Shown here: positions 1 through 64,000 of the stretch, piece by piece
Numbering within the stretch: the stretch's first letter is position 1
Layout: each line of letters starts with the position of its first letter
From: Spirosoma endbachense
Lineage (GTDB): Bacteria > Bacteroidota > Bacteroidia > Cytophagales > Spirosomataceae
Assembly: GCF_010233585.1 (NCBI RefSeq)
Contig: NZ_CP045997.1
Coordinates: 4,841,284-4,905,283 of the forward strand
Reading direction: 5' to 3'
Length of the DNA: 64,000 nt
Notes under the pieces: model-generated
Told to the model about the DNA's origin: nothing
Databases searched by the model: none
What the model saw: only the letters and a program-made list of their open reading frames with translations
Made by a program: the position numbers and the translations under genes

Positions 1-116
1 CTACTACTGAAAAGATCACCTTTGATCTTGGGGCTTTCCCCGCAGGAAGCTACTTTATTACAGCTGACGGGACGAATAACAGGCGGCAAGTGGTTCGGTT
101 TTTGATTCTGAAGTGA
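1..116 (+). CDS. C-terminal end of a T9SS-secreted protein (partial)
   Basis: Only the last 37 codons lie in the window; the reading frame is open from base 3 and stops with TGA at 114-116. The peptide has the look of a type IX secretion type-A sorting domain: a Gly-Ser-Tyr turn after PAG, a short beta strand (YFITA), then a basic stretch and a hydrophobic strand ending in Lys (VVRFLILK). Such tails are recognised by the PorU sortase machinery of Bacteroidota and removed on secretion. The function of the body of the protein cannot be seen. The call rests on a short segment, so it is moderate. Confidence 0.5.
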   Translation, partial: TTEKITFDLGAFPAGSYFITADGTNNRRQVVRFLILK

Positions 117-120
117 TTGT

Positions 121-297
121 CCTCGGGGCCACCTTCGTGATGTTCCCGATTCGGATGACGGTTTTGTGGGCCGGATGCTGAAACAGGGTGTAAGTATGCG
201 CCAGTGGAAATTCGACGGTCCGTATTGATGCCGCGTCAGTCTGGGCACAATAGGCCAGATGAAAGCCTTTGCCGATGGGTTGAAAGTGATCTCCTAA
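121..297 (+). pseudogene. C-terminal remnant of a PLP-dependent aminotransferase
   Basis: One frame (codons starting at 121) encodes a segment ending with RVSLGT, QMKAF and ADGLKVIS, the usual end of class I/II aminotransferases of the histidinol-phosphate type (compare R-V/I-S-x-G-T followed by a final helix). It is broken: an in-frame TGA at 226-228 lies where a Trp (TGG) would be expected, directly before CRVSLGT. No start codon or N-terminal four fifths of the enzyme is present, because the stop of the preceding T9SS gene lies just upstream. I infer a deletion remnant with a later nonsense change. The family call is from pattern recognition only. Confidence 0.5.
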
Positions 298-320
298 CCA
301 AACAGCCTTCTAGTATTGAT

Positions 321-354
321 AGCGTGGGTATTGTACCCACGCTATTTTTATTTT
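321..354. terminator. Bidirectional hairpin terminator
   Basis: A perfect 10-bp stem (321-330 with 334-343) with a 3-base loop is followed on the plus strand by a T-rich run to 354. It sits between the aminotransferase remnant and the convergent MFS gene, overlapping the last bases before the MFS stop. Confidence 0.7.
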
Positions 355-1589
355 ATAGTCACAGCCTTAGTTGGGTCAATGCGGAGCCATAATAAGGCAC
401 TGACCAGCAGGCAACCCGAAATCATGAATAGTGGGTAATTGAAATTATTCGTCTGTTTGACGATAATGCCGAACAGGATGGTGATAAAAAAGCCGCCTAA
501 TTGCCCGGCAAAGTTCATCGAACCCGTTACCGTACCCGCGTTTCGCTGGCCAATGTCGACACATACCGCAAACGCAACGGGCAGGGCTAAGTCTTTCATT
601 AATACGCATATCGCTAGCAAATAGCCCGCCATCTGATTGTCGGTAGTCATTCCTGCCAGCAGAAAAAACAAACTTGATAGCCCCAGGCCACCTATGCCAA
701 CGGCTCTACGGCCTATTTTCAGCCCGTATCGTTTGGTCAGCAGGTCGCTCAAGACTCCACCCACCAGACAGCCAACTGCGCCCAGAAAATATGACAGGGA
801 AATAAAGTTTTTCGTTTGATCTTCGGTCATACCCCGCCCCTCCTGAAAATAGACTGACGACCAGTTTGTGAAGAAGTACGAGCCGTAGAAAAACAAATGA
901 CACATCAACATCAGGGCCCATAAATCAGGGTTGCGGATGATGGTTTGCCACGGAATCTGATGGTCGGAGTATTTGATTTTTCGCCCCTGCTCAATTTCCC
1001 GGACTTCTTCGTCACTGATCCCTTCTTTAGCTGCTGGTTCATCGCGGAACCAGAAAAACCAGACTACAGCCCATAGAACGCCTACTATACCTAATATGCC
1101 AAAGGCCCACCGCCAGCCAGCCCAGTGGACGAGAGGAATGACCAGTAAAGGGGTTAAGGCACCACCCAATCGACCGGCGGCCCAGATGACCGATTGAGCC
1201 CGCCCCACTTCAACGGCCGGGAACCAACGGGCAATCGCAATAGACGCGTTTGGGTAGGCACCGGCCTCACCAGCACCAAACAGAAACCGGACTACGAGTA
1301 GATAAATAAATGAGAATGCCGTGCCAGTAAGGGCCGTAAAACCAGACCACCACAACACTACCCGAGTCAGAATTCGGCGCGGCCCAATTTTGTCGCCCAG
1401 CGAGCCAGTAGGGATTTCAAATAAGGCGTATGATAACGAAAATGCACCCAGAATATAGCCAAATTGTTCGTTGTCAAGATGCAGGTCAGCTTTTACATAT
1501 TTACTGACCACGTTCATGCAGACCCGGTCGAGATACGTGATGGTTGAGAGTAGAAATAAACCGGTCAGAACGCGGTAGCGATACTTCAT
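348..1589 (-). CDS. MFS transporter, anion:cation symporter (hexuronate-type) family
   Basis: 413 residues with about 12 hydrophobic segments, the normal length for a major facilitator. The loop between helices 2 and 3 carries GDKIGPRRIL, the MFS signature, and the segment RFLFGAGEAGAYPNAS followed by ARWFP is typical of the ACS family (ExuT, GudP, phthalate and tartrate carriers). It probably imports an organic or sugar acid with protons across the inner membrane. The substrate cannot be told from sequence. It is divergent from aroB, and a TAGCTTTG box lies 40 bases ahead of the ATG. Confidence 0.88.
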   Translation of the reverse strand: MKYRYRVLTGLFLLSTITYLDRVCMNVVSKYVKADLHLDNEQFGYILGAFSLSYALFEIPTGSLGDKIGPRRILTRVVLWWSGFTALTGTAFSFIYLLVVRFLFGAGEAGAYPNASIAIARWFPAVEVGRAQSVIWAAGRLGGALTPLLVIPLVHWAGWRWAFGILGIVGVLWAVVWFFWFRDEPAAKEGISDEEVREIEQGRKIKYSDHQIPWQTIIRNPDLWALMLMCHLFFYGSYFFTNWSSVYFQEGRGMTEDQTKNFISLSYFLGAVGCLVGGVLSDLLTKRYGLKIGRRAVGIGGLGLSSLFFLLAGMTTDNQMAGYLLAICVLMKDLALPVAFAVCVDIGQRNAGTVTGSMNFAGQLGGFFITILFGIIVKQTNNFNYPLFMISGCLLVSALLWLRIDPTKAVTIK

Positions 1590-1628
1590 AGGTGGGAAAG
1601 GATATAGGTTAAGTCTGAATAGTACCTA

Positions 1629-1636
1629 CAAAGCTA
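1629..1636 (-). promoter_or_regulatory. Bacteroidota -7 box for the MFS gene
   Basis: On the minus strand this reads TAGCTTTG, matching the TAnnTTTG -7 consensus of Bacteroidota primary sigma factor, 40 bases ahead of the MFS start. A good -33 TTG at the expected spacing is not present (TTT instead), so it is a moderate call. Confidence 0.45.
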
Positions 1637-1709
1637 TAATTTCGGCCGATATTAAAAATACTTGCCGGTCTACTTATGTACCGACCGAGTACTACTGTAC
1701 TTTTACGAT

Positions 1710-2750
1710 ATGTCAACTGTAACTATTGCCCCCATCGCTGAAAGCCTGCCTGCTTTCCTGGAATCCTACGATTTTTCGGCTGTTGCCATTATTGCCGACA
1801 ATCATACCTTTCGTTTTTGCTATCCTGATCTGAAAGCGTTTTTACCGAAACATACCCTTGTTCGGATTAAGGCTGGTGAGGAACAGAAGCATATCGCTAC
1901 CTGTGAAATGATCTGGGACGCTCTAACACGAGCTAACTTCGACCGTCATGCATTGGTACTGAACCTCGGTGGTGGTGTTATTGGCGATATGGGCGGTTTC
2001 TGTGCAGCTACCTACAAACGGGGTATTGCCTTTGCGCAACTGCCTACTACACTTCTCTCACAGGTAGACGCCAGCGTGGGCGGTAAACTGGGTATTGATT
2101 TTCGAGGTTTTAAAAATCACATCGGGGTTTTTAAGCAACCAGATACCGTCCTGATTGATCCCGTATTTCTAACAACACTGCCAGAGCGGGAATTACGGTC
2201 GGGTTTTGCCGAGGTTATCAAACATTGCCTGATTGCCGATGCGACCATGTGGGATGAGATTCGCCGTCGCGATCTTGACGAGCAGGACTGGGCTGCCCTG
2301 GTAGCTCATTCTGTTGCCGTGAAGCAACGCGTAGTCGAGCAAGACCCAACGGAGAAGGGGCTACGTAAAATTCTGAACTTCGGCCATACACTGGGCCATG
2401 CTGTGGAAACCTACTATTTGACGCAGCCCCGGAAGCGTTTGTTACACGGCGAAGCCATTGCCGTTGGCATGGTTGCCGAAGCCTACATTGCCTTTCACAA
2501 AAAGATGATCGATGAAAACCTGCTGACACAAATCGAAGAATACATGTTTGCCGTATATGGAAATGTACGACTAACCGATGCAGATACGGAACCGATTCTG
2601 GCACTTACCTTACAGGACAAAAAGAATCGGGGTAATCAGGTTCGGATGGCATTGCTCGATGGACCGGGTAGTTGTACATTCGATGTTTCGGTTACGGCAG
2701 GCGAAATGCGCCGGGGGCTGGAGTTTTACCGGGGGGTAAATAAGAATTAA
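1710..2750 (+). CDS. aroB: 3-dehydroquinate synthase
   Basis: 346 residues from the ATG at 1710; an upstream in-frame extension to 1662 adds 16 residues without family resemblance, so I chose the internal Met. AroB converts DAHP to 3-dehydroquinate, step two of the shikimate pathway, in the cytoplasm, using NAD and a divalent metal. Visible motifs are GGGVIGDMGGF (NAD binding), LPTTLLSQVDASVGGK, SGFAEVIKH with the metal-ligand Glu, FGHTLGHAVE and LHGEAIAVGM with the two metal-ligand His, and QDKKNRG near the C terminus. All expected ligands are present. It stands alone, not in a visible aro operon. Confidence 0.97.
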   Translation: MSTVTIAPIAESLPAFLESYDFSAVAIIADNHTFRFCYPDLKAFLPKHTLVRIKAGEEQKHIATCEMIWDALTRANFDRHALVLNLGGGVIGDMGGFCAATYKRGIAFAQLPTTLLSQVDASVGGKLGIDFRGFKNHIGVFKQPDTVLIDPVFLTTLPERELRSGFAEVIKHCLIADATMWDEIRRRDLDEQDWAALVAHSVAVKQRVVEQDPTEKGLRKILNFGHTLGHAVETYYLTQPRKRLLHGEAIAVGMVAEAYIAFHKKMIDENLLTQIEEYMFAVYGNVRLTDADTEPILALTLQDKKNRGNQVRMALLDGPGSCTFDVSVTAGEMRRGLEFYRGVNKN

Positions 2751-2767
2751 AATTTGGCAGTAGGCTA

Positions 2768-2797
2768 TTGTTTGCCAAACATTTACGGTTATATTTG
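2768..2797 (+). promoter_or_regulatory. Promoter, TTG-N19-TATATTTG
   Basis: TTG at 2768-2770 and TATATTTG at 2790-2797 are separated by exactly 19 bases, a textbook Bacteroidota sigma-ABfr type promoter. It lies between aroB and the lipoprotein gene at 2871 and predicts a leader of roughly 65 bases. Confidence 0.75.
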
Positions 2798-2870
2798 GGT
2801 TCGACCAAAAGATTGATTTCACTACTAATTCAACTGAGTATATTTATCGAAAACCTTTACGAGCTGGAGT

Positions 2871-3404
2871 ATGAAAAAGTGCATCGGTGTTTTGTTTGTA
2901 CTGGCTATTGTCGCTATGGCGGGTTGTTCGCCCAGTAGACTGTTTGTGGAGCATGATTATAGCTACGAGGGCCATTTTAAGAACTACGAATCGTTTAATT
3001 TTTTAGAGTGCGAATTTGTCGACTCGACACTTCTCTGCTCCGATATTCAGGACGCCATCCGTCATCAGATGGAAGCTCGTGGTTATCGTGTTAGTAACCG
3101 CAATCCGAACCTGCTGATATCGTATAATATTTTCCGGTCAGATCTTCGGTTCCGGGGGTATCAGCAGCCCGTTATCAAGGACTGGGTTGTTCGTGAAGAC
3201 GATGATGCAACCTACAAGCGTATTGATTACAACCTGGATGAAGGTACTTTGATGATTTCGCTGATCGATGCCGAGTCGTATCAGGTTATCTGGAAAGGCT
3301 ATGCGTCGAAGATGATGCGTAATCCAAACTTTAAGAATAATTACTTCAAAGGAATTGTCCGATCAATTTTCGATCAATATCCGTTGATGGCAACGGCCCG
3401 ATAA
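2871..3404 (+). CDS. DUF4136-type lipoprotein
   Basis: 177 residues. The N terminus is a lipoprotein signal with lipobox MAGC (Cys19), so the mature protein should be lipid-anchored in the cell envelope. The body resembles DUF4136: a strand-rich start (YEGHFKNYESFNFLE), a helix IQDAIRHQMEARGY, the segment PNLLISYNIF, and the closing GTLMISLIDAESYQVIWKGYASK motif. The biochemical role of the family is unknown. It has its own promoter at 2768 and a very strong terminator at 3411, so it is probably transcribed alone. Confidence 0.8.
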   Translation: MKKCIGVLFVLAIVAMAGCSPSRLFVEHDYSYEGHFKNYESFNFLECEFVDSTLLCSDIQDAIRHQMEARGYRVSNRNPNLLISYNIFRSDLRFRGYQQPVIKDWVVREDDDATYKRIDYNLDEGTLMISLIDAESYQVIWKGYASKMMRNPNFKNNYFKGIVRSIFDQYPLMATAR

Positions 3405-3410
3405 GTACTA

Positions 3411-3475
3411 CAAAATAAGAAATGGCCATGCACCAAGGTAAACTCTGCTTTGGTGCATGGCCATTTCTTATTTTG
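3411..3475. terminator. 26-bp perfect inverted repeat, convergent terminator
   Basis: Arms 3411-3436 and 3450-3475 are perfectly complementary over 26 bases with a 13-base loop. The outer parts are A/T runs, giving a T-rich tail in both directions. It separates the DUF4136 gene from gldA and covers the gldA stop codon (3468-3470). Confidence 0.85.
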
Positions 3476-4385
3476 TCAGCTCTTTAAAAATCCCTTCCAG
3501 CGAACTTTCCTGCTGGCGAAGACCAATAAGGGTCAGGTTCTGATCGGCAGCCAGACGAAAAATAGCGGCCCTTAAATCCGTATTTGGAGCCGCTGTGATT
3601 CGATATTGACCCTGCCCCAGCGGCTCGACCCGCTCAATTCCAGATACGGTTTTCAATATATCTGGCGTCGATAAATCATCCTCAAATTCGGCTACAACCA
3701 CGATGCCATCGCCTGCCGATGCGCTTCTGAGCTGGCTTAATGACCCATCGGCAACAATCTGCCCTCGATTGATGATCACAACACGGTCGCAGACGGCTTC
3801 CACTTCCTGCATGATGTGCGTTGAAAAGAGGACCGTTTTGTTGCGTCCGGCATTACGAATAACCTGCCTGATTTCGGCTAGTTGGTTCGGGTCCAGGCCC
3901 GTAGTTGGTTCATCAAGGATCAGTACGGGCGGGTTATGTAGTAGGGCCTGCGCTAACCCAACCCGCTGGCGGTAACCTTTTGAAAGTTGACCAATGCGTT
4001 TATGCTGCTCGCGGCCCAATCCAACCAATTCAAGTACATCGGCCATGCGTTGGGTCAGCGCTGAACCACGCAGGTTATGTAATGATCCGGCAAAGCGCAG
4101 GTATTCTTTAACGTATAAATCGAGGTAAAGCGGATTGTGTTCAGGCAGGTAGCCAATGCTCCGACGCACATCCATTGGATGCGTTCTGACATCGAAACCG
4201 TTCACTTCGACCGTACCATCAGTAGGAGGCAGGTAACCCGTAGCGACCTTCATGGTTGTTGACTTACCAGCCCCATTAGGACCAAGAAATCCGACAATTT
4301 CACCCGGTTGAACCGTCAGTGAAATCTGATTAACGGCCCGCTGGTTGTTATATTCTTTCGTTAGGTTCTGAACCCGAATGGACAT
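3468..4385 (-). CDS. gldA: GldA-type ABC transporter ATP-binding protein
   Basis: 305 residues, the normal length of GldA. Walker A GPNGAGKST is at residues 35-43, a Q-loop region follows (SIGYLPEHNPLY), the ABC signature is LSKGYRQRVGLAQAL, Walker B is VLILDEPTTGLDP, and the switch His lies in STHIMQEVEAVCD. The C-terminal 70 residues form the extra domain usual in GldA. In flavobacteria GldA works with the membrane proteins GldF and GldG in gliding motility. Neither gldF nor gldG is next to it here, so its partner must be elsewhere and a related drug or polysaccharide export role cannot be excluded. Confidence 0.85.
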   Translation of the reverse strand: MSIRVQNLTKEYNNQRAVNQISLTVQPGEIVGFLGPNGAGKSTTMKVATGYLPPTDGTVEVNGFDVRTHPMDVRRSIGYLPEHNPLYLDLYVKEYLRFAGSLHNLRGSALTQRMADVLELVGLGREQHKRIGQLSKGYRQRVGLAQALLHNPPVLILDEPTTGLDPNQLAEIRQVIRNAGRNKTVLFSTHIMQEVEAVCDRVVIINRGQIVADGSLSQLRSASAGDGIVVVAEFEDDLSTPDILKTVSGIERVEPLGQGQYRITAAPNTDLRAAIFRLAADQNLTLIGLRQQESSLEGIFKELTK

Positions 4386-4776
4386 ACTGGATCATGAATG
4401 ATAAATGATAAACGACAAATCATGCACTGTTGGCATGAGATGAATGTGTAAGCAACGTACAAAAAAATGGAAAGAATTTCTATTTCCTTCCAGAACCCAC
4501 TTTAAAAGCCAGGAAGGCGGCTTTTAATCGTATAGCAAACAAAACAGTAAGCAAAACACTAAAAAAATAATCTGTTTGCTGTTACATTAACAGGCTCAGA
4601 AGGCATAAAGAAAAAGTTGATGGGCATTCGTTTGGGTAGTTCCCGTCGGCAGACCAGCTTCTCTGACTTGAAGCCTTGAGAAGTCGGACACAAGCTACCC
4701 GACTTGTCGAGGCTAGCTTAATGAAGATTGGTAAAATTGGTTGTCATTGCAATGCAGATTCCACCCATTACATAAA
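4386..4776. other. 391-base intergenic region with a hairpin
   Basis: No convincing gene. It separates gldA from a divergent T9SS protein and should hold both promoters. At 4671-4703 a short stem (GAAGTCGG pairing with CCGACTT) encloses AAGCTAC, near a second weak pairing of GGGTAG with CTACCC. No perfect TAnnTTTG with a spaced TTG was found. Confidence 0.4.
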
Positions 4777-7509
4777 ATGAAAAACGTACTACTCATCTCA
4801 ATACTGCTTTTTTTTAATCCACCATTTCTATTGGGCCAAACTAGTAAGCAGGCCAACGTATGGTATTTCGGAAAAAACGCTGGTCTTGATTTTAATTCCG
4901 GAAAGCCTATTCCGCTGACAGATGGAGCATTGAGTATATCGGAAGGCTGTGCTACCATTTGTAATCAAAACGGCAATTTACTCTTCTACACCGATGGCCG
5001 TTCTATTTGGAATAAGACACATTCAACTATGCCAAATGCAGTAAGTTTAGGTGGTGATGAATCAGCTTCGCAATCAGGAATAATTGTTCCACAACCTGGC
5101 AATCCTAATCGGTATTTTGTTTTTTCAGTGGATAAAGAAGGGGGTCCTCTTCAATATGCTATAGTTGATATGACCCTGAACGGAGGCCTGGGAGGTATAA
5201 TTTCTAAAAATAATAGCCTGCTGGTAAAAGCATCCGAAAAAATTACGGCGATCAGGCACTGTAATAACATAGATTTCTGGGTAGTTATGCATGAAATCAA
5301 CAATAATACATTTAGAGCCTATCAAATTACCAAAGATGGATTGAGTACGACTTTTGTAGAAAGCAAAGTAGGCAGCGTTCAGGGTGATTTTACTGCAGCA
5401 ATTGGTTATCTGAAAGCATCCAATAACGGACGGAAAATTGCCGTATGCAGTTGGTCTGCCCGAAGGGTAGAATTGTTTAATTTCGACAATGCTACTGGCG
5501 TTTTATCGAACGTTATTACATTTCAGGATGCTGCCACGCGCTATGCTTATGGTGCAGAATTTTCTCCTAACAATAAATATTTATATGTTTCAAGCGCTGA
5601 GTCGAAAATCATTCATCAATTTGACGCTAACGCTACTAGCGACGCAAATTTTGCATCGTCCAGAGTCGAAATAGGTGTGGCTACCAATGCAACAGGAGCG
5701 GTCAGAATTGGAGCATTACAAATTGCGCCCGACAATTTAATTTATGTAGCTCTTGATGGTACGAAATATTTAGGCGTAATCAATAAACCTGATCTTAAAG
5801 GAACAGCCTGTAATTATGTTGAGCAGGGAATCTATCTCTCAAACAAGAATAGCCAGTTAGGATTACCCAATTTGATTAGTTCCTATATAAAAGAACCATT
5901 ATCAGTTACAGCAACAATTACCAAAGGGGCCAATTGCAATGATATCACATTATCGGCAAAAGCGACCTCAAGTGCTCCCAGCCTGGTTTTTCAATGGTTT
6001 TTGGACAGCAAACCAATAAGTGCAGCTAATCAATCTTCGTTTAAGCCCACTCAATCAGGAAGCTATTTCGTTAGCGTGAAAGAAGTGGGACAGTGCATAA
6101 TTGATTCAGCGAAATCGGCGTTAATACCCATTGTCATTTTAGACGTAAATCCGAAAATTGTAGGCAGAGCTTGTGGAAGTGTTCAACTTCAGGCTAATGC
6201 CAATTCACCCCTACTGTGGTCTGGAAACGGAATTCCCACTACAAAAGCGACTCAGGATACATTGACGGTGTCTGGTACAGGCACTCAAATCTTCAAAGTC
6301 AGAGTTACCAATCCAACAGATAATACGTGCTATCTGGAAAAAGAAATTACTGTCGATTTTACAAGCGCAGCTACCTACAGTTTCGGCAAAAACAATATCT
6401 CAGCTTGTGATACAGTTACACTTTCCAGCCCAACTAACGCGACCTGGAACAGCTATGTTTGGTCATTACCGGGCGGAACAACGGTGAACTCAACTAAAAT
6501 ACTGGTTCGTCAGAGTGGGAAATATGTAATTACGGTCAAAAACACCACGTCAAATTGCGAAGCGAAAGATACTGTTGATGTCATTGTCGGCACCAAACCA
6601 ACAATCAAACCTGATGAGAAGCTTTGTTTATCCACTAATTCAATAACCATTGATGCCGGTGCCACTGGCAACAATTTAACGTATGAATGGTCTCCGGGCG
6701 GAGTTAGAAATACAAGTTTGACAGTCAATAATGCTGGAAAATACCAGGTAAAAGTCAGTACTGCTGAAGGATGTTCGGCAACCCGAAGCATTGAGATAGG
6801 TCAAACACCAATCGTGGATTTGGGTAATGATGTAACTATATGCGAGGGAGAGCCGATAGAATTTAAGCCCCAAATAACCAACCTGACAGCTACCACAACC
6901 TACATTTGGTCAACCGGCGAGACAACCCCTTCAATAGCACCTAAAAAATCGGGGCTCTATACCTTGTCTGTCTACCAATCGGCTTGCCAGGCCAAAGATT
7001 CTGTTAACGTAACCATGAATCCTTCGCCCAAAATAAAGGGTGACCTGACAATGTGCCTGGAAAAAACGATTGAAGCCGGTGGTTTAGAAGATAATTTAAG
7101 TTACGAGTGGCAGGATCTGGGAGAAACGAGACCAGTTATTGAGATTCAAAATGAAGGCATTTACAAGGTAAAAATCAGCAATCAGTTTGGTTGTTCCAAG
7201 ACAAGAACCATAACAGTCGATGGACCTTGTTCGGCTCAAATTTTTGCCCCTACTGCATTTACACCTGATCGTAACGGTGCAAACGATATTTTCAAACTGA
7301 TTGTCGTCGGCGGAGAAGCTATAAAGCTGGATATTTATAATCGTTGGGGTAATCCGATCTACAGCGAAGAAAGCTCAAACCCAAAATGGGATGGCGAATA
7401 TAAAGGCAATGTTTGCCCTAATGATGTTTATTCTTACGTCTTCTATTACAGGACGTTGAAGAGTGATGTAGTTCAGACATATCGCGGAAGCATACTCATC
7501 TATCGATAA
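4777..7509 (+). CDS. Large secreted protein with T9SS type-B (gliding-motility associated) C-terminal domain
   Basis: 910 residues from the ATG at 4777, which begins a clear signal peptide (MKNVLLISILLFF...LLGQ); an upstream TTG extension is not needed. The first 370 residues look like a beta-propeller of the kind found in Cytophagales surface proteins, starting ANVWYFGKNAGLDFNSG with repeated NGNLLFYTDG and PNNKYLYVSS blades. The middle holds several Ig/PKD-like beta domains with paired Cys. The last 85 residues are a CHU_C-type domain (TAFTPDRNGANDIFK, YNRWGNPIY, WDGEYKGN, YRGSILIYR), the type-B sorting signal of type IX secretion. It is probably displayed on the cell surface or released. 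The gene looks lower in G+C than its neighbours. No enzyme motif was seen. Confidence 0.85.
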   Translation: MKNVLLISILLFFNPPFLLGQTSKQANVWYFGKNAGLDFNSGKPIPLTDGALSISEGCATICNQNGNLLFYTDGRSIWNKTHSTMPNAVSLGGDESASQSGIIVPQPGNPNRYFVFSVDKEGGPLQYAIVDMTLNGGLGGIISKNNSLLVKASEKITAIRHCNNIDFWVVMHEINNNTFRAYQITKDGLSTTFVESKVGSVQGDFTAAIGYLKASNNGRKIAVCSWSARRVELFNFDNATGVLSNVITFQDAATRYAYGAEFSPNNKYLYVSSAESKIIHQFDANATSDANFASSRVEIGVATNATGAVRIGALQIAPDNLIYVALDGTKYLGVINKPDLKGTACNYVEQGIYLSNKNSQLGLPNLISSYIKEPLSVTATITKGANCNDITLSAKATSSAPSLVFQWFLDSKPISAANQSSFKPTQSGSYFVSVKEVGQCIIDSAKSALIPIVILDVNPKIVGRACGSVQLQANANSPLLWSGNGIPTTKATQDTLTVSGTGTQIFKVRVTNPTDNTCYLEKEITVDFTSAATYSFGKNNISACDTVTLSSPTNATWNSYVWSLPGGTTVNSTKILVRQSGKYVITVKNTTSNCEAKDTVDVIVGTKPTIKPDEKLCLSTNSITIDAGATGNNLTYEWSPGGVRNTSLTVNNAGKYQVKVSTAEGCSATRSIEIGQTPIVDLGNDVTICEGEPIEFKPQITNLTATTTYIWSTGETTPSIAPKKSGLYTLSVYQSACQAKDSVNVTMNPSPKIKGDLTMCLEKTIEAGGLEDNLSYEWQDLGETRPVIEIQNEGIYKVKISNQFGCSKTRTITVDGPCSAQIFAPTAFTPDRNGANDIFKLIVVGGEAIKLDIYNRWGNPIYSEESSNPKWDGEYKGNVCPNDVYSYVFYYRTLKSDVVQTYRGSILIYR

Positions 7510-7553
7510 ATCATTTGAAGCCAATCAGCTATTAAACCAGCGTATAATGCCAA

Positions 7554-7633
7554 TAGGACTTTGGCTTCGAGCCGTGCCACGGTTAGGAAGCACGTGATTA
7601 GAAACCGTGGCACGGCTCGAAGCCAAAGTCCTA
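7554..7633. repeat. Dispersed inverted-repeat element, copy 1
   Basis: A perfect inverted repeat with 31-bp arms (7554-7584 and 7603-7633) and an 18-base loop. The inner arm ends with GAGCCGTGCCACGGTT and the outer end is AGGACTTTGGCTT. The same architecture and core occur at 50751 and 51224. It lies between two genes on the same strand and has no T-tail, so it need not be a terminator. Confidence 0.85.
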
Positions 7634-7667
7634 ACCAAGTAATGTCTAACAATTTTTTATCCCCTTT

Positions 7668-8036
7668 ATGAAACAACTCTTCGCTTTCCTGTTCTTACTG
7701 ACGGTATTAGGTTCCTGTTCGAAAAAAGACGACAGTTCTCCTGTTGTTCCTGGAGGATTAGTCGGTACAACCTGGATTGGTCCTGTTTATAAAGACCAGT
7801 TCACGGGTAAGGATACGTACAACTATTTTACATTTAAAACCAGCAATGCAGTAGAGAGCTATTCGAAATACAACAAGACAGACCTGGCAACTGCCCCTGT
7901 AGTTAGCACCTATGAGTACAATCCTCCTAACTTAATCCTTAATTTCAATGGGGCGTCTTTGAGTACGGTCGTATCAGGCAATACATTCACACTTAGGTAT
8001 TATAATATGGATTTCGTGTATGAAAAAGAAAAATAA
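7668..8036 (+). CDS. Small lipoprotein of unknown function
   Basis: 122 residues. The signal sequence ends in the lipobox LGSC (Cys17) followed by SKKDDSS, the charged linker usual in Bacteroidota lipoproteins bound for the outer membrane. The rest is a small beta-rich domain: TTWIGPVYKD, YNYFTFKTSNAVESYSKYN, PNLILNF, TFTLRYYNMDFVYEK. The pattern resembles lipocalin-like or META-like small lipoproteins, but no family can be named. A strong hairpin follows at 8137. Confidence 0.7.
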   Translation: MKQLFAFLFLLTVLGSCSKKDDSSPVVPGGLVGTTWIGPVYKDQFTGKDTYNYFTFKTSNAVESYSKYNKTDLATAPVVSTYEYNPPNLILNFNGASLSTVVSGNTFTLRYYNMDFVYEKEK

Positions 8037-8136
8037 TTAGCTTTATTTTCTTAAGTATGACTCAAAAAAACTCTTGAATTTTTTGAATTTAACGATCATT
8101 TTGAGTGAATAAGAAAATAATAGTAGCTAGTAAATT

Positions 8137-8188
8137 AGTATAGATTTTTTGCCCATAATCCGAAGATTATGGGCAAAAAATCTATACT
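8137..8188. terminator. 24-bp perfect hairpin
   Basis: Arms 8137-8160 and 8165-8188 pair perfectly around the loop CGAA. Runs of T and A in the arms give a T-rich stretch on either strand. It lies between the small lipoprotein gene and the oppositely oriented integrase scrap. Confidence 0.75.
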
Positions 8189-8233
8189 TTATATCCGTGA
8201 ATTCGTCTGTAAAAGCGGTCGATGTGGGGTCGG

Positions 8234-8416
8234 TTAATCAAAACCGACAATCCTCCTCGCGGAGCTCATGATTAAGAGCCTTACCTTACTCACTCCAATA
8301 CTAAATGGCTGTACATGTTCCTGGTCTATCGTAACCGTTCCGTAGATTGTGTCTTTCAAATTTGATTGTGCTTGCCGAAACCAGTAGTGGATTTTCATTT
8401 TCTTGCGCATAGGCAT
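8234..8416 (-). pseudogene. N-terminal scrap of a tyrosine recombinase (Arm DNA-binding domain)
   Basis: The minus-strand peptide has MKIHYWFRQ (Met at 8398), TIYGTVTID and VQPFSIGVS, the arm-type DNA-binding domain at the start of Bacteroidota phage/transposon integrases. The same region at 22498 reads MKVRFWFRK, ILYGTITIN and SQPFSTGIS. Similarity ends after IGVS, where the frame runs into unrelated residues and a stop. The SAM-like and catalytic domains are absent. It is therefore a remnant of an integrated element, not a working gene. Confidence 0.65.
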
Positions 8417-8469
8417 GGGGGAGGAGATGCAGGTAATCTTACTGGATCATTTAGTATTGTAATTAGTGA

Positions 8470-8532
8470 GCACAAGCATCAACTGTCTTTCGAAAGTCTA
8501 GCCAGAATACGACGGCCATCAACTGCTTGTGC
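8470..8532. repeat. Short inverted and direct repeat ahead of the permease gene
   Basis: A 9-bp inverted repeat (8470-8478 with 8524-8532, GCACAAGCA/TGCTTGTGC) encloses two direct copies of CATCAACTG (8477-8485 and 8517-8525). It sits in the 220-base gap between the integrase scrap and the permease. It could be a scar of the element or a regulator site; nothing distinguishes these. Confidence 0.35.
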
Positions 8533-8636
8533 CTACTAATAGTGATTTAGACCTGTTTTTCGCTTTTGCTGGAACCGGAAAGAATGTCTATTTTTAGCGT
8601 TTAACGTGAATAGACACCGTTTTCCACCACCTATAC

Positions 8637-10319
8637 ATGTCCATCTTTCGCAAAAAAACTGTAAAACAAATTCTGAGTGATGCCGCCGAGGGCGAATCAA
8701 GCAAATTGGTTAAGACACTGGGTGTTCGTGATTTGACCTCGTTTGGTATCGCAGCCATCATTGGCGCTGGAATTTTCAGCACGATTGGGCTGGCAAGCTA
8801 TAACGGTGGCCCTGCGGTGTCTTTATTATTTGTGTTTACGGCCATTGCCTGCGTTTTCACGGCGCTTAGCTATGCACAGTTTGCCAGTACGGTTCCGGTA
8901 AGTGGTAGCGCTTATACCTACGCTTATGTTGCTTTCGGAGAGATTTTTGCCTGGATCATTGGCTGGGCGTTGATTCTGGAATATGCCGTCAGCAATATGG
9001 TTGTCGCCATTTCATGGTCGGAGTATTTTACCTCCATGCTGAGCGGATTTGGTATCACATTTCCCAAATATTTCGCTACAGACTACGGTTCAGCCTCAAA
9101 AGCATTCGATCTCGTTCAGCAAACGAAACTGAGTGGGGCTGCACTAAGCACATTACCCGAAAATACGCGCCTACTGGCTGATGCGTATGCGAATGCACCG
9201 ATAATAGGTAGTTTGAAACTGATTGCCAATCTCCCTGCCGGAGCAGTTACAGTCCTCATTACGGCATTGGTCTACATCGGCATCAAAGAATCCCGAACGG
9301 CAAGTAATATTCTGGTGGTACTAAAACTGGCCGTAATTGCCCTGGTTATTTCAGTAGGAGCCTTCTACGTAAAACCGGCAAACTGGTCACCATTTGCACC
9401 CAATGGCATATCGGGCGTGTTGAGCGGAGTAGCGTCTGTGTTTTTCGCATTTATCGGTTTCGACTCCATTTCGACAACGGCCGAAGAGTGCAAGAATCCA
9501 CAGCGCGATCTACCCCGAGCCATGCTCTATTGCTTAGCTATTTGTACTGTTCTATACGTGCTCATTACGCTGGTGCTAACCGGAATGGTTAATTATAAGG
9601 AACTAGGCGTAAGCGATCCTCTGGCCTATGTGTTTCAAAAGGTAAACCTTGATTTTGTTGCGGGTGTGATTTCGGTGAGTGCGGTTGTTGCTATTACGAG
9701 TGCTTTACTAGTTTATCAACTCGGTCAGCCCCGTATCTGGATGACCATGAGCCGGGACGGCCTGCTTTGGAAACGTTTCGCCACCATTCACCCCAAGTTT
9801 AAAACGCCCTCATTTGCCACCATTATTACCGGTATAATCGTAGCCTTACCCTCTATGTTCATGGATCTCAAATTCTTTGTCGATCTGACGAGCGTCGGTA
9901 CATTTTTTGCCTTTATTCTTGTCTGTGCGGGTATCCTGTTTTTAGACGCCAAAGGACTTTCGGCGCAGTCTAAATTCAAGGTTCCCTACATCAATGGTAA
10001 GTATATTATCGCGCCGGTTTTTCTTGTGGTAGCTGGTTATGCGCTAACCGGTTCCAATTTGCTGGAAACAATGGAAAGCAAACCCTTGCTATTCGTGTTT
10101 TGGGGCGTTTGGGCGTTGCTGGCCGTTCAGGGCTTTCGGCATAATTTCTCATTGCTTCCGGTGGTGGGCATTTTAACGAACCTGTACCTGATGACCGAAC
10201 TGGGAGCAAGCAACTGGCAGATTTTTGGTATTTGGCTCATCATTGGGTTGGCTATCTATTTCTCATACGGCTTCCGGAAAAGCAAACTAAGACAATCCGA
10301 AAACGCAGTTGGGGTCTAA
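8637..10319 (+). CDS. APC-family amino-acid permease (CAT-like)
   Basis: 560 residues with 12 or more predicted membrane segments. The first helix holds the helix-breaking motif IGAGIFSTIG used by amino acid-polyamine-organocation permeases to bind the substrate backbone. FVFTAIACVFTALSYAQFAS, GSAYTYAYVAFGE and FFAFIGFDSISTTAEECKNPQRDLPRAM are typical of the cationic amino-acid transporter branch (YfnA/CAT-like). It should import amino acids through the inner membrane; the exact substrate is not readable. It is convergent with the glycoamylase-fold gene, 30 bases away. Confidence 0.9.
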   Translation: MSIFRKKTVKQILSDAAEGESSKLVKTLGVRDLTSFGIAAIIGAGIFSTIGLASYNGGPAVSLLFVFTAIACVFTALSYAQFASTVPVSGSAYTYAYVAFGEIFAWIIGWALILEYAVSNMVVAISWSEYFTSMLSGFGITFPKYFATDYGSASKAFDLVQQTKLSGAALSTLPENTRLLADAYANAPIIGSLKLIANLPAGAVTVLITALVYIGIKESRTASNILVVLKLAVIALVISVGAFYVKPANWSPFAPNGISGVLSGVASVFFAFIGFDSISTTAEECKNPQRDLPRAMLYCLAICTVLYVLITLVLTGMVNYKELGVSDPLAYVFQKVNLDFVAGVISVSAVVAITSALLVYQLGQPRIWMTMSRDGLLWKRFATIHPKFKTPSFATIITGIIVALPSMFMDLKFFVDLTSVGTFFAFILVCAGILFLDAKGLSAQSKFKVPYINGKYIIAPVFLVVAGYALTGSNLLETMESKPLLFVFWGVWALLAVQGFRHNFSLLPVVGILTNLYLMTELGASNWQIFGIWLIIGLAIYFSYGFRKSKLRQSENAVGV

Positions 10320-10349
10320 GCCTGTATCGTTCACTTGTCAATAGGCAAG

Positions 10350-11741
10350 CTATTTCAGCCACCCACCTGTGAAACCGGCACGCTGCAATCCTCGGCGTAT
10401 GTGCGGATTTCGTTTCATTAAATTCCAGACAAAATTAGTCCGGGCATTTTCGGCCATTAATAAAATGGGGCCCTGATCGATACCCAGATAGTCGATATCG
10501 AACCAACCGTTTTTTGTTGACCCATTCGCGAAAGCAGATGGGTAACGATAGGTGGGGTTGAAGGCGTCCCGAAAGCCGTATTTACCGTATGGTTTACCGC
10601 CATAGCTGGCTTTCATCGTTTTCAGAGCCGGTAAACAAATCTCAGGCGCAAAGGCCAGCGAACCACCCGCTGCTGTGGGCGCAATGGTACCGTCGTCGAT
10701 AACCTGCTGGCTGGCCGCTCCGCGGGCGCGATAGGAGAAAAAGTGACGATTGGCAACGGTCGTATCTTTCGGCCCGTCGCAGGCAGTCAAACCCCAGATA
10801 GTTGGTCCGTAGTCTTGCCATTTGGCCGGGTTTGAGAGGCAATAGGCCCGATTCGCGTAGGTTGCCCGTCGCGAATTTTCGGTATAGTCGATGCCTTTAC
10901 TCTTCATATAGCTATCCTGAATGCCCCGAAAATCGACCCAGACATGCGAATATTGATGCCCGAATAATGGATCGAAATTCACGTGTGCCTGGCTCTGAAA
11001 CGTTGCCCAGTTCGGGGCAGCCCACTCATAGCTTTTCGTCCAGGCCGCCCACGTATCTGGGCCAACAGCATGGGTGGGCGAACCAAGTGCCAGAATATAG
11101 AGCAGCATACCTTCATTATAGCCTTTCCAGTCGGCAGAGATAAATCCTTTTTCGGGATGCCATCCCATCGATACAAATGGCTTATGATGCTGAAACCACG
11201 TCCAGTCGACACGACCGTAAATTTGGTCGGCCAGTTGCCGGATTTCGGCCTCAACCGGCGTATTCTTGTTAAAATAAGTCTGGGCGCTTAGAATACCACC
11301 CAGTAGTAAGGCCGTATCAATCGTAGACAGTTCAACCTGCTTAAAGCGCTCCCCGGTTTTCATATCCAGGAAATGATAGAAAAAGCCTTTGTAACCCGAC
11401 ACACCGGTTGCTTTCTCCGATTGCGGTGCATTGGCAAAAAAACGGAGCGTTTTTAGTGTCCGGTCGGCAGCCTGTGTTCGTGTGATATAGCCCCGCTCAA
11501 CGCCGACCAGATAGGATGTTAACCCGAAACCTACCGCAGCAATACTACTGAAAGATGGCGTTGGTGCCCGGTCGGGGATCAATCCATTGGCGGGGTTGGC
11601 GGTTTCCCAGAAATAGCGGAACGTGTCGTATTCCAGACTATCCAGAAACCGATTGTCGGCCGACGTGAATCGATAAACCGGCGTTTTCGTCTGGGCGTAG
11701 GCAATGCTTAAGGTAAGGAAGAGAAAGAGTAGTGTCTTCAT
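10350..11741 (-). CDS. Glycoamylase-fold enzyme, GH144-like (putative beta-1,2-glucanase)
   Basis: 463 residues from the ATG whose complement is at 11739-11741; this begins a signal peptide (MKTLLFLFLTLSIAYAQ), while the frame extends 21 residues further without signal character. The body matches the putative glucoamylase family (PF10091): DSLEYDTFRYFWE, NGLIPDR, SIAAVGFGLTSY, GFFYHFLDM, ELSTIDTALLLGG, GMLLYILALGSP, SHVWVDFRGIQDSYM, WGLTACDGP and IDQGPILLMAENAR. Family members assigned to GH144 are endo-beta-1,2-glucanases. It is exported, probably periplasmic. The 70% or so core in common with the next gene shows they are paralogues within one locus. Catalytic residues were not assigned by me. 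Confidence 0.82.
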   Translation of the reverse strand: MKTLLFLFLTLSIAYAQTKTPVYRFTSADNRFLDSLEYDTFRYFWETANPANGLIPDRAPTPSFSSIAAVGFGLTSYLVGVERGYITRTQAADRTLKTLRFFANAPQSEKATGVSGYKGFFYHFLDMKTGERFKQVELSTIDTALLLGGILSAQTYFNKNTPVEAEIRQLADQIYGRVDWTWFQHHKPFVSMGWHPEKGFISADWKGYNEGMLLYILALGSPTHAVGPDTWAAWTKSYEWAAPNWATFQSQAHVNFDPLFGHQYSHVWVDFRGIQDSYMKSKGIDYTENSRRATYANRAYCLSNPAKWQDYGPTIWGLTACDGPKDTTVANRHFFSYRARGAASQQVIDDGTIAPTAAGGSLAFAPEICLPALKTMKASYGGKPYGKYGFRDAFNPTYRYPSAFANGSTKNGWFDIDYLGIDQGPILLMAENARTNFVWNLMKRNPHIRRGLQRAGFTGGWLK

Positions 11742-11854
11742 CGTAGTTTTTGCTGAATACAGAGTTTCTACGAATTTTTTGCCATCCCAACGATATGGAA
11801 GCATTTTCAGATTAGTGCTTCAAATTACTGTTATCGGCAGCATGGCAGAGAAAT

Positions 11855-13525
11855 TCAATTCAGATTAGGGCTTTGGAAGCCCAGATTTTTCATGCCTTTT
11901 TTGACTTCCGGGCAACTCATAAATAGTTTCCAGAGTAGCTGCGACCGCTGGTTTTCAATCATGACAATAATTGGTCCCTGATCGATGGCCAGGAATGAAT
12001 CGGCAAACCAGATATTGGTCAGGTTGAATGCATCGATAAACCCGTAGTCTTTCCAGGTTTTGTCGCCAAGTTTGTAATAGAAAAACCGGAGGGCCTGCAT
12101 CGATTCAGTGGGTGTGAAAGGCATGGCCGATAAAGCGGCCGTTGGCGAAATAGTGCCATTGTCGTTGTTTGGCTCATGAGCCGAATAGCCATTCTGTTCG
12201 TCGCTGGCAGTTAGCCCCCAGCAATTGGCACTGTAGCCATAGAATTGTTTAGGATTGGTTTTGCAGTACGTATAATTGATGAGTGAATGGGCCGTATTCT
12301 GTTGCCAATAGTCGGCATAAGCGTCTTTCAGATCATGCGGATTAATGCCCAGAAAGGAATACTGCGAAAAGAAAAGCGGTCCACCGTAGGCAGGTCCGAG
12401 TGGAAGCTTAATGCCGTAATAGCTGTTGCCATTGGCCATTTTTCCGTTCTGTGCCCAGCTGTTATCGTAAACCGTTTTCGCGATTGGGTGTGTGTTGGAA
12501 GATGCGGCTAATGCGTAGGTAATCAATGCTTCGTTCCAGCCGCGAATGGGCAGATTCATGTCCCAGTTATAATTGGGTGACCAATGCCAGTACAGATTTG
12601 TTTCCGCACCACTTTTGGTAAACCAGTCCCACTCAACGCCATCCCATAAGGTGTTGATGGTTTTCCGAAGCGTAATTTCGCTGGCATCGGTTGTGCTGCT
12701 GAAATACTGCCGGGCCGTCAATAGTCCCTGCATCAGATACGACGTTTCGACCAGATCGGCTCCATCGTCTTTCTGACTGAATGGAACCGTAGCACCCGTA
12801 GCGCCATTAAGCCAGTGCGGAAACGCGCCATGATAGCGTTTCGCGTTGTTGGTGAGGAAGTTGGTGATTTTAGTCAGACGGGCCAGACCCTCCTGCCGGG
12901 TAATGAAATTTCGGTTGATGCCCACAAGGATGGCCATAATCCCAAATCCCGAACCGCCCGACGTAACCACATCGCCCGACGAATTTCGTTCGCGGGCCAA
13001 ACCCGAAACCGGATGTCCAAAATCCCAGAAATAGTTGAATGTCTGTTTCTGAACCAGATCTAGTAGCAGCGAATCGCTGATTCGGGGCAACTTGTCAGTA
13101 CTATCGAGGGCTGTAGTTAAGCCAACCGATACTTCAGAAATCAGAGTAGCATTCTGGGTAGAGGTGAGCGTGGGTGTGACGGTTAGCGTATAGTTCGTTA
13201 AGGAGCGCAGCGGACTTTGTGTCGTAACGGTCAGCAGGGTATCATTTCCCGAAAAGGAGTACGTTAACGAAACCGGTTTGGCCGTAGCCTGTTCAGTCAG
13301 TTTGAGCGAAGCCGCAACGGACTCCCGCTTAATGGGTGCCGAAAATGACAGCGTAACAACGGGTGTTGCATTAACCGCCGTGTAGCGCAGATTTGCCGAC
13401 GTTTGCCCATTGACCAACACCGTTTTGTAGTAGAAAGGGCCGCTGGGCGTAACATCCTGTTGTTTTTTGCAGGAACATACTGCCGACAAAACCAGTAAGG
13501 CCAACCAGAGTTTCATTGATTTCAT
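11855..13525 (-). CDS. Second glycoamylase-fold lipoprotein with N-terminal Ig-like domain
   Basis: 556 residues. A lipoprotein signal (lipobox VCSC, Cys19) is followed by an Ig-like domain of about 100 residues (ATPVVTLSFSAPIKRESV, LTVTTQSPLRSLTNYTLTV), similar to bacterial Big_5 domains. The glycoamylase-fold domain follows (LDLVQKQTFNYFWDFGHP, GSGFGIMAILVGINR, GWNEALITYALA, FLGINPHDLKDAY, WGLTASDEQNG, IDQGPIIVMIENQRS). It is probably outer-membrane anchored and starts glucan breakdown before uptake, with the periplasmic paralogue acting next. Start could be Met1 or Met4. Confidence 0.82.
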   Translation of the reverse strand: MKSMKLWLALLVLSAVCSCKKQQDVTPSGPFYYKTVLVNGQTSANLRYTAVNATPVVTLSFSAPIKRESVAASLKLTEQATAKPVSLTYSFSGNDTLLTVTTQSPLRSLTNYTLTVTPTLTSTQNATLISEVSVGLTTALDSTDKLPRISDSLLLDLVQKQTFNYFWDFGHPVSGLARERNSSGDVVTSGGSGFGIMAILVGINRNFITRQEGLARLTKITNFLTNNAKRYHGAFPHWLNGATGATVPFSQKDDGADLVETSYLMQGLLTARQYFSSTTDASEITLRKTINTLWDGVEWDWFTKSGAETNLYWHWSPNYNWDMNLPIRGWNEALITYALAASSNTHPIAKTVYDNSWAQNGKMANGNSYYGIKLPLGPAYGGPLFFSQYSFLGINPHDLKDAYADYWQQNTAHSLINYTYCKTNPKQFYGYSANCWGLTASDEQNGYSAHEPNNDNGTISPTAALSAMPFTPTESMQALRFFYYKLGDKTWKDYGFIDAFNLTNIWFADSFLAIDQGPIIVMIENQRSQLLWKLFMSCPEVKKGMKNLGFQSPNLN

Positions 13526-13543
13526 AACGGAGAAGGATAAAGA

Positions 13544-13571
13544 AGGGCTGTTTCTCTCACGAAACAGCCCT
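13544..13571 (-). terminator. Intercistronic hairpin in the glucan locus
   Basis: An 11-bp perfect stem (13544-13554 with 13561-13571) around a 6-base loop, followed on the minus strand by TTCTTT. It lies 18 bases ahead of the second glycoamylase gene and after the LamG gene. It may be a partial terminator or RNA-stabilising element that sets the ratio of SusCD to enzyme. Confidence 0.6.
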
Positions 13572-13592
13572 CGGTTTTAGCGGGTACGGCTA

Positions 13593-14495
13593 TCAGCGGC
13601 CAGCTTGCTCCAGTTGATACAGCGATGTAATATCGCCATCGCTCAGGGGCTTGTTATACATTCTGATGTTGTCAATTGCAAAAGTACCCTTGGCTGTATA
13701 GGATGGCAGAGGACCTGCTTTGGCAAACCCTATTTCGGAACTTGCCAGGCTGCCAATTACGGCCTGACAGGGCACCATCATATTGAGAGCGACTGTATTT
13801 ACTCCTCGATCATCGTAAGCGCCAATCGATTGTCCGTTGCCGAATACCTGAAGTTTATGGGTAGTTGGATCAAATCGTATGACAAAGTGGCTCCATACGC
13901 CTGCTCCTTTGAATACACCTACTGGGGGTTTGCCTTTTGGATCAGGTCTGTTATCCTGGCCATTAAAGCTTCCATCCGGCATTAACGATTTGTAGTTTGC
14001 CTTCAGAACCAACGTATCGGCAGTAGTGCTTGGGGCGAATTGACCCGTTTCTGCACCACCACTTAAATTGCCGAAAGCTTCACCAACTGCTGTCGGAAAT
14101 AGCCCAAAGAATGACGTGAAGAACTGTTTATTGTTTTTCACATTTACCCACATACTTAGTGTGTAACTGCCTAATGCGTTAGCCGTATTAATCTTGGCAA
14201 TTGGAGGATATACCACTGTTCCCGAAGTGAGATTAAGCGCCTGGCCCGAACCCGAGGCCCCCGCAACATAATTCACTGTGCCATAGGTGTTAGCAGGGGC
14301 AGTGCTGGAGATCAATTCATTCTGGGTTCCTTCAAATGTCCAGTGAGCCAGGAGATTTGTAGTTGCAATGTCATCCGAACTATTATAACCACCAATGGGT
14401 GGCAACGATGGCGTATCTTCTTTTTTACAGGAAGTAAACACAGTGCTCATTACTACACTCGCCACTACCCACGCTGTGATTTGTCTTGTTTTCAT
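13593..14495 (-). CDS. LamG/concanavalin-like lipoprotein of the glucan locus
   Basis: 300 residues with lipobox FTSC (Cys23) and the charged linker KKEDTP. From residue 50 the pattern is that of a LamG-like jelly roll (PF13385): LLAHWTFEGTQNE, GQALNLTSGTVVYP, GSYTLSMWVNVKN, VWSHFVIRFDPTTHKLQVFGNG and FAIDNIRMYNKPLSDGDITSLYQLE. It sits directly after susD in the same direction, where accessory glycan-binding surface lipoproteins (SusE/F or SGBP type) usually lie. I infer carbohydrate binding; no catalytic residues are evident. Confidence 0.8.
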   Translation of the reverse strand: MKTRQITAWVVASVVMSTVFTSCKKEDTPSLPPIGGYNSSDDIATTNLLAHWTFEGTQNELISSTAPANTYGTVNYVAGASGSGQALNLTSGTVVYPPIAKINTANALGSYTLSMWVNVKNNKQFFTSFFGLFPTAVGEAFGNLSGGAETGQFAPSTTADTLVLKANYKSLMPDGSFNGQDNRPDPKGKPPVGVFKGAGVWSHFVIRFDPTTHKLQVFGNGQSIGAYDDRGVNTVALNMMVPCQAVIGSLASSEIGFAKAGPLPSYTAKGTFAIDNIRMYNKPLSDGDITSLYQLEQAGR

Positions 14496-14550
14496 GATCG
14501 TTTCGTTTTGTAATTTGAATTGGCATTAACTTGGTAATTATTTGACTGTC

Positions 14551-14584
14551 AGACCTATAAGGTTTTAAAAAATCTTATAGGTCT
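14551..14584. repeat. ACCTATAAGG palindromic repeat, copy 1
   Basis: A 16-bp inverted repeat with one mismatch (14551-14566 with 14569-14584), essentially AGACCTATAAGG and its complement. It lies between susD and the LamG gene. A nearly identical hairpin occurs at 51127-51159, so this is a second dispersed repeat type. In this position it could also act as an RNA-processing or attenuation element of the operon. Confidence 0.7.
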
Positions 14585-14608
14585 AGAATATAGGGTTAGG
14601 ATATAAAA

Positions 14609-16144
14609 TCAATACCCCGGATTTTGGTCTAACTGGCCACCGCTCAGCTGGATTTGGAGACTCGGTATGGGAAGTAATTCGTTTTTCCCAGCTACGAAGT
14701 TTTTGCCAGCAGCCTGCATAACCTGGGCGGCACGGCCCGTTCGCACAAGGTCAAAAAAACGATCGTGTTCCATCGCCAGCTCAATTCGGCGTTCTTTCCA
14801 GATCGCCGTGCGCACATCGGCCTGCGAAGCAGCTTTCGTAGCCGGTAAACCGGCACGGGTACGGATCATGTTGAGATAGGTAACCGCAGCCGCCGTTTGG
14901 CCCAGTTCATTGGCTGCTTCGGCATTCATCAACAGCACATCGGCATAGCGAAGGAGCCGAAGGTTTTTCTGCTTCTTATCGCGGTTGCCCAGGTAGGGCT
15001 CCACATTTTTATTCTCGCTGGCGTATGCTTTGTAGTTGTAGAAGAGGTTCTGTACCGAATCGGAGCTAGGTATCCGGAAACCATCATAGAGCACCGTTCC
15101 AACGTGTTTACCGCTGTTGTCTACCGTAATAATCGTTGAGGCTTTTCGCTTGTCGCCCGCTTCGTAGGCGTTCACTAAATCCTGAGAGGGCGTGTCAAAG
15201 CCAAAACCCAGATCAGTCCAGCCGCCCTTACCGCCTACCCGTGGCCCCTGCCAGGTGCAATAACCGCCAACGGCTATATCGCCATTATTGAACGTACCGC
15301 TCTGTGTTTCGAAGATGGATTCAGCGTTGTTATTACCTACGTAGCGCCAGATCGTGGTGTAGTCGGGTACCAGTGCATACTGACCGGAGTTGATCACTTC
15401 CTGCGTTAGCGCCTGGACCTGATGCCAGTTTTTGCGATACAGATACGTCTTGGCCAGGAGTGCCTGAGCCGCACCTTTATTGGCGTGACCGACACCCGCC
15501 TGGGCTTTTAGCGGTAAGTTGGCAAGCGCAACTAGCAAATCCTGGGTGATAACGTTGTAAATAGTATCGACAGGAGCCCGTGTCTGAAAAGCCGGGTCAG
15601 TATTAGCATCCTGCGCATCTTTGGGGACACGAACAACTTTAGGAACTTTACCAAAGAAGCGAACCAGATTGAAGTAGTAATAACCCCGGATAAACCGGAC
15701 TTCACCAATCAGTTGATTCTTGGTTTTAGCATCGATCGAAGACGTTGCTAAAGCTGCCAATGCCTGATTTGCTCTGGAAATGCCACTATAATAACCATTC
15801 CATAAAGCGGCTACAAAATTGTTGGTCGGTGTCGTGGTGAAGTTATCGATATCGACTAAAGGCGGCTGATCGGTTGCTGTGCTCCCTTTATCGGCGTCAT
15901 CGGAAATGATGTTTGTTGCGGCAATAAAGCTGATGCCATGCACATCGCCACCGGCCCCACCGAAAGCTTCGCTATTGTACAGGCTATTGTAGACGCCAGT
16001 TACCAGATTTACGGCCAGATTAGGATCGGTAGCGGTTGTAGCCTGCCCTTGAACAGGCACATCCAGAAAGCTTTTCTGGCAGGAAACAGCCAGTAAAGCA
16101 ATGCCGAAGCTCGTGCTGAGAAGAATGAATTTATATGATTTCAT
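14609..16144 (-). CDS. SusD/RagB-family outer-membrane lipoprotein
   Basis: 511 residues. The lipobox is VSC (Cys22), followed by QKSFLDVPVQGQ, the usual start of SusD proteins. TPR-like helices (VNLVTGVYNSLYNSEAFGG, LIGEVRFIRGYYYFNLVRFFGKVP, GAAQALLAKTYLYRKNW) and the closing LRYADVLLMNAEAANELG, YLNMIRTRAGL, IWKERRIELAMEHDRFFDLVR and LLPIPSLQIQ segments are diagnostic. SusD forms the lid on the SusC channel and binds the glycan. It starts 21 bases after the end of susC on the same strand. Confidence 0.95.
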   Translation of the reverse strand: MKSYKFILLSTSFGIALLAVSCQKSFLDVPVQGQATTATDPNLAVNLVTGVYNSLYNSEAFGGAGGDVHGISFIAATNIISDDADKGSTATDQPPLVDIDNFTTTPTNNFVAALWNGYYSGISRANQALAALATSSIDAKTKNQLIGEVRFIRGYYYFNLVRFFGKVPKVVRVPKDAQDANTDPAFQTRAPVDTIYNVITQDLLVALANLPLKAQAGVGHANKGAAQALLAKTYLYRKNWHQVQALTQEVINSGQYALVPDYTTIWRYVGNNNAESIFETQSGTFNNGDIAVGGYCTWQGPRVGGKGGWTDLGFGFDTPSQDLVNAYEAGDKRKASTIITVDNSGKHVGTVLYDGFRIPSSDSVQNLFYNYKAYASENKNVEPYLGNRDKKQKNLRLLRYADVLLMNAEAANELGQTAAAVTYLNMIRTRAGLPATKAASQADVRTAIWKERRIELAMEHDRFFDLVRTGRAAQVMQAAGKNFVAGKNELLPIPSLQIQLSGGQLDQNPGY

Positions 16145-16165
16145 GGTTATGTCGGTTGAGTTCGA

Positions 16166-19100
16166 TTAAAAGCCTACGTTTAGCCCAAAGGCAACCGTAC
16201 TGGCAGTTGGATAGGCGTTCAACTCGATGCCCTGTGTGGTGGGGCTTCCGGTTGTTACGATACCTGCATTACTGGTTGTGTTGAAACCCGGCAATTCGGC
16301 CGTAAAACCGCTGTATTTTTTTATCGTAAACAGGTTCTGGCCAGTTACAAACACCCGTGCGGTGGTGATGCCCACTTTTTGCAGCAGCGTGCCGGGCAAT
16401 TGATAACCCAGCGTCAGGTTATTGATCCGGGCAAAATTGCCGGATTCGATGAAGTAGGTAGAGGCAGGGAGGTTGCCACTGTTTGCCGCCGGGTTTGTTT
16501 GGGTTCCGCTCGATGGTGTCCAGCGGTTGTAGGCCATCGACCGCTCGACGTTGTCCAGCGCACTCTGGCGGAAGGCCCGTTTCCCATTATAAATCTGGTT
16601 GCCAACGTTGCCGTAAAAATCGGCGCTCAGGTCAAACCCTTTGTAGGTTAGCCCCAAATTGAGCCCGAAGTAGGCTTTCGGTTGGTAGGAGCCTGCAAAC
16701 ACACGATCATTATCGTCAATCTTGCCATCGCCGTTCGTGTCTTGGTATTTAAAATCGCCGGGATTGGCTGAAGGCTGAATAACCTGACCCGTAGCGTTCT
16801 TGTAATTACCGATATCGGCGTCATTCTGGAAAACACCCAGTACCTGAAGTACATAGAAACTACCTACGGGCTGTCCGTTATCGGTTCGGGTCGTATACTG
16901 CTGATTCCCCCCAATAGCCCCATCGAGAATGGGTTGACCACCATTTAGACCGATGACCTTATTCTGGTTCAGTGTAGCATTTCCCCCAATGCGATAGGAT
17001 AAATCGTTTGTTATTTTTCCGCGCCAGTTCAACGTTAATTCGACGCCCTGATTCTGAATAGACGCTGCATTTGTCAGGACAACACCATCGGCATCGCCCG
17101 TTACGGAAGGCACTTTAACGTTGATCAGCAGATCGCGGGATTTTTTGTTATAATAGTTCAGTTCACCGGTCAGCCTACCACTTAGTGCCGTAAATTCAAT
17201 ACCCAGATCCGCTTCTTCAGTTGTTTCCCACTTCACGTTGGGATCTTTAATCTGGGTAATGGCGCTACCGGGTGTAGCAATACCTCCACCAAACGGATAC
17301 GCCAGGTTAGGAGTAACGGTAACTGTATACGCATCGGTCGGAATCCGGTCGTTCCCGACTTTTCCCCAGCTAGCTCGTAGTTTGAGCATGTCGAAAATGT
17401 GCTGGTTAGCCATAAAGTCCTCATTGCTGATCATCCAGCCAGCACCCACTGAGGGGAAATAACCCCATCGGTTCTGAGCCGGAAAACGCGACGAGCCATC
17501 GGCCCGAATCGTAGCCGTGAACAGGTATTTGTCGTTGAAGCTGTAATTCAGTCGACCGATATAGGAATTCCGGTTGTATTGATCACCGGCACCATCGTTG
17601 GTTGAGGTGTTGGCATCGCCCGTATTGATGTACCACAGGTTTTGTGCGGCCGGTACATCTTTCCGATAAGCCGTAAAGCTGGTCAGGGTGTATTTTTCGG
17701 CGGTTGTACCCACCAGAACTGTCAGGGCATGTTTATCAAACTTTTTATTGAATGTTACCAGGTTATCCCAGGTCCAGTGAAAAGTTCGGGTATTGATAAA
17801 CTTAAGATTACTGTTCGGATTTCGTTGGTTTCCGCCAGGGTTAATGAATGTTGTCGTATCATTATTGAACTGGTAGTTATACTCCCGGCTGTTAAGATTA
17901 ACCCAGTCGCCACCCAGATTACTCCGGAAAGTTAACCACTCAATGGGCTTGATTTCGAGGTAGGCCGATCCAAGAAGACGGTTATCCTGCGCATGGTTGT
18001 TGTTCTTTTCAATATCCAGCAGTGGATTGCCTACATTCTGATAAACGGAGGTGTTACCATATTTGCCATTTTCCTTCGACTGGATGATTGGGGCCGCCCG
18101 ATAAGCATTGTTATAGGCCGAACTCAGGTTGGCAATCTGGTTGTCGCCGTTGGCGTAGGAGGCTGATAGCCCTGCTTTAACGTGCTTATTGAACGTAAAA
18201 TCGTTGTTCGCCCGAATCGAGAATCGCTTGTATACATTATCGATAACCAGCCCCTGATCGGTATAATAACCTGCGCTGACAAAATAGGTGGATTTGTCGG
18301 TGCCTCCATTGATCGAAAGGCCATGATTCTGCTGGAAACCATTACGCAGAATCTGTTTATACCAATCGGTAGAGGTGCTGCCTGGGCTGACAAGATTTCC
18401 GCTGGCCACACTGGCATAATTAGCATATTCGGCGGCATTGGCCATCGGCACCAGGTATGAAGGCATCCGAAAGCCTGCGTTTCCCGAATAATTCACGGTC
18501 ATTTTTCCGGCCGTGCCGCGCTTGGTTGTGATAATAATGACTCCGTTTGCTCCACGGGAGCCGTAAATAGCCGTTGCCGAAGCATCTTTCAGAACGTCTA
18601 CGTTTACAATGTCAGCTGTATTGATATTGGTAATATCATCGGTTAGGACACCATCAACTACAAAGAGAGCCGCTGTGCCGCCAATGGCGCTGCCGGTTCC
18701 ACGAATACGAACAACCGGAGAACTGCCCGGCTGACCACTGCTAATAATTTGTACACCGGCGGCTTTTCCCTGAAGAGCCTGCGTAGCGGTCAATACGGGT
18801 TGTTTAACCAGTTCGTCGCCCTTAATGGTAACGGTTGCACCGGTAACGTCAGACTTTCGCTGGGTTCCATAACCGACTACAACAACCTCATCGAGTGCCT
18901 TGGTATCCTCCTCGAGCGTAACATTAATCTCTGCTCTACCGCCAACAGATACTTCAGATTTAACGAAACCAATGCTCGAAAAAACGAGAGTTGCATTCTC
19001 GGTAACCTGTATGCTATAGGTACCTGTTGCGTCAGTTACTGTGCCGGTATTCGTGCCTTTCACCTGAACAGTAACACCGGGCAGGCCTGTGTTGGTAGCT

Positions 19101-19234
19101 TTGTCGGTGACTTTACCTGTTACGCGGGTATCGGTCTGCCCGGCTATGGAACTATTTGCAAGCAGAATAAGAAGAGGGGCAACTAATAATGGCACCAGCC
19201 ATCTTGCGTTCCGGTTAAGAAGAATGTTTCTCAT
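16166..19234 (-). CDS. SusC/RagA-family TonB-linked outer-membrane transporter
   Basis: 1022 residues from the ATG whose complement ends at 19234; an upstream in-frame Met adds seven residues. After a signal peptide comes a carboxypeptidase regulatory-like domain (VTGKVTDKATNTGLPGVTVQVKG), the TonB-box region DEVVVVGYGTQ, a plug domain (QALQGKAAGVQI, VVRIRGTGSA, LFVVDGV, VLKDASATAIYGSRGANGVI) and a large beta-barrel ending AFGLNVGF. It should import oligosaccharides across the outer membrane with energy from TonB. It heads the operon susC-susD-LamG-glycoamylase-glycoamylase. Confidence 0.96.
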   Translation of the reverse strand: MRNILLNRNARWLVPLLVAPLLILLANSSIAGQTDTRVTGKVTDKATNTGLPGVTVQVKGTNTGTVTDATGTYSIQVTENATLVFSSIGFVKSEVSVGGRAEINVTLEEDTKALDEVVVVGYGTQRKSDVTGATVTIKGDELVKQPVLTATQALQGKAAGVQIISSGQPGSSPVVRIRGTGSAIGGTAALFVVDGVLTDDITNINTADIVNVDVLKDASATAIYGSRGANGVIIITTKRGTAGKMTVNYSGNAGFRMPSYLVPMANAAEYANYASVASGNLVSPGSTSTDWYKQILRNGFQQNHGLSINGGTDKSTYFVSAGYYTDQGLVIDNVYKRFSIRANNDFTFNKHVKAGLSASYANGDNQIANLSSAYNNAYRAAPIIQSKENGKYGNTSVYQNVGNPLLDIEKNNNHAQDNRLLGSAYLEIKPIEWLTFRSNLGGDWVNLNSREYNYQFNNDTTTFINPGGNQRNPNSNLKFINTRTFHWTWDNLVTFNKKFDKHALTVLVGTTAEKYTLTSFTAYRKDVPAAQNLWYINTGDANTSTNDGAGDQYNRNSYIGRLNYSFNDKYLFTATIRADGSSRFPAQNRWGYFPSVGAGWMISNEDFMANQHIFDMLKLRASWGKVGNDRIPTDAYTVTVTPNLAYPFGGGIATPGSAITQIKDPNVKWETTEEADLGIEFTALSGRLTGELNYYNKKSRDLLINVKVPSVTGDADGVVLTNAASIQNQGVELTLNWRGKITNDLSYRIGGNATLNQNKVIGLNGGQPILDGAIGGNQQYTTRTDNGQPVGSFYVLQVLGVFQNDADIGNYKNATGQVIQPSANPGDFKYQDTNGDGKIDDNDRVFAGSYQPKAYFGLNLGLTYKGFDLSADFYGNVGNQIYNGKRAFRQSALDNVERSMAYNRWTPSSGTQTNPAANSGNLPASTYFIESGNFARINNLTLGYQLPGTLLQKVGITTARVFVTGQNLFTIKKYSGFTAELPGFNTTSNAGIVTTGSPTTQGIELNAYPTASTVAFGLNVGF

Positions 19235-19339
19235 ACATAAATCGATTAAAACCATTGCTGAAAAAAAGTTGACGGTCGTCTTCGTTAGATAGTACGGTTA
19301 CCAGTTACGTCAAGAATTAGCAATAATTTTCTTATATTT

Positions 19340-19354
19340 TTTTGTACAAAAGTA
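19340..19354 (-). promoter_or_regulatory. Putative susC promoter -7 box overlapping a palindrome
   Basis: The minus strand of 19347-19354 reads TACTTTTG, matching TAnnTTTG, about 113 bases ahead of susC. It overlaps TTTTGTACAAAA (19340-19351), a perfect 12-bp palindrome that could be an operator. The -33 element is poor, so the regulated promoter may need the adjacent activator. Confidence 0.4.
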
Positions 19355-19454
19355 GGGCCATGATAACTTGCCACCTAAAAATGGAGTACATCATTACCAC
19401 ATCATATCTTGTTTTTTAGCTTATTTAGGCTGGTTTTTATCACATCAAGGCTCT

Positions 19455-22328
19455 ATGGAGCTGATTTTTATGAGAAAGTCGAGAGGAGACCGTATAATAT
19501 ACTTTTACTTGATAGTCTTTGTCTGGATTTTACTGTTATGCGGAGTTTGTCAGACTAGTATTGCTCAATCTCCTTATGCGTTTTGTCGTCCGGAGTTGAT
19601 CCACTATACCCGGCAAACCTATAATGCCTATCACCAGAATTGGGGTGTCGCCCAGCATCGTCAGACTCGGTTCTTGTATTTCGCAAATTCGAAAGGGCTA
19701 CTTGAGTTTGATGGGAGTAGCTGGCGAACCTATGAGTTGCCTGGAAAGCAAAAAGTACGCTCGGTTGCTATTGATGAACAGGGAAGGGTCTATACGGGGG
19801 CGCTTGGTGAATTTGGTTACTGGTCGCCGGGGCCATCAGGCGAACTGGTCTATCACTCGCTGGCCGACCGGGTTAAAGAGAAATCCTTTCGGAATGAAGA
19901 AATCTGGAATATTCTGGTCACTTCCCAGGGAATCCTGTTTCAGTCATTTGCCTTTATTTACCGCTATCAAAAAGGGCAGGTCCAACTCCTCCAGCCACCC
20001 GGCAATATTCTGTTTGTGCATCAGGCTCGCGATAAGCTATTACTCGAAGTGCTCGACAAAGGGCTTTATGCGTTAAACGGCGACCGTTATACGCTGATAA
20101 AGGGAAGTGAATTTCTGGGACGCGAAACCATCAATACCATTCTGCCCCTGGGCGACAATGAACTCCTGATAGGCACAGAACGGTCTATTTACCGCTATGA
20201 TGGTAATCTGTTTCGCCCCTTCAATGAGCAGCTTAACGCATTTATTCAACAGAACCGGCTCAATAGAGGGCTGGTCGTTGGGCCAGATTTATATGCTTTT
20301 GGTACATTGTTGAACGGGGTTTTACTGACCAATGCTGCCGGGCAGATTCGCTACCACTTCAGCCAGAAGAATGGCTTGCAGAATAGTACCGTTCTGGCAA
20401 TGTGTCAGGATGCAGAAGGTAATCTTTGGGTAGGGTTGGATAAAGGTATTGATCTCATTAACCTCAACTCCCCAATTCGCTACTTTAGCGATAATGAAGG
20501 GGAGTTGGGTACACCCTATGACATGGCGCAATATGCTAACAACCTGTATTTAGGCACAAATCAGGGTGTTTATTATAAGCCGCTCGTTCGAAATGATGAA
20601 CCCTTTCGCTTAATTTCCGGAACACAGGGTCAGGTTTGGGATCTTGCTGTGATCGATGGCGAGTTGCTCTGTGGCCATAATAAAGGTACGTTTAAAATTC
20701 AGGGTTCACAGGCTCAACTGCTGAACAGTATTACCGGAGGATGGGTATTGCATCGCCTGAATCGTCATCCTGAGCTGCTTATTCAGGGAACCTATACGAA
20801 ACTGTGTATTTACCAGAAAAACAGCCAGGGGCGGTGGGCCTTTTCGCATACGATCGACGGGTTTTCAGCACCGGTTCGGCAACTGGAGGAAGACGCAGAC
20901 GGTACGATATGGGTTAATAAAGCACCGAATCAGGGTTTACAACGGCTTCGTTTGTCAGCTGATTTGCGACGTATTGAAGCGAGTAAGGAATATTCTGATG
21001 CCGATTTTCATGGGCCAGCCGTTAATCTGTGCCGTATCCAGCAACGCATTGTGGTGACTTCGGAAAAAGGTTTGCTTGCCTACGATGCCTCCTCCGATCG
21101 GTTTATTTCGGCTCAGTCCGTTTATCCCTGGCTTGGAGCAACGGCCCGTAAGCTATTTCCGGTGTCAGGTGCGGAGTTATTTTTACTGCGCCAGGATGGT
21201 ACATTAAGCTGGATGCGTCAGGGGACAAGCCCTGTCGGTGATATTCAGGTTAAAACGAATGAGTGGGTAGAAGAGTACGAAAACATTGTGCCACTCGACA
21301 CAAACTATATTGCCGTTTGCCGCGAAAATGGATTTGCTTTATTGCCCCGAAAAGAATTACCTCAGCTGGTTGGTGGGGCCGTTCGGCGGCCAGTGATCCG
21401 GTCTGTGTCGGTTGTCGATGGCCCGGCTTCGAATTACACATTCCAGGGGCCAGCGCCATTGCTTTCGTTTTCGCATCGTCAGGCCAACCTGGTAATTGCA
21501 TTTTCTACACCATATTATACCCGCCCTGCGAAATACAGTTACTGGCTTGAAAACAATGCCGAAACCTGGTCACCCTTTATGAGTATCCATCAGAAGGAGT
21601 TTAGTAATCTTCCGCCGGGACAGTATAGGTTGCATCTAAAATCAAATCTTAATGCTGAAGAAAGCACATTAGCTTTTGAGATCCGCCCTCCGTGGTATTG
21701 GACTGCCTGGAGTAAGATTGTGTATCTGTTTTTGATGGGTGCATTAGTGAAGCTATTCTACCAACTTCATCTTCGGCGCGTTGCCGTTCAGCAAAACCGG
21801 ATTCGTGAAAAGCTTGAAGAGAAATTGCGTCATCAGGAAGAACAAAGCCAGCGGGAAATTATTTTACTCCAGAAAGAGCAATTGGAACAGGGGCTGATTC
21901 AAAAGTCGGAAGAACTGGCTAATTCGACTATGTCGCTTATCCAGAAGAACGAACTACTGGTGAAATTAAAAGATGAACTGGATCGGGTAAAAGCCCGATC
22001 TGGCAATAAGCTTTCTGGTGAAGATTTCCAGCGTATCAATACCCTGATCGATGCTAATATTTCTACAGATCAGGATTGGAAACTATTTGAAGCAAACTTT
22101 AATAAAGTGCACGAACAGTTTTTAAAACATCTGATCGAAAATTACCCCGACCTCAGCCAGGGCGACCTGAAACTAGCGGCTTATCTTCGAATGAACCTAT
22201 CAACCAAAGAGATTGCCCAGTTGCTGAATATAACCCATCGAAGTGTTGAATTGAAGCGATACCGACTGCGTAAAAAGCTGGATATCGAAGGTGATATTAA
22301 CCTCAGCGAATTTATGATTAAGTATTAA
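19455..22328 (+). CDS. Sensor-regulator: beta-propeller, Y_Y_Y domain, TM segment, coiled coil and LuxR-type HTH
   Basis: 957 residues from the ATG at 19455 (an AAGG lies seven bases before it); the ATG at 19470 is also possible, and an upstream TTG frame start is unlikely. An N-terminal signal/anchor (YFYLIVFVWILLLCG) leads to a periplasmic propeller built of Reg_prop-like blades (KGLLEFDGSSWRTYELP, GNLWVGLDKGIDLI), then a triple-Tyr type domain (YSYWLENNAETWSPF). A membrane helix (KIVYLFLMGALVKLFY), a long coiled coil (about residues 780-860), and a LuxR-like helix-turn-helix (LSTKEIAQLLNITHRSVELKRYRLRKKL) complete it. No kinase or receiver domain is present. Divergent from susC, it probably senses glucan fragments and activates the locus. 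Confidence 0.85.
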   Translation: MELIFMRKSRGDRIIYFYLIVFVWILLLCGVCQTSIAQSPYAFCRPELIHYTRQTYNAYHQNWGVAQHRQTRFLYFANSKGLLEFDGSSWRTYELPGKQKVRSVAIDEQGRVYTGALGEFGYWSPGPSGELVYHSLADRVKEKSFRNEEIWNILVTSQGILFQSFAFIYRYQKGQVQLLQPPGNILFVHQARDKLLLEVLDKGLYALNGDRYTLIKGSEFLGRETINTILPLGDNELLIGTERSIYRYDGNLFRPFNEQLNAFIQQNRLNRGLVVGPDLYAFGTLLNGVLLTNAAGQIRYHFSQKNGLQNSTVLAMCQDAEGNLWVGLDKGIDLINLNSPIRYFSDNEGELGTPYDMAQYANNLYLGTNQGVYYKPLVRNDEPFRLISGTQGQVWDLAVIDGELLCGHNKGTFKIQGSQAQLLNSITGGWVLHRLNRHPELLIQGTYTKLCIYQKNSQGRWAFSHTIDGFSAPVRQLEEDADGTIWVNKAPNQGLQRLRLSADLRRIEASKEYSDADFHGPAVNLCRIQQRIVVTSEKGLLAYDASSDRFISAQSVYPWLGATARKLFPVSGAELFLLRQDGTLSWMRQGTSPVGDIQVKTNEWVEEYENIVPLDTNYIAVCRENGFALLPRKELPQLVGGAVRRPVIRSVSVVDGPASNYTFQGPAPLLSFSHRQANLVIAFSTPYYTRPAKYSYWLENNAETWSPFMSIHQKEFSNLPPGQYRLHLKSNLNAEESTLAFEIRPPWYWTAWSKIVYLFLMGALVKLFYQLHLRRVAVQQNRIREKLEEKLRHQEEQSQREIILLQKEQLEQGLIQKSEELANSTMSLIQKNELLVKLKDELDRVKARSGNKLSGEDFQRINTLIDANISTDQDWKLFEANFNKVHEQFLKHLIENYPDLSQGDLKLAAYLRMNLSTKEIAQLLNITHRSVELKRYRLRKKLDIEGDINLSEFMIKY

Positions 22329-22466
22329 CTACTAATTGACCTCCATAAGCTGTCTAAAACGCCCTCATAGTACAGCTATGGCACATTTGGTCTTTATAAA
22401 ACTAAAATAGAAGTAGTTAATTCTGCTTACTGTTTTCTAAAGCATATTACTTAGTGCGCATTAATA

Positions 22467-22495
22467 GTCGCATGGGTTCACATAACCCACGCGAC
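22467..22495. repeat. Hairpin just ahead of the broken integrase
   Basis: A 12-bp stem with one mismatch (22467-22478 with 22484-22495, GTCGC...GGGTT) around a 5-base loop ends two bases before the integrase ATG. It may be a terminator for the regulator gene or part of the element's attachment region. Confidence 0.45.
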
Positions 22496-22497
22496 TC

Positions 22498-23489
22498 ATG
22501 TTTGTCAAAATGAAAGTTCGCTTCTGGTTTCGTAAGCAGCAGGGCCAAGCCAATACCAAACTTGGCATACTCTATGGCACCATTACAATCAACAGAATTC
22601 GCTCCCAACCCTTTTCAACCGGAATCTCAGTAAAAAGTGAGAACTGGAACCCCAAAGTACAGAAGGTTATAGGTAACATAGCCTAATTCTAAATGATGAA
22701 TTAGGCGCCATCCAAACAAATCTGATTTCGATAAAACAGGAACTTCAGGCGGCAAAAAAAGAGGTTAACTCTGAATCCGTCCGGGCTGAATGGCTCAAAC
22801 AACAAAGCGGACCAGGTTCACTCTTGACCTTATTGACCGATTTTGAAGTACACCAGCGAAAGTATGGAAAGGGCAAAAAAGGTAAACCATTAACGGAGGG
22901 GACATTTACCCAATACAGAACAAATCGGGCCTATCTGGAAGACTACATTCGTAGCAACAAAAATGTTACGCTCAATCCTGAAAGCATAAACGGAACCTGG
23001 TTCCTGCGATTCGAACAGTATTTAAGGACTCGCACTACTCAGAAGCCGTTGAAGCAAAGCACGATAAATCTTGCCATTGCCCATTTCAAATAAGTACTTA
23101 AGTTCGCTTTATCAAATGAGGTCATAAAACAGGCTCCTGGTATTTTTTTTCATGTATCCCCCGCCGAACCAACAACGCCTGTTCCTTTAACAGCACAAGA
23201 AATACAACTCCTTGAAACGGTTGAATTAACTGACGCTCAACGACGAGCTGTCGACTGCTTTCTATTCCTTCGCTATACGGGGTTACATTACATTGACGGA
23301 TGTAATAGTTGTGACCAATCGATATTAACTGATGAATCTGGCCTTGAATATCTGCAGGTTATCCAGCAACCGGCTTTCATTCCTTATCATCCACGGGCAA
23401 AGGCAATTGCTAACAAATACGGTGGTTTAGATTGCCTACCCTTTACGGAGTTTGTAAATATGAATAACCTACTGAAGCGATTGGGTTGA
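22498..23489 (+). pseudogene. Broken tyrosine recombinase (integrase)
   Basis: Three pieces of one integrase line up. 22498-22686 gives the arm-binding domain (MKVRFWFRK, SQPFSTGISV, NWNPKVQKVIG). A frameshift near 22680 leads to a second frame that carries LNDELGAIQTNLISIKQEL and then the SAM-like core-binding domain (LLTDFEVHQRKYG, TFTQYRTNRAYLEDYI, STINLAIAHFK). An in-frame TAA at 23091-23093 replaces a probable Gln. The frame continues with VLKFALSNEVIKQAPG, LTAQEIQLLE, FLFLRYTGLHYID, then IPYHPRAKAIANKYGG and ends at 23489. The second half of the catalytic domain, with the HxxR and Tyr boxes, is missing. Inactive by at least three independent lesions. Confidence 0.85.
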
Positions 23490-23550
23490 AGCTCATATGA
23501 ATCTCCAGAAAAATCAATCGTCAATTCAAAAGGGTTATCTGTTTCATTGA

Positions 23551-23807
23551 TTATTCGAGTGAAAAATACAGCATAATATATACCTCACCCTCAGGGTCAG
23601 TGTATTTTGTTCCACCTTTTGGGAAGCTGTTTTGTATGATCAGGCTCTTACCGATAGAATCAGTATCCTCATATTTGGTGTCAATCCATCTGGAAGTGGA
23701 TACGTCTTTGGTTTCGGACTTGATAATATTTTTTTTATCTCCTGTTTGGTTTTGTCCACAGGAGGTAAAAAAACAACGGTTAAGAATAAAGCATAAATGT
23801 ATTTTAT
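23551..23807 (-). pseudogene. Decayed small lipoprotein gene
   Basis: On the minus strand a signal-like start KYIYALFLTVVF lies in one frame, preceded by ATA where ATG would be expected (23805-23807). After a run of T the frame must shift to give the lipobox FFTSC and then GQNQTGDKK, KSETKD, RWIDTKYEDTDSIGKSL, FPKGGTKYTDPEGEVYIML and a stop at 23551-23553. I infer an ordinary lipoprotein gene that lost its start codon and gained a homopolymer frameshift. It lies 8 bases beyond the stop of the next gene on the same strand. Family unknown. Confidence 0.5.
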
Positions 23808-23814
23808 AATTTAC

Positions 23815-24381
23815 TTAGCAACCGCCTTTGCGAGGGGCACGTTTATAAATTAGTTGACTATCTCGTTCTACATAGTCGCCCGATACTATTGGATATGAAT
23901 ACTTGGGGGCGTGCGATACCCAATGGCTTCTTATACTTATTTTGTCGTTAACTTTCAGGCTATGCAATTGCTGAAATTCATTGGTAAAGTTCAAAAAATT
24001 CTTGTCAGACTTTTCCGGCCCAAAACTAAGAATATAATCGTCACCATTAATCCTGACCATCACTCCGAAACCTAATCGTGAGCCTGGCGGAAGAGAAAGA
24101 GAGGTTACAACAGCCTCCATATTGGTAAAAGCACTTATATGCTTCCTTATTTTAGCTTCACCGGCATACACTTTTTTACCTTCGGGAGACGCTTCCCATT
24201 TTTTGTACTTTATACCATCAGGGGTAGCCTCCCATTTTTTCAATGCAGCTTTCCTTTCAGCAGCAGAGAGTGGCTTTGAGGCTGACTTTTTAGAAGCTTC
24301 ATTTTTAATTTCACGATTAGCAAATACTAGTCCGCTTACCACAACCAGCGGTAAGATTAGGGCATAAATGATTTTTTTCAT
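23815..24381 (-). CDS. Secreted protein of unknown function with KKWEA repeat
   Basis: 188 residues from the Met at 24381, which starts a signal peptide (MKKIIYALILPLVVVSGLVFA). The mature N terminus is Lys/Ala rich and holds two close repeats, KKWEATPDGIKY and KKWEASPEGKKV. A folded domain follows: AVVTSLSLPPGSRLGFGVMV, DDYILSFGP, SLKVNDKISIRSHWVSHAPKYSYPIVSGDYVERD. The end is RAPRKGGC. A frame extension of 40 residues upstream lacks signal character. I do not recognise the family. It is the only intact gene inside the 22.5-26.7 kb wreckage and its G+C looks low, so it may have come with the mobile element. Confidence 0.6.
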   Translation of the reverse strand: MKKIIYALILPLVVVSGLVFANREIKNEASKKSASKPLSAAERKAALKKWEATPDGIKYKKWEASPEGKKVYAGEAKIRKHISAFTNMEAVVTSLSLPPGSRLGFGVMVRINGDDYILSFGPEKSDKNFLNFTNEFQQLHSLKVNDKISIRSHWVSHAPKYSYPIVSGDYVERDSQLIYKRAPRKGGC

Positions 24382-24467
24382 ATTTTTTGTAGGTTTAATT
24401 AAAGTGAATCTATGTCCTGATAAATCAGATCCGTTTAAGGCATTCTTTTTATTTTCAAGGATTTCAA

Positions 24468-24497
24468 CCACAGCGGTGGCCGCCACAGCGGTGGGCC
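24468..24497. repeat. Two tandem copies of a 15-base unit
   Basis: CCACAGCGGTGGCCG at 24468-24482 is followed by a second copy at 24483-24497 with one difference near its end. Each unit is itself a small palindrome (CCAC...GTGG). It lies within 90 bases upstream of the secreted-protein gene. Two units are too few for a CRISPR. Confidence 0.6.
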
Positions 24498-24598
24498 GCA
24501 AAGCTAAAAGTTTCTATCCTGTCGTCTGTTAATGCCCTGTAAAAGAATGTTAACGAAACGTAAAAGTGTATATCGTCAAATAAAAGTGGACAAATAGG

Positions 24599-24928
24599 GT
24601 GGGAATGGGAAGCGACAATTTGTTAAATTGTTTCACTCAAATCACCTTAGTAAGGTCCAATTCAGCCAAAAAGTCCTCTTCTAGCCGCTCCAAAACGGCT
24701 CAGCCAACTTTATCTACCTCCGAGTGCAAACCAGCTCTATCCATCATCAGAGACATTCAGCCAGACGCCGGCGCGGGACAGACCCGACGCCAATACACGG
24801 CTGAAGAAAAGATTCGCATTGTGCTGGAAGGGCTGCAAGGCGAGCAGTCAGTGGCCGAGATCTGTCGACGAGAAGGGCTTAACCGCCACGGCGGATCGTA
24901 CAATGCTGTCAACTTAATCATCGGGTAG
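24599..24928 (+). pseudogene. Truncated IS3-type transposase OrfA
   Basis: The middle of the frame has RRQYTAEEKIRIVLEGL, GEQSVAEICRREGLN, the helix-turn-helix of IS3-family OrfA (HTH_Tnp_1). The protein should continue for another 30-60 residues and be followed by OrfB with the DDE catalytic domain. Instead, similarity ends at about 24888 and the frame runs into the end of the IS4-like remnant. No OrfB is present. The first 55 residues (Ser/Lys rich) may or may not belong. Confidence 0.7.
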
Positions 24929-25832
24929 CTCTTCTTCGATTAATTTGAGGTTTTCTAGGCCTGCTTCGTTGGCGGCTAAAGGAGCAATTCGGTTTCGATA
25001 AGCATTTATGTCGACTGAGTTGTGCCACTAACCAGTCATAACTGGATTCCAGAGAGTTGCAGCCAAAGAGCATAGTAACAATCGGACCGCAGCCGCGGAC
25101 GGTCGCCGAGCGGCTCATCCTTGAGCAGCCCTTAAGAAACAGATCGATTGATCCGATAGAACGCTTTGATTGGCTTATCTTCCTGCTGCACTACTTGCTT
25201 TTGAGCATCTAAACTCAGTAACCCACTGATATTGCCGCATAAGATACAGGCATCGAAGTCCTGACGCACACCTACCACTTTTTTACTGGAAAAATTTTCC
25301 ATTTCCAACTGCGTCTTATCAAAAGCATACTGGGTTCGCTTCGGCGCTCCGAACTATGCCCCAGCGTTTGCGGTAAGCCTCCGTGAAGAAAGCCATACCG
25401 TACCGATTGGCAGATAAGTTGGTAATCAAATACGCTTTGTGGCCCTCAGCTAAATCGAGGCAGATCAAATTGACAACCAGAGGTGCTTGGTTTAGTTGTC
25501 GAAGAGTACCGGGACGCCGGAGCTGCTTGTAGGCGTTGGTTTTTCTTCCGTTTAGCGGTGGTCACATCTAAGGTAATTGTAGCCTTGCGTTGCCCTGTAG
25601 CGGCAAAATCTCTCACTTCTTGCAACGAATTTTGTGCACTAATGCGCAGCAAAAAGTTAATCTTTAGTTGCTGTAATTGAGCGATCAAGTCAATGGAGGG
25701 ATAGCCACGGTCCAAAAGCAGCAAGGTAGGACAAGCCGTGAAGCTGTCTGTCGCAACGGTGATCCGATTGAAACCAGTCCAGATGCTGCCAAGCCATCGC
25801 CCTGTCATCACTCAAGTAGGGCGCTAAAATCG
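24914..25832 (-). pseudogene. Broken IS4-type transposase
   Basis: Reading the minus strand, consecutive pieces in different frames give APYLSDDRAMAWQHLDWF, then LLLLDRGYPSIDLIAQLQQLKINFLLRIS with the second catalytic Asp, EGHKAYLITNLSA, AYRKRWG of the YREK signature, LEMENFSSKKVVGVRQDFDA, GLLSLDAQKQVV and FYRINRSVS. These are in the order of an IS4-family DDE transposase. Frameshifts near 25760, 25450 and 25345 and a TAA after RSVS break it. The N-terminal third with the first catalytic Asp is absent. The final part to 24914 is in doubtful frame. Confidence 0.75.
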
Positions 25833-26609
25833 CATGGAGTGTAATTGCCCAAACTCACCCTCAAACTTGATCACCTGTTTGAGGGTGAGTTTGGGCGCGA
25901 TTCGGAACAGCCTCGAATCGCGTTTATAGAGAAAGCCTTCGTTGGGAGTGGGGGAATCTTTGGGCCGGTACTGCAAATCGGTGGGTCTGCCGATGGCAAT
26001 ATCAAACTCCCGGCGGGTAGCCGGTCGGCCCCTAAAGGGGTTGATAATGTTTTCTTCGACGCCGTCCACGCTGGTCTGGCTGTCGTACTCATCCTTCCAG
26101 GCTCTTGCCATTCCTCATCAACCTCCATGAAGCCGGTGGGCATTTCGTCGGGCTGTAAGGCGTTGAAATTCAACAGGCTTTGCCCGTAGAAGGCCCCAAA
26201 GCGGCTGTACTTGCGCAGGTTTTTGGTATTGCACAGGATCTCATTAATCAGTTCCAGGCCATACTTGCCGTCGGTGATCTGGATGCAATCGGGCTTAAAG
26301 TGGTATTTGATGCACTCCAATACGCCAGATAAATACTGGTTCAGATCGGATTGGCCGGGTTTGATGTAGTCTTTTACGGGAAAGCCTTTCCGTCGAGAAC
26401 GATGTTGTTTTGCTCATCGCGTTTTCAGGTGTAGAGTGTTTCGTAGTGAATGCCGAATAGGTCGACGCATTGCCGGTTTGCTTGCGCCAAAGCCGATTGA
26501 CCACCAGACGCACCTGCTCAACACTATAGCCGGGATGCTGTAAAATAAAGCTATGCAGGTGAATATGAAGCCCATGCGTTTTGGAGCGTTTGACCTCAAT
26601 ACCATATTC
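25824..26609 (-). pseudogene. Broken rolling-circle (HUH) replication initiator
   Basis: Minus-strand pieces read EYGIEVKRSKTHGLHIHLHSF with an HUH motif (HIHLH), EQVRLVVNRLWRKQTG, GIHYETLYT then a TGA, QNNIVLDGKAFP, then after a frameshift VKDYIKPGQ, GVLECIKYHFKPD, LELINEILCNTKNLRKYSRFGAFYG, LQPDEMPTGFMEVDEEW. This order (HUH motif, later K-Y-x-x-K-x-x-D, then a conserved R-x-x-x-x-G) is that of Rep_1/pC194-type plasmid initiators. A last piece, AIGRPTDLQYRPK, FLYKRDSRLF, continues to 25824. The start and motif 1 are missing. Family assigned by eye, so moderate. Confidence 0.6.
25847..25896. repeat. 19-bp inverted repeat at the IS4/Rep junction
   Basis: Arms 25847-25865 and 25878-25896 pair perfectly (GCCCAAACTCACCC and onward) with a 12-base loop. 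It lies within the end of the Rep remnant, a few bases from where IS4 similarity begins, so it may mark the insertion or rearrangement point, or it is a former plasmid replication or recombination structure. Confidence 0.6.
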
Positions 26610-26632
26610 CCGGCGTAGTAGTTAAAGTAATA

Positions 26633-26689
26633 AAGCATACAGGATTGTTTGTCGCGGGAACTTCCCGCGACAAACAATCCTGTATGCTT
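26633..26689. terminator. 28-bp near-loopless hairpin at the tonB 3' end
   Basis: Arms 26633-26660 and 26662-26689 are perfectly complementary with a single-base centre. It overlaps the tonB stop codon (26688-26690). It would stop transcription of tonB into the remnant DNA, though no strong T-tail follows. Confidence 0.7.
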
Positions 26690-27509
26690 ATTCCAGCGTG
26701 AAGCTGATCGGTAGGTTGAATTTTACCCGAACCGCTCTGCCCGATTGTTTGCCCGGTTTCCAGTGGGGCATTTTCTGAATGACGCGGGTTGCTTCTTCAT
26801 CGCACCCAAATCCAATGCCCTTTAGTACTTGCACATCGGTCAGGCTACCATCCGAATTGACAACAAAACTCACATAAACCCGGCCCGAAACCCCAGCCGA
26901 AGCCGCCGGACGAGGATAACTTAAATTTTTAGACAAGAATTTCCGCATAGCCTCAAGTCCACCGGGATATTCGGGATTTTGTTCGACGCTGATAAATAAC
27001 TCATCAGGTTTAGGTTCTGCTTCGATTGCTTTCTCTACAACAGTTGGCGCAGTGACTTCAGGTGCGGCAATGATGTCCACATCGCCAGTTCCTTCCGCAG
27101 TTTGAGTGCCTGAGGTTGCATCCTGAAATTGCTCCGTGGTAGGGGGGAGAGTTTCCACAATGACCTCTTCTTCAGGCATCACAACAGGCGGCAGGTTGCG
27201 AACGGTTTTGACCGCCGGAGCCTGTTCGAGAGGGGGGATTTTTAGCGGTTGCTCAACGGGTGGTTCAGCGAGTTTCGTTAGCGTTACTTCTGTCATAACT
27301 GGCTTGTCTACCAGTAAATTGTGTGGCCAAAACTGGTTATATAAAGTAGGAGCAGATAACCCTAATAGAAACAGACCGATGCCAAATCCCAGGGCGCGGG
27401 TGAGTGCGGATCGGTAATGTAAGCGCAAATCGAAAGCGCCATAAGCCCGGTTGCGAGTCTGAAAAATGATCTCGTCAAGGGTGAGTGCAGGAGTATCGGA
27501 TTGAAGCAT
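26688..27509 (-). CDS. Energy transducer TonB
   Basis: 273 residues from the Met at 27509; a Met 13 residues upstream (27548) is possible. The N terminus LDEIIFQTRNRAYGAFDLR is typical of Bacteroidota TonB. A single membrane helix (ALGFGIGLFLLGLSAPTL) follows, then a Pro/Glu-rich spacer crossing the periplasm (PPVEQPLKIPPLEQAP) and the TonB C-terminal domain: NPEYPGGLEAMRKFLSKNLSYP, GRVYVSFVVNSDGSL, MPHWKPGKQSGRAVRVKF. It carries proton-motive energy to outer-membrane receptors such as SusC at 16166. No exbB/exbD adjoins it. Confidence 0.9.
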   Translation of the reverse strand: MLQSDTPALTLDEIIFQTRNRAYGAFDLRLHYRSALTRALGFGIGLFLLGLSAPTLYNQFWPHNLLVDKPVMTEVTLTKLAEPPVEQPLKIPPLEQAPAVKTVRNLPPVVMPEEEVIVETLPPTTEQFQDATSGTQTAEGTGDVDIIAAPEVTAPTVVEKAIEAEPKPDELFISVEQNPEYPGGLEAMRKFLSKNLSYPRPAASAGVSGRVYVSFVVNSDGSLTDVQVLKGIGFGCDEEATRVIQKMPHWKPGKQSGRAVRVKFNLPISFTLE

Positions 27510-27618
27510 GACAGTATGCGGGTTTGGTTTATACCGCATGGATGTCAACCAGGCAAAAATTCCATATGAAGCCTAAGTGAGAGTGGCCAACACCCTCCGA
27601 AGACCACTGGCCAATTAC

Positions 27619-28341
27619 TTACAAACTGTCATATTGCTTGACTAGGGTTATCGCGTCGTCTTCCGTTTTGAAGAGGAGTTTCTGTTGATCCACAAATGTC
27701 TTTAATGCCTCTCCTTTATCGCTGAGGGCTTCCAGCATGGCTTTCTTCGAGAGCTTTATTTTTGTGAGCATCTGATCGGGCTTTAACAGATAATAAGAGA
27801 TGGCGTCGTTGAACGAGTCGTAGCGGACATTGGCTGAGTAACCACCCTTATAATCAGCCGATTTGAAGGTCTTTGCTACTCGCTTGAGTAGGGCCGATTT
27901 TCCTTCATACAAGATCAGAAAATAGCCATCTTTCACCTCGTCATCGCTCGTTTTTGCCATTGGATAACGACTGAATAAGTAGGGTTGCCCATCGGGACTT
28001 GTGAGCAGAAAACGGGCCACTGTTTGCCGATCAAGAATGATTGAATCGTTACCTGATTTAGGACGAAGCAGTATCAGGGACTGTCGGTAGGCATCGAACT
28101 TAAGCAATACATCCTTATACTGTCGGCCATCGCGTAAACTAACCTGACCTTTTGACCAGTCGGGCAGCAAATAAGGTGATCCATGCTGCCCTTCATAACG
28201 TGAATCAATCTTAAAAATGAGCGGTCCGGTCGATGGATTGTTCAGGTTGTTGAGCCGCAAATCGATGGTGGGATCATTGGCGGTTTGGGCTAATGCGGCT
28301 CCGCTTATCGCTATCAGAAAACAGACAAGGATACGTTTCAT
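27619..28341 (-). CDS. Secreted protein of unknown function
   Basis: 240 residues from the Met at 28341, the start of a signal peptide (MKRILVCFLIAISGAALAQ). The rest alternates strands and Lys-rich helices: LIFKIDSRYEGQHGSPYLLPDW, KGQVSLRDGRQYKDVLLKFDAYRQSL, FLILYEGKSALLKRVAKTF, and a helical tail KLSKKAMLEALSDKGEALKTFVDQQKLLFKTEDD. The pattern (ligand-free small domain then a tail that ends in DxxxLVxxYDSL) recurs in Bacteroidota proteins without known function. It lies 110 bases upstream of tonB in the same direction and could be co-transcribed. Confidence 0.65.
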   Translation of the reverse strand: MKRILVCFLIAISGAALAQTANDPTIDLRLNNLNNPSTGPLIFKIDSRYEGQHGSPYLLPDWSKGQVSLRDGRQYKDVLLKFDAYRQSLILLRPKSGNDSIILDRQTVARFLLTSPDGQPYLFSRYPMAKTSDDEVKDGYFLILYEGKSALLKRVAKTFKSADYKGGYSANVRYDSFNDAISYYLLKPDQMLTKIKLSKKAMLEALSDKGEALKTFVDQQKLLFKTEDDAITLVKQYDSL

Positions 28342-28469
28342 TCGTAGCAGAAGAATAGTGATTTCGGGTGTTAATAAAAGCAGAAAGCCGTGCCAGGTTT
28401 CTGATGTCACTCAAAATAACCACAGCACGACTTTAATCACAAGTAATTAGGCTAGGACTTTTGCTCTGC

Positions 28470-29678
28470 CTAGTATTCGTGTGGCAAAGGCACATCTACC
28501 CGGTCATTGACGGGTAGCCCTTGTTTATTCATCTGCTCGATGAACGGATCCGGATCTAGTTCTTCGCAGTTCCAGACACCGGGTTTCAGCCAGACACCCG
28601 TCAGAATCAGCATGGCTCCGATCATAGCTGGAACGCCTGTTGTGTAGCTAACGGCCTGCCCGCGTACTTCACGATAGGTTTCGGCATGGTCGCAGTTGTT
28701 CCAGATGTAGTAAGTACGATCAACGCCATCTTTCACTCCCTTGATCTGACAACCGATGCTGGTTTGTCCCGTATAATTCTCGCCAAGCGTGTCGGGAGCG
28801 GGCAGAACAGCCTTCAGGAATTCGAGCGGCACAATGTCCATTCCATTAAACTTCACCGGGTCGATGCGGGTCATACCGACGTTTTGTAAAACCTCAAGGT
28901 GCGTCAGATAAGCCTGCCCGAACGTCATCCAGAAGCGAGCCCGTTTCAGTGTAGGGAAGTTTTTGACCAGAGACTCCAATTCTTCGTGATACAGTACATA
29001 CGACTCGCGCGGACCTATCTCGGGATACTCAATGGGTTTATGGATACTCATTGCCGGAATTTCGATCCACTCGCCATTTTCCCAGTAGCGCCCTGGCTGG
29101 GTAATCTCACGAATATTTATTTCAGGATTGAAATTGGTGGCAAAGGCTTTACCATGATTGCCCGCATTGCAGTCAACAATGTCCAGATAGTCCATCCGGT
29201 CGAAGTGGTGCTTGTTGGCATACGCGGTAAATACCTGCGTAGCGCCGGGGTCGAAGCCGCATCCCAGCAGCGCCATCAAGCCCGCTTTTTCAAACCGCTC
29301 TTTATACGCCCACTGCCAGCTGTACTCAAATTTGGCGACATCTTTAGGCTCATAATTAGCCGTATCCATGTAATGCACACCCGCTTCGAGGCAGGCATCC
29401 ATGATAGGCAGGTCCTGGTAAGGGAGCGCCACGTTGATAACCAGTACTGGATTGAAAGACTGAATCAGCGCAACCACATCGGCAACCACATCGGCATCTA
29501 CCTGTGCTGTCTGGATTGTTACGCCGTGCATTTCCTGAATCTCGGCTGCAATTCGGTCGCACTTCGATTGGGTGCGGCTAGCAAGCATTATAGTTGTGAA
29601 GATAGTGCTGTTCATCGCACATTTGTGCGCTACTACGCTACCAACTCCACCCGCTCCAATAATGAGCACATTTGCCAT
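28470..29678 (-). CDS. Saccharopine dehydrogenase family; carboxynorspermidine dehydrogenase-like
   Basis: 402 residues. The Rossmann start NVLIIGAGGVGSVVAHKCAM binds NAD(P). SRTQSKCDRIAAEI, VINVALPYQDLPIMDACLEAGVHYMDTAN, GCGFDPGATQVFTAYANKH and DCNAGNHGKAFATNFNPEINIRE match the branch that includes carboxynorspermidine/carboxyspermidine dehydrogenase, which joins aspartate semialdehyde to a diamine in polyamine synthesis. The length fits. The matching decarboxylase is not in the window, so the polyamine role is from family resemblance. A TATCTTTG box lies 26 bases upstream. Confidence 0.82.
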   Translation of the reverse strand: MANVLIIGAGGVGSVVAHKCAMNSTIFTTIMLASRTQSKCDRIAAEIQEMHGVTIQTAQVDADVVADVVALIQSFNPVLVINVALPYQDLPIMDACLEAGVHYMDTANYEPKDVAKFEYSWQWAYKERFEKAGLMALLGCGFDPGATQVFTAYANKHHFDRMDYLDIVDCNAGNHGKAFATNFNPEINIREITQPGRYWENGEWIEIPAMSIHKPIEYPEIGPRESYVLYHEELESLVKNFPTLKRARFWMTFGQAYLTHLEVLQNVGMTRIDPVKFNGMDIVPLEFLKAVLPAPDTLGENYTGQTSIGCQIKGVKDGVDRTYYIWNNCDHAETYREVRGQAVSYTTGVPAMIGAMLILTGVWLKPGVWNCEELDPDPFIEQMNKQGLPVNDRVDVPLPHEY

Positions 29679-29703
29679 ATTGTTAGATCAGATTTTTTGG
29701 CCG

Positions 29704-29711
29704 CAAAGATA
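29704..29711 (-). promoter_or_regulatory. -7 box for the dehydrogenase gene
   Basis: Minus strand TATCTTTG (TAnnTTTG) 26 bases ahead of the ATG at 29678. No TTG at the usual spacing. Confidence 0.45.
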
Positions 29712-29810
29712 GTCAAAGTCAGTTAGAGAGTCGGTTAAGAGATTATGTTCCTGAATCGAGAATAATAAGTCTCTGGCTTATTGACCTGTTAATTAATTGG
29801 CTAACTGATT

Positions 29811-29840
29811 TTGATGGAAAACAAACACTTAGTATATTTG
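29811..29840 (+). promoter_or_regulatory. Promoter, TTG-N19-TATATTTG
   Basis: TTG at 29811-29813 and TATATTTG at 29833-29840 with exactly 19 bases between, 44 bases ahead of the ATG at 29884. The same -7 sequence and spacing as the promoter at 2768. Confidence 0.75.
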
Positions 29841-29883
29841 TTAGGTAGGCAAATAAATACGCTCAACTAAGCTTCTGCACGTT

Positions 29884-30315
29884 ATGAAATTTATCTCCTC
29901 CTCTGGCTCGTTCGAATTCTCGATATTAGGCTACGGTAATAAAACAACGAATTGGCGCGAACGGAATAATTTACGTTGTCGGGTATCAACGATCTGGCGG
30001 CAACAACACGATTCGCAGGCTACTCCACTCCAAACCTGGGAAGTTAGGCGGTTGTTAAGTGGCCTTCGTTCACTCTGGAATAAAGCCGTTAATCATGTTG
30101 CCTTAACATTCTGCGAGCCCGGTCTAAGCGTTGAAGCTACTGCACTACCTGGCGATAACTATAAGCTACAGATTCAATTGGACCATGCGTTAACACCTGC
30201 ATGGCATGCCTATCCTGACTTTCCGTTGGAAATGGATATGCTTCTGAATCGCAAACAATTAGACGAAGCTATTCAGGACTTGTCTGGCCAACTAGCCAGC
30301 TATCCCGAGCGGTAA
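29884..30315 (+). CDS. WapI-like (immunity-type) protein
   Basis: 143 residues, cytoplasmic. The pattern of short strands and a central helix, FEFSILGYG, LRCRVSTIW, TPLQTWEVRRLLSGLRSLW, ALTFCEPGLSVEA, KLQIQLDHAL, FPLEMDMLLNRKQLDEAIQDLSGQLASYP, is that of WapI-type immunity proteins and their many orphan relatives. In Bacillus WapI protects against the WapA contact toxin. No toxin or Rhs/YD-repeat gene is nearby, so an immunity role here is only a family hint. It has a good promoter at 29811 and a terminator at 30345, so it is a single-gene unit. Confidence 0.55.
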   Translation: MKFISSSGSFEFSILGYGNKTTNWRERNNLRCRVSTIWRQQHDSQATPLQTWEVRRLLSGLRSLWNKAVNHVALTFCEPGLSVEATALPGDNYKLQIQLDHALTPAWHAYPDFPLEMDMLLNRKQLDEAIQDLSGQLASYPER

Positions 30316-30344
30316 ATAATGGTGAGTTTATATGGCTGAAGCAC

Positions 30345-30387
30345 AAATCCTGATAAGGCACCTGAGCTTTATCAGGGTTTGCTTTTT
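30345..30387 (+). terminator. Rho-independent terminator
   Basis: A 12-bp stem with one mismatch (30345-30356 with 30369-30380, AAATCCTGATAA type) followed by GCTTTTT, 30 bases after the WapI-like gene. Confidence 0.75.
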
Positions 30388-30887
30388 AGACATATAGGCT
30401 CCTTTTTGACATCCATGGCGTTTTAATCGGCCTCCTGCAAGCGTCCTGTTTATCCTATAGTGAGCTTATGTTTTTTAACGTATTGATCAGCTGGCTGCGC
30501 CAATTTGACCAAATCCCTTCCTCTCGACTGCGGTTGCTTTTCGGTCAATCCTGTCAACGTATTAGCCGCTTATTCGCTACTGCCACTATTTTTTTTCTCC
30601 AGATCAAATTAGCTTTTGAAAGCGCTCAGGTCTGGCGCAACGATCCATTTTCTTCGTTTTGGCTACCAATTGTTGTCTCTACAACAAAAATGGGAGAAGT
30701 CATTACCCAACCCGAAAAACAATTTATGAAATTTCCGATACGTCGTTAAGGTAATCTCTTGATAACATCATTAGTTATCCCCATATTTGTCGCCAGTCTA
30801 AAGTTTCAGTAGATTTCTTTGTTTGTCTCTACAAAGAATGTAGAGACATTACACCCCTCTTTAACACAAAAAAAAACTACTAGCAGT
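30388..30887. other. 500-base region with only a doubtful small ORF
   Basis: A plus-strand frame 30468-30749 (93 residues, MFFNVLISWLRQ..., one possible membrane segment TIFFLQIKLAF) has no recognisable family and no clear promoter. I would not call it a gene on this evidence. The remainder up to the TetR gene shows TAGATTTC at about 30811, one base off a -7 consensus, and an unexplained direct doubling of GTCTCTACAAAGAATG/GTAGAGAC near 30826-30846. Confidence 0.3.
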
Positions 30888-31538
30888 ATGAAAATTGTCA
30901 AGCGTAGAAATCGCCAGATGACCATGGAGCGTATCTTGCGGGCGATGGGTGATGTGATGGCCGAGCGGGGAACCGAAAAGGCCGGTATTAATGCCGTGGC
31001 TGAAAAAGCAGGCGTTAATAAAGTACTGATCTATCGTTATTTTGGTGGCTGGAATGGATTGCTGGAGGCTTACGTACAACGTGGTTTCTTTCTGTCCATG
31101 TTCAACGAGAAGTTTCTGGACTCCGTGCCAGATAATCTTCCTTCGGACAACCGAAGCAAAGTGTGGTCTGAATATACGATTCAGTTCATGCGCGAATTCC
31201 GTACCCGCAAGCCATCGCAGGAGTTAATTCGGTGGGAGATGAGTCATGGGGAAACAGAGCTTGCACGCCGATTGGCCGAATTTCGTGATAATTCCTACAA
31301 AAAACTGGTTGATAAACTGGCGCCATTTGCCGACTACGACCCTATTGCTATTACGAGTCTGATGGTGGCCGCTGTAACGCATATTGTGCTGACCAGCACC
31401 CAACGCGACCACATCGGCGATATTGACCTCCGTACAGAAGCCGGTTGGGAGCGGCTCGAAACCGCAGTTCGTCGCATTTACTCTAGTTTGAGCATTGCCC
31501 TCGAACGTGAAAATGCTAAAAAAGCTGAAGTAAAGTAA
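30888..31538 (+). CDS. TetR-family transcriptional regulator
   Basis: 216 residues from the ATG at 30888; an upstream frame start at 30819 adds 23 residues without domain character. The N-terminal helix-turn-helix is typical of TetR: MERILRAMGDVMAERGTEKAGINAVAEKAGVNKVLIYRYFGGWNG (read in pieces: TIDAGI-like helix, recognition helix, YRYF). The C-terminal ligand domain is all helical (TRKPSQELIRWEM, DPIAITSLMVAAVTHIVLTS). Target genes and ligand are not visible; the next gene is convergent. Confidence 0.85.
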   Translation: MKIVKRRNRQMTMERILRAMGDVMAERGTEKAGINAVAEKAGVNKVLIYRYFGGWNGLLEAYVQRGFFLSMFNEKFLDSVPDNLPSDNRSKVWSEYTIQFMREFRTRKPSQELIRWEMSHGETELARRLAEFRDNSYKKLVDKLAPFADYDPIAITSLMVAAVTHIVLTSTQRDHIGDIDLRTEAGWERLETAVRRIYSSLSIALERENAKKAEVK

Positions 31539-31539
31539 T

Positions 31540-31608
31540 CAGGAATGATGAGTGATGACTGACGAATTGGTTGTTACCGTATTTTTCATTCATCACTCAT
31601 CATTCCTG
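31540..31608. terminator. 19-bp hairpin between convergent genes
   Basis: Arms 31540-31558 and 31590-31608 are perfectly complementary (CAGGAATGATGAG and onward), with a 31-base loop. It lies directly between the TetR stop and the stop of the aminopeptidase gene. Confidence 0.7.
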
Positions 31609-31609
31609 G

Positions 31610-32905
31610 TTATCGGTTCATTAACGCTTCAATCTCCTCTGCTTCGAGCGGAATGTTGGCCATTAGATCTGTGTTCCCTGACTCCGTAATCAGCACGTTA
31701 TTTTCAAGTCTGATTCCTAGTTTTTCTCCAGGAATATAGATACCTGGTTCGACTGTAAAGACCATTCCGGGCTCCATTCGACGGTATTTATTACCCACAT
31801 CGTGAACATCAAGCCCCAGAAAGTGTGACGTGCCGTGCATAAAATATTTTTTGTACAAAGGCGCGTCAGGATCTTGCTTTTCGACTTCCAGGCGGTCGAG
31901 CAACTTTAGACCAATAAGTTCTGACTCCATCACTTTACCTACTTCACGATGATAATCGTCCCAGAGATTACCGGGACGAAGCATTTGTTTCGCTTCTTTC
32001 AGCACACGCAATACCGCATCATAAACAGCTCGCTGGCGCTCCGTAAATCGCCCGTTAACAGGCACTGAACGGGTCATATCCGCATTATAATTGGCGTATT
32101 CCGCGCCTATATCGAGCAAAATCACATCACCATCCTGGCACTGCTGGCTGTTGTCTATGTAGTGTAATACGCAGGCATTGGCTCCCGAAGCAATGATTGG
32201 CGAATAGGCTGCCCCGCGCGACCGGTTAAGCAGGTATTCATGCATCATCTCGGCTTCAATTTCATATTCCCATACGCCGGGTTTAATGAAACCCAACAAC
32301 CGGCGGAACATCTTGTCGGTGATGTTAATGGCTGTTTGAAGCAGTTGCACTTCCTGCGGTTGTTTGATCGCTCGTAGGTAGTGCATCAATGGCGCAAGCC
32401 GCTCCAGATGATGCAGCGGGTATTTTTGTTTGAATTCGTCGATAAATCGGGCATCACGGGTCTGAACATCTATACCGGCACGGGTGTGCTCATTGGTATT
32501 CAGATAAACGTGATCCGCTTCGAAGATCATTTGTACAAAAATCTGTTCGAACTGATGCGTCCAATAGACCTGCTTTTGTGAAATCCCGGAAGTTTGTTCG
32601 GCTTCGACTTTAGTAAGCTTATGGCCTTCCCAGATTTCGATCAGCTCGCTGGTTTCACGCAGAAACAGGACCTCACGAAATTTAGGATCGGGATGGTCAG
32701 GAAACAGAACGAGCCGGGTTTCTTCCTGATCGACGCCCGTTAGGTAGAATAAATCGTTGTTTTGCCGAAATGTCATTGTGCCATCGGCATTGGTCGGCAT
32801 GATGTCATTGGCGTTCAGAATCACCAGCGATTTAGGTTTCAGTAACTGAGTGAGCCGATGGCGACTTTGAACGAAAAGTTGATTATCAATGGGCAAGTAG
32901 CGCAT
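31610..32905 (-). CDS. Xaa-Pro aminopeptidase (aminopeptidase P type, M24B)
   Basis: 431 residues. The N-terminal domain carries TFRQNNDLFYLTGVDQEE, the creatinase-like region. The catalytic pita-bread domain has all five metal ligands in order: LLDIGAEY (Asp), YNADMTRSVPV (Asp), MHGTSHFLGLDVHD (His), FTVEPGIYI (Glu), GIRLENNVLI (Glu). The enzyme removes an N-terminal residue that precedes Pro, in the cytoplasm, using two Mn ions. Length is usual. It has its own -7 box (32952) and is divergent from a subtilase gene. Confidence 0.94.
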   Translation of the reverse strand: MRYLPIDNQLFVQSRHRLTQLLKPKSLVILNANDIMPTNADGTMTFRQNNDLFYLTGVDQEETRLVLFPDHPDPKFREVLFLRETSELIEIWEGHKLTKVEAEQTSGISQKQVYWTHQFEQIFVQMIFEADHVYLNTNEHTRAGIDVQTRDARFIDEFKQKYPLHHLERLAPLMHYLRAIKQPQEVQLLQTAINITDKMFRRLLGFIKPGVWEYEIEAEMMHEYLLNRSRGAAYSPIIASGANACVLHYIDNSQQCQDGDVILLDIGAEYANYNADMTRSVPVNGRFTERQRAVYDAVLRVLKEAKQMLRPGNLWDDYHREVGKVMESELIGLKLLDRLEVEKQDPDAPLYKKYFMHGTSHFLGLDVHDVGNKYRRMEPGMVFTVEPGIYIPGEKLGIRLENNVLITESGNTDLMANIPLEAEEIEALMNR

Positions 32906-32951
32906 ATCAGGACGTTGAAACTGCTTTTCTAATTAAATTGCAAAGAAAACT

Positions 32952-32959
32952 CAAAGCTA
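32952..32959 (-). promoter_or_regulatory. -7 box for the aminopeptidase P gene
   Basis: Minus strand TAGCTTTG, identical to the box ahead of the MFS gene, 47 bases upstream of the ATG. The -33 element is not clear. Confidence 0.45.
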
Positions 32960-33041
32960 TAAGAGTTTTTGCGTGTTTGTGTGTTTATGTTTTAACGTAC
33001 GGTTTGCCTGGAAAACACGGTAAATAGCTATTCTCTGGTTC

Positions 33042-34640
33042 ATGACGCTTCGCCTAAACTTCTTATTCTGTCTGTTTACGCTACTGATTCAAGCGAATCC
33101 TGGCGTTTCACATCCCAGTGCGACCTGGCTAACTACAAAGGGCTATGGACCAGATAGTCCTAAATACTGGATTCTTTTCAAGGCTAAAGACCAGAGTGTC
33201 CGGCCAGCCTTATCGGAAACAGCCATAACCCGGCGAAAAGCCCAGAATTTTCCGCTTGATGAGACTGATCAGCCCGTTTCGGCAGCCTATCTGAGTCAAT
33301 TAAAACAGGAAGGTGTTCAGCCGCTCAATAAATCGCGCTGGCTGAATGCTGTTTCGGCCCGGCTTACGACCGAGCAATTTGCTCAGGTTGCGGCTTTACC
33401 CTTTGTAGCAGGGATTCAGGCTATTGATCCGGCTATTATTATTACATCAATCGGTAATCCTGATGGTTCGCGTTCAATCAGCCCGCACATGGCTCCGGTC
33501 ATGACGCAGATTCAGGCTTCCGATTTTGCTCAGGCTGGATTAACCGGACGATTTGTAAACATTGGAGTTATCGATGCTGGTTTTTTTGGTGCAGATTCGG
33601 CTAATGCGCTGAAGCATGTATTCGCGCGGGAAGGCGTGAAACGGGTTCGTGATTATGTGAATGACAAAAAGACCCACGGTGATCTGTTCCATACGCTCGA
33701 AACCATGTCGGATTTTCACGGGACCGAAGTTCTGGCGGCTATTGCCGGTAGTGATCCGATCGAAAATACGCAATATGGCCTGGCCACCGATGCAACATTT
33801 TACCTCGCCCGTACAGATCAGGGCAATCGTGAATACCGGGGCGAAGAAGATAACTGGGTAGCGGCAATGGAATGGATGGATAGTCTTGGTGTTCGGCTGA
33901 TCAATACATCGCTGGGTTATGCCAAAGGGATGAGCAACCCTAAAGAAAATTATGAACCCCGTCAGATGGATGGTCATACCAGCCTGATTAGTCGGGCGGC
34001 ACAGATTGCGGCCGATAAAAAAGGTATTCTTATTGTTGTGTCAGCCGGAAATGAAGGCGATGATCGTTCATGGCGAATCATCAGCACCCCCGCTGATGCT
34101 CAGGGTGTTCTGGCCATTGGTGCAACGAATGCCCGACTTTGGAATCGGATTGGTTACAGCAGCATCGGTCCTGAGAGTTTGCCATATATGAAACCCAATG
34201 TTTCCTGTTTTTCTTTGTATGGAACCTCATTATCGGCTCCGGTCATTACCGGATTTGCAGCCTGTATTATGCAGGCAAATCCGAAATTGACCAACAAAGA
34301 GGTCATGGACATTATTGAAAAATCGTCGCATCTATATCCTTATGGCAACAACTATGTTGGCTACGGTGTGCCGCAAGCCTCCCGGGCGATTTCATTACTT
34401 CGAAATCAGCCGTTACCCGCTACCGCTCGCTCCGTAAAAGCTTCCGGCAAGTCATTTACGTTACCTGTATCGACGGAAGAGTCGGTTGTGTCAGTCTTTC
34501 ATAAAAAAGATGCCATGCACATTTTGCAGCAGGAGGCCATGAAGGTTAGCAACGGGAAACTGGCGCTCCGTCGGGCAACGGGCGAAAAGCAAACGACAGT
34601 AGATTTGAAAACAGAAGTCATTGAGGTGATTTGGGAATAA
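33042..34640 (+). CDS. Secreted subtilisin-like serine protease (S8)
   Basis: 532 residues with a signal peptide (MTLRLNFLFCLFTLLIQA). A propeptide-like region follows (SPKYWILFKAKDQ, LKQEGVQPLNKSRWLNAVSARLTTEQF). The catalytic triad is complete: Asp in NIGVIDAGFFGA, His in SDFHGTEVLA, Ser in YGTSLSAPVITGFAA, with the oxyanion Asn in VVSAGNEGDD. The last 75 residues (LPVSTEESVVSVFHKK, LRRATGEKQTTVDL) could form a small beta domain, but a T9SS signature is not obvious, so the export route beyond the inner membrane is uncertain. A repeat element begins two bases after its stop. Confidence 0.92.
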   Translation: MTLRLNFLFCLFTLLIQANPGVSHPSATWLTTKGYGPDSPKYWILFKAKDQSVRPALSETAITRRKAQNFPLDETDQPVSAAYLSQLKQEGVQPLNKSRWLNAVSARLTTEQFAQVAALPFVAGIQAIDPAIIITSIGNPDGSRSISPHMAPVMTQIQASDFAQAGLTGRFVNIGVIDAGFFGADSANALKHVFAREGVKRVRDYVNDKKTHGDLFHTLETMSDFHGTEVLAAIAGSDPIENTQYGLATDATFYLARTDQGNREYRGEEDNWVAAMEWMDSLGVRLINTSLGYAKGMSNPKENYEPRQMDGHTSLISRAAQIAADKKGILIVVSAGNEGDDRSWRIISTPADAQGVLAIGATNARLWNRIGYSSIGPESLPYMKPNVSCFSLYGTSLSAPVITGFAACIMQANPKLTNKEVMDIIEKSSHLYPYGNNYVGYGVPQASRAISLLRNQPLPATARSVKASGKSFTLPVSTEESVVSVFHKKDAMHILQQEAMKVSNGKLALRRATGEKQTTVDLKTEVIEVIWE

Positions 34641-34641
34641 T

Positions 34642-34702
34642 GTTTAGAGTCGTGGAGCCATGCCACGATTCAAAACCGTGGCATGGCTCCACGACTCTAA
34701 AC
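34642..34702. repeat. Dispersed inverted-repeat element, shorter variant
   Basis: Perfect 26-bp arms (34642-34667 and 34677-34702) with a 9-base loop. The inner arm GTGGAGCCATGCCACG shares its core with the elements at 7554, 50751 and 51224, but the outer ends differ (GTTTAGAGTC). It begins directly after the subtilase stop and could also terminate that gene. Confidence 0.75.
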
Positions 34703-34807
34703 AAAAGACCTTCGACAGTATGAAGAAAAATTAATTTCGTTTTCAGACTGGCTTTATATGAGGCCACTAGTTTTGCTTCCATCATGAACAGTAAATAACA
34801 AGTAACA

Positions 34808-35656
34808 ATGGAAAGCAACACGAAATTAATTACCCCATTTCTATTCGCGGTCATGCTGACTGCTTCACAGGTTAATGCCCAGACAGTGGCTGATCCAGGA
34901 CCGGGTACACCTCCTCCGCCCATTGCTCTGAACACCCCTAATGGTTCCCGACCGGACGGTCCCGGACTGGATAGTCGCGGACCGCATGGCCCCCGAGGTG
35001 GGCATCAACCCAGTGGTCCTGGCAGACACCGTATGGGGCCACCTCAGTCAGGGCCGGGTCGGGCTGATCGAAGTGGTCATGAACGTGGACTTACATCGCT
35101 CACTACCGTTTCTGGAACAGTAGGCCAATGGATTGGTAACGATGATGCTATTCTGGAGGGTTTTACGTTTACTGGATCAACGAATACACCGACCACTGTA
35201 AAATTCCCTCCCCATCTCGGTCAGCAGGTACAAAAGGCGATTAAGCCGGGTAGTAGCGTCAGCGTGACGGGCTATTCTGAAATGACTCCCAAAGGAGAAT
35301 CGCGCTTTCGGTTGGTTAGTCTTACGGCTGGCAAAACGACGATCTCTGACGCTCCTCCAGCAATGCCTGTTACACCCCCAGCGGCCCCTTCACAGGCTAC
35401 CGTAACGGGCAAGATAGCCGATTATCAAATAGGCCGGGATGGGCGCGTTAGCGGTCTTGTCCTGGATGATAAAACAGTTGTGCGCGTTCCTCCTCATGTG
35501 GCTTATCAACTGACAAATCTGGCTACCAAAGGCAGCACAATTACGGTTCAGGGATATGCTAAAAGCCTTCGGGAAGGCCAGGTTCAGTTAGAAAAAACAA
35601 ATATCTTAAACGCCGTTGTGCTGACAATCAACGGTCAGCAATATCTGGTTCGCTAA
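34808..35656 (+). CDS. Secreted Gly/Pro-rich protein with two OB-like (DUF5666-type) repeats
   Basis: 282 residues with a signal peptide (LITPFLFAVMLTASQVNAQ). Residues 30-95 are low-complexity Gly/Pro/Arg/His (GPGTPPPP, RGPHGPRGGHQ, GPGRADRSGHE). Two related beta domains follow: TVSGTVGQWIG, TVKFPPHLGQQVQKAIKPGSSVSVTGYSE, and ATVTGKIADYQIG, VVRVPPHVAYQLTNLATKGSTITVQGYAK. This small-barrel repeat resembles DUF5666/OB-like domains; binding partners are unknown. The two-component genes follow after 85 bases on the same strand, so it may be their sensed or controlled product. Confidence 0.65.
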   Translation: MESNTKLITPFLFAVMLTASQVNAQTVADPGPGTPPPPIALNTPNGSRPDGPGLDSRGPHGPRGGHQPSGPGRHRMGPPQSGPGRADRSGHERGLTSLTTVSGTVGQWIGNDDAILEGFTFTGSTNTPTTVKFPPHLGQQVQKAIKPGSSVSVTGYSEMTPKGESRFRLVSLTAGKTTISDAPPAMPVTPPAAPSQATVTGKIADYQIGRDGRVSGLVLDDKTVVRVPPHVAYQLTNLATKGSTITVQGYAKSLREGQVQLEKTNILNAVVLTINGQQYLVR

Positions 35657-35741
35657 TTAACGATTGACTGCTGGAATAATTGATTTGATGGGTATCATTC
35701 AGCAATTTCAGCAGTCAATAAATCACCCAGCCCTTACTCGC

Positions 35742-36413
35742 GTGAAAATTCTGGTTATTGAAGATGAACGCAAACTCGCCCGGTTTATAAAGCAGGGGCT
35801 TGAACAACATGGTCATGTTGTCGATCTGGCTCATACCGGTTCGGAAGGACTCGATCAGGTTGCCGGAGGCTTATACGATCTTGTGTTGCTGGACTTAATG
35901 TTGCCCGGACAGACCGGGTTTGAGGTTCTTAAAAACCTTCGTGCCTTTGGCCTGATGGTGCCGGTCATGATTTTATCAGCGTTGAGTGATTCCGATAAAG
36001 TGGTGGAGGGGCTGGATCTTGGCGCCATTGATTACCTTCGGAAACCGTTCGACTTTAATGAGTTGCTGGCTCGGATTCGGGTTTTACAGCGACGAACCCA
36101 CTCCGGAGATAACGTCGTATTGCGCATGGCGGATTTAGAAATGAGGCTTGTTTCGCATGAAGTCTTCAAGGCAGGCATCAAGCTGGAACTGACCAATCGG
36201 GAGTTTGCCTTACTCGAATTGTTCATGCGCCGAATCGGCCTATTGGTAACGAAAAATGAGATTGCCGAGAAGGTATGGGCCGCCGATTATGACATGGGCA
36301 GTAACGTGATAGAAGTACACATCTATCAATTGCGTAAGAAACTGGATGCGGTTGGTACACGTGGGCTGATTGAGACGCTTATCAGCCGTGGCTATCGGCT
36401 CAAATCGGTATGA
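35742..36413 (+). CDS. OmpR-family response regulator
   Basis: 223 residues with a GTG start at 35742, chosen because KILVIEDE is the canonical receiver start; an ATG at 35688 in frame would add 18 unusual residues. The receiver has the acidic pair Glu7-Asp8, the phospho-acceptor Asp51 (LVLLDLMLPG), and Lys in DYLRKPFDF. The winged-helix DNA-binding domain has LTNREFALLELFMRR, TKNEIAEKVW, SNVIEVHIYQLRKKL and ISRGYRL. It overlaps the kinase gene by four bases (ATGA), so the two are translationally coupled. Confidence 0.93.
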   Translation: MKILVIEDERKLARFIKQGLEQHGHVVDLAHTGSEGLDQVAGGLYDLVLLDLMLPGQTGFEVLKNLRAFGLMVPVMILSALSDSDKVVEGLDLGAIDYLRKPFDFNELLARIRVLQRRTHSGDNVVLRMADLEMRLVSHEVFKAGIKLELTNREFALLELFMRRIGLLVTKNEIAEKVWAADYDMGSNVIEVHIYQLRKKLDAVGTRGLIETLISRGYRLKSV

Positions 36414-37729
36414 ACCTGCGCAGCCGGATTGTGCTGGCCGTTGCGGCTGTGTTTGCTGGAGTAAGTCTGCTGGCCGGTTGGCTTATGTTGGTCCGTGCCG
36501 AAAATAGCCTCCAGATCGCTTTTGATCGGGCGGTAGCGACCAGAGCAGGATGGTTGCTTTCGCAGGTAAGTGTCGATCCTATTGTGTTGCCATTGCCTAC
36601 CGAAAGCGAGCAGATGCGGGTAATATACCATAGTTATGGCCGGAGCCGTGAGCTTTTTCGCAGTCCTGGTTTTCCAAACGCATCCGGCGTAGGGCACGAC
36701 GTTGACCGGCATCCGCGTTCATTTCGATCCATGACTGTACAGACTATGGCGTATCAGATTCCCAGTGGTCAGGTGGGTCTGACATTAGCGGTGCCCGATG
36801 CTAGTTTGATGCAGGATATCCGACAGTTACGCTGGGTCTTTGGGCTCGGTTGGTTCGTAAGCCTGATCCTGGCATTCCTGGGAGGGTATGTTATCGCTGG
36901 ATGGCTATTGAAACCAATTCAGGCAATTGTTTATCAGGCGGGAAAGATCACCAATGCAGCCACAATTGAACCGATCGCCCTGCCAACCGCTCGTGATGAA
37001 CTTTATCAGTTAACCGATACGCTAAACCAGATGCTGGCCCGAATTCGGGAAAGTGCTGAACTACAGCGTAATTTTTTTGGAGCCGCTGCGCATGAACTTC
37101 GGACGCCACTTGCCATCATGAAAACCGGCCTTGAAGTGACCCTTGACAGTGGTCAGGTAGATGGCCGGACAACACCGTTTCTGCTGGGACAACTGGATGA
37201 AATAAAACGCCTGACGCGTCTGCTCGACGAATTTCTGACGCTGAGCCGCCCAGATCATGCACGTCAGGTACTCAAAACAACACCGGTCGATTTGCCGGAA
37301 TTAATAAAAAACTGCCTGGCTCAGTTGGAAACTGTAGCCACTGATTATGAAGTAATAACGCAGTTTGAGGAACAAACAGGGCCTTCTACACCGATCAGAA
37401 CAGATGCCGTTAAGCTGGAGCATGTGTTACTGAATCTCCTCGAAAATGCGATCAAGTACGCCGTTCCGGGTAGTGTGGTGAGTATCCGGTTGATTTGGGA
37501 AAACGCACCGACAGTTCTTGTTCAGAATCAAACCGTTCGGGAAACGGGGCCTGTACTTGATCTGATGCAGCCTTACTTTCGGGCTGATCCACTCAAAGAA
37601 GGGCATGGACTGGGTTTGTGGATTAGTTATCGTTTAACAACTTTACTTGATGGAGAGTTACTCCTCAATTGGCAGGAATTCCGATTTACCAGTACCTTGG
37701 TCCTGCCCAGAACTGAATTTTTAACATAA
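36410..37729 (+). CDS. Sensor histidine kinase with degenerate G1 box
   Basis: 439 residues. Two membrane helices (VLAVAAVFAGVSLLAGWLMLV and the one near WVFGLGWFVSLILAFLGGYVIAGW) enclose a periplasmic domain of about 115 residues. A HAMP domain follows (LKPIQAIVYQAGKI), then HisKA with the phospho-acceptor His228 in AAAHELRTPLAIM. The ATPase domain has the N box LLNLLENAIKYA and the G2 box GHGLGLWI, but the G1 box reads VLVQNQTVRET rather than the usual D-x-G-x-G. Several QseC/CusS-like kinases have weak G1 boxes, so it may still work. It phosphorylates the regulator encoded just upstream. Confidence 0.88.
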   Translation: MNLRSRIVLAVAAVFAGVSLLAGWLMLVRAENSLQIAFDRAVATRAGWLLSQVSVDPIVLPLPTESEQMRVIYHSYGRSRELFRSPGFPNASGVGHDVDRHPRSFRSMTVQTMAYQIPSGQVGLTLAVPDASLMQDIRQLRWVFGLGWFVSLILAFLGGYVIAGWLLKPIQAIVYQAGKITNAATIEPIALPTARDELYQLTDTLNQMLARIRESAELQRNFFGAAAHELRTPLAIMKTGLEVTLDSGQVDGRTTPFLLGQLDEIKRLTRLLDEFLTLSRPDHARQVLKTTPVDLPELIKNCLAQLETVATDYEVITQFEEQTGPSTPIRTDAVKLEHVLLNLLENAIKYAVPGSVVSIRLIWENAPTVLVQNQTVRETGPVLDLMQPYFRADPLKEGHGLGLWISYRLTTLLDGELLLNWQEFRFTSTLVLPRTEFLT

Positions 37730-37733
37730 ATAA

Positions 37734-38105
37734 ATGAAAGGACTTTATTGCGTTTTATTGCTTACGTTATCGAACATCTTCATGACACTGGCCTGGTATG
37801 GCCACCTGCAACTAAAGCAGTACCCTATGTTGGCCAAACTATCGCTTTTCGGCATCATTATGCTTAGCTGGGGCCTTGCCTTTTTTGAATATATTTTTCA
37901 GGTGCCAGCTAATCGTATCGGTTCTGAAGAAACGGGCGGGCCGTTTTCACTTTTCCAACTCAAAACAATTCAGGAAGCCGTTTCGCTGACGGTTTTTACC
38001 TTAATAACCGTCTACTTTTTTAAAACCGACAAACTCGCCTGGAATCATCTGGTTGGCTTTGTATTCCTTGTGATAGCGGTATTTTTTATCTTCAAAAAAT
38101 GGTAA
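37734..38105 (+). CDS. DUF486 / DMT-superfamily small membrane protein
   Basis: 123 residues with four membrane helices: LYCVLLLTLSNIFMTLAWYGHL, LSLFGIIMLSWGLAFFEYIFQVPANRIG, FSLFQLKTIQEAVSLTVFTLITVYFF and LVGFVFLVIAVFFIF. Length and the motifs ALFEY-like (LAFFEYIFQVPANRIG) and QLK..QE are those of DUF486 (PF04342). Function unknown, possibly a small transporter. It follows the kinase stop by four bases and is probably in the same operon. Confidence 0.9.
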   Translation: MKGLYCVLLLTLSNIFMTLAWYGHLQLKQYPMLAKLSLFGIIMLSWGLAFFEYIFQVPANRIGSEETGGPFSLFQLKTIQEAVSLTVFTLITVYFFKTDKLAWNHLVGFVFLVIAVFFIFKKW

Positions 38106-38118
38106 GTACGCTACCAGT

Positions 38119-38160
38119 CGACGCACAGGGACCTAGCCTGTGGGCGATCTCTGTGCGTCG
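38119..38160. terminator. Hairpin between convergent genes
   Basis: CGACGCACAG (38119-38128) pairs with CTGTGCGTCG (38151-38160), and an inner ACAGG/CCTGT pairing offers an alternative stem. It lies between DUF486 and rfaD, which converge. Confidence 0.6.
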
Positions 38161-38199
38161 GTTTCTGGTACCGGAAAACAAAAGATTGATTACCAGCAG

Positions 38200-39165
38200 C
38201 TAGAGATACTTTCCTTCTTTGAGGTATTTTTTTACGTAGTCAGAAACGCCTTCTTCGAGCGAATGGAAAGGTCGGTCATAACCAATAGAACGAAGCTTAG
38301 CCATGTTAGCCTGCGTAAAATACTGGTATTTATCGCGGATATCGGCGGGAGTATCGATAAATTCGATCTGCGGATCGCGGTCCATAGCCCGAAAAGTAAG
38401 TGTCGCCAGGTCAAGGAATGTACGGGCTTTGCCACTTCCGAGGTTGTAGATACCGGAATTTCGCCGGTGATGCATCAGAAATGAACAAACTTCGATTACG
38501 TCTTTCACGTAAATGAAGTCCCGCATCTGCCCACCGTCGGTATAATCGGGGTTATGAGACCGGAACAACCTCATGTGGCCTGATTGGCAAATCTGGTTGT
38601 AGGCATGGTAAATTACCGATGCCATGCGGTCTTTATGATACTCATTGGGCCCGTAGACGTTGAAAAATTTCAGTCCAGCCCAGAAGAAGGGTTTACGTTC
38701 CTGCTCCAGTGCCCAAATATCAAATTCATTCTTTGAGTCACCGTAAGGATTAAGCGGCTTCAACTGCGGAATGATCGACTCATTGTCATCATAGCCAAAC
38801 TCGCCCATACCATAAGTTGCTGCCGATGACGCATATACGAGGGGAATCTGATAATCAATGCAGCGATTCCAGATTTGCTTGGAATACTCAACGTTCAGAT
38901 GCTCAAAAATCTGGCGGTCAAATTCGGTGGTATCAGTGCGGGCACCGATGTGAAAAATAAATTCCACCTCCTGATAATTGTTGTCGAGCCAACCGAAAAA
39001 CTCTTCCCGGTCAACACGCTCCTGAATCCGTTTCCCAGTCAGATTTGCTTCTTTACGAGGGTCCGAAAAATCATCGACAGCAATGATAAAATTGAAATTT
39101 TCCTGATTCAATTTGCTGATCAAACAGCTTCCGATAAAGCCAGCGGCCCCCGTAACAATAATCAT
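38200..39165 (-). CDS. rfaD: ADP-L-glycero-D-manno-heptose 6-epimerase
   Basis: 321 residues, the usual length of RfaD/HldD. It is an extended short-chain dehydrogenase: TGAAGFIGSCL binds NADP, the active-site segment is ASSAATYG with YGDSKNEFD (Tyr-xxx-Lys), and IGARTDTTE plus GGQMRDFIYVKDV are specific for this epimerase. It makes the heptose donor for the inner core of lipopolysaccharide, in the cytoplasm. The lipid A gene lpxB is 0.8 kb away but on the other strand. Confidence 0.96.
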   Translation of the reverse strand: MIIVTGAAGFIGSCLISKLNQENFNFIIAVDDFSDPRKEANLTGKRIQERVDREEFFGWLDNNYQEVEFIFHIGARTDTTEFDRQIFEHLNVEYSKQIWNRCIDYQIPLVYASSAATYGMGEFGYDDNESIIPQLKPLNPYGDSKNEFDIWALEQERKPFFWAGLKFFNVYGPNEYHKDRMASVIYHAYNQICQSGHMRLFRSHNPDYTDGGQMRDFIYVKDVIEVCSFLMHHRRNSGIYNLGSGKARTFLDLATLTFRAMDRDPQIEFIDTPADIRDKYQYFTQANMAKLRSIGYDRPFHSLEEGVSDYVKKYLKEGKYL

Positions 39166-39349
39166 AAAGAGCTAGAAGTAAACGTATTGATTGCGATAAA
39201 GAGAAAAAGGCTAGCTAGCATGAAGTGAAAGTGGCTGTAAAGATACAGATTTTAAGATGAACAAAGGAATAGCGTTTTTAGTGATTAAATTGTATTTTTC
39301 ATATATACCTCTAATATGCCTTAATAGCCTTTTTAACTAAACTAACGGT

Positions 39350-39379
39350 TTCATTAGGCCCAAAGAGTTCGTACCTTTG
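39350..39379 (+). promoter_or_regulatory. Promoter, TTC-N19-TACCTTTG
   Basis: TACCTTTG at 39372-39379 fits TAnnTTTG; TTC at 39350-39352 lies at exactly 19 bases, one base off the usual TTG. It is 54 bases ahead of queD. Confidence 0.6.
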
Positions 39380-39433
39380 TGGCTTATTTTCAAAATCGGC
39401 GTTTCTGGCAACCGCCCCATCTAAACCAGAAAA

Positions 39434-39850
39434 ATGGTCTATATTAACAGAATCGAACATTTTAACGCTGCCCACCGGCTCTACAATCCGGCCTGGTCTG
39501 AGGAGCGCAATAAGGAAGTTTTTGGCCCATGTGCCAACATTAACTGGCATGGGCACAACTTTGAGCTGATCGTAACGGTGAAGGGTGAGCCCGATCCGGA
39601 TACAGGCTTTGTGATTGACCTGAAACTGCTGGGTGATATTGTGAAGCGGGAGGTAATTGAAAAAGTTGATCACAAAAACCTGAATCTGGATGTCGATTTC
39701 ATGCAGGGCAAAATGGCTAGCTGTGAGATCTTTATCATGGAAATCTGGAAAATCCTCGAACTTGCACTGGGCGAAGTAACAGAAGCACACCTGCACCAGC
39801 TTCGACTTTACGAAACACCGAAAAATTTTGTGGATTATTTTGGCGAATAG
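39434..39850 (+). CDS. queD: 6-pyruvoyl-tetrahydropterin / 6-carboxytetrahydropterin synthase family
   Basis: 138 residues. Zinc ligands His14 (FNAAHRL), His39 and His41 (NWHGHNF), catalytic Cys33 (FGPCAN), the Asp-His pair in KVDHKNLN and the Glu of LRLYET are all present. The usual PTAENI segment is replaced by MASCEIFI, so the substrate contacts may differ. In most bacteria this family makes 6-carboxy-tetrahydropterin for queuosine from dihydroneopterin triphosphate. A pterin-cofactor role cannot be ruled out. No other queuosine gene is adjacent. Confidence 0.88.
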   Translation: MVYINRIEHFNAAHRLYNPAWSEERNKEVFGPCANINWHGHNFELIVTVKGEPDPDTGFVIDLKLLGDIVKREVIEKVDHKNLNLDVDFMQGKMASCEIFIMEIWKILELALGEVTEAHLHQLRLYETPKNFVDYFGE

Positions 39851-39867
39851 GGCCTGTATGGATGATA

Positions 39868-39910
39868 TGGGGTGTATGATAAAGCCGATAATCAAGTCTC
39901 ATACAACCCA
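39868..39910. repeat. Hairpin between queD and lpxB
   Basis: A 12-bp stem with one mismatch (39868-39879 with 39899-39910, TGGGxTGTATGA) around a 19-base loop, in a 76-base gap. It could be a terminator of queD or an element in a joint transcript. Confidence 0.5.
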
Positions 39911-39926
39911 TAACATACAATACTAG

Positions 39927-41057
39927 ATGAACTATTACCTCATTGCTGGCGAACGTTCCGGCGATCTTCACGGGGCAAATCTGATTCGGGCCATTCGTCG
40001 ACACGATCCTGATGCACAGTGCCGTGCATACGGTGGTGAGCAGATGGAAGAGGCCGGAGCAGTACTGGTGCGACACTATCGGGAGATGGCGTTTATGGGA
40101 TTCCTGGAGGTAGTGAAAAACCTGGGCACGATTCGCCGGATCATGCGGGAATGTCAGGCCGATCTGCTTGAACACCGTCCCGATGTGCTTATTCTCATCG
40201 ATTACGCCGGATTTAACCTGCGGATGGCCCGTTTTGCCAAACAGCATGGCATTCGCGTGTTTTATTATATTTCGCCGAAGGTTTGGGCCTGGAACCAACG
40301 CCGGGCATTGAAAATCAAAGCGAATGTCGATCGGCTATTTACGATTCTGCCGTTCGAAACGGAGTTTTTCGCGAAATACGATTACAACGTCGACTACGTT
40401 GGCAACCCTCTACTGGATGCTCTGGCTGATTTTCAGCCAAATCCCAATTTTCGCTCAACGTTGAAATTGGATGAGCGCCCTGTTGTAGCCCTTCTGCCCG
40501 GAAGCCGCCGTCAGGAAATTACCTCTATTTTACCCGCTATGCTGGCGGCAACGCGCCAGTTCCCAGATTATCAGTTTGTTGTAGGCACGGTCAGTAATTT
40601 GCCTGCTCCGCTCTATGGCAATCTGTTGGGCGGTTACCCAACTGTTAAGCGTGTTAATGACGCGGCTTATGATCTGTTGCATATTGCAACGGCTGCGCTG
40701 GTTACGTCTGGTACGGCCACGCTCGAAACCGCCTTGTTTACTGTGCCACAGGTCGTTTGTTACAAAACAACAACGGTGTCATATGCCATTGCGAAACGAC
40801 TGATTGCGGTGCCGTTTATATCACTTGTAAACCTGATTGCGAACCGTGAGATTGTGAAGGAATTGATTCAAAACGACCTCACCGCCGATCGCATTGCGGA
40901 CGAACTACGAGCCATCTTGCCGGGCGAACCGGGTCGGGAGAGGCAACTGGCCGGTTACGCAGTTGTGCAGGGGAAAATGGGCGAACCCGGCGCATCGGAG
41001 CGAGCCGGTAGCCGGATGGTCGATGAATTGAGACGCGCACAGGAAACAAAAAGCTAA
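39927..41057 (+). CDS. lpxB: Lipid-A-disaccharide synthase
   Basis: 376 residues. Family motifs: IAGERSGDLHGANL at the start, CRAYGGEQMEEAGAVLV, MAFMGFLEVVKNL, LILIDYAGFNLRMA, YYISPKVWAWNQRR, VDYVGNPLLD, VALLPGSRRQEI and ALVTSGTATLETAL. It condenses UDP-diacylglucosamine with lipid X to form the lipid A disaccharide at the inner membrane (glycosyltransferase family 19). Neighbour genes rfaD and the acyltransferase also serve envelope lipids. Confidence 0.97.
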   Translation: MNYYLIAGERSGDLHGANLIRAIRRHDPDAQCRAYGGEQMEEAGAVLVRHYREMAFMGFLEVVKNLGTIRRIMRECQADLLEHRPDVLILIDYAGFNLRMARFAKQHGIRVFYYISPKVWAWNQRRALKIKANVDRLFTILPFETEFFAKYDYNVDYVGNPLLDALADFQPNPNFRSTLKLDERPVVALLPGSRRQEITSILPAMLAATRQFPDYQFVVGTVSNLPAPLYGNLLGGYPTVKRVNDAAYDLLHIATAALVTSGTATLETALFTVPQVVCYKTTTVSYAIAKRLIAVPFISLVNLIANREIVKELIQNDLTADRIADELRAILPGEPGRERQLAGYAVVQGKMGEPGASERAGSRMVDELRRAQETKS

Positions 41058-41073
41058 TGGCTTTTAAGATTAA

Positions 41074-41649
41074 CTAGCTTTTCCAGTCAATCACACCTGT
41101 TTCCTCCCACTTCTTCAGCCAGTCTTTCCTGATGCCGTGAACCTGCGAGAAAAATTCGTAAAATGGGAACATATCCGTCTCGTAATTGCCTGTTACATAG
41201 ATGGGTTTGCCTATAATAACTAGTTTCCGGGGCCAGTCGAAGCCAACCGGAATAATGGGGACGTGCGCTTTAAGGGCAATGTAATAGAAGCCTGTTTTTA
41301 GCTTTGACACATTACTGCGAGTGCCTTCGGGTGCTATGCAAATCTGAAGCTGTTCATTCTGGTTAAATATAGCAACGATGGCATCGACCAGGTTGTGCGA
41401 TTTATCACGATATACCGGTTTACCCCCCAGTAGTCGAAAAAGCCAGCCTGAATACCAGGTAAAGAGCGAACTTTTGGCGAGATATTGAATCCAGATGTGA
41501 ATGGTCGGGCGGACACCTAACCCGACCAGAAAGTCCCAGTTGGTTGTATGAGGAGCAACTGCCCAAATGCCCTTGGGTAAGTGTGGTACAGGGCCAACAA
41601 CCTGCCAACCGGCGACTTTAAATAACCAACGGGTGAGGGCACTGAGCAT
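41074..41649 (-). CDS. 1-acyl-glycerol-3-phosphate-type acyltransferase (PlsC family)
   Basis: 191 residues. The catalytic HX4D motif is HTTNWD (His34-Asp39), with the substrate motifs GGKPVYRDKSHNLVD and IAPEGTRSNVSKLKTGFYYIA. VPIIPVGFDWPRKL follows. The set defines a PlsC-like membrane-bound acyltransferase. It is shorter than canonical PlsC (about 240) because the N-terminal membrane helix is short; members of this small type may act on phospholipids or ornithine lipids. It converges with lpxB, 16 bases apart. Confidence 0.87.
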   Translation of the reverse strand: MLSALTRWLFKVAGWQVVGPVPHLPKGIWAVAPHTTNWDFLVGLGVRPTIHIWIQYLAKSSLFTWYSGWLFRLLGGKPVYRDKSHNLVDAIVAIFNQNEQLQICIAPEGTRSNVSKLKTGFYYIALKAHVPIIPVGFDWPRKLVIIGKPIYVTGNYETDMFPFYEFFSQVHGIRKDWLKKWEETGVIDWKS

Positions 41650-41664
41650 TTCTGTAATTTAGAA

Positions 41665-41732
41665 TTTACAGTTTATAGTTTTCAGTGCACAAGGCAGCCT
41701 TGCCTTGTGCACTGAAAACTATAAACTGTAAA
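41665..41732. terminator. 32-bp perfect hairpin
   Basis: Arms 41665-41696 and 41701-41732 are perfectly complementary with a 4-base loop, the longest perfect stem in the window. It lies between the small ORF (minus) and the acyltransferase (minus), so it should stop transcription coming from hisB, which would then give the acyltransferase its own promoter. Confidence 0.8.
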
Positions 41733-41738
41733 CCCAAT

Positions 41739-41840
41739 TTAGTATTTCCGGTCTTTGCTCTCCAACCAGCGGCCAGTGATAAATGAAGCCGTCAGCAGGA
41801 CAACGTAGAACAGGAGTGTTAGCGGGGTTGATAAATCCAT
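41739..41840 (-). CDS. 33-residue single-span membrane peptide
   Basis: A minus-strand ORF from the ATG at 41838-41840 to TAA at 41739-41741: start MDLSTPLTLLFYVVLLTAS, then FITGRWLESKDRKY. It has one clear membrane helix and a charged, basic cytoplasmic end, a design often seen in genuine small membrane proteins. It lies 104 bases after hisB and directly before the 32-bp terminator, so it is probably transcribed as the last gene of the hisB unit or on its own. No family was recognised. Confidence 0.55.
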   Translation of the reverse strand: MDLSTPLTLLFYVVLLTASFITGRWLESKDRKY

Positions 41841-41944
41841 ATCTGTGTTCGGTTGAATTCGTATGCAAAAGTACAATAGACGTTGGATATTAGACACTGA
41901 GCATTAGACAAAAAATGAAAATCTCCTGTCTGTGCCTAAATCAC

Positions 41945-43093
41945 TTACAAGACTCCCTTTGTGCTGGGTAGGTTATCCAATTCTTTAATATCACGCCGAA
42001 CGGCCATTTTTATGGCTTTGGCAAAGGCTTTAAAAATAGCTTCGATCTTATGATGTTCGTTATCGCCTTCTACCTTCACATTTAGATTACAGAGCGCCGT
42101 ATCGGAAAATGACTTGAAAAAATGATAGAACATTTCGGTAGGCATATCGCCGATCTTCTCACGCCGGAATGTAGCGTCCCAAACAAGCCAGGGACGACCC
42201 GAAAAGTCAATGGCGACCTGAGCAAGTGCCTCATCCATAGGCAATAGAAAACCATAGCGGCTAATTCCCCGTTTGTCGCCCAGGGCACGCCGATAGGCTT
42301 CACCGAGCGCCAGAGCGGTATCTTCAATGGTGTGATGTTCATCAATGTGCAAATCGCCCTGTACTCGAATGGTCAGGTCGGCACCCGAATGCTTGGCTAC
42401 CTGATCGAGCATATGGTCGAAGAAGCCGAGACCTGTATGAACGTTGGCCTGACCACGACCATCGAGATTGAGGTCTACACGAATCTGCGTTTCTTTCGTA
42501 TTCCGCTCGACGGTGGCCGTGCGGGCGGGTAAACGCAGAAATTCGTAGATCTTATCCCAATCGTCGGTCGAGAAGGCAATGGCGTTCTGCATCGCATCGG
42601 TCAACCCCGACACATCAGCCGCCTGCACGGTTGGTAAGCCGTTGGGTGGTAGAAACAGAATTGCTTTTGCCCCGAGATTGATCGCTAACTGCACGTCGGT
42701 CAGGCGGTCGCCGATAACGTAACTGTTGGCCAGATCATAGGCGTCGCTAAAATACTGGGTCAACATCCCCGTTCCGGGCTTACGGGTAAGCGAGTTGTCG
42801 CGCGGGAAATGCCTGTCGATGTGGACAGCATCAAACGAAATATTTTCGCTCTCAAACGTAGAAAGCATTTTGTTGTGAGCAGGCCAGAAAGTATCTTCGG
42901 GGAAAGAGTCGGTGCCGAGACCATCCTGATTGGTAACCATAACCAACTCATAATCGGTTTCTTCGGCGATCTTACGCATGGCCGAAATCGCTTTAGGAAT
43001 ATAATCGAGTTTGGCTAATGAATCGACCTGCTGATCGGGCTGGGGCTCAATAATGAGCGTCCCATCACGGTCGATGAACAATATTTTTCGCAT
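41945..43093 (-). CDS. hisB: Bifunctional histidinol-phosphatase / imidazoleglycerol-phosphate dehydratase
   Basis: 382 residues from the Met at 43093 ([14 protein letters not shown]); a longer frame adds 12 residues. The N-terminal half is a HAD phosphatase: [39 protein letters not shown]. The four-residue Cys/His zinc site of the E. coli enzyme is replaced by IDRHFPRDN, lacking Cys. The C-terminal half is the dehydratase: [44 protein letters not shown]. It catalyses steps 6 and 8 of histidine synthesis. Other his genes are not in the window. Confidence 0.96.
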
Positions 43094-43112
43094 AAAAAGA
43101 ATATCTGATCGA

Positions 43113-43120
43113 CAAAGATA
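43113..43120 (-). promoter_or_regulatory. -7 box for hisB
   Basis: Minus strand TATCTTTG, 20 bases ahead of the hisB ATG. Same sequence as the box at 29704. Confidence 0.45.
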
Positions 43121-43152
43121 CCTTACCAACCGTATTGTAAGCGAAAACGTAT

Positions 43153-43160
43153 TAATTTTG
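43153..43160 (+). promoter_or_regulatory. -7 box for the NYN/pabB unit
   Basis: TAATTTTG fits TAnnTTTG, 190 bases ahead of the NYN start. The nearest TTG is only 15 bases upstream, so the -33 is doubtful. The region from here to 43350 shows no ORF and could be a long leader. Confidence 0.4.
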
Positions 43161-43350
43161 CAACGTCTTAGCGTATTCCGATTTAATACTGTAAGTAGGA
43201 TTTCTGTAGTGTCCCTCCGGTTGTTTATACGTTTAAAGTCCGATCAGTTCGTAACTCGCTTTACCGTAGAGAAATAAATATCTATCCCATCAAAGAATAA
43301 GATAAGGTTAAAAGTGCATTTCGTACCATACATATATTACAAATAAAGTT

Positions 43351-44382
43351 ATGCCAACAGCAGCATCAAGATTGACCCGTATAGGGGTTTTTTATGACGG
43401 TAACTATTTTTTACACGTAAGCAATTATTATAATTACTCTCACGAACGGCGCAGCCGGATTAGTATTTCAGGTTTACACGCATTTATACGGCGGCAGGTT
43501 GCCGAAGAAGAAGGGGTCAATGAGCGTTTATGCCAAATTGTTGATGCACACTATTTTAGAGGTCGGCTAAATGCCCACGAGGCTAATCAGCGGGGTAATC
43601 AATTATTTTACGATCGGTTGTTTGATGACATTCTAATGTCGGAGGGCGTCGTTACGCATTACCTGCCTGTAAAAACCTACCAGGGCTATCGGCAGGAAAA
43701 AGGTATCGATGTGTGGCTGGCACTCGAAGCTTTCGAATTAGCTCAGTATAAGAAATTCGATGTCGTTGTCCTTATTACATCCGATGGGGATTATGTACCA
43801 CTGATTCGTAAACTCAATACCCTCGGCTCGCGCATCATGGTGTTAAGCTGGGATTTCGAGTTTTTGAACGAACAGGGCGAAAAGCAGGTGACTCGTACGT
43901 CGCAGGACTTATTGGAGGAAGTCTCTTATCCAGTTGCGATGCACGGCATGATTGACGACCGGAGCCGTAGAAACGATCTGGTTATTCAGAACCTGTTCGT
44001 GAAACAACAGCAACAGGCGCGACCAACCTTTACTGCTGTGGCTGCTGCGAGCAATGGAGGAAGTTACAGTAGTAGTTTCGGGAACGGGTTCTCGGCTTCC
44101 GGTAATGGCTATGATGAATACCCGCATTCTGATGAGCCCAATTATAACGTTGCCGATACGGTAGACGATGATCCGGAAGGCCGTAAAATCAGTACGATCC
44201 GGAGTTTAAAAACGGGTTACGGTTTTATAAATTATCCGCCAAACAACCTGTTTTTTCATTATACAAGCCTTATAGATACTGATTTCAACGAATTACAGGT
44301 AGACGACGACGTTGAGTTTACAATTGGCCAGAACGCCGAAGGTAAAGATATTGCTGTTGATGTACGGATGCTGCGTCCCTAA
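43351..44382 (+). CDS. NYN-domain (PIN-like) protein fused to a cold-shock-type domain
   Basis: 343 residues. Residues 10-200 form an NYN/LabA-like PIN fold with the acidic site: GVFYDGNYF (Asp16), KGIDVWLALEAFELA and VVLITSDGDYVPLIRKL. A Gln/Gly/Ser-rich linker (KQQQQARP, NGGSYSSSFGNGF) leads to a cold-shock/OB domain (about 272-340): TIRSLKTGYGFINYPPNNLFFHYTSL, LQVDDDVEFTI. NYN proteins are predicted RNA nucleases, and the cold-shock domain binds single-stranded RNA. I infer an RNA-processing role. pabB starts three bases after its stop, so they share a transcript. Confidence 0.83.
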   Translation: MPTAASRLTRIGVFYDGNYFLHVSNYYNYSHERRSRISISGLHAFIRRQVAEEEGVNERLCQIVDAHYFRGRLNAHEANQRGNQLFYDRLFDDILMSEGVVTHYLPVKTYQGYRQEKGIDVWLALEAFELAQYKKFDVVVLITSDGDYVPLIRKLNTLGSRIMVLSWDFEFLNEQGEKQVTRTSQDLLEEVSYPVAMHGMIDDRSRRNDLVIQNLFVKQQQQARPTFTAVAAASNGGSYSSSFGNGFSASGNGYDEYPHSDEPNYNVADTVDDDPEGRKISTIRSLKTGYGFINYPPNNLFFHYTSLIDTDFNELQVDDDVEFTIGQNAEGKDIAVDVRMLRP

Positions 44383-44384
44383 GC

Positions 44385-45683
44385 ATGAACAGTAAGCGTG
44401 TATTCGTTACTGATTTACCGGCTTTCCGCTGGCAGGCATTGACATGGGCCATAACCCGGCAGACGCGCGAGGACGCTTTCGTTGCTTTTCTTACAAATAA
44501 CGATATTTCTTACCCGAATGACCCGTTTCCGAACCGACTGTTTGTTGGGGCGAAACGGGTCATTTCGCTATCGGGTAAAGACACATTTCAGGAATTATAT
44601 GACGCTCATTGCGCCCGGCCCGGCTTTTTGGTAGGCTATTTCGGGTATGATGTAAAAAATGAGCTCGAAGCGCTAAACAGCCGTAATCCGGATCGGCTGG
44701 GATTCCCGAACGCCTACTTTGTTGAGCCAGAGTGGGTAATCGACTTTCTGGAGAATGAAGTAATCGTGTGGGGAGAAGGTGACGCAGATGCGCTTATGCA
44801 TGCGATTTCCCTTACTCCTCCATCAGATCGATGGGGTAGTGCCGTGACTACGATAACGTGCCGTGTTACCCCCGACGAATACCAGGCCAATGTCCGCCAG
44901 ATACAACAGCATATTCTGGCAGGTGATGTCTATGAGTTAAATTATTGCATCGAATTTTTTGCCGAACACGTCGACATCGACCCCCTGACCGTATACCAGG
45001 CGTTGAATGAGCGGTCGCCAATGCCGTTTTCGAGCTTCCTCAAACTTGGTGATCGGTATGTAATGGGTGCTTCGCCAGAGCGGTTTTTGAAGAAAGAAGG
45101 CCAAACGGTTTTATCGCAGCCAATAAAAGGCACGATTCGGCGCGGAAAAACGCCGGATGAAGACACCCGACTTCGCGCTGAATTATTGAATTCGGAAAAA
45201 GAGCGGGCCGAAAATCTAATGATCGTTGATCTGGTTCGCAATGACCTGGCCCGGAGTGCCCAAACGGGTTCTGTGCACGTAGTCGAGCTCTTTGGGATAT
45301 ACGGTTTTCAGCAGGTGTATCAGATGATATCGACCGTTTCGGCAACGTTACGAGATACGGTCACTTGGGCCGATGCGATTCGTCATGCTTTTCCGATGGG
45401 CAGTATGACCGGAGCGCCTAAAATCCGGGCAATGGAATTGATCGACGAACTAGAGGTTAGCCGGCGGGGTGTTTATTCTGGAGCAATTGGGTTCATCACG
45501 CCCGATGGCGACTTTGACTTCAATGTTGTTATCCGTACGCTGCTTTATGACTCACAAAGTCAATATGCATCCTTCTCTGTCGGAAGCGCTATCACCTACG
45601 ATGCTGACCCCGAGCAGGAATGGGAAGAGTGTCTGCTAAAGGCGCGGGCTATTCGGGAAGTGCTGGAACGATCTTTTCAGTAA
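44385..45683 (+). CDS. pabB: Aminodeoxychorismate synthase component I
   Basis: 432 residues of the chorismate-binding family. The PabB-type active-site segment SQPIKGTIRRG has the Lys that distinguishes it from TrpE (PIAGT). Other motifs: GDVYELNYCIEFFAE, GASPERFL, AENLMIVDLVRNDLAR, FPMGSMTGAPKIRAMELIDELE, RRGVYSGAIGFI and FSVGSAITYDADPEQEWEE. It aminates chorismate for p-aminobenzoate and folate, with ammonia from a PabA glutaminase. Neither pabA nor the lyase pabC is adjacent. Confidence 0.93.
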   Translation: MNSKRVFVTDLPAFRWQALTWAITRQTREDAFVAFLTNNDISYPNDPFPNRLFVGAKRVISLSGKDTFQELYDAHCARPGFLVGYFGYDVKNELEALNSRNPDRLGFPNAYFVEPEWVIDFLENEVIVWGEGDADALMHAISLTPPSDRWGSAVTTITCRVTPDEYQANVRQIQQHILAGDVYELNYCIEFFAEHVDIDPLTVYQALNERSPMPFSSFLKLGDRYVMGASPERFLKKEGQTVLSQPIKGTIRRGKTPDEDTRLRAELLNSEKERAENLMIVDLVRNDLARSAQTGSVHVVELFGIYGFQQVYQMISTVSATLRDTVTWADAIRHAFPMGSMTGAPKIRAMELIDELEVSRRGVYSGAIGFITPDGDFDFNVVIRTLLYDSQSQYASFSVGSAITYDADPEQEWEECLLKARAIREVLERSFQ

Positions 45684-45984
45684 GTAATCCTCAGGCATCA
45701 GGCAAATCATCAACGAATGTTCACAGACTGAGCCTGGCCAGCTGAAAACTGCATACCGTTTAAAATATAATTGGCTTTTCGGTGTGGAATTCGTCCGCTT
45801 TTCTAGTCTTCTTCTGTAAGCGAAGCAACATTTTCTAATCAGATACGCTCATTATGAGCGAGGTCGACCGTTTGTTAAATTTACTACTATAAATTTAGTT
45901 AAAAAACGTTAACCTTGTAACCAACTTGTTCGGTTCCGATTATTTTTGCTTCTGATACACCGATCACCCTTTACCTATTCGCGA
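45684..45984. other. 301-base intergenic region with a -7 box and a palindrome
   Basis: TATTTTTG at 45941-45948 fits TAnnTTTG and lies 37 bases ahead of the barrel-protein ATG; the nearest TTG is 23 bases upstream, longer than usual. At 45846-45860 there is a perfect palindrome, CGCTCAT-T-ATGAGCG, a possible operator. No ORF is evident. Confidence 0.45.
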
Positions 45985-48825
45985 ATGAAAAACCTCTTCA
46001 TGCTGGCTGTGCTATGCCTGTTTACGGCTGCACTTTATGCCCAGACGGGCTCCCCTCGATTTACGTTACAGGGGCGAGCCGTTGACACCGCAGCGGCTCC
46101 ACTGGCTTCTTCTACGGTTATGTTGCTAAATCCTAAAGACTCGTCGCTGGTCAATTTTACCAGAACTGATGAAAAGGGAGCTTTCATATTCAAGAATCTG
46201 AAGACTGGTAATTACGTTCTGAAAATTTCATTCGTCGGATTTATCCCTTACAACCAGGTTATCAAATCGGGCGGTGAAGCCCTGATTGATCTTGGGCTTT
46301 TGAAGCTAAAGCCAATTACGAGAGAGCTGATGGAGGTTGTTGTCAGAACAGCTAAGGCTCCACTAACGATAAAGGGCGATACTATCGAGTATAACGCCAG
46401 TTCGTTTAAAGTGCCCCCCGGATCGACTGTTGAGGATTTGCTGCGTAAACTGCCCGGTGTACAGATCGATCAGGACGGAAATATTCGCGCTCAGGGGCAG
46501 GAGGTGAAGCGGGTTACCGTAGATGGAAAGAATTTCTTCGGCAATGACCCCAAACAGGCTACTAAAAACTTACAGGCCGAATCGATTTCAAAAGTGCAGG
46601 TCTTCAATGATAAAACAGAGCAGGCTAAATTAACCGGCGTTGACGATGGGAAGAAAGAAAAAACGGTTAATCTGGAACTGAAAGAAGAGTTTAAGAAAGG
46701 CGGTTTCGGAAAAGTAACTGCCAGTGCCGGGCCTGCTTCCAATGATATACCGGCGCGGGGCGAAATCAAGGGGAGCTACAATAAATTCAATGCTAAAAAT
46801 CAGTTTTCGCTGGTTGGACTGGGTAATAATACGAACCAGCAGGGATTGTCGTATAATGATTATCAGGATTTTAGAGGTAGTAATTCATATAACGGGAATC
46901 AAAATGCTGACTTTGGGTTTAGTGGGGGCAACTTCTTTTACTATTCCGATAGTGGCGATGAAGGTTTGGGCATTCCAGTAAGCGGTCGGCAGGGGACTGG
47001 TTTTTCTAATAATGTGGCTGGTGGAATCAACTATAATTATGATACGAAGAAAAAGAAATTCAGCAGCAGCTACTATTATAACCAGACACGGCTTGACTTA
47101 AGCGCCCTCCGAAATCAGACATACTACCTGCCGCAGGGCCAATATCAGATCAATGAAACCAGTAATCAGCTAAATTTTAACGGAAACCATCGGGTCAGTT
47201 TACGGTATGAGACCCAATTGGATTCGGTCAATACGTTGGTTTTTATTAACAACAGCCGGTTAGGTAATGGTAACGCCAACCTCGACAGAATCCAGGATTT
47301 GGATCGTAATAACGGTGTAACGACTCAAAATACGACCAAAAATGCCAGTACACAACGCCAGATTGCTTCGTCTAGCTCATTGATCTATCGGCTGAAAATG
47401 AAAAAGAAAGGCAGAAGTTTTGCCGCCAGCGCTACCTACGAAATTAATACCAACGACGCCAATTTGAAACTGGACGCCAGCAATCAATTCTCACAACCAA
47501 CAAGCGTCAACGAAACCTTGCGGCTTATTCGTCAGGATCAGGGGACCAATAGCCACCGCAGCGAGTACAAAGCCAGCCTGCAATATGTGGAGCCATTTGC
47601 CAAAAAGTTTTTTTGGGAAACATTCTACAATTTTAGCCTACGCTATGACGAAGTTGATCGGGATGTGATTGACCGGGGCGAAAACAACAGCGATCGGGTC
47701 CGAAACGACTCATTGAGCCTGTATTATAAGAATAATTACATCTATAATCGCCTTGGAAGCAGTATTCGCTATACGTTTAAAGGGTTGAATATATCGGGTG
47801 GACTGGCTGTGCAGCGCTTTACACTGAATGGACAATTTGCCCGTGATCAAACGTCTCCATTACTCGGGGAAATCAATCGTGTGTTCACTACGGTTATTCC
47901 GAACGTAAACCTGAATTATGATCTGAAAAATAACCGGTATCTCTACGGTGGTTATAATGTTAGTGTACAGATACCAACATCCCGCGATTTGCAACCGGTG
48001 ACGAATAATAGTAATCCGTTATTCATCAATAAGGGAAACCCGAATCTGTTGCCGCAGTTAGGGCATAACCTGAACATTGGGTTCAATTATTTCAATCCGG
48101 GGAGTTTCATTAACCTCTATATTGGCGTGAACGGCACCCAGTATGTTAATCAGATCGTATATAGCCGAAATACGGACGCGCAAACGCTTATTACGACTAT
48201 TCAGCCCGAAAATCTGTCGGGCGGGCGTATGATTGGATCATATCTGGGTTTTGGTTTTCCGCTCAAAAAAACCAAAGCAACGCTGGACCTGAATGCGAAC
48301 CTGAATTTTAGTACAAACCCAGCCACTATTAACAATGTAACGAATGAGACACGGGGTCAGAACTATGGCTTCGGAACCCGTCTTAGTCTGACGCCCACCG
48401 ATTGGCTGACATTCTACGGTAATGCCAATATCGGTATCAGCAATACCCGTTATTCAATTAACACAGGCCAGAATCAGGTTTTCCTGAATAATAATTTTGG
48501 CGGTGATCTGACGGTGAAGCTGCCCCATGATTTTTATATTAACACGACGCTGAATTACCGGGTCAATAAAAATGATCTGCTCAATTTTGATCAACGTATT
48601 CCACTGCTAAATGCCTCGATTTATCATATTCTGGGTAAAGCCAAGCGGGCTGAGATCCGGCTGTCGTCGGTTGATTTGCTCAATCGGAACATAGCTATTT
48701 CGGCAAATGCCAGCCAGAATTACGCGCAATATGAACGCACCCAAACACTGGCCCGCTATTTTATGCTTGGCTTTACCTATAATATGCGTGGCGTTACAGC
48801 GAAGATGCGCCGGGATGGATTTTAA
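45985..48825 (+). CDS. Outer-membrane beta-barrel protein with carboxypeptidase-regulatory-like domain
   Basis: 946 residues from the ATG at 45985, which starts a signal peptide (MKNLFMLAVLCLFTAALYAQ). A CarboxypepD_reg-like domain follows (TLQGRAVDTAAAPLASSTVML, GAFIFKNLKTGNYVLKISFVGF), then a plug-like region (DTIEYNASSFKVPPGSTVEDLLRKLPGVQID in pieces, VDGKNFFGNDPKQAT, LESKVQVFNDKTEQ-like). The remaining 700 residues form a barrel of the OMP_b-brl_3 type (FNYFNPGSFINLYIG, YFMLGFTYNMRG). It differs from SusC and has no obvious SusD. The ligand is unknown. A GLPGLI gene follows on the same strand. Confidence 0.88.
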   Translation: MKNLFMLAVLCLFTAALYAQTGSPRFTLQGRAVDTAAAPLASSTVMLLNPKDSSLVNFTRTDEKGAFIFKNLKTGNYVLKISFVGFIPYNQVIKSGGEALIDLGLLKLKPITRELMEVVVRTAKAPLTIKGDTIEYNASSFKVPPGSTVEDLLRKLPGVQIDQDGNIRAQGQEVKRVTVDGKNFFGNDPKQATKNLQAESISKVQVFNDKTEQAKLTGVDDGKKEKTVNLELKEEFKKGGFGKVTASAGPASNDIPARGEIKGSYNKFNAKNQFSLVGLGNNTNQQGLSYNDYQDFRGSNSYNGNQNADFGFSGGNFFYYSDSGDEGLGIPVSGRQGTGFSNNVAGGINYNYDTKKKKFSSSYYYNQTRLDLSALRNQTYYLPQGQYQINETSNQLNFNGNHRVSLRYETQLDSVNTLVFINNSRLGNGNANLDRIQDLDRNNGVTTQNTTKNASTQRQIASSSSLIYRLKMKKKGRSFAASATYEINTNDANLKLDASNQFSQPTSVNETLRLIRQDQGTNSHRSEYKASLQYVEPFAKKFFWETFYNFSLRYDEVDRDVIDRGENNSDRVRNDSLSLYYKNNYIYNRLGSSIRYTFKGLNISGGLAVQRFTLNGQFARDQTSPLLGEINRVFTTVIPNVNLNYDLKNNRYLYGGYNVSVQIPTSRDLQPVTNNSNPLFINKGNPNLLPQLGHNLNIGFNYFNPGSFINLYIGVNGTQYVNQIVYSRNTDAQTLITTIQPENLSGGRMIGSYLGFGFPLKKTKATLDLNANLNFSTNPATINNVTNETRGQNYGFGTRLSLTPTDWLTFYGNANIGISNTRYSINTGQNQVFLNNNFGGDLTVKLPHDFYINTTLNYRVNKNDLLNFDQRIPLLNASIYHILGKAKRAEIRLSSVDLLNRNIAISANASQNYAQYERTQTLARYFMLGFTYNMRGVTAKMRRDGF

Positions 48826-48863
48826 TGGTTAGTTGTGGTTAATGGATTGACTATCTTTTAGAT

Positions 48864-49610
48864 ATGAAAAATTTTATAATGTTTATTATGCTGCTGATGA
48901 GCGTATCGGCAGTAGCCCAGCAAACAGAAGGCGTTGTTACCTACGAACGGAAAACATACTGGACAAAAATTTACTCCCGGATGACGTACCTGAGTCAGGA
49001 ACAAAAAGACCGTATTGCTCAGACCTGGAAGAATGACGAAGAGAATAAGGAGAAAATGAAACTGACATTTAACCAGGATGCGAGTCTGTATACCTATGTC
49101 AACGAGATGGGAAGCACAGATGATGGTCGATATACATGGCGTAATCAGGAGTTGCTTCTATACCGAAATTTCGCCAAAGAACAGAAAACTGACGTCGTAG
49201 AAATGTTGGGAAAGACCTATGTCATTGACGATTCACTACATACACCCGTTTGGAAAATAGGCAATCAGATCAAAGATATTGCCGGGTATATATGCATGAA
49301 GGCTGAATCAGAAGATCCAATTAAAAAGCAGAAAATTACGGCCTGGTTCGCGCAGGACATTCCGGTTTCGGCTGGTCCAGAGCGGTACAATGGTTTACCG
49401 GGACTTATTCTGGAATTGAATCTGAATGATGGCGACGTTGTCATTGAAGCTACAAACGTGACGTTCAGAAAATTAACACCCGACGAACTGAAACTACCCA
49501 AGCTCAAGGGCAAGAAAATTAACGATGTCGCCTACGACGAACTTATCCGCCAGCATATTGCCGAAAGCATGACCGCTCACCGGAACCCCTATTGGGCCAT
49601 TCGGTATTGA
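48864..49610 (+). CDS. GLPGLI-family secreted protein
   Basis: 248 residues with a signal peptide (FIMFIMLLMSVSAVAQ). The name-giving motif is present as GPERYNGLPGLILELNL, with WKIGNQIKDIAGYICMKAE and TAWFAQDIPVSAGP before it, all usual for the family (TIGR01200). Members are Bacteroidota-specific, periplasmic or outer-membrane associated, of unknown function, and often sit beside a barrel protein, as here (38 bases downstream of it). Confidence 0.93.
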   Translation: MKNFIMFIMLLMSVSAVAQQTEGVVTYERKTYWTKIYSRMTYLSQEQKDRIAQTWKNDEENKEKMKLTFNQDASLYTYVNEMGSTDDGRYTWRNQELLLYRNFAKEQKTDVVEMLGKTYVIDDSLHTPVWKIGNQIKDIAGYICMKAESEDPIKKQKITAWFAQDIPVSAGPERYNGLPGLILELNLNDGDVVIEATNVTFRKLTPDELKLPKLKGKKINDVAYDELIRQHIAESMTAHRNPYWAIRY

Positions 49611-49635
49611 TAATTTTTTGTAAAATAGTAATGAT

Positions 49636-49690
49636 GAATGAGCGAAAGCCATTGCCGAACAAACTCTTTGGCAATGGCTTTCGCTCATTC
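49636..49690. terminator. 21-bp perfect hairpin between convergent genes
   Basis: Arms 49636-49656 and 49670-49690 are perfectly complementary (GAATGAGCGAAAGCC and onward) with a 13-base loop, between the GLPGLI gene and the GNAT gene. Confidence 0.75.
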
Positions 49691-49772
49691 ACGCAGGGCG
49701 GGTAATTCTATCGTAAACACTGATAGGCCAGGCTTTCATGGCTACGACAAGTGGCATGGGATATTTCCAGAC

Positions 49773-50327
49773 TTACCCGGCTTTTTCTGAAGGGAGGGGT
49801 TCGTATAACATGCCTGTGCAAAGACAATATTTTCGGCCAGTACGGGCCAGAATATCACAGTTTTTGCAGGACGAACATTGATTCCAGAAGCGGTCATCCT
49901 GGGGTAGTTCGCTGAAGGCTACCGGCCGAAATCCTAACTGGCTATTGAGATTCATAACGGCCTGGCCAGTTGTAATGCTAAATAGTTTAGCCTTTGGGAA
50001 AAGGCAGCGACTTAAGCTAAAGAGCGCTCGTTTAATCTGCTGAGCAATCCCGTGTCGACGAAAATCGGGTGCCACAATGAGACCGGAATGAGAAACAAAC
50101 TGTCCATTATCCCAAACATCTAAATAGGCAAATCCAGCCCATTGCCCGTTTTTCAATGTTGCAATAATTGCTTTTCCATCCAGCATTTTCTGCCGCAGAT
50201 AAGCAGCAGAACGCCCGGCAATTCCAGTGCCTCTTGCCTGAGCGCTTTCTGCTATCGTGCGACAGATTGAATCGACGTAGATCAGGTGCGCTTTTGTTGC
50301 CACGGTAATCGTTATGTCTGTTTCCAT
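49773..50327 (-). CDS. GNAT N-acetyltransferase with Cys-rich C terminus
   Basis: 184 residues from the Met at 50327; a 29-residue upstream extension is unlikely. The acetyl-CoA site is VAPDFRRHGIAQQIK (the R/Q-x-x-G-x-G/A loop), after AGFAYLDVWDNGQFVSHSGLI. The C terminus has CSSCKNCDILARTGRKYCLC, a CxxCxxC...CxC cluster that may bind zinc or iron. This enzyme type, ending in a Cys cluster and xMLYEP, is often next to argG in Bacteroidota and may be an N-acetylglutamate synthase; here no arg gene is near. The substrate call is inference. Confidence 0.78.
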   Translation of the reverse strand: METDITITVATKAHLIYVDSICRTIAESAQARGTGIAGRSAAYLRQKMLDGKAIIATLKNGQWAGFAYLDVWDNGQFVSHSGLIVAPDFRRHGIAQQIKRALFSLSRCLFPKAKLFSITTGQAVMNLNSQLGFRPVAFSELPQDDRFWNQCSSCKNCDILARTGRKYCLCTGMLYEPLPSEKAG

Positions 50328-50364
50328 AATAAGAGCCTTATAAAGCGGGCTACTCAAATGTGTG

Positions 50365-50733
50365 TTAAGGAAGACAGGTGTTGAGCTGGCGATGATATTC
50401 AGTACGTAGGGCACGAGGTAATAAGTAATGAATTACATCAGCTCTGGCGTCACGTTTATCCATCAACATGGCCAGCCGATAAATGTAGACCGAGCAAACT
50501 GCGTTACTGACCTGTTTGTCGCCGTCTTTCAGTAACTCTTCAGCAGCCAGCAAACAGCGCTTCAGGGCTCTGAATTTATTCTGGTGCGCCAGAAGCGAAG
50601 TTACCTCACATAGTTTATGTAAGATCGTATGTACACTGGTCTCATTGGGTAAGGCCATAAATTCCTGCCGGGCTTCCGGTATCCGATTGATCAATAGATT
50701 GAGCAAATCGGTTTTACTAATGACTTCATTCAT
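50365..50733 (-). CDS. Small helical protein, DUF7674-like
   Basis: 122 residues, all-helical, no signal or membrane segment. LLNLLINRIPEARQEFMAL, HTILHKLCEVTSLLAHQN, RALKRCLLAAEELLKDGDKQVSNAVCSVYIYRL resembles small DUF7674-type cytoplasmic proteins of unknown function. It lies 37 bases upstream of the GNAT gene on the same strand, so they are probably co-transcribed. The family name is a tentative recollection. Confidence 0.6.
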   Translation of the reverse strand: MNEVISKTDLLNLLINRIPEARQEFMALPNETSVHTILHKLCEVTSLLAHQNKFRALKRCLLAAEELLKDGDKQVSNAVCSVYIYRLAMLMDKRDARADVIHYLLPRALRTEYHRQLNTCLP

Positions 50734-50750
50734 AGCAATGATTATTTACC

Positions 50751-50828
50751 AGGACTTTCGCTGAGAACCATGCCACGGTTTGTTTGCGCATCACGAGTAA
50801 CCGTGGCATGGTTCTCAGCGAAAGTCCT
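50751..50828. repeat. Dispersed inverted-repeat element, copy 2
   Basis: Perfect 30-bp arms (50751-50780 and 50799-50828) with an 18-base loop. Ends AGGACTTTCGCT, inner part ACCATGCCACGGTT. It lies in the gap between the divergent DUF7674-like and 51565 genes, 17 bases ahead of the former, where a terminator would have no purpose. Confidence 0.85.
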
Positions 50829-51126
50829 ACAACGTACTGCCAACCTATACTAATAATTCTGTGCCATGATTTTAGAGTGTTATTTATGTCGTTGTACTTC
50901 AATTAATTACGCTAAAGCCGATTTGCCCGGAGAGTTGCGAAGTATATCATTTTGATAAGGTGCTCTGTCAAAATAATAGTGACCGGCTCAAAACCTGTGC
51001 AGGTATTGGTCGGTAAAGTGGGCGGAATTAGCTATCAATGCCCAAATCAATGTCTTCAAGTTTTAACTAGCAAGTAGTCTTCCAATTTCTATTTTATACG
51101 TATTAGTCATGAAGGTGGTTGATGAC

Positions 51127-51159
51127 AAACCTATAAGGTTTCAAAAACCTTATAGGTTT
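51127..51159. repeat. ACCTATAAGG palindromic repeat, copy 2
   Basis: Perfect 15-bp arms (51127-51141 and 51145-51159) with loop CAA, almost the same sequence as the repeat at 14551-14584. Confidence 0.7.
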
Positions 51160-51184
51160 AAATGGGCCGAGCACTAGTGGGTAT

Positions 51185-51222
51185 CCGTCTAGTTTGGAAA
51201 ATTATCCTTCCAAAATAGACGG
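51185..51222. repeat. Imperfect hairpin next to repeat copy 3
   Basis: 15-bp arms with one mismatch (51185-51199 and 51208-51222, CCGTCTAGTTTGGAA type), directly abutting the element at 51224. Unrelated in sequence to the other repeat families. Confidence 0.55.
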
Positions 51223-51223
51223 A

Positions 51224-51315
51224 GGACTTTCGCCTGGAGCCGTGCCACCGCACGGGCGGACCGTGGTTTGTTTGCGCATCACGAGTAACCGTGGCACGGC
51301 TCCAAGCGAAAGTCC
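51224..51315. repeat. Dispersed inverted-repeat element, copy 3 with a 16-base insertion
   Basis: Same element as at 50751, in the same intergenic region. The 18-base loop (51269-51286) is identical to that of copy 2. The left arm has 16 extra bases after GTGCCAC and a C for T near its outer end; otherwise the arms match. Left arm 51224-51268, right arm 51287-51315. The gap 50734-51564 (831 bases) holds four repeats and no gene. Confidence 0.8.
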
Positions 51316-51564
51316 CAGGACTGGTACCTGATGATACTGGAACGAGCGGTAATCGGAGAAATAATCTGGCTGGACTAGCTAGCATGATGCAGTGAACGAA
51401 TAGCTAAGAAGCTTCTGATTACAATCGTTTACTATTCTGATAGTGTAAGTATGAAAAACAAAAGATAAAGAATAAATAATTGATGATTAGATATTTTACC
51501 TGTTATTTATTTTGTGAAATTTTGATTTATATACTTTAAATTGCGTCAATAATCTTCCTCTTTT

Positions 51565-52644
51565 ATGCTGGCCGCCCGTAGTTTCTGGCTCAAGTTTTCG
51601 GAGACTCTTTGCCTTCTTCTGGTACTGATCGGGATAACGCAGGCGTCGGAGGTTACCTCACGCTGGCAGTTTGAGGTAACCTCCGACTGGGCTAAACTAT
51701 GGCCTGCGCTGGCCGGGTTGCTGCTGCTTAGCTTTCTTATTGCCTTTAGCTGGCAGCGCAGCGGCAGGGGTGAAAAGCTGCATAGCCTGTTTCAGACTAT
51801 AATTGCGTTTTATGTTGCCTATGCAATTACTGGCTATGGTGCTGCTAAAATTCTGAAAACCCAGTTTCAGCCACCTAACTACATTCTTGAAACACCCATT
51901 GGCGACCTCAACGGTTTCTGGCTGACCTGGACCTATTACGGTTACTCGCAAACGATGGCCTACATTCTGGGCTGGACTCAGATTATAGGGTGTATTCTTC
52001 TGCTCTTCCGACAAACGCGGCTGATCGGCGTATTTGTGTTACTCCCCGTAATGGTCAACATTGATCTGATCGACCATTTTTACGAAATCTCTCCACTGGC
52101 TTATTACAACGCGCTTCACTATACATTCCTGCTGTTTTTCCTGCTCTTTCTGGATTATGACAAGCTCCGGCAGGCGTTCCTGTCGTATCAGGAAAAAGTG
52201 AGTCTAAATGGCCGGACCGTTCTGCTGAATGTCATACGGGTTTTGGTGATCGGGTTAGCGTTCTGGCGTATTGGTGCCCTGCGTGATGGCTTCCAGCCTA
52301 AAACGAAATTAAATGGGGTCTGGAAAATCGAAAGCATTGCCCGAAATGACAACGTCGTTGTGCCATCGGCTTATCAGGATTCGGTCTGGTCGAAAGTGTA
52401 TTTTGAATGGCGGTACGGCTGCCTGTTCAAATACCATCCCGACAAGTTTCAAAAACGGGATTTGCGGGGCAATTACAAGATCGACGAAACCGCTAAAATC
52501 ATTCGCATCGGCTTCCCAAACGAAAAGGGAGATTCGGCTGATTCGATGCGGGTTAATTATACGTTTCTCAACGATAGCACGCTGACCATGCAAGGACGTT
52601 ATAAAGCAGACTCGCTGGCGTTAAAGCTGCGAAAACTGATCTGA
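51565..52644 (+). CDS. Multi-pass membrane protein of unknown function with C-terminal lipocalin-like region
   Basis: 359 residues. Seven or so membrane helices (LCLLLVLIGITQA, LWPALAGLLLLSFLIAFSW, FQTIIAFYVAYAITGYGAAKIL, IIGCILLLF, IGVFVLLPVMVNIDLI, TFLLFFLLFL, VIRVLVIGLAFW) resemble DoxX-type proteins. The last 110 residues form a soluble beta domain: LNGVWKIESIARND, KVYFEWRYGCLFKYHPD, YKIDETAKIIRIGF, TFLNDSTLTMQGRYKADSLALKL. The start ATG at 51565 fits. No function can be named. Confidence 0.65.
   Translation: MLAARSFWLKFSETLCLLLVLIGITQASEVTSRWQFEVTSDWAKLWPALAGLLLLSFLIAFSWQRSGRGEKLHSLFQTIIAFYVAYAITGYGAAKILKTQFQPPNYILETPIGDLNGFWLTWTYYGYSQTMAYILGWTQIIGCILLLFRQTRLIGVFVLLPVMVNIDLIDHFYEISPLAYYNALHYTFLLFFLLFLDYDKLRQAFLSYQEKVSLNGRTVLLNVIRVLVIGLAFWRIGALRDGFQPKTKLNGVWKIESIARNDNVVVPSAYQDSVWSKVYFEWRYGCLFKYHPDKFQKRDLRGNYKIDETAKIIRIGFPNEKGDSADSMRVNYTFLNDSTLTMQGRYKADSLALKLRKLI
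51645..51687. repeat. 16-bp inverted repeat inside a coding region
   Basis: Arms 51645-51660 and 51672-51687 are perfectly complementary around 11 bases. In translation the two arms give EVTSRW and EVTSDW, a short peptide repeat in the first extracytoplasmic loop of the membrane protein at 51565. Confidence 0.75.
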
Positions 52645-52716
52645 TTAGTGCTTTTTTGGGAATTTCCTGCCCGTAAATTTATACCCACTCTTTAACTACC
52701 AATTTGTCATTCCTCC

Positions 52717-53772
52717 ATGCGTCAACTTTATTTTCTTCTTTTTGTCTGTATATCATTTGTGGCTACTGGACAAACTACACCGCCCACCGCTACACCAACC
52801 CCTGCCGCTCCCGATTTGAACGAACGCGTTCGACAACTGGAAGAGAATTTACGTTATTCAGATCAGGTATTGAACAAGAATATTGACGACCTGCTCTGGT
52901 ATCAAAAACTTGGCGATGTTGCGATTATCGATAAAGTACGTTATACCAGCAAGCCCCCGCATGTAATTAAAAATCCGACGGGACAGGGTGCCAGCAATCC
53001 GGTCATTATTCCGGCTTATACGTTTATTCCCAAAAAGTACGCAACGGCTAAGAAACTGCCCTTACTGGTTTTCGTTCACGATGGGGTTCATGGTGATTTT
53101 GGTACTTTATATGCCCATGTTGTGCGGGAGCTACTGGATCAGGGCTACCTGATCGTTGCGCCCGAATACCGGGGTAGCGTTGGTTATGGGGGCGGGTTTT
53201 ACAACCAGATTGACTACGGCGATTACGAAAATGACGATGTGCTGGCCGGGAAACGGTGGGCCGTTGAAAACATGCCGCAGGTAGACGCCGACCGCGTTGG
53301 TATTATTGGATGGAGTCACGGCGGAATGATTTCGCTCATGAATATTTTCGATCATCCTGAAGATTATAAAGTGGCCTATGCCGGTGTGCCCGTCAGCGAC
53401 ATCATTGCCCGGCTTGGCTATAAACCACAGCAGTACCGGACGATCTTCTCAGCCGCGACTCATATTGGTAAAGATCCTTCCGACAATGTAGCCGAATATC
53501 GTCGCCGGTCGCCGGTCTGGAACGCACAGAAGCTCAAAACACCCCTGCTGATTCATACCAATACCAACGACGAAGATGTGAATGTGCTGGAAGTCGAATC
53601 GCTGATCAATGCGCTGAAAGCCCATGAAAAGAAGTTCGAATACAAAATTTATCAGGATGCGCCGGGTGGACATAGCTTCAACCGGCTCGATACGAAACTG
53701 GCTCGCGAATCGCGCGAAGAGATTTATAAATTTCTCACTCGCTATCTGAACCCGCCTGCCGGTGTGAAATAG
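52717..53772 (+). CDS. Secreted alpha/beta hydrolase, prolyl-oligopeptidase (S9) type
   Basis: 351 residues with a signal peptide (MRQLYFLLFVCISFVATGQ) and a Pro/Thr linker. The alpha/beta hydrolase has the nucleophile Ser200 in IIGWSHGGMISL, the acid Asp285 in HTNTNDEDVNV and His319 in GGHSF. YLIVAPEYRGSVGYGGGFY is the oxyanion region of S9 enzymes. There is no propeller domain, so this is a stand-alone catalytic domain that may act on peptides or esters in the periplasm. The next gene, 178 bases downstream, has a propeller fused to an amidohydrolase. Confidence 0.85.
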   Translation: MRQLYFLLFVCISFVATGQTTPPTATPTPAAPDLNERVRQLEENLRYSDQVLNKNIDDLLWYQKLGDVAIIDKVRYTSKPPHVIKNPTGQGASNPVIIPAYTFIPKKYATAKKLPLLVFVHDGVHGDFGTLYAHVVRELLDQGYLIVAPEYRGSVGYGGGFYNQIDYGDYENDDVLAGKRWAVENMPQVDADRVGIIGWSHGGMISLMNIFDHPEDYKVAYAGVPVSDIIARLGYKPQQYRTIFSAATHIGKDPSDNVAEYRRRSPVWNAQKLKTPLLIHTNTNDEDVNVLEVESLINALKAHEKKFEYKIYQDAPGGHSFNRLDTKLARESREEIYKFLTRYLNPPAGVK

Positions 53773-53950
53773 GTGCGGTGCCAGAGACAGGTAGACCTAA
53801 GCCTGACAGAACTAAGGAGTCAAGGGTATCCGGTAGTGCCTGGATATTCAGCTAATAAGCATAAATCAGAAACCCATACCTACAGACAGTCATACGCTGC
53901 CTGATACGAACTTATTGCCTTCCTTTTTTCACTGCTAACTCACTATTCTT

Positions 53951-56900
53951 ATGAAGACCTGTTTTGAGTTTGCCAAGTTGCTGCTGCTTTTTGTGCTAAT
54001 CCTGTCGGGAGCTACTTCGGCTCTGGCCCAGTCTGATTCGTTGCGGATCACCGTCACGGAGGGGACCAATATGTCGGCTGCGCTTTCGCCCAATGGACTG
54101 TCCATTGTTGTTGATCTTCAGGGTACTATCTGGCTATTGCCTGCCAAAGGAGGAACGGCTCGTGCCTTGACCGATTTTCGGGATGATGCCCGACAGCCTG
54201 CGTGGTCGCCGGATAGCAAGCGTATTGTTTACTCATCGTTCCGCGATGGAACGTTCCATATTTATAGTGTTAAGCCTGATGGTTCAGACTTGCAGAAACA
54301 CACTAAGGGGGAATTTGATAACCGAGAACCATCCTATTCGCCGGATGGCAGTAAGTTGATTTTTTCGTCAGATCGCGGTGGTAATTACAACGTATTTGAA
54401 CTGACACTTAAAACCGGAGAACTCAAACAACTCACCGACAATGCAGGCAACGAATATGCACCATCCTACTCGTCGGACGGCAAACGGATTGCCTACGTAG
54501 CTACCCGCCCCGATGCGTCAGGGCTTTATGTCTGGGAAGGTGGTAAGGAAACACTGGCCTGGAAAACTGCCGCTACACTGGGGCCACCAGCCTGGTCACT
54601 GAACGGACAGTCACTCATTGTGCAGACGGCTGAAATTGGCAAAACCGCCTTGATTGTTAAAGACCTGAAACCCGATAGTGAACCGAAAGTCATCTCGGCC
54701 ACTGGCGAAGATGTATTTCCTTTCCGACCTTCGGTAGCAACGGACGGGTCTATCTGGTACACGGCCGATGGTGGTATCAAACATAAAACGGCTGATTTCG
54801 CCCGTACCGACAAGGTCACCTGGCAGGCAACGCTGGCATTACAGCGCAAACCCTACACCCGCAAAACGTACCTGCTCGATAACGCGAAGCCACGACCTGT
54901 TAAAGGCATCCGGGCTCCGGTTGTCTCGCCCGATGGGAAGGCCATTGCCTTTTCGGCACTTGGCGATCTGTACTGGCTGGATATTGGTAATCCTACACCT
55001 AAAAAGCTAACGGACGATGCCTTCATTGAAGCTGATCCGACATTCTCGCCCGATGGCCGGTTTCTGGTGTTTGTCTCCGATCGTTCGGGTAGTATTAATC
55101 TGTGGGCCAGAGATTTGAAAACCGGCCAGGATCGCCAGTTGACTAACGGAACAGAGGAAATTAGTACCCCCGTATTCTCACCGGATAGCAAACACATTGC
55201 CTTTTTCATGCTCGACCGGGCTGCTTTTGGGCGGAGTGTGTTGCATACGCTTGATGTGCCGCCATCGGAAGATCAGCCTACGCCAGTTCCCAAAAAGATT
55301 CATGATCAACTCTTTGGGCCTGGTGTGCCAAGCTGGTCGCCCGATGGGAAACAGATTGCCGTTTCGGCATTGGATGTCTATTCCAGCCGTTTTCGGGAGG
55401 GATTGAATCAGTTTTTGGTTATCCCCAGTGGAGGCAGTGGTAGCGCACTCGAACTGAAACCCGATTCATCGGGGCAAACCATCAGTTTCCGTGGACGCAG
55501 TGGTCCTGCCTGGTCGCCGGATGGTCACTGGATGGCCTACGTGCTCGATGGTGTTTTGTGGACATTGCCGGTTACCGCCGATGGGAAACAGACCGGATCG
55601 CCTGTTCAACGAACAAAGACACTGGCTGATAACATGAGCTGGACCGCCGACTCGAAGACATTGGTTTATCTGGCAGTCGATACGTTGAAGCAACTGGATA
55701 TTACCACCAATCGGGTTAGCATCATTCCGCTAAATTTCACGTATCAGGCGAAATTGCCTACTGATCAGACCATTATTCATGCCGGAAAGCTATTCGATGG
55801 AAAGACCAATGCGTATCGCGAAAATGTAGACATTATTCTGAAAGGAAGTCGTATTCAGGCTATTGAGCCGCATAAAGCCGGGCGAACGGGCAAACTGATC
55901 GATGCATCCAAACTGACAGTTATGCCCGGCCTCTGGGAAATGCATACGCACCAGAGTATTCTGGCGGGGGAAAAGCAAGGGCGTATCTGGCTCAGTCATG
56001 GCATTACGAGTATTCGCGAAACGGGTGCCGACCCGTATGATGCACTCGAACGACGCGAAGCCTGGGATGCGGGTATCCGGCCGGGGCCTCGTTCGTTTTA
56101 TACCGGAACACTCAATGAAGGCTACCGGCTTTATTACGGTCTGGCCACCAGTATTCGCAGTGAGGCACAATTGCGCATGGAACTTGACCGGGCCAAACGG
56201 CTGGACTACGATCTCCTGAAATGCTATGTGCGGCTCCCCGACCGGTTACAGCAATTGGCCGCTGATCTGGCGCATCAGATTGGCATTCCTGTAACGTCGC
56301 ACGAGCTCTATCCGGCCGTAAAATACAACATCGATGGAGTCGAACATTCATCGGCTACAAGTCGCCGGGGATTCTCCCCCAAACTCACGTCTACCAATCA
56401 TATCTACGGCGATGTACTGAACCTGATTGCTAAATCGGGCATGAACATGACCCCGACAACGAGTTTGCAGGGCGGTTTTGGCTACCAGACCCGACGCGAT
56501 ACGGCTCTGTTCAGCTATGCCCCATACATGCATTTTTATGACGAAAAATACCGAACCAACATGATGGCTCAGCAACAGACCATGCGTCGGATGATGCCCG
56601 GCGCAGTTGAAAATTTCAAGACGCTGGCCGGAAATGTGAAGAAGTTCATTGCTGCCGGTGGCCGGGTAACACCGGGTACGGATTCGCCCCTGATTCCGTA
56701 CGGACTGAGCTTACAGATCGAGCTACAGAACTGGGTTGAGGGTGGGGTAACTCCGTTCGAGACGTTGCGGGGAGCTACACTCTGGTCGGCGGAAGCGGCT
56801 GGTGTAGGCAAGGATGTTGGTAGCATTGAAGTAGGTAAAATCGCCGATCTAATTGCCGTTGATGGCGATCCACTAACCAAAATCCGGGACACCATGAACG

Positions 56901-56956
56901 TGAAATACACCATCAAAAATGGGCAGGTCTGGACGTTGGCGGAGTTGTTGAAATAA
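53951..56956 (+). CDS. TolB-like beta-propeller fused to an amidohydrolase
   Basis: 1001 residues with a signal peptide (LLLLFVLILSGATSALAQ). Residues 35-600 hold at least eight PD40/TolB repeats with the motif WSPDG/FSPDG-K (for example PAWSPDSKRIVYSSFRDG, PTFSPDGRFLVFVSDRSG). From about 615 the amidohydrolase follows: VMPGLWEMHTHQS (HxH metal site), SHGITSIRETG, TSHELYPA, GVEHSSA, GTDSPLIPYG (metal Asp) and GSIEVGKIADLIAVDGDPL. It resembles imidazolonepropionase-like secreted enzymes of Bacteroidota. The substrate is unknown, possibly a cyclic dipeptide or other amide. The HxH, His, His and Asp ligands appear complete. Confidence 0.9.
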   Translation: MKTCFEFAKLLLLFVLILSGATSALAQSDSLRITVTEGTNMSAALSPNGLSIVVDLQGTIWLLPAKGGTARALTDFRDDARQPAWSPDSKRIVYSSFRDGTFHIYSVKPDGSDLQKHTKGEFDNREPSYSPDGSKLIFSSDRGGNYNVFELTLKTGELKQLTDNAGNEYAPSYSSDGKRIAYVATRPDASGLYVWEGGKETLAWKTAATLGPPAWSLNGQSLIVQTAEIGKTALIVKDLKPDSEPKVISATGEDVFPFRPSVATDGSIWYTADGGIKHKTADFARTDKVTWQATLALQRKPYTRKTYLLDNAKPRPVKGIRAPVVSPDGKAIAFSALGDLYWLDIGNPTPKKLTDDAFIEADPTFSPDGRFLVFVSDRSGSINLWARDLKTGQDRQLTNGTEEISTPVFSPDSKHIAFFMLDRAAFGRSVLHTLDVPPSEDQPTPVPKKIHDQLFGPGVPSWSPDGKQIAVSALDVYSSRFREGLNQFLVIPSGGSGSALELKPDSSGQTISFRGRSGPAWSPDGHWMAYVLDGVLWTLPVTADGKQTGSPVQRTKTLADNMSWTADSKTLVYLAVDTLKQLDITTNRVSIIPLNFTYQAKLPTDQTIIHAGKLFDGKTNAYRENVDIILKGSRIQAIEPHKAGRTGKLIDASKLTVMPGLWEMHTHQSILAGEKQGRIWLSHGITSIRETGADPYDALERREAWDAGIRPGPRSFYTGTLNEGYRLYYGLATSIRSEAQLRMELDRAKRLDYDLLKCYVRLPDRLQQLAADLAHQIGIPVTSHELYPAVKYNIDGVEHSSATSRRGFSPKLTSTNHIYGDVLNLIAKSGMNMTPTTSLQGGFGYQTRRDTALFSYAPYMHFYDEKYRTNMMAQQQTMRRMMPGAVENFKTLAGNVKKFIAAGGRVTPGTDSPLIPYGLSLQIELQNWVEGGVTPFETLRGATLWSAEAAGVGKDVGSIEVGKIADLIAVDGDPLTKIRDTMNVKYTIKNGQVWTLAELLK

Positions 56957-56973
56957 GAAGTATCGTTGTTGAT

Positions 56974-57040
56974 AAACCGGGCTGTGAATACGAAATGCGA
57001 TGTGCATATTTGTATTCATAGCCCGGTTTTGTTTTGGTAC
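56974..57040 (+). terminator. Rho-independent terminator
   Basis: An 18-bp stem with one mismatch (56974-56991 with 57012-57029, AAACCGGGCT type) followed by TTTTGTTTTGG, 18 bases after the amidohydrolase stop. Confidence 0.8.
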
Positions 57041-57072
57041 GTTCGCTATGATCTTGATAGACAGATAATACA

Positions 57073-57801
57073 ATGAAAATAAGTGTCGCGCAGATTAGAC
57101 CAATTAAAGGCAACATTTCCGGTAATATCGACAGACACAAACGGTTAATTGACCTTGCTACTTCGTGTAAGGCAACTGTAATTTTCTTCCCGGAGCTTTC
57201 TCTGACCAGCTATGAACCAGAATTAGCCAAAGAGTTAGCGATAAATCAAGATGATACAAGGCTTGATGACTTTCAGCAAATTAGCGATACGACTAAAATT
57301 GCCATTGGACTTGGGGCTCCGACAAAAACGAAAACGGGCGTACAGATAAGCATGATCATTTTTCAACCTGACAAACCAAGGCAAACCTACTCAAAACAGC
57401 TACTTCATTCCGACGAAATTCCCTATTTCGAAAATGGCAATCAACAAATTATGTTGACGGTCGATAATGTCAGGATTGCACCTGCTATTTGCTACGAAAG
57501 TTTGCAGCCCGATCACGCTGACCAGGCAAGTAAACTTGGCGCAGACATTTATGTAGCAAGCGTTGCCAAATCACAAAATGGCGTAAGTAAAGCCATGATC
57601 CATTATCCTGAAGTTGCCAGGAACTACTCAATGCCCGTATTAATGTCAAATTGTGTCGGGTTTTGCGATAATTTTACGAGTGTTGGCTTGAGTTCTGTCT
57701 GGACAAAACAAGGGAAATTAGTTGGGCAACTTGACGACAAAAATGAAGGACTGCTACTTTTTGACACAGTAACGGAAGAAGTAACCAGGCAAATACTATA
57801 A
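57073..57801 (+). CDS. Carbon-nitrogen hydrolase (nitrilase superfamily)
   Basis: 242 residues, cytoplasmic. The catalytic triad is complete: Glu41 (FFPELSLT), Lys108 (TYSKQLLH) and Cys140 (APAICYESL). SVAQIRPIKGNISGNIDRH is the usual N-terminal strand and helix. The enzyme hydrolyses an amide or nitrile; the branch cannot be fixed. Codon use and base composition appear poorer in G+C than in the next genes, a hint of transfer. It is bracketed by a terminator and a 157-base gap, so it stands alone. Confidence 0.88.
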   Translation: MKISVAQIRPIKGNISGNIDRHKRLIDLATSCKATVIFFPELSLTSYEPELAKELAINQDDTRLDDFQQISDTTKIAIGLGAPTKTKTGVQISMIIFQPDKPRQTYSKQLLHSDEIPYFENGNQQIMLTVDNVRIAPAICYESLQPDHADQASKLGADIYVASVAKSQNGVSKAMIHYPEVARNYSMPVLMSNCVGFCDNFTSVGLSSVWTKQGKLVGQLDDKNEGLLLFDTVTEEVTRQIL

Positions 57802-57958
57802 AAAACGGCTGCTTTCAAAAGGCTTGCTATTGCCGGAACTTAGCTCAAGTCCCTCCTTATCCACCTACAGTTGCCCCTTCGTTCGGGAACAATTACCTTA
57901 GTGTCTGACGCAGCCTACTGAGTACCCGGTTTGCTGCCTGCCTAGACCGATAACCCGA

Positions 57959-59221
57959 ATGGAAACGATATTCACTACTGACCGTGTCCGGCCCTTACTG
58001 GCACAGGTCCGTGACTTTGTTCAGAACGAACTGATTCCTCTTGAAGACGGTTTCTCGCATCATGCCGTGGGCGAATTGATCCCGATACTCGACCAGAAGA
58101 GGGAGAAAGTCAAAGCCGCCGGGCTCTGGGGGTTGCATCTTTCCAAAGAGGAGGCAGGGCATGGTCTGACGCTCTGCGAATTTGGGCAGATTAGCGAACA
58201 ACTGGCTCATGCGCCATTTTTCGGGCATTATGTATTCGGTTGCCAGGCTCCTGATATTGGCAATACCGAACTGCTTCACAAATTTGCATCGCCCGAACTA
58301 CAAGAGCGGTATTTAAAGCCGCTTATGGAGGGCAAAATCCGAAGCTGTTTTTCGATGACCGAACCCGAATTTGCGGGCTCAAATCCTACCCGAATGGCTA
58401 CGACGGCCGTTCGCGATGGCAATGACTATGTCATTAATGGGCGCAAATGGTTCACATCTTCAGCGGATGGGGCCGCTTTTGCCATTGCCATGGTGGTTAC
58501 GAACCCCGATGCCGTTCCACACCAGCGTGCGAGTATGATCATCGTGCCGACCGATACGCCGGGTTTCAAAATAGAGCGAAACATTCCCGTTTTTGGTGAA
58601 GCAGGACAAGGTTGGTTCAGTCACGCCGAGGTATCGTATACCGATTGTCGCGTACCCATCACCAACCTGATTGGGGGCGAGGGAATGGGTTTCAGGCTGG
58701 CGCAGGAACGACTCGGTCCCGGCCGGATTCATCATTGTATGCGCTGGATCGGGAATGCCGAAAAAGCGATGGAGTTGATGTGCAAACGCGCAGCTTCCCG
58801 TGAAATCGAAGAGGGGGTGATGCTGGGCGAAAAACAATTTATCCAGGATTTCATTGCCGAAAGCCGCGCCGAAATTGATGCCAGTCGATTATTCGTACTC
58901 AATACCGCCCACATGATCGACACGGTTGGTGTTGCTGCTGTTCGCGATGCCGTTTCGGCCATCAAGTTTTACGTAGCCAATGCATTTCTGCGCGTGCTCG
59001 ATCGCGCTATACAGGTACACGGTGCCCTGGGCGTAACGGACGATACGGTTTTAGCGGCCATGTACCGTCATGAACGGGGTGCCCGTATCTGGGATGGGGC
59101 TGACGAAGTCCATAAGCAGAGTCTGGCGATTAGTATTTTAAAGAAATACGGCCTGGATGTTAAGAAGAAAGCCCGCGAATTGCAGGAGTTTCGCCGGATG
59201 ATGACTGCCGAACAATTATAG
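57959..59221 (+). CDS. Acyl-CoA dehydrogenase (ACAD10/11-like)
   Basis: 420 residues. The flavin site is CFSMTEPEFAGSNPTRMATTAV and the later WFTSSADGAAFAIAMVVTN. The C-terminal helical domain has RLGPGRIHHCMRWIGNAEKAMELMCKRA, QVHGALGVTDDTVLAAMYRHERGARIWDGADEVHKQSLA. It oxidises or, in the ACAD10/11 type, removes phosphate from 4-phosphohydroxyacyl-CoA in beta-oxidation, with FAD. The following gene encodes an aminoglycoside-phosphotransferase-like kinase, the same pair that is fused in eukaryotic ACAD10/11. Confidence 0.9.
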   Translation: METIFTTDRVRPLLAQVRDFVQNELIPLEDGFSHHAVGELIPILDQKREKVKAAGLWGLHLSKEEAGHGLTLCEFGQISEQLAHAPFFGHYVFGCQAPDIGNTELLHKFASPELQERYLKPLMEGKIRSCFSMTEPEFAGSNPTRMATTAVRDGNDYVINGRKWFTSSADGAAFAIAMVVTNPDAVPHQRASMIIVPTDTPGFKIERNIPVFGEAGQGWFSHAEVSYTDCRVPITNLIGGEGMGFRLAQERLGPGRIHHCMRWIGNAEKAMELMCKRAASREIEEGVMLGEKQFIQDFIAESRAEIDASRLFVLNTAHMIDTVGVAAVRDAVSAIKFYVANAFLRVLDRAIQVHGALGVTDDTVLAAMYRHERGARIWDGADEVHKQSLAISILKKYGLDVKKKARELQEFRRMMTAEQL

Positions 59222-59291
59222 ATTTTTGAGGGGTTTGGATTAATGGCCACACTCGCAAGGTTCTAACATCCTATAGCCAACATTCTCATTG

Positions 59292-60365
59292 ATGATTACT
59301 CCCGATTCTCCGCGCTCTGTTCGTTCAGGCGAAGAACTTGATCTACCCGTTCTTAATGCTTACCTCCGCGAATACGCACCGGCTATGGGCGAGGTGGTGG
59401 AGGTTCGGCAATTTCCCGGCGGTTTTTCCAATCTGACCTATTCGCTTCAAACGGCCACTGGTGAGTATGTGCTTCGTCGGCCACCGTTTGGCGCCAACAT
59501 TAAAGGTGGTCATGATATGGGTCGAGAATTCCGCGTGTTGTCCTTATTGACAGGGCAATACGACCGAATTCCCAATCCGGTCGTTTATTGTGAAACCGAC
59601 GATGTATTGGGCGCTCCATTCTACATCATGGAGCGCGTGCAGGGAATCATTCTTCGGGCGTCGATGGCTCCAACGCTGAATCTTGCTCCCGAACGTATGC
59701 GCCAGTTATCGGAATCATTAGTGGATAATCTGGCTGACATTCATGCGCTGGACATCAACCGAACCGGCCTGATTCAGTTAGGCAAACCCGAAGGATACGT
59801 ACAGCGGCAGGTTGAGGGCTGGCTCAAACGGTATCATAATGCCCAGACCGACACGATCCCGGCAATGGATACGGTAGGGGAGTGGTTACCCAGAAATTAC
59901 CCTATTGAGCAATTCCCGGCATTTTTGCACAATGATTATAAGTATGATAACGTCCTGCTGGCTCCAGATGACGTTACGGGTGAACCAACAGCTCATATTC
60001 GGGGCGTATTAGACTGGGAAATGGCTACCGTCGGTGATCCACTCATGGACTTAGGAGCAACATTGGCCTACTGGTCGGAAGTAACAGATAGCCCGGCTTA
60101 TAAAAATTTCAACCTGACCTGGCTGCCCGGTAATCTGACACGGCAGGAAGTCGCAGAACGGTATGCCCGGCGCAGTGGGCGTGACCTGTCGCATATTCTG
60201 TTCTATTACATGTTTGGTCTGTATAAAAATGCCGTGATTGCCCAGCAGATCTATGCCCGCTGGAAACAGGGTTACAGCAAAGACGAGCGCTTTGGCAAAA
60301 TCTTGCCGATGATTGTTGAACTGGCCAACAAAGCAGTCAGCGCCATTGACAGCGGTACAATTTGA
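59292..60365 (+). CDS. Phosphotransferase of the aminoglycoside-kinase fold (ACAD10/11 kinase-like)
   Basis: 357 residues with an ATG start at 59292 (a TTG codon directly before it is ignored). The kinase fold has GGFSNLTYSL (phosphate loop), YVLRRPPFG with the ATP-binding Lys/Arg region, FLHNDYKYDNVLL (catalytic HxDxxxxN) and GVLDWEMATVGDPLMDLG (metal-binding Asp). These match the phosphotransferase domain of human ACAD10/11 and bacterial LvaA, which phosphorylate 4-hydroxyacyl-CoA. It follows the dehydrogenase by 70 bases. Not an antibiotic-resistance kinase on context. Confidence 0.85.
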   Translation: MITPDSPRSVRSGEELDLPVLNAYLREYAPAMGEVVEVRQFPGGFSNLTYSLQTATGEYVLRRPPFGANIKGGHDMGREFRVLSLLTGQYDRIPNPVVYCETDDVLGAPFYIMERVQGIILRASMAPTLNLAPERMRQLSESLVDNLADIHALDINRTGLIQLGKPEGYVQRQVEGWLKRYHNAQTDTIPAMDTVGEWLPRNYPIEQFPAFLHNDYKYDNVLLAPDDVTGEPTAHIRGVLDWEMATVGDPLMDLGATLAYWSEVTDSPAYKNFNLTWLPGNLTRQEVAERYARRSGRDLSHILFYYMFGLYKNAVIAQQIYARWKQGYSKDERFGKILPMIVELANKAVSAIDSGTI

Positions 60366-60366
60366 G

Positions 60367-61671
60367 TTATTCCCGCCAGCCCTCAGGTTTATAAGGTGTT
60401 CGGCTATCGCTGGGCACGCAAAGGGCAGTTGGCGGCCGCTGGGGGCCACCTAAGACCCGAATATTGGGGTAAGGATAAATGGGTTCTGGAATCGGCTGCC
60501 GCAACTTAAGTGCGTAAAACAGTTCAGCATCTTTCTGTTTTGATGGCCCCGCCGGATCGGTTTCTCCAAATGGCAATCCTTTCGCGTCTTTACGATCCAG
60601 CCAATAGCGAACGGTCGAGACACCTGAAGCGGTAAAATAACCCACAACGTGTTCGCCCGGATCGCCTGTATTGAGGATATTTCCGACCGGCGCAGAAGGC
60701 GGTGTGTCGGCTAGACCGCCCGTTGATTGAGTTTGATCCTGAAAAAGTTTAAAGTAAGAATATGCTTTCGGTGTCAGGGCTAACTGGCGAATTTCGACCA
60801 GACATGCGGTGCTATCATAGTAAGGGATCTGAGCCACTTTTCGCCCCCGAATCTGACCTCCATTGCTAAACTGATCATCGAACACATTGATGGAGCTACT
60901 ATAGAGAATTTCCCAACACTGGGTCCGACAGGGATAATCATAGACATAGAGGCCACTCGGAAAGGGGGGCTGGGCTGCTTCGTTGTAATTGATCGGCACG
61001 AAACAATCTTCGTACGTATCATTCCCTGAAACATAAAACAGGCGGTCTTTGTAGGTATGGGGCAGGATGTTATTAACCGCATAAACCCCCTGTTGACAGC
61101 TCCGGCACCAGCTTTGCTTTTCCCACAAAACCCATTCCCAGCGGTAGTAGTTATGCTGGTTCGCCGGGTCATTAAGGCCGATAAAAAGATCGTGCCCCGC
61201 CCGGAATTGGCCTGCCAGCTGTAACTCAACAGGTAAACTTGTCAGACTGAATTGCGCCGAGACACTGTTGATTGGCGGAACGGCCTGCATAGTTTGCTGG
61301 GTAGACACATAGCGAGTGCCGTCACTGAGCATAAAACGAAGCTGGTAACTATGATTGACCTGTCCCCGAAAGTCGCTTGGTAACTGGTAGCTGCCATCCA
61401 CGGTTTCGTGGCAAGCAATTACCTGTACCGAATCAACAACAACTTCAACTGTCGCTTTGGTGACGGGAGTCGTACCAAAGCGCCCGGTAACAGGGTCGGC
61501 TTTCGATCGATTGAGCCGAATGATCTGAGGTTCTGGTAAGTTCGTGATTGTACCATCGACGACCAGTACATTGACTGATGCATTGATGATAATGTCTGCC
61601 GGGTCTACGCAGGCAGCCAGCAAGCCAACAACCAACAAGCCAATGTAAAAAAGAATATGCGGAAAACGCAT
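60367..61671 (-). CDS. DUF4249 lipoprotein
   Basis: 434 residues. The signal carries the lipobox LLAAC (Cys21) then VDPADI, so it is lipid-anchored. The body is beta-rich: VNVLVVDGTITNLPEPQIIRLNRS, ATVEVVVDS, GSYQLPSDFRGQVNHSYQLRF, WKVAQIPYYDS-like, YTLPYPN-like end. This pattern and length fit DUF4249, a Bacteroidota outer-membrane family that is nearly always beside a TonB-dependent receptor. Here the receptor is divergent (61894). It ends one base from the stop of the kinase gene. The Cys-rich stretch CRSCQQGVY is of note. Confidence 0.85.
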   Translation of the reverse strand: MRFPHILFYIGLLVVGLLAACVDPADIIINASVNVLVVDGTITNLPEPQIIRLNRSKADPVTGRFGTTPVTKATVEVVVDSVQVIACHETVDGSYQLPSDFRGQVNHSYQLRFMLSDGTRYVSTQQTMQAVPPINSVSAQFSLTSLPVELQLAGQFRAGHDLFIGLNDPANQHNYYRWEWVLWEKQSWCRSCQQGVYAVNNILPHTYKDRLFYVSGNDTYEDCFVPINYNEAAQPPFPSGLYVYDYPCRTQCWEILYSSSINVFDDQFSNGGQIRGRKVAQIPYYDSTACLVEIRQLALTPKAYSYFKLFQDQTQSTGGLADTPPSAPVGNILNTGDPGEHVVGYFTASGVSTVRYWLDRKDAKGLPFGETDPAGPSKQKDAELFYALKLRQPIPEPIYPYPNIRVLGGPQRPPTALCVPSDSRTPYKPEGWRE

Positions 61672-61689
61672 GATTGGTTAAACGAGTAC

Positions 61690-61748
61690 AGGGTTTTCGG
61701 CTGGAATAATGCCACGGTTTGTATCAAAGTTATAGATAACCGGGACAC
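61690..61748. repeat. Degraded copy of the dispersed inverted-repeat element
   Basis: The segment GGGTTTTCGGCTGG, then ATGCCACGGTTTGT resembles the left arm and loop start of the elements at 50751 and 51224; only ATAACCGGGAC remains of the right arm. It lies between divergent genes DUF4249 and the TonB receptor. Confidence 0.5.
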
Positions 61749-61893
61749 AACTCCCTGTGAAAATCATGATAGTAATTTAGTCGGATTTTTTTGATAGATA
61801 ATAAGATGGGAGCTAATCAGTTAGAATCTGGAGATAGATCCTTTTATATATAGCTTCAGAAGTAGTTGCAATCATTCGTTTACTTTACTTTGC

Positions 61894-64000
61894 ATGAGCC
61901 GACTGCTACCTGTTGTCTTATTACTGGTTCTAATCGTTTCTGCTGTAAACGCTCAGATTACCTATACGCTTTCCGGTATTGTTCGCGATTCGGCCAGTAT
62001 GCAACCCGTTGTGCGGGCTGCGGTTGTGCTCGATTATGAGAAAAATACGACCGGCACCTATACTGACGATCAGGGCTATTTTTCGATAAAAGCCCGATCT
62101 GGCCAGCATATCATCGTGGTTAGGAGCATCGGGTACGTCCCTTTCCGTACAACCCTTTATCTGCGCGAAAATAAGACGCTAAATGTACGCTTGCCATCGG
62201 TATCCAGCCAGTTGGAAGAGGTCGTTGTCACCAGTAAAGGCTACGATCGAAATGTACGACAACCACTTCTGGGCGTTAGCCAGATTTCTATTCCTGCTCT
62301 AAAAAAGATGCCCGCAGCGCTGGGTGAAGTCGATATTTTGCGTAGTCTGCAAATGCTCCCCGGTGTCACCAGCGTGGGAGAAGCGGCCAATGGGGTCAAC
62401 ATTCGGGGTGGCACGACTGATCAGAACCTGATCCTCCTCGACGATACGCCCATTTTCAATCCGACCCACATGTTTGGGCTGTTTTCAGTTTTTCCGCCCG
62501 ATGCCGTCGGTGGGCTTGATCTGTACAAAGGTAATGTACCGGCCCGCTACGGCGGACGGGCAGCATCGGTGCTCGACATTAGCCTGCGCAATCCTGATCT
62601 GAATCAGTTTAAGCTTAGCGGTGGTGTTAGTCTTGTCTCAAATCGGCTGACGGTCGAGACGCCCATAATCAAAGGTAAACTGGCCCTGATGGTGTCGGGG
62701 CGCGGAGCATTTAACGACTTTCTGCTGCGGCTGGTCTCGCCCCGGCTGGAAAATATTCGGGCTAAGTTCGGTGATGGTACGGCCAAACTATTTTGGCGGA
62801 TAAACGACCGCAACACCATTACGGCTATGGGGTATTACAGTCAGGACTTGTTCCAGACCAATTTGTTGGGCAGTCTGGCCAATGTGAACTCGACTGCTAC
62901 GCAATATGCCCAGCAAACCGCTAATGGAATGGTACGCTGGTTCCACGAATTCAATCCCCGGCTGAATCTGCAAACGACAGCGTTGGTGTCCCAATACATT
63001 CCTAAAATTTTATCTATTGAAGATAGTACCAACAACAAAGTCGTGCTGAAGCAATCGCTGCTGCAACGCCAGATCAAGTCGAACCTGAATTTTCAGCTGG
63101 AAAATCAGAAGCTGGAGATAGGCATAAGTGGCATCCAGTATCGACTTAACCCCGGCGAATTGATACCCGGTAGTAGCCCGGCTGTGAACTATCAGAAAAC
63201 CCCCAATGAAAATGCACTGGAACTAGCCATCCATGCCGAAGATGAGATCAGCGTGTCAGATCGGTTGGCTGTATCGGTTGGACTACGCTATTCGCACTTT
63301 TTGAGCCTTGGGCCGTCTGTTGTCCGTCGGTATGCCAGTGGCGAATCGGTCGATGCCACAACGGTCGTCGATTCAGTTCGTTACGAAGCTGGTCAGGTGA
63401 CCAGTCAATATGGCGGTTTGGAGCCTCGCTTAGGCTTACGTTATTCGTTGACGCCCAATGCTTCTATTAAAGTGGGCTATAATCTGATGCGGCAGTATTT
63501 ACAGGTGATTACGAATACAACGACCCCGTTGCCTACTGCCCGCTGGAAAACGTCCGACGCTCATATCCAGCCTCAGGTGAGCCAGCTATGGTCGGCCGGT
63601 TATTTCCAGAATTTCAAGAACAACATCTTTGAGTTATCGGCAGAGGTCTACTGGCGGAGTACGCAGCACGTGCTGGATTACAAGCCGGGCGCTGACTTTT
63701 TGCTACAACCGTATCCCGAAACGCAATTATTGCCTGGACGCAGCAAAGCGTACGGACTGGAGCTGATGATCGCCCGAAAAAAGGGAGAACTGACTGGCTG
63801 GATCAATTATACATTTTCACGAACGCTGAATCAGGTCAGTCAAGGGGTTGATTTTCAGCAGCAGATCAATAATGGTGACTGGTATCGGGCCAACTACGAC
63901 CGGCCTCACAGTTTGAACATGAGCCTGACGATCAATCAGGGCAAACACCACAGTTTTTCGTTCAACTTTGCCTATAGCACAGGACGACCTTATACGGCCC
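61894..64000 (+). CDS. TonB-dependent receptor with carboxypeptidase-regulatory-like domain (partial at right edge)
   Basis: Open from the ATG at 61894 through the window end, 702 codons without a stop. A signal peptide (MSRLLPVVLLLVLIVSAVNAQ) precedes a CarboxypepD_reg-like domain (LSGIVRDSASMQP, GYFSIKARSGQH, RSIGYVPFRTTL), a plug with EEVVVTSKGYDR, LRSLQMLPGVTSVGEAANGVNIRGG, NLILLDDTPIFNPTHMFG, DLYKGNVPARYGGRAASVLDI and then barrel strands. Such receptors pair with DUF4249 lipoproteins, as with the divergent neighbour. Ligand unknown. The truncation is the window boundary only. Confidence 0.92.
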   Translation, partial: MSRLLPVVLLLVLIVSAVNAQITYTLSGIVRDSASMQPVVRAAVVLDYEKNTTGTYTDDQGYFSIKARSGQHIIVVRSIGYVPFRTTLYLRENKTLNVRLPSVSSQLEEVVVTSKGYDRNVRQPLLGVSQISIPALKKMPAALGEVDILRSLQMLPGVTSVGEAANGVNIRGGTTDQNLILLDDTPIFNPTHMFGLFSVFPPDAVGGLDLYKGNVPARYGGRAASVLDISLRNPDLNQFKLSGGVSLVSNRLTVETPIIKGKLALMVSGRGAFNDFLLRLVSPRLENIRAKFGDGTAKLFWRINDRNTITAMGYYSQDLFQTNLLGSLANVNSTATQYAQQTANGMVRWFHEFNPRLNLQTTALVSQYIPKILSIEDSTNNKVVLKQSLLQRQIKSNLNFQLENQKLEIGISGIQYRLNPGELIPGSSPAVNYQKTPNENALELAIHAEDEISVSDRLAVSVGLRYSHFLSLGPSVVRRYASGESVDATTVVDSVRYEAGQVTSQYGGLEPRLGLRYSLTPNASIKVGYNLMRQYLQVITNTTTPLPTARWKTSDAHIQPQVSQLWSAGYFQNFKNNIFELSAEVYWRSTQHVLDYKPGADFLLQPYPETQLLPGRSKAYGLELMIARKKGELTGWINYTFSRTLNQVSQGVDFQQQINNGDWYRANYDRPHSLNMSLTINQGKHHSFSFNFAYSTGRPYTA

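Follow-up and report, generated by a model that had tools for sequence, protein, structure and literature searches.

The genome of Spirosoma endbachense carries, in the 64-kb stretch of DNA analyzed here as a whole (the window), several hairpins of about 80 bp whose two arms match each other, while the copies differ among themselves. Did these hairpins spread as a mobile element, are they a structured RNA or DNA family, and why do their arms change together? In the following, G000 is the window genome and G004 that of a sister species. The relevant features of the window are listed below, none with an assigned strand.

7549..7553: left 5-bp target duplication of copy 1, GCCAA, a 4/5 match to 7634-7638
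7554..7633: element copy 1, T-AGG...CCT-A, 31-bp arms and 18-nt loop, a perfect inverted repeat, by folding
7634..7638: right 5-bp target duplication of copy 1, ACCAA, read from the sequence
34641..34703: shorter relative, 27-bp arms, 9-nt loop, other outer ends
50750..50829: element copy 2, C-AGG...CCT-A, 30-bp arms and 18-nt loop (50781-50798); inverted repeat at 50751-50828, by folding
51223..51316: element copy 3, with an insert of ~13-14 nt in the left arm (~51249-51261) and an inner loop at 51269-51286
61684..61758: possible degraded relative, fold lost (folding z-score -1.4)
about 61836..61858: empty site of a copy carried by G004 at 1697364, from the G000-G004 comparison

Folded as DNA, the copies at 7554 and 50751 have z-scores of -15.3 and -12.9, respectively. 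They have the 30-31 bp arms and the 18-base loop that the initial annotation ascribed to all three copies, but copy 3 (51224-51315) has 25-bp arms, 96% paired, with 42 nt in between because of the insert in its left arm. The innermost 18 nt of copy 3 are identical to the loop of copy 2, and the arms of the two differ. Tabulating 60 loops of eighteen bases in G000 gave no identical pair, so that the shared loop probably arose by a local duplication or conversion. The site of copy 1 is also filled in G004, with the loop the same way round. For copy 2, the 5-mers on either side are unlike (TTTAC and CAACG) and the matching site in G004 is empty. Copy 3 is missing from G004, but the region is rearranged there. 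The shorter relative reported near 34642 is a true one: it is also present at this site in G004, where 5 bp of the arms differ in mirrored fashion and the loop is probably inverted. As for the degraded relative reported at 61690, it may be a vestige, which aligns without gaps to a similar stretch of G004, but its fold is gone. Where Pfam identifies the genes next to the window copies, they have no relation to each other (a type IX-secreted protein, a subtilase, and a DUF7674 protein).

The window has nine perfect inverted repeats with arms of at least 20 bases and loops of at most 20, against none in one mononucleotide shuffle. Six long perfect hairpins lie outside the family (3410-3476, 8137-8188, 25847-25896, 26633-26689, 41665-41732, and 49635-49691). 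Another short palindromic repeat, AAACCTATAAGGTTT...AAACCTTATAGGTTT at 51127-51159, matches DNA in at least 14 of the 36 genomes of the genus.

Distribution, insertion sites, and search for the mover

A search of the whole genome revealed a large family instead of only the known copies. The pattern TGCCACGG-N10-40-CCGTGGCA occurs at 82 places in G000 (one contig of 10.3 Mb), against one for the reversed-pattern control, and this is a lower bound, since the stretches that were fetched contain 11 further G000 copies with an altered core. Across the 36 genomes of the genus, G000 is followed by G004 (57 places), G003 (20), G007 (12), and G009 (10). The remaining 31 genomes have 0-3 places each, where the reversed control gives up to 2. 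Some loops of G003 are found again, identical in every base, in sequence records of S. arboris. No match to the pattern was found in 132 sampled genomes from other genera of the family, in 394 other genomes of a phylum sample, or in the plasmids searched, and viral contigs had no exact-pattern match. A stricter 22-base pattern, run on 84,980 species represented by a single genome each (a scan that may not include the window's own genome), returned 25 stretches, of which 20 belong to Spirosoma and the other 5 to Niastella. The five Niastella cores come from three species (L045-L048 and L065); at least two have a similar loop (GTTTGCG), the arms are mostly short, and a 5-bp duplication is absent. 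Pfam searches of nine ORFs adjoining these cores gave no transposase, one ORF being without any match. AGG/CCT-like ends in Niastella were not supported as element ends when the copies and their flanks were examined.

Intact copies have the form YAGG-arm-loop-arm-CCTR between 5-bp target-site duplications. The element is about 80 bp long with arms of 20-30 bp; a copy is a hairpin with no space for a gene. The outer YAGG/CCTR and the core are its most constant parts and are thus likely to be the binding and cutting sites, the constancy of the core being partly an artefact of its use as the search query. Two features that had been taken as fixed turned out to be variable. A loop of 18 bases is merely the commonest length (60 of 87 matches in G000 and 41 of 59 in G004, of which one, at 6558991, looks unrelated), and AGGACTTT is the most frequent outer end instead of a constant one.

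The evidence for transposition comes from the flanks and from empty sites. Among 99 copies, picked by outer ends and paired arms from all the sequence examined, the two flanks are 0.701 identical when 5 bases are compared, and 0.27-0.33 identical for 2-4 or 6-10 bases. Shuffled flanks give 0.306 at length 5 (maximum 0.378), and there are 27 perfect 5-bp pairs for 0.5 expected. A set of 95 copies picked by their core has a 5-bp flank identity of 0.693. Several copies in S. arboris, S. endophyticum, G007, and G009 have 5/5 duplications; in others of these genomes the duplications are eroded or the outer ends were not recognised.

From the 87 G000 matches in the fetched stretches, 32 could be mapped to G004 by both flanks. 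Upon reading, 17 of these sites are filled in both species, 7 are clean empty sites in G004, and 8 are unclear, i.e., rearranged, decayed, or partly deleted. The 34641 relative, mapped on its own, is filled in both. Conversely, G000 has clean empty sites for two copies of G004, one of these sites being within the window (~61836-61858). Copies are present in one sister species and absent from the orthologous sites of the other. At 3658631, for example, G000 reads TAT-AGTTG-(TAGG..CCTA)-AGTTG-ATA and the empty site is TATAGTTGATA. Seven of the nine clean empty sites fit YAGG...CCTR plus 5 bp exactly, three with identical duplications (3658631, 923855, and 843649) and four with 1-2 mismatches. 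The exceptions are G004 2835201, which fits 7 bp, and window copy 2, which is one base short. At the site of G000 7772403, G004 retains only a AAAGTCCT-like remnant (L155, ~3351-3391), which indicates that copies can be lost by deletion.

The hairpin family is a mobile element, a fully palindromic MITE; this was one of the options of the initial annotation, and the target-site duplications and empty sites support it. A 5-bp target duplication points to staggered cutting by a DDE-type enzyme, on which grounds the element is classed as a MITE, and a transposase of this type, acting in trans, was probably its mover. No transposase was seen attached to the copies, in agreement with the earlier description. 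We searched for the mover elsewhere. IS1380 (PF13701) was rejected, with no match over the cut-off in the 36 genomes and one weak match in G007. DDE_Tnp_1 (PF01609) has 10 matches in G000 and 3 in G004, and in the available sequence of these 13 loci no convincing element-like ends were seen, three-mismatch end matches being frequent by chance. The exact end TAGGACTTTCGCT occurs at 42 places in G000, 15 of them unpaired and outside known copies. An autonomous copy was sought among these 15, which by eye are only variant or truncated copies: most are variants in which the core is different, a GC-rich module such as CACCGCAGCCGCGGACGGTGG being present in some, and those at 497273, 2398261, and 9825103 are truncated. 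The end at 497273 has a candidate partner 1126 bp off, with 3 mismatches and 4/5 flank bases alike, which we take for chance because the only listed ORF wholly between the two has 105 aa. A search for long end pairs in 2.5 Mb of stretches yielded 15 weak ones, and none of them was convincing upon visual inspection.

Matched arms and inverted loops

The observation that the arms of a copy vary together proved robust. In 76 G000 copies, the left and right 20-base arms agree at 18.63/20 positions within a copy and at 11.33/20 across copies; the summed agreement is 1416, against a maximum of 937 in 2000 shuffles. In the 95 core-picked copies, the 13 bp of each arm that vary are 0.966 identical within a copy and 0.669 between copies, with a mild bias in that altered-core copies entered this set only if their arms paired. 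The target duplication of a copy dates from its insertion and can be presumed to drift without constraint. Across this set of 95, these duplications are now just 0.693 identical, and in the 24 copies where they have eroded to 2/5 or less the arms are still 0.952 identical. Since arms remain matched while duplications of the same age have eroded, the matched changes need no RNA function.

Orthologous copies show such changes between species. In 15 G000-G004 pairs, 31 of 300 arm positions have mirrored changes, 28 changed on the left only, 24 on the right only, 7 show other double changes, and 210 are unchanged. By our own estimate, about 5 mirrored changes would be expected with independent arms. 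The 52/300 one-sided changes are concentrated in pairs with arm insertions, for which a count in fixed register is unfair. The script found no G004 core for 4810329, 903457, and the decayed 5053385, which the count omits. Some hairpins of unrelated sequence behave alike. Of those in the window, 3410, 8137, and 49635 can be aligned to G004, and mirrored arm changes are found in 3410 (4 mirrored and no one-sided changes over 3410-3476) and 49635. Among 49 unrelated hairpins of G000, 13 were aligned and 4 counted, a small sample, with 7 mirrored, 5 one-sided, and 72 unchanged positions.

Loops also changed. There are 18 sites filled in both G000 and G004, whose flanks are still ~86-98% identical. 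Fourteen could be oriented, and the loop is inverted in 6 of these: 3782033, 5289516, 6018198 (all 18 bases exactly inverted), 903457, 928405, and, with less clarity, the 34641 relative, where 10/11 bases match inverted and 7/11 forward. It has the same orientation at 3059128, 3492530, 4658677, 4848858 (7554 in the window), 5059271, 7571025, 7765842, and 8584658. The loops at 3195250, 4810329, 5062257, and 5244153 have been replaced or are too altered to orient. That a loop or half-element can be replaced while the site stays the same suggests exchange between dispersed copies as well. By eye, two of the 13 aligned unrelated hairpins (3659303 and 6012470) also have inverted loops. In two S. 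arboris copies (L055 and L068) the flanking 5-mers are inverted and not direct repeats, the palindrome extending into the flank. A perfect palindrome also runs past the usual ends in L072, L075, and L076 (G007 and G009).

We consider it likely that the family is a palindromic, non-autonomous MITE of ~80 bp that was moved in trans, and that the inserted hairpins were then altered by template switching during replication. A DDE-type transposase acting in trans would recognise the outer ends and/or the GTGCCACGGTT core, cut with a 5-bp stagger, and move the element; its parent element would be elsewhere or lost. After insertion, a second process would take over, in which replication jumps from one arm to the other as its template, so that one arm is overwritten with a copy of the other and the loop is sometimes reversed. 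Exchange among dispersed copies may in addition swap loops and inner modules. Replication template switching best explains both the matching of the arms and the flips of the loops, whereas selection for a cruciform or an RNA could be an alternative way of keeping the arms alike.

Genomic context and alternative explanations

A crude ORF caller, which counts 86% of the DNA as coding, places 130 of 137 copies between genes. These comprise 71 co-directional, 35 convergent, and 24 divergent positions, when the corresponding classes make up 58, 14, and 28% of the intergenic length. The median distance is 42 bp to flanking stop codons and 97 bp to flanking starts. This position near gene ends would suit ordinary intrinsic terminators, an explanation that we regard as very improbable. 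Only 3 of 105 family hairpins have a T-rich run after them or an A-rich run before them (at least 6 in 8 bases), so they are not built as intrinsic terminators, although single copies might act so. Besides, the copies have target duplications, and the 24 that lie between divergent genes show that they do not always follow stop codons. The proximity to stop codons and the excess of convergent positions would also fit a functional RNA or DNA hairpin that was inserted as a mobile element and whose pairing is now kept by selection, e.g., at mRNA ends or as a protein site. This explanation would also account for the strong covariation (over 31 pairs in 24 aligned copies, four rearranged copies being left out, 56 cells are double changes, 4 are one-sided, and 13 are broken or gapped) and for the recurrence of the core and part of the loop in Niastella. 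Yet the same alignment has double changes with hardly any one-sided states, and the sense-strand mismatches of co-directional copies are 21 G-T against 17 A-C (and 21 of other kinds), i.e., without a clear wobble excess. Furthermore, loop orientation shows no preference (18 vs 14), the window has no Rfam match at the gathering score, and some unrelated hairpins have similar mirrored changes. We thus find it unlikely that these are structured RNAs, as had been envisaged, or other selected hairpins.

An enzyme might instead act on the inserted hairpin of the same MITE, either its transposase or a cruciform-cutting resolvase, and produce the arm identity and the flips. The flips being near half (6/14), though flanks remain ~86-98% identical, would favor it. 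However, the mirrored changes and inverted loops in hairpins of unrelated sequence point to a general process, and we give this explanation the same low chance as selection. The least probable of all is that the copies are REP sequences moved by a RAYT (Y1 tyrosine) transposase, the other origin proposed by the initial annotation. They resemble REP and REPIN sequences in being short, dispersed, extragenic palindromes. Yet Y1_Tnp (PF01797) has no match in G000 and G004, the two copy-richest genomes, and we rejected RAYT as the mover for this reason; it does occur in 29 of the 36 genomes of the genus, including the next carriers G003 (9), G007 (10), and G009 (7). HUH transposases are not known to make a target duplication, whereas the copies have duplications of 5 bp. 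Finally, the REPs listed in PMC3733652 have stems of 5-13 bp and a GTAG or CGTC tag, and the ~30-bp arms of the Spirosoma element are far longer.

Relation to known elements and significance

The bacterial MITEs RUP, ERIC, and Correia/NEMIS are described in PMC2229807 as gene-free elements of less than 200 bp that have terminal inverted repeats and a target duplication and can form hairpins. The Spirosoma element is likewise short and gene-free, with many intergenic copies, a target duplication, and a hairpin. In contrast to them, it consists almost wholly of an inverted repeat, and its copies differ strongly from each other, each being self-complementary. A parent transposase has been proposed for RUP (IS630-Spn1; PMC2229807), whereas our searches found none for the Spirosoma element. 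Rickettsia palindromic elements, also covered there, are dispersed long stem-loops of 105-146 bp. Many of them lie within genes, unlike the mostly intergenic Spirosoma copies. The best-ranked matches of a literature search included no description that we recognised as this MITE family.

The process that we favor for the changes within the hairpins, replication template switching, is known: it homogenises arms and inverts the loop or spacer, as described in PMC8604942 and PMC8794818 for coding genes of yeast and for RNA genes. The Spirosoma case differs in being a transposon family. We did not find described the combination of a near-total palindrome as a transposon, copies that diverge yet remain self-complementary, and target duplications that serve as a control of the same age.

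Compensatory change in a hairpin is usually taken as proof of a selected structure, and this family warns against equating covariation with function. Each of its dozens of hairpins comes with a target duplication of the same age to measure it by, and the arms stay matched as that duplication decays, which makes a mutational explanation of arm matching testable in bacteria. The definition of a palindromic MITE family with a 5-bp duplication also makes its transposase searchable. More tentatively, Spirosoma genomes might have unusually high template switching, with all long inverted repeats re-copied from arm to arm and loops flipping towards equilibrium between sister species; we hold this to be possible, if rather doubtful. 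If this holds, the palindromic MITE would need no selection to remain a perfect hairpin, and the rate of template switching could be read from its 5-bp duplications as from an internal clock.
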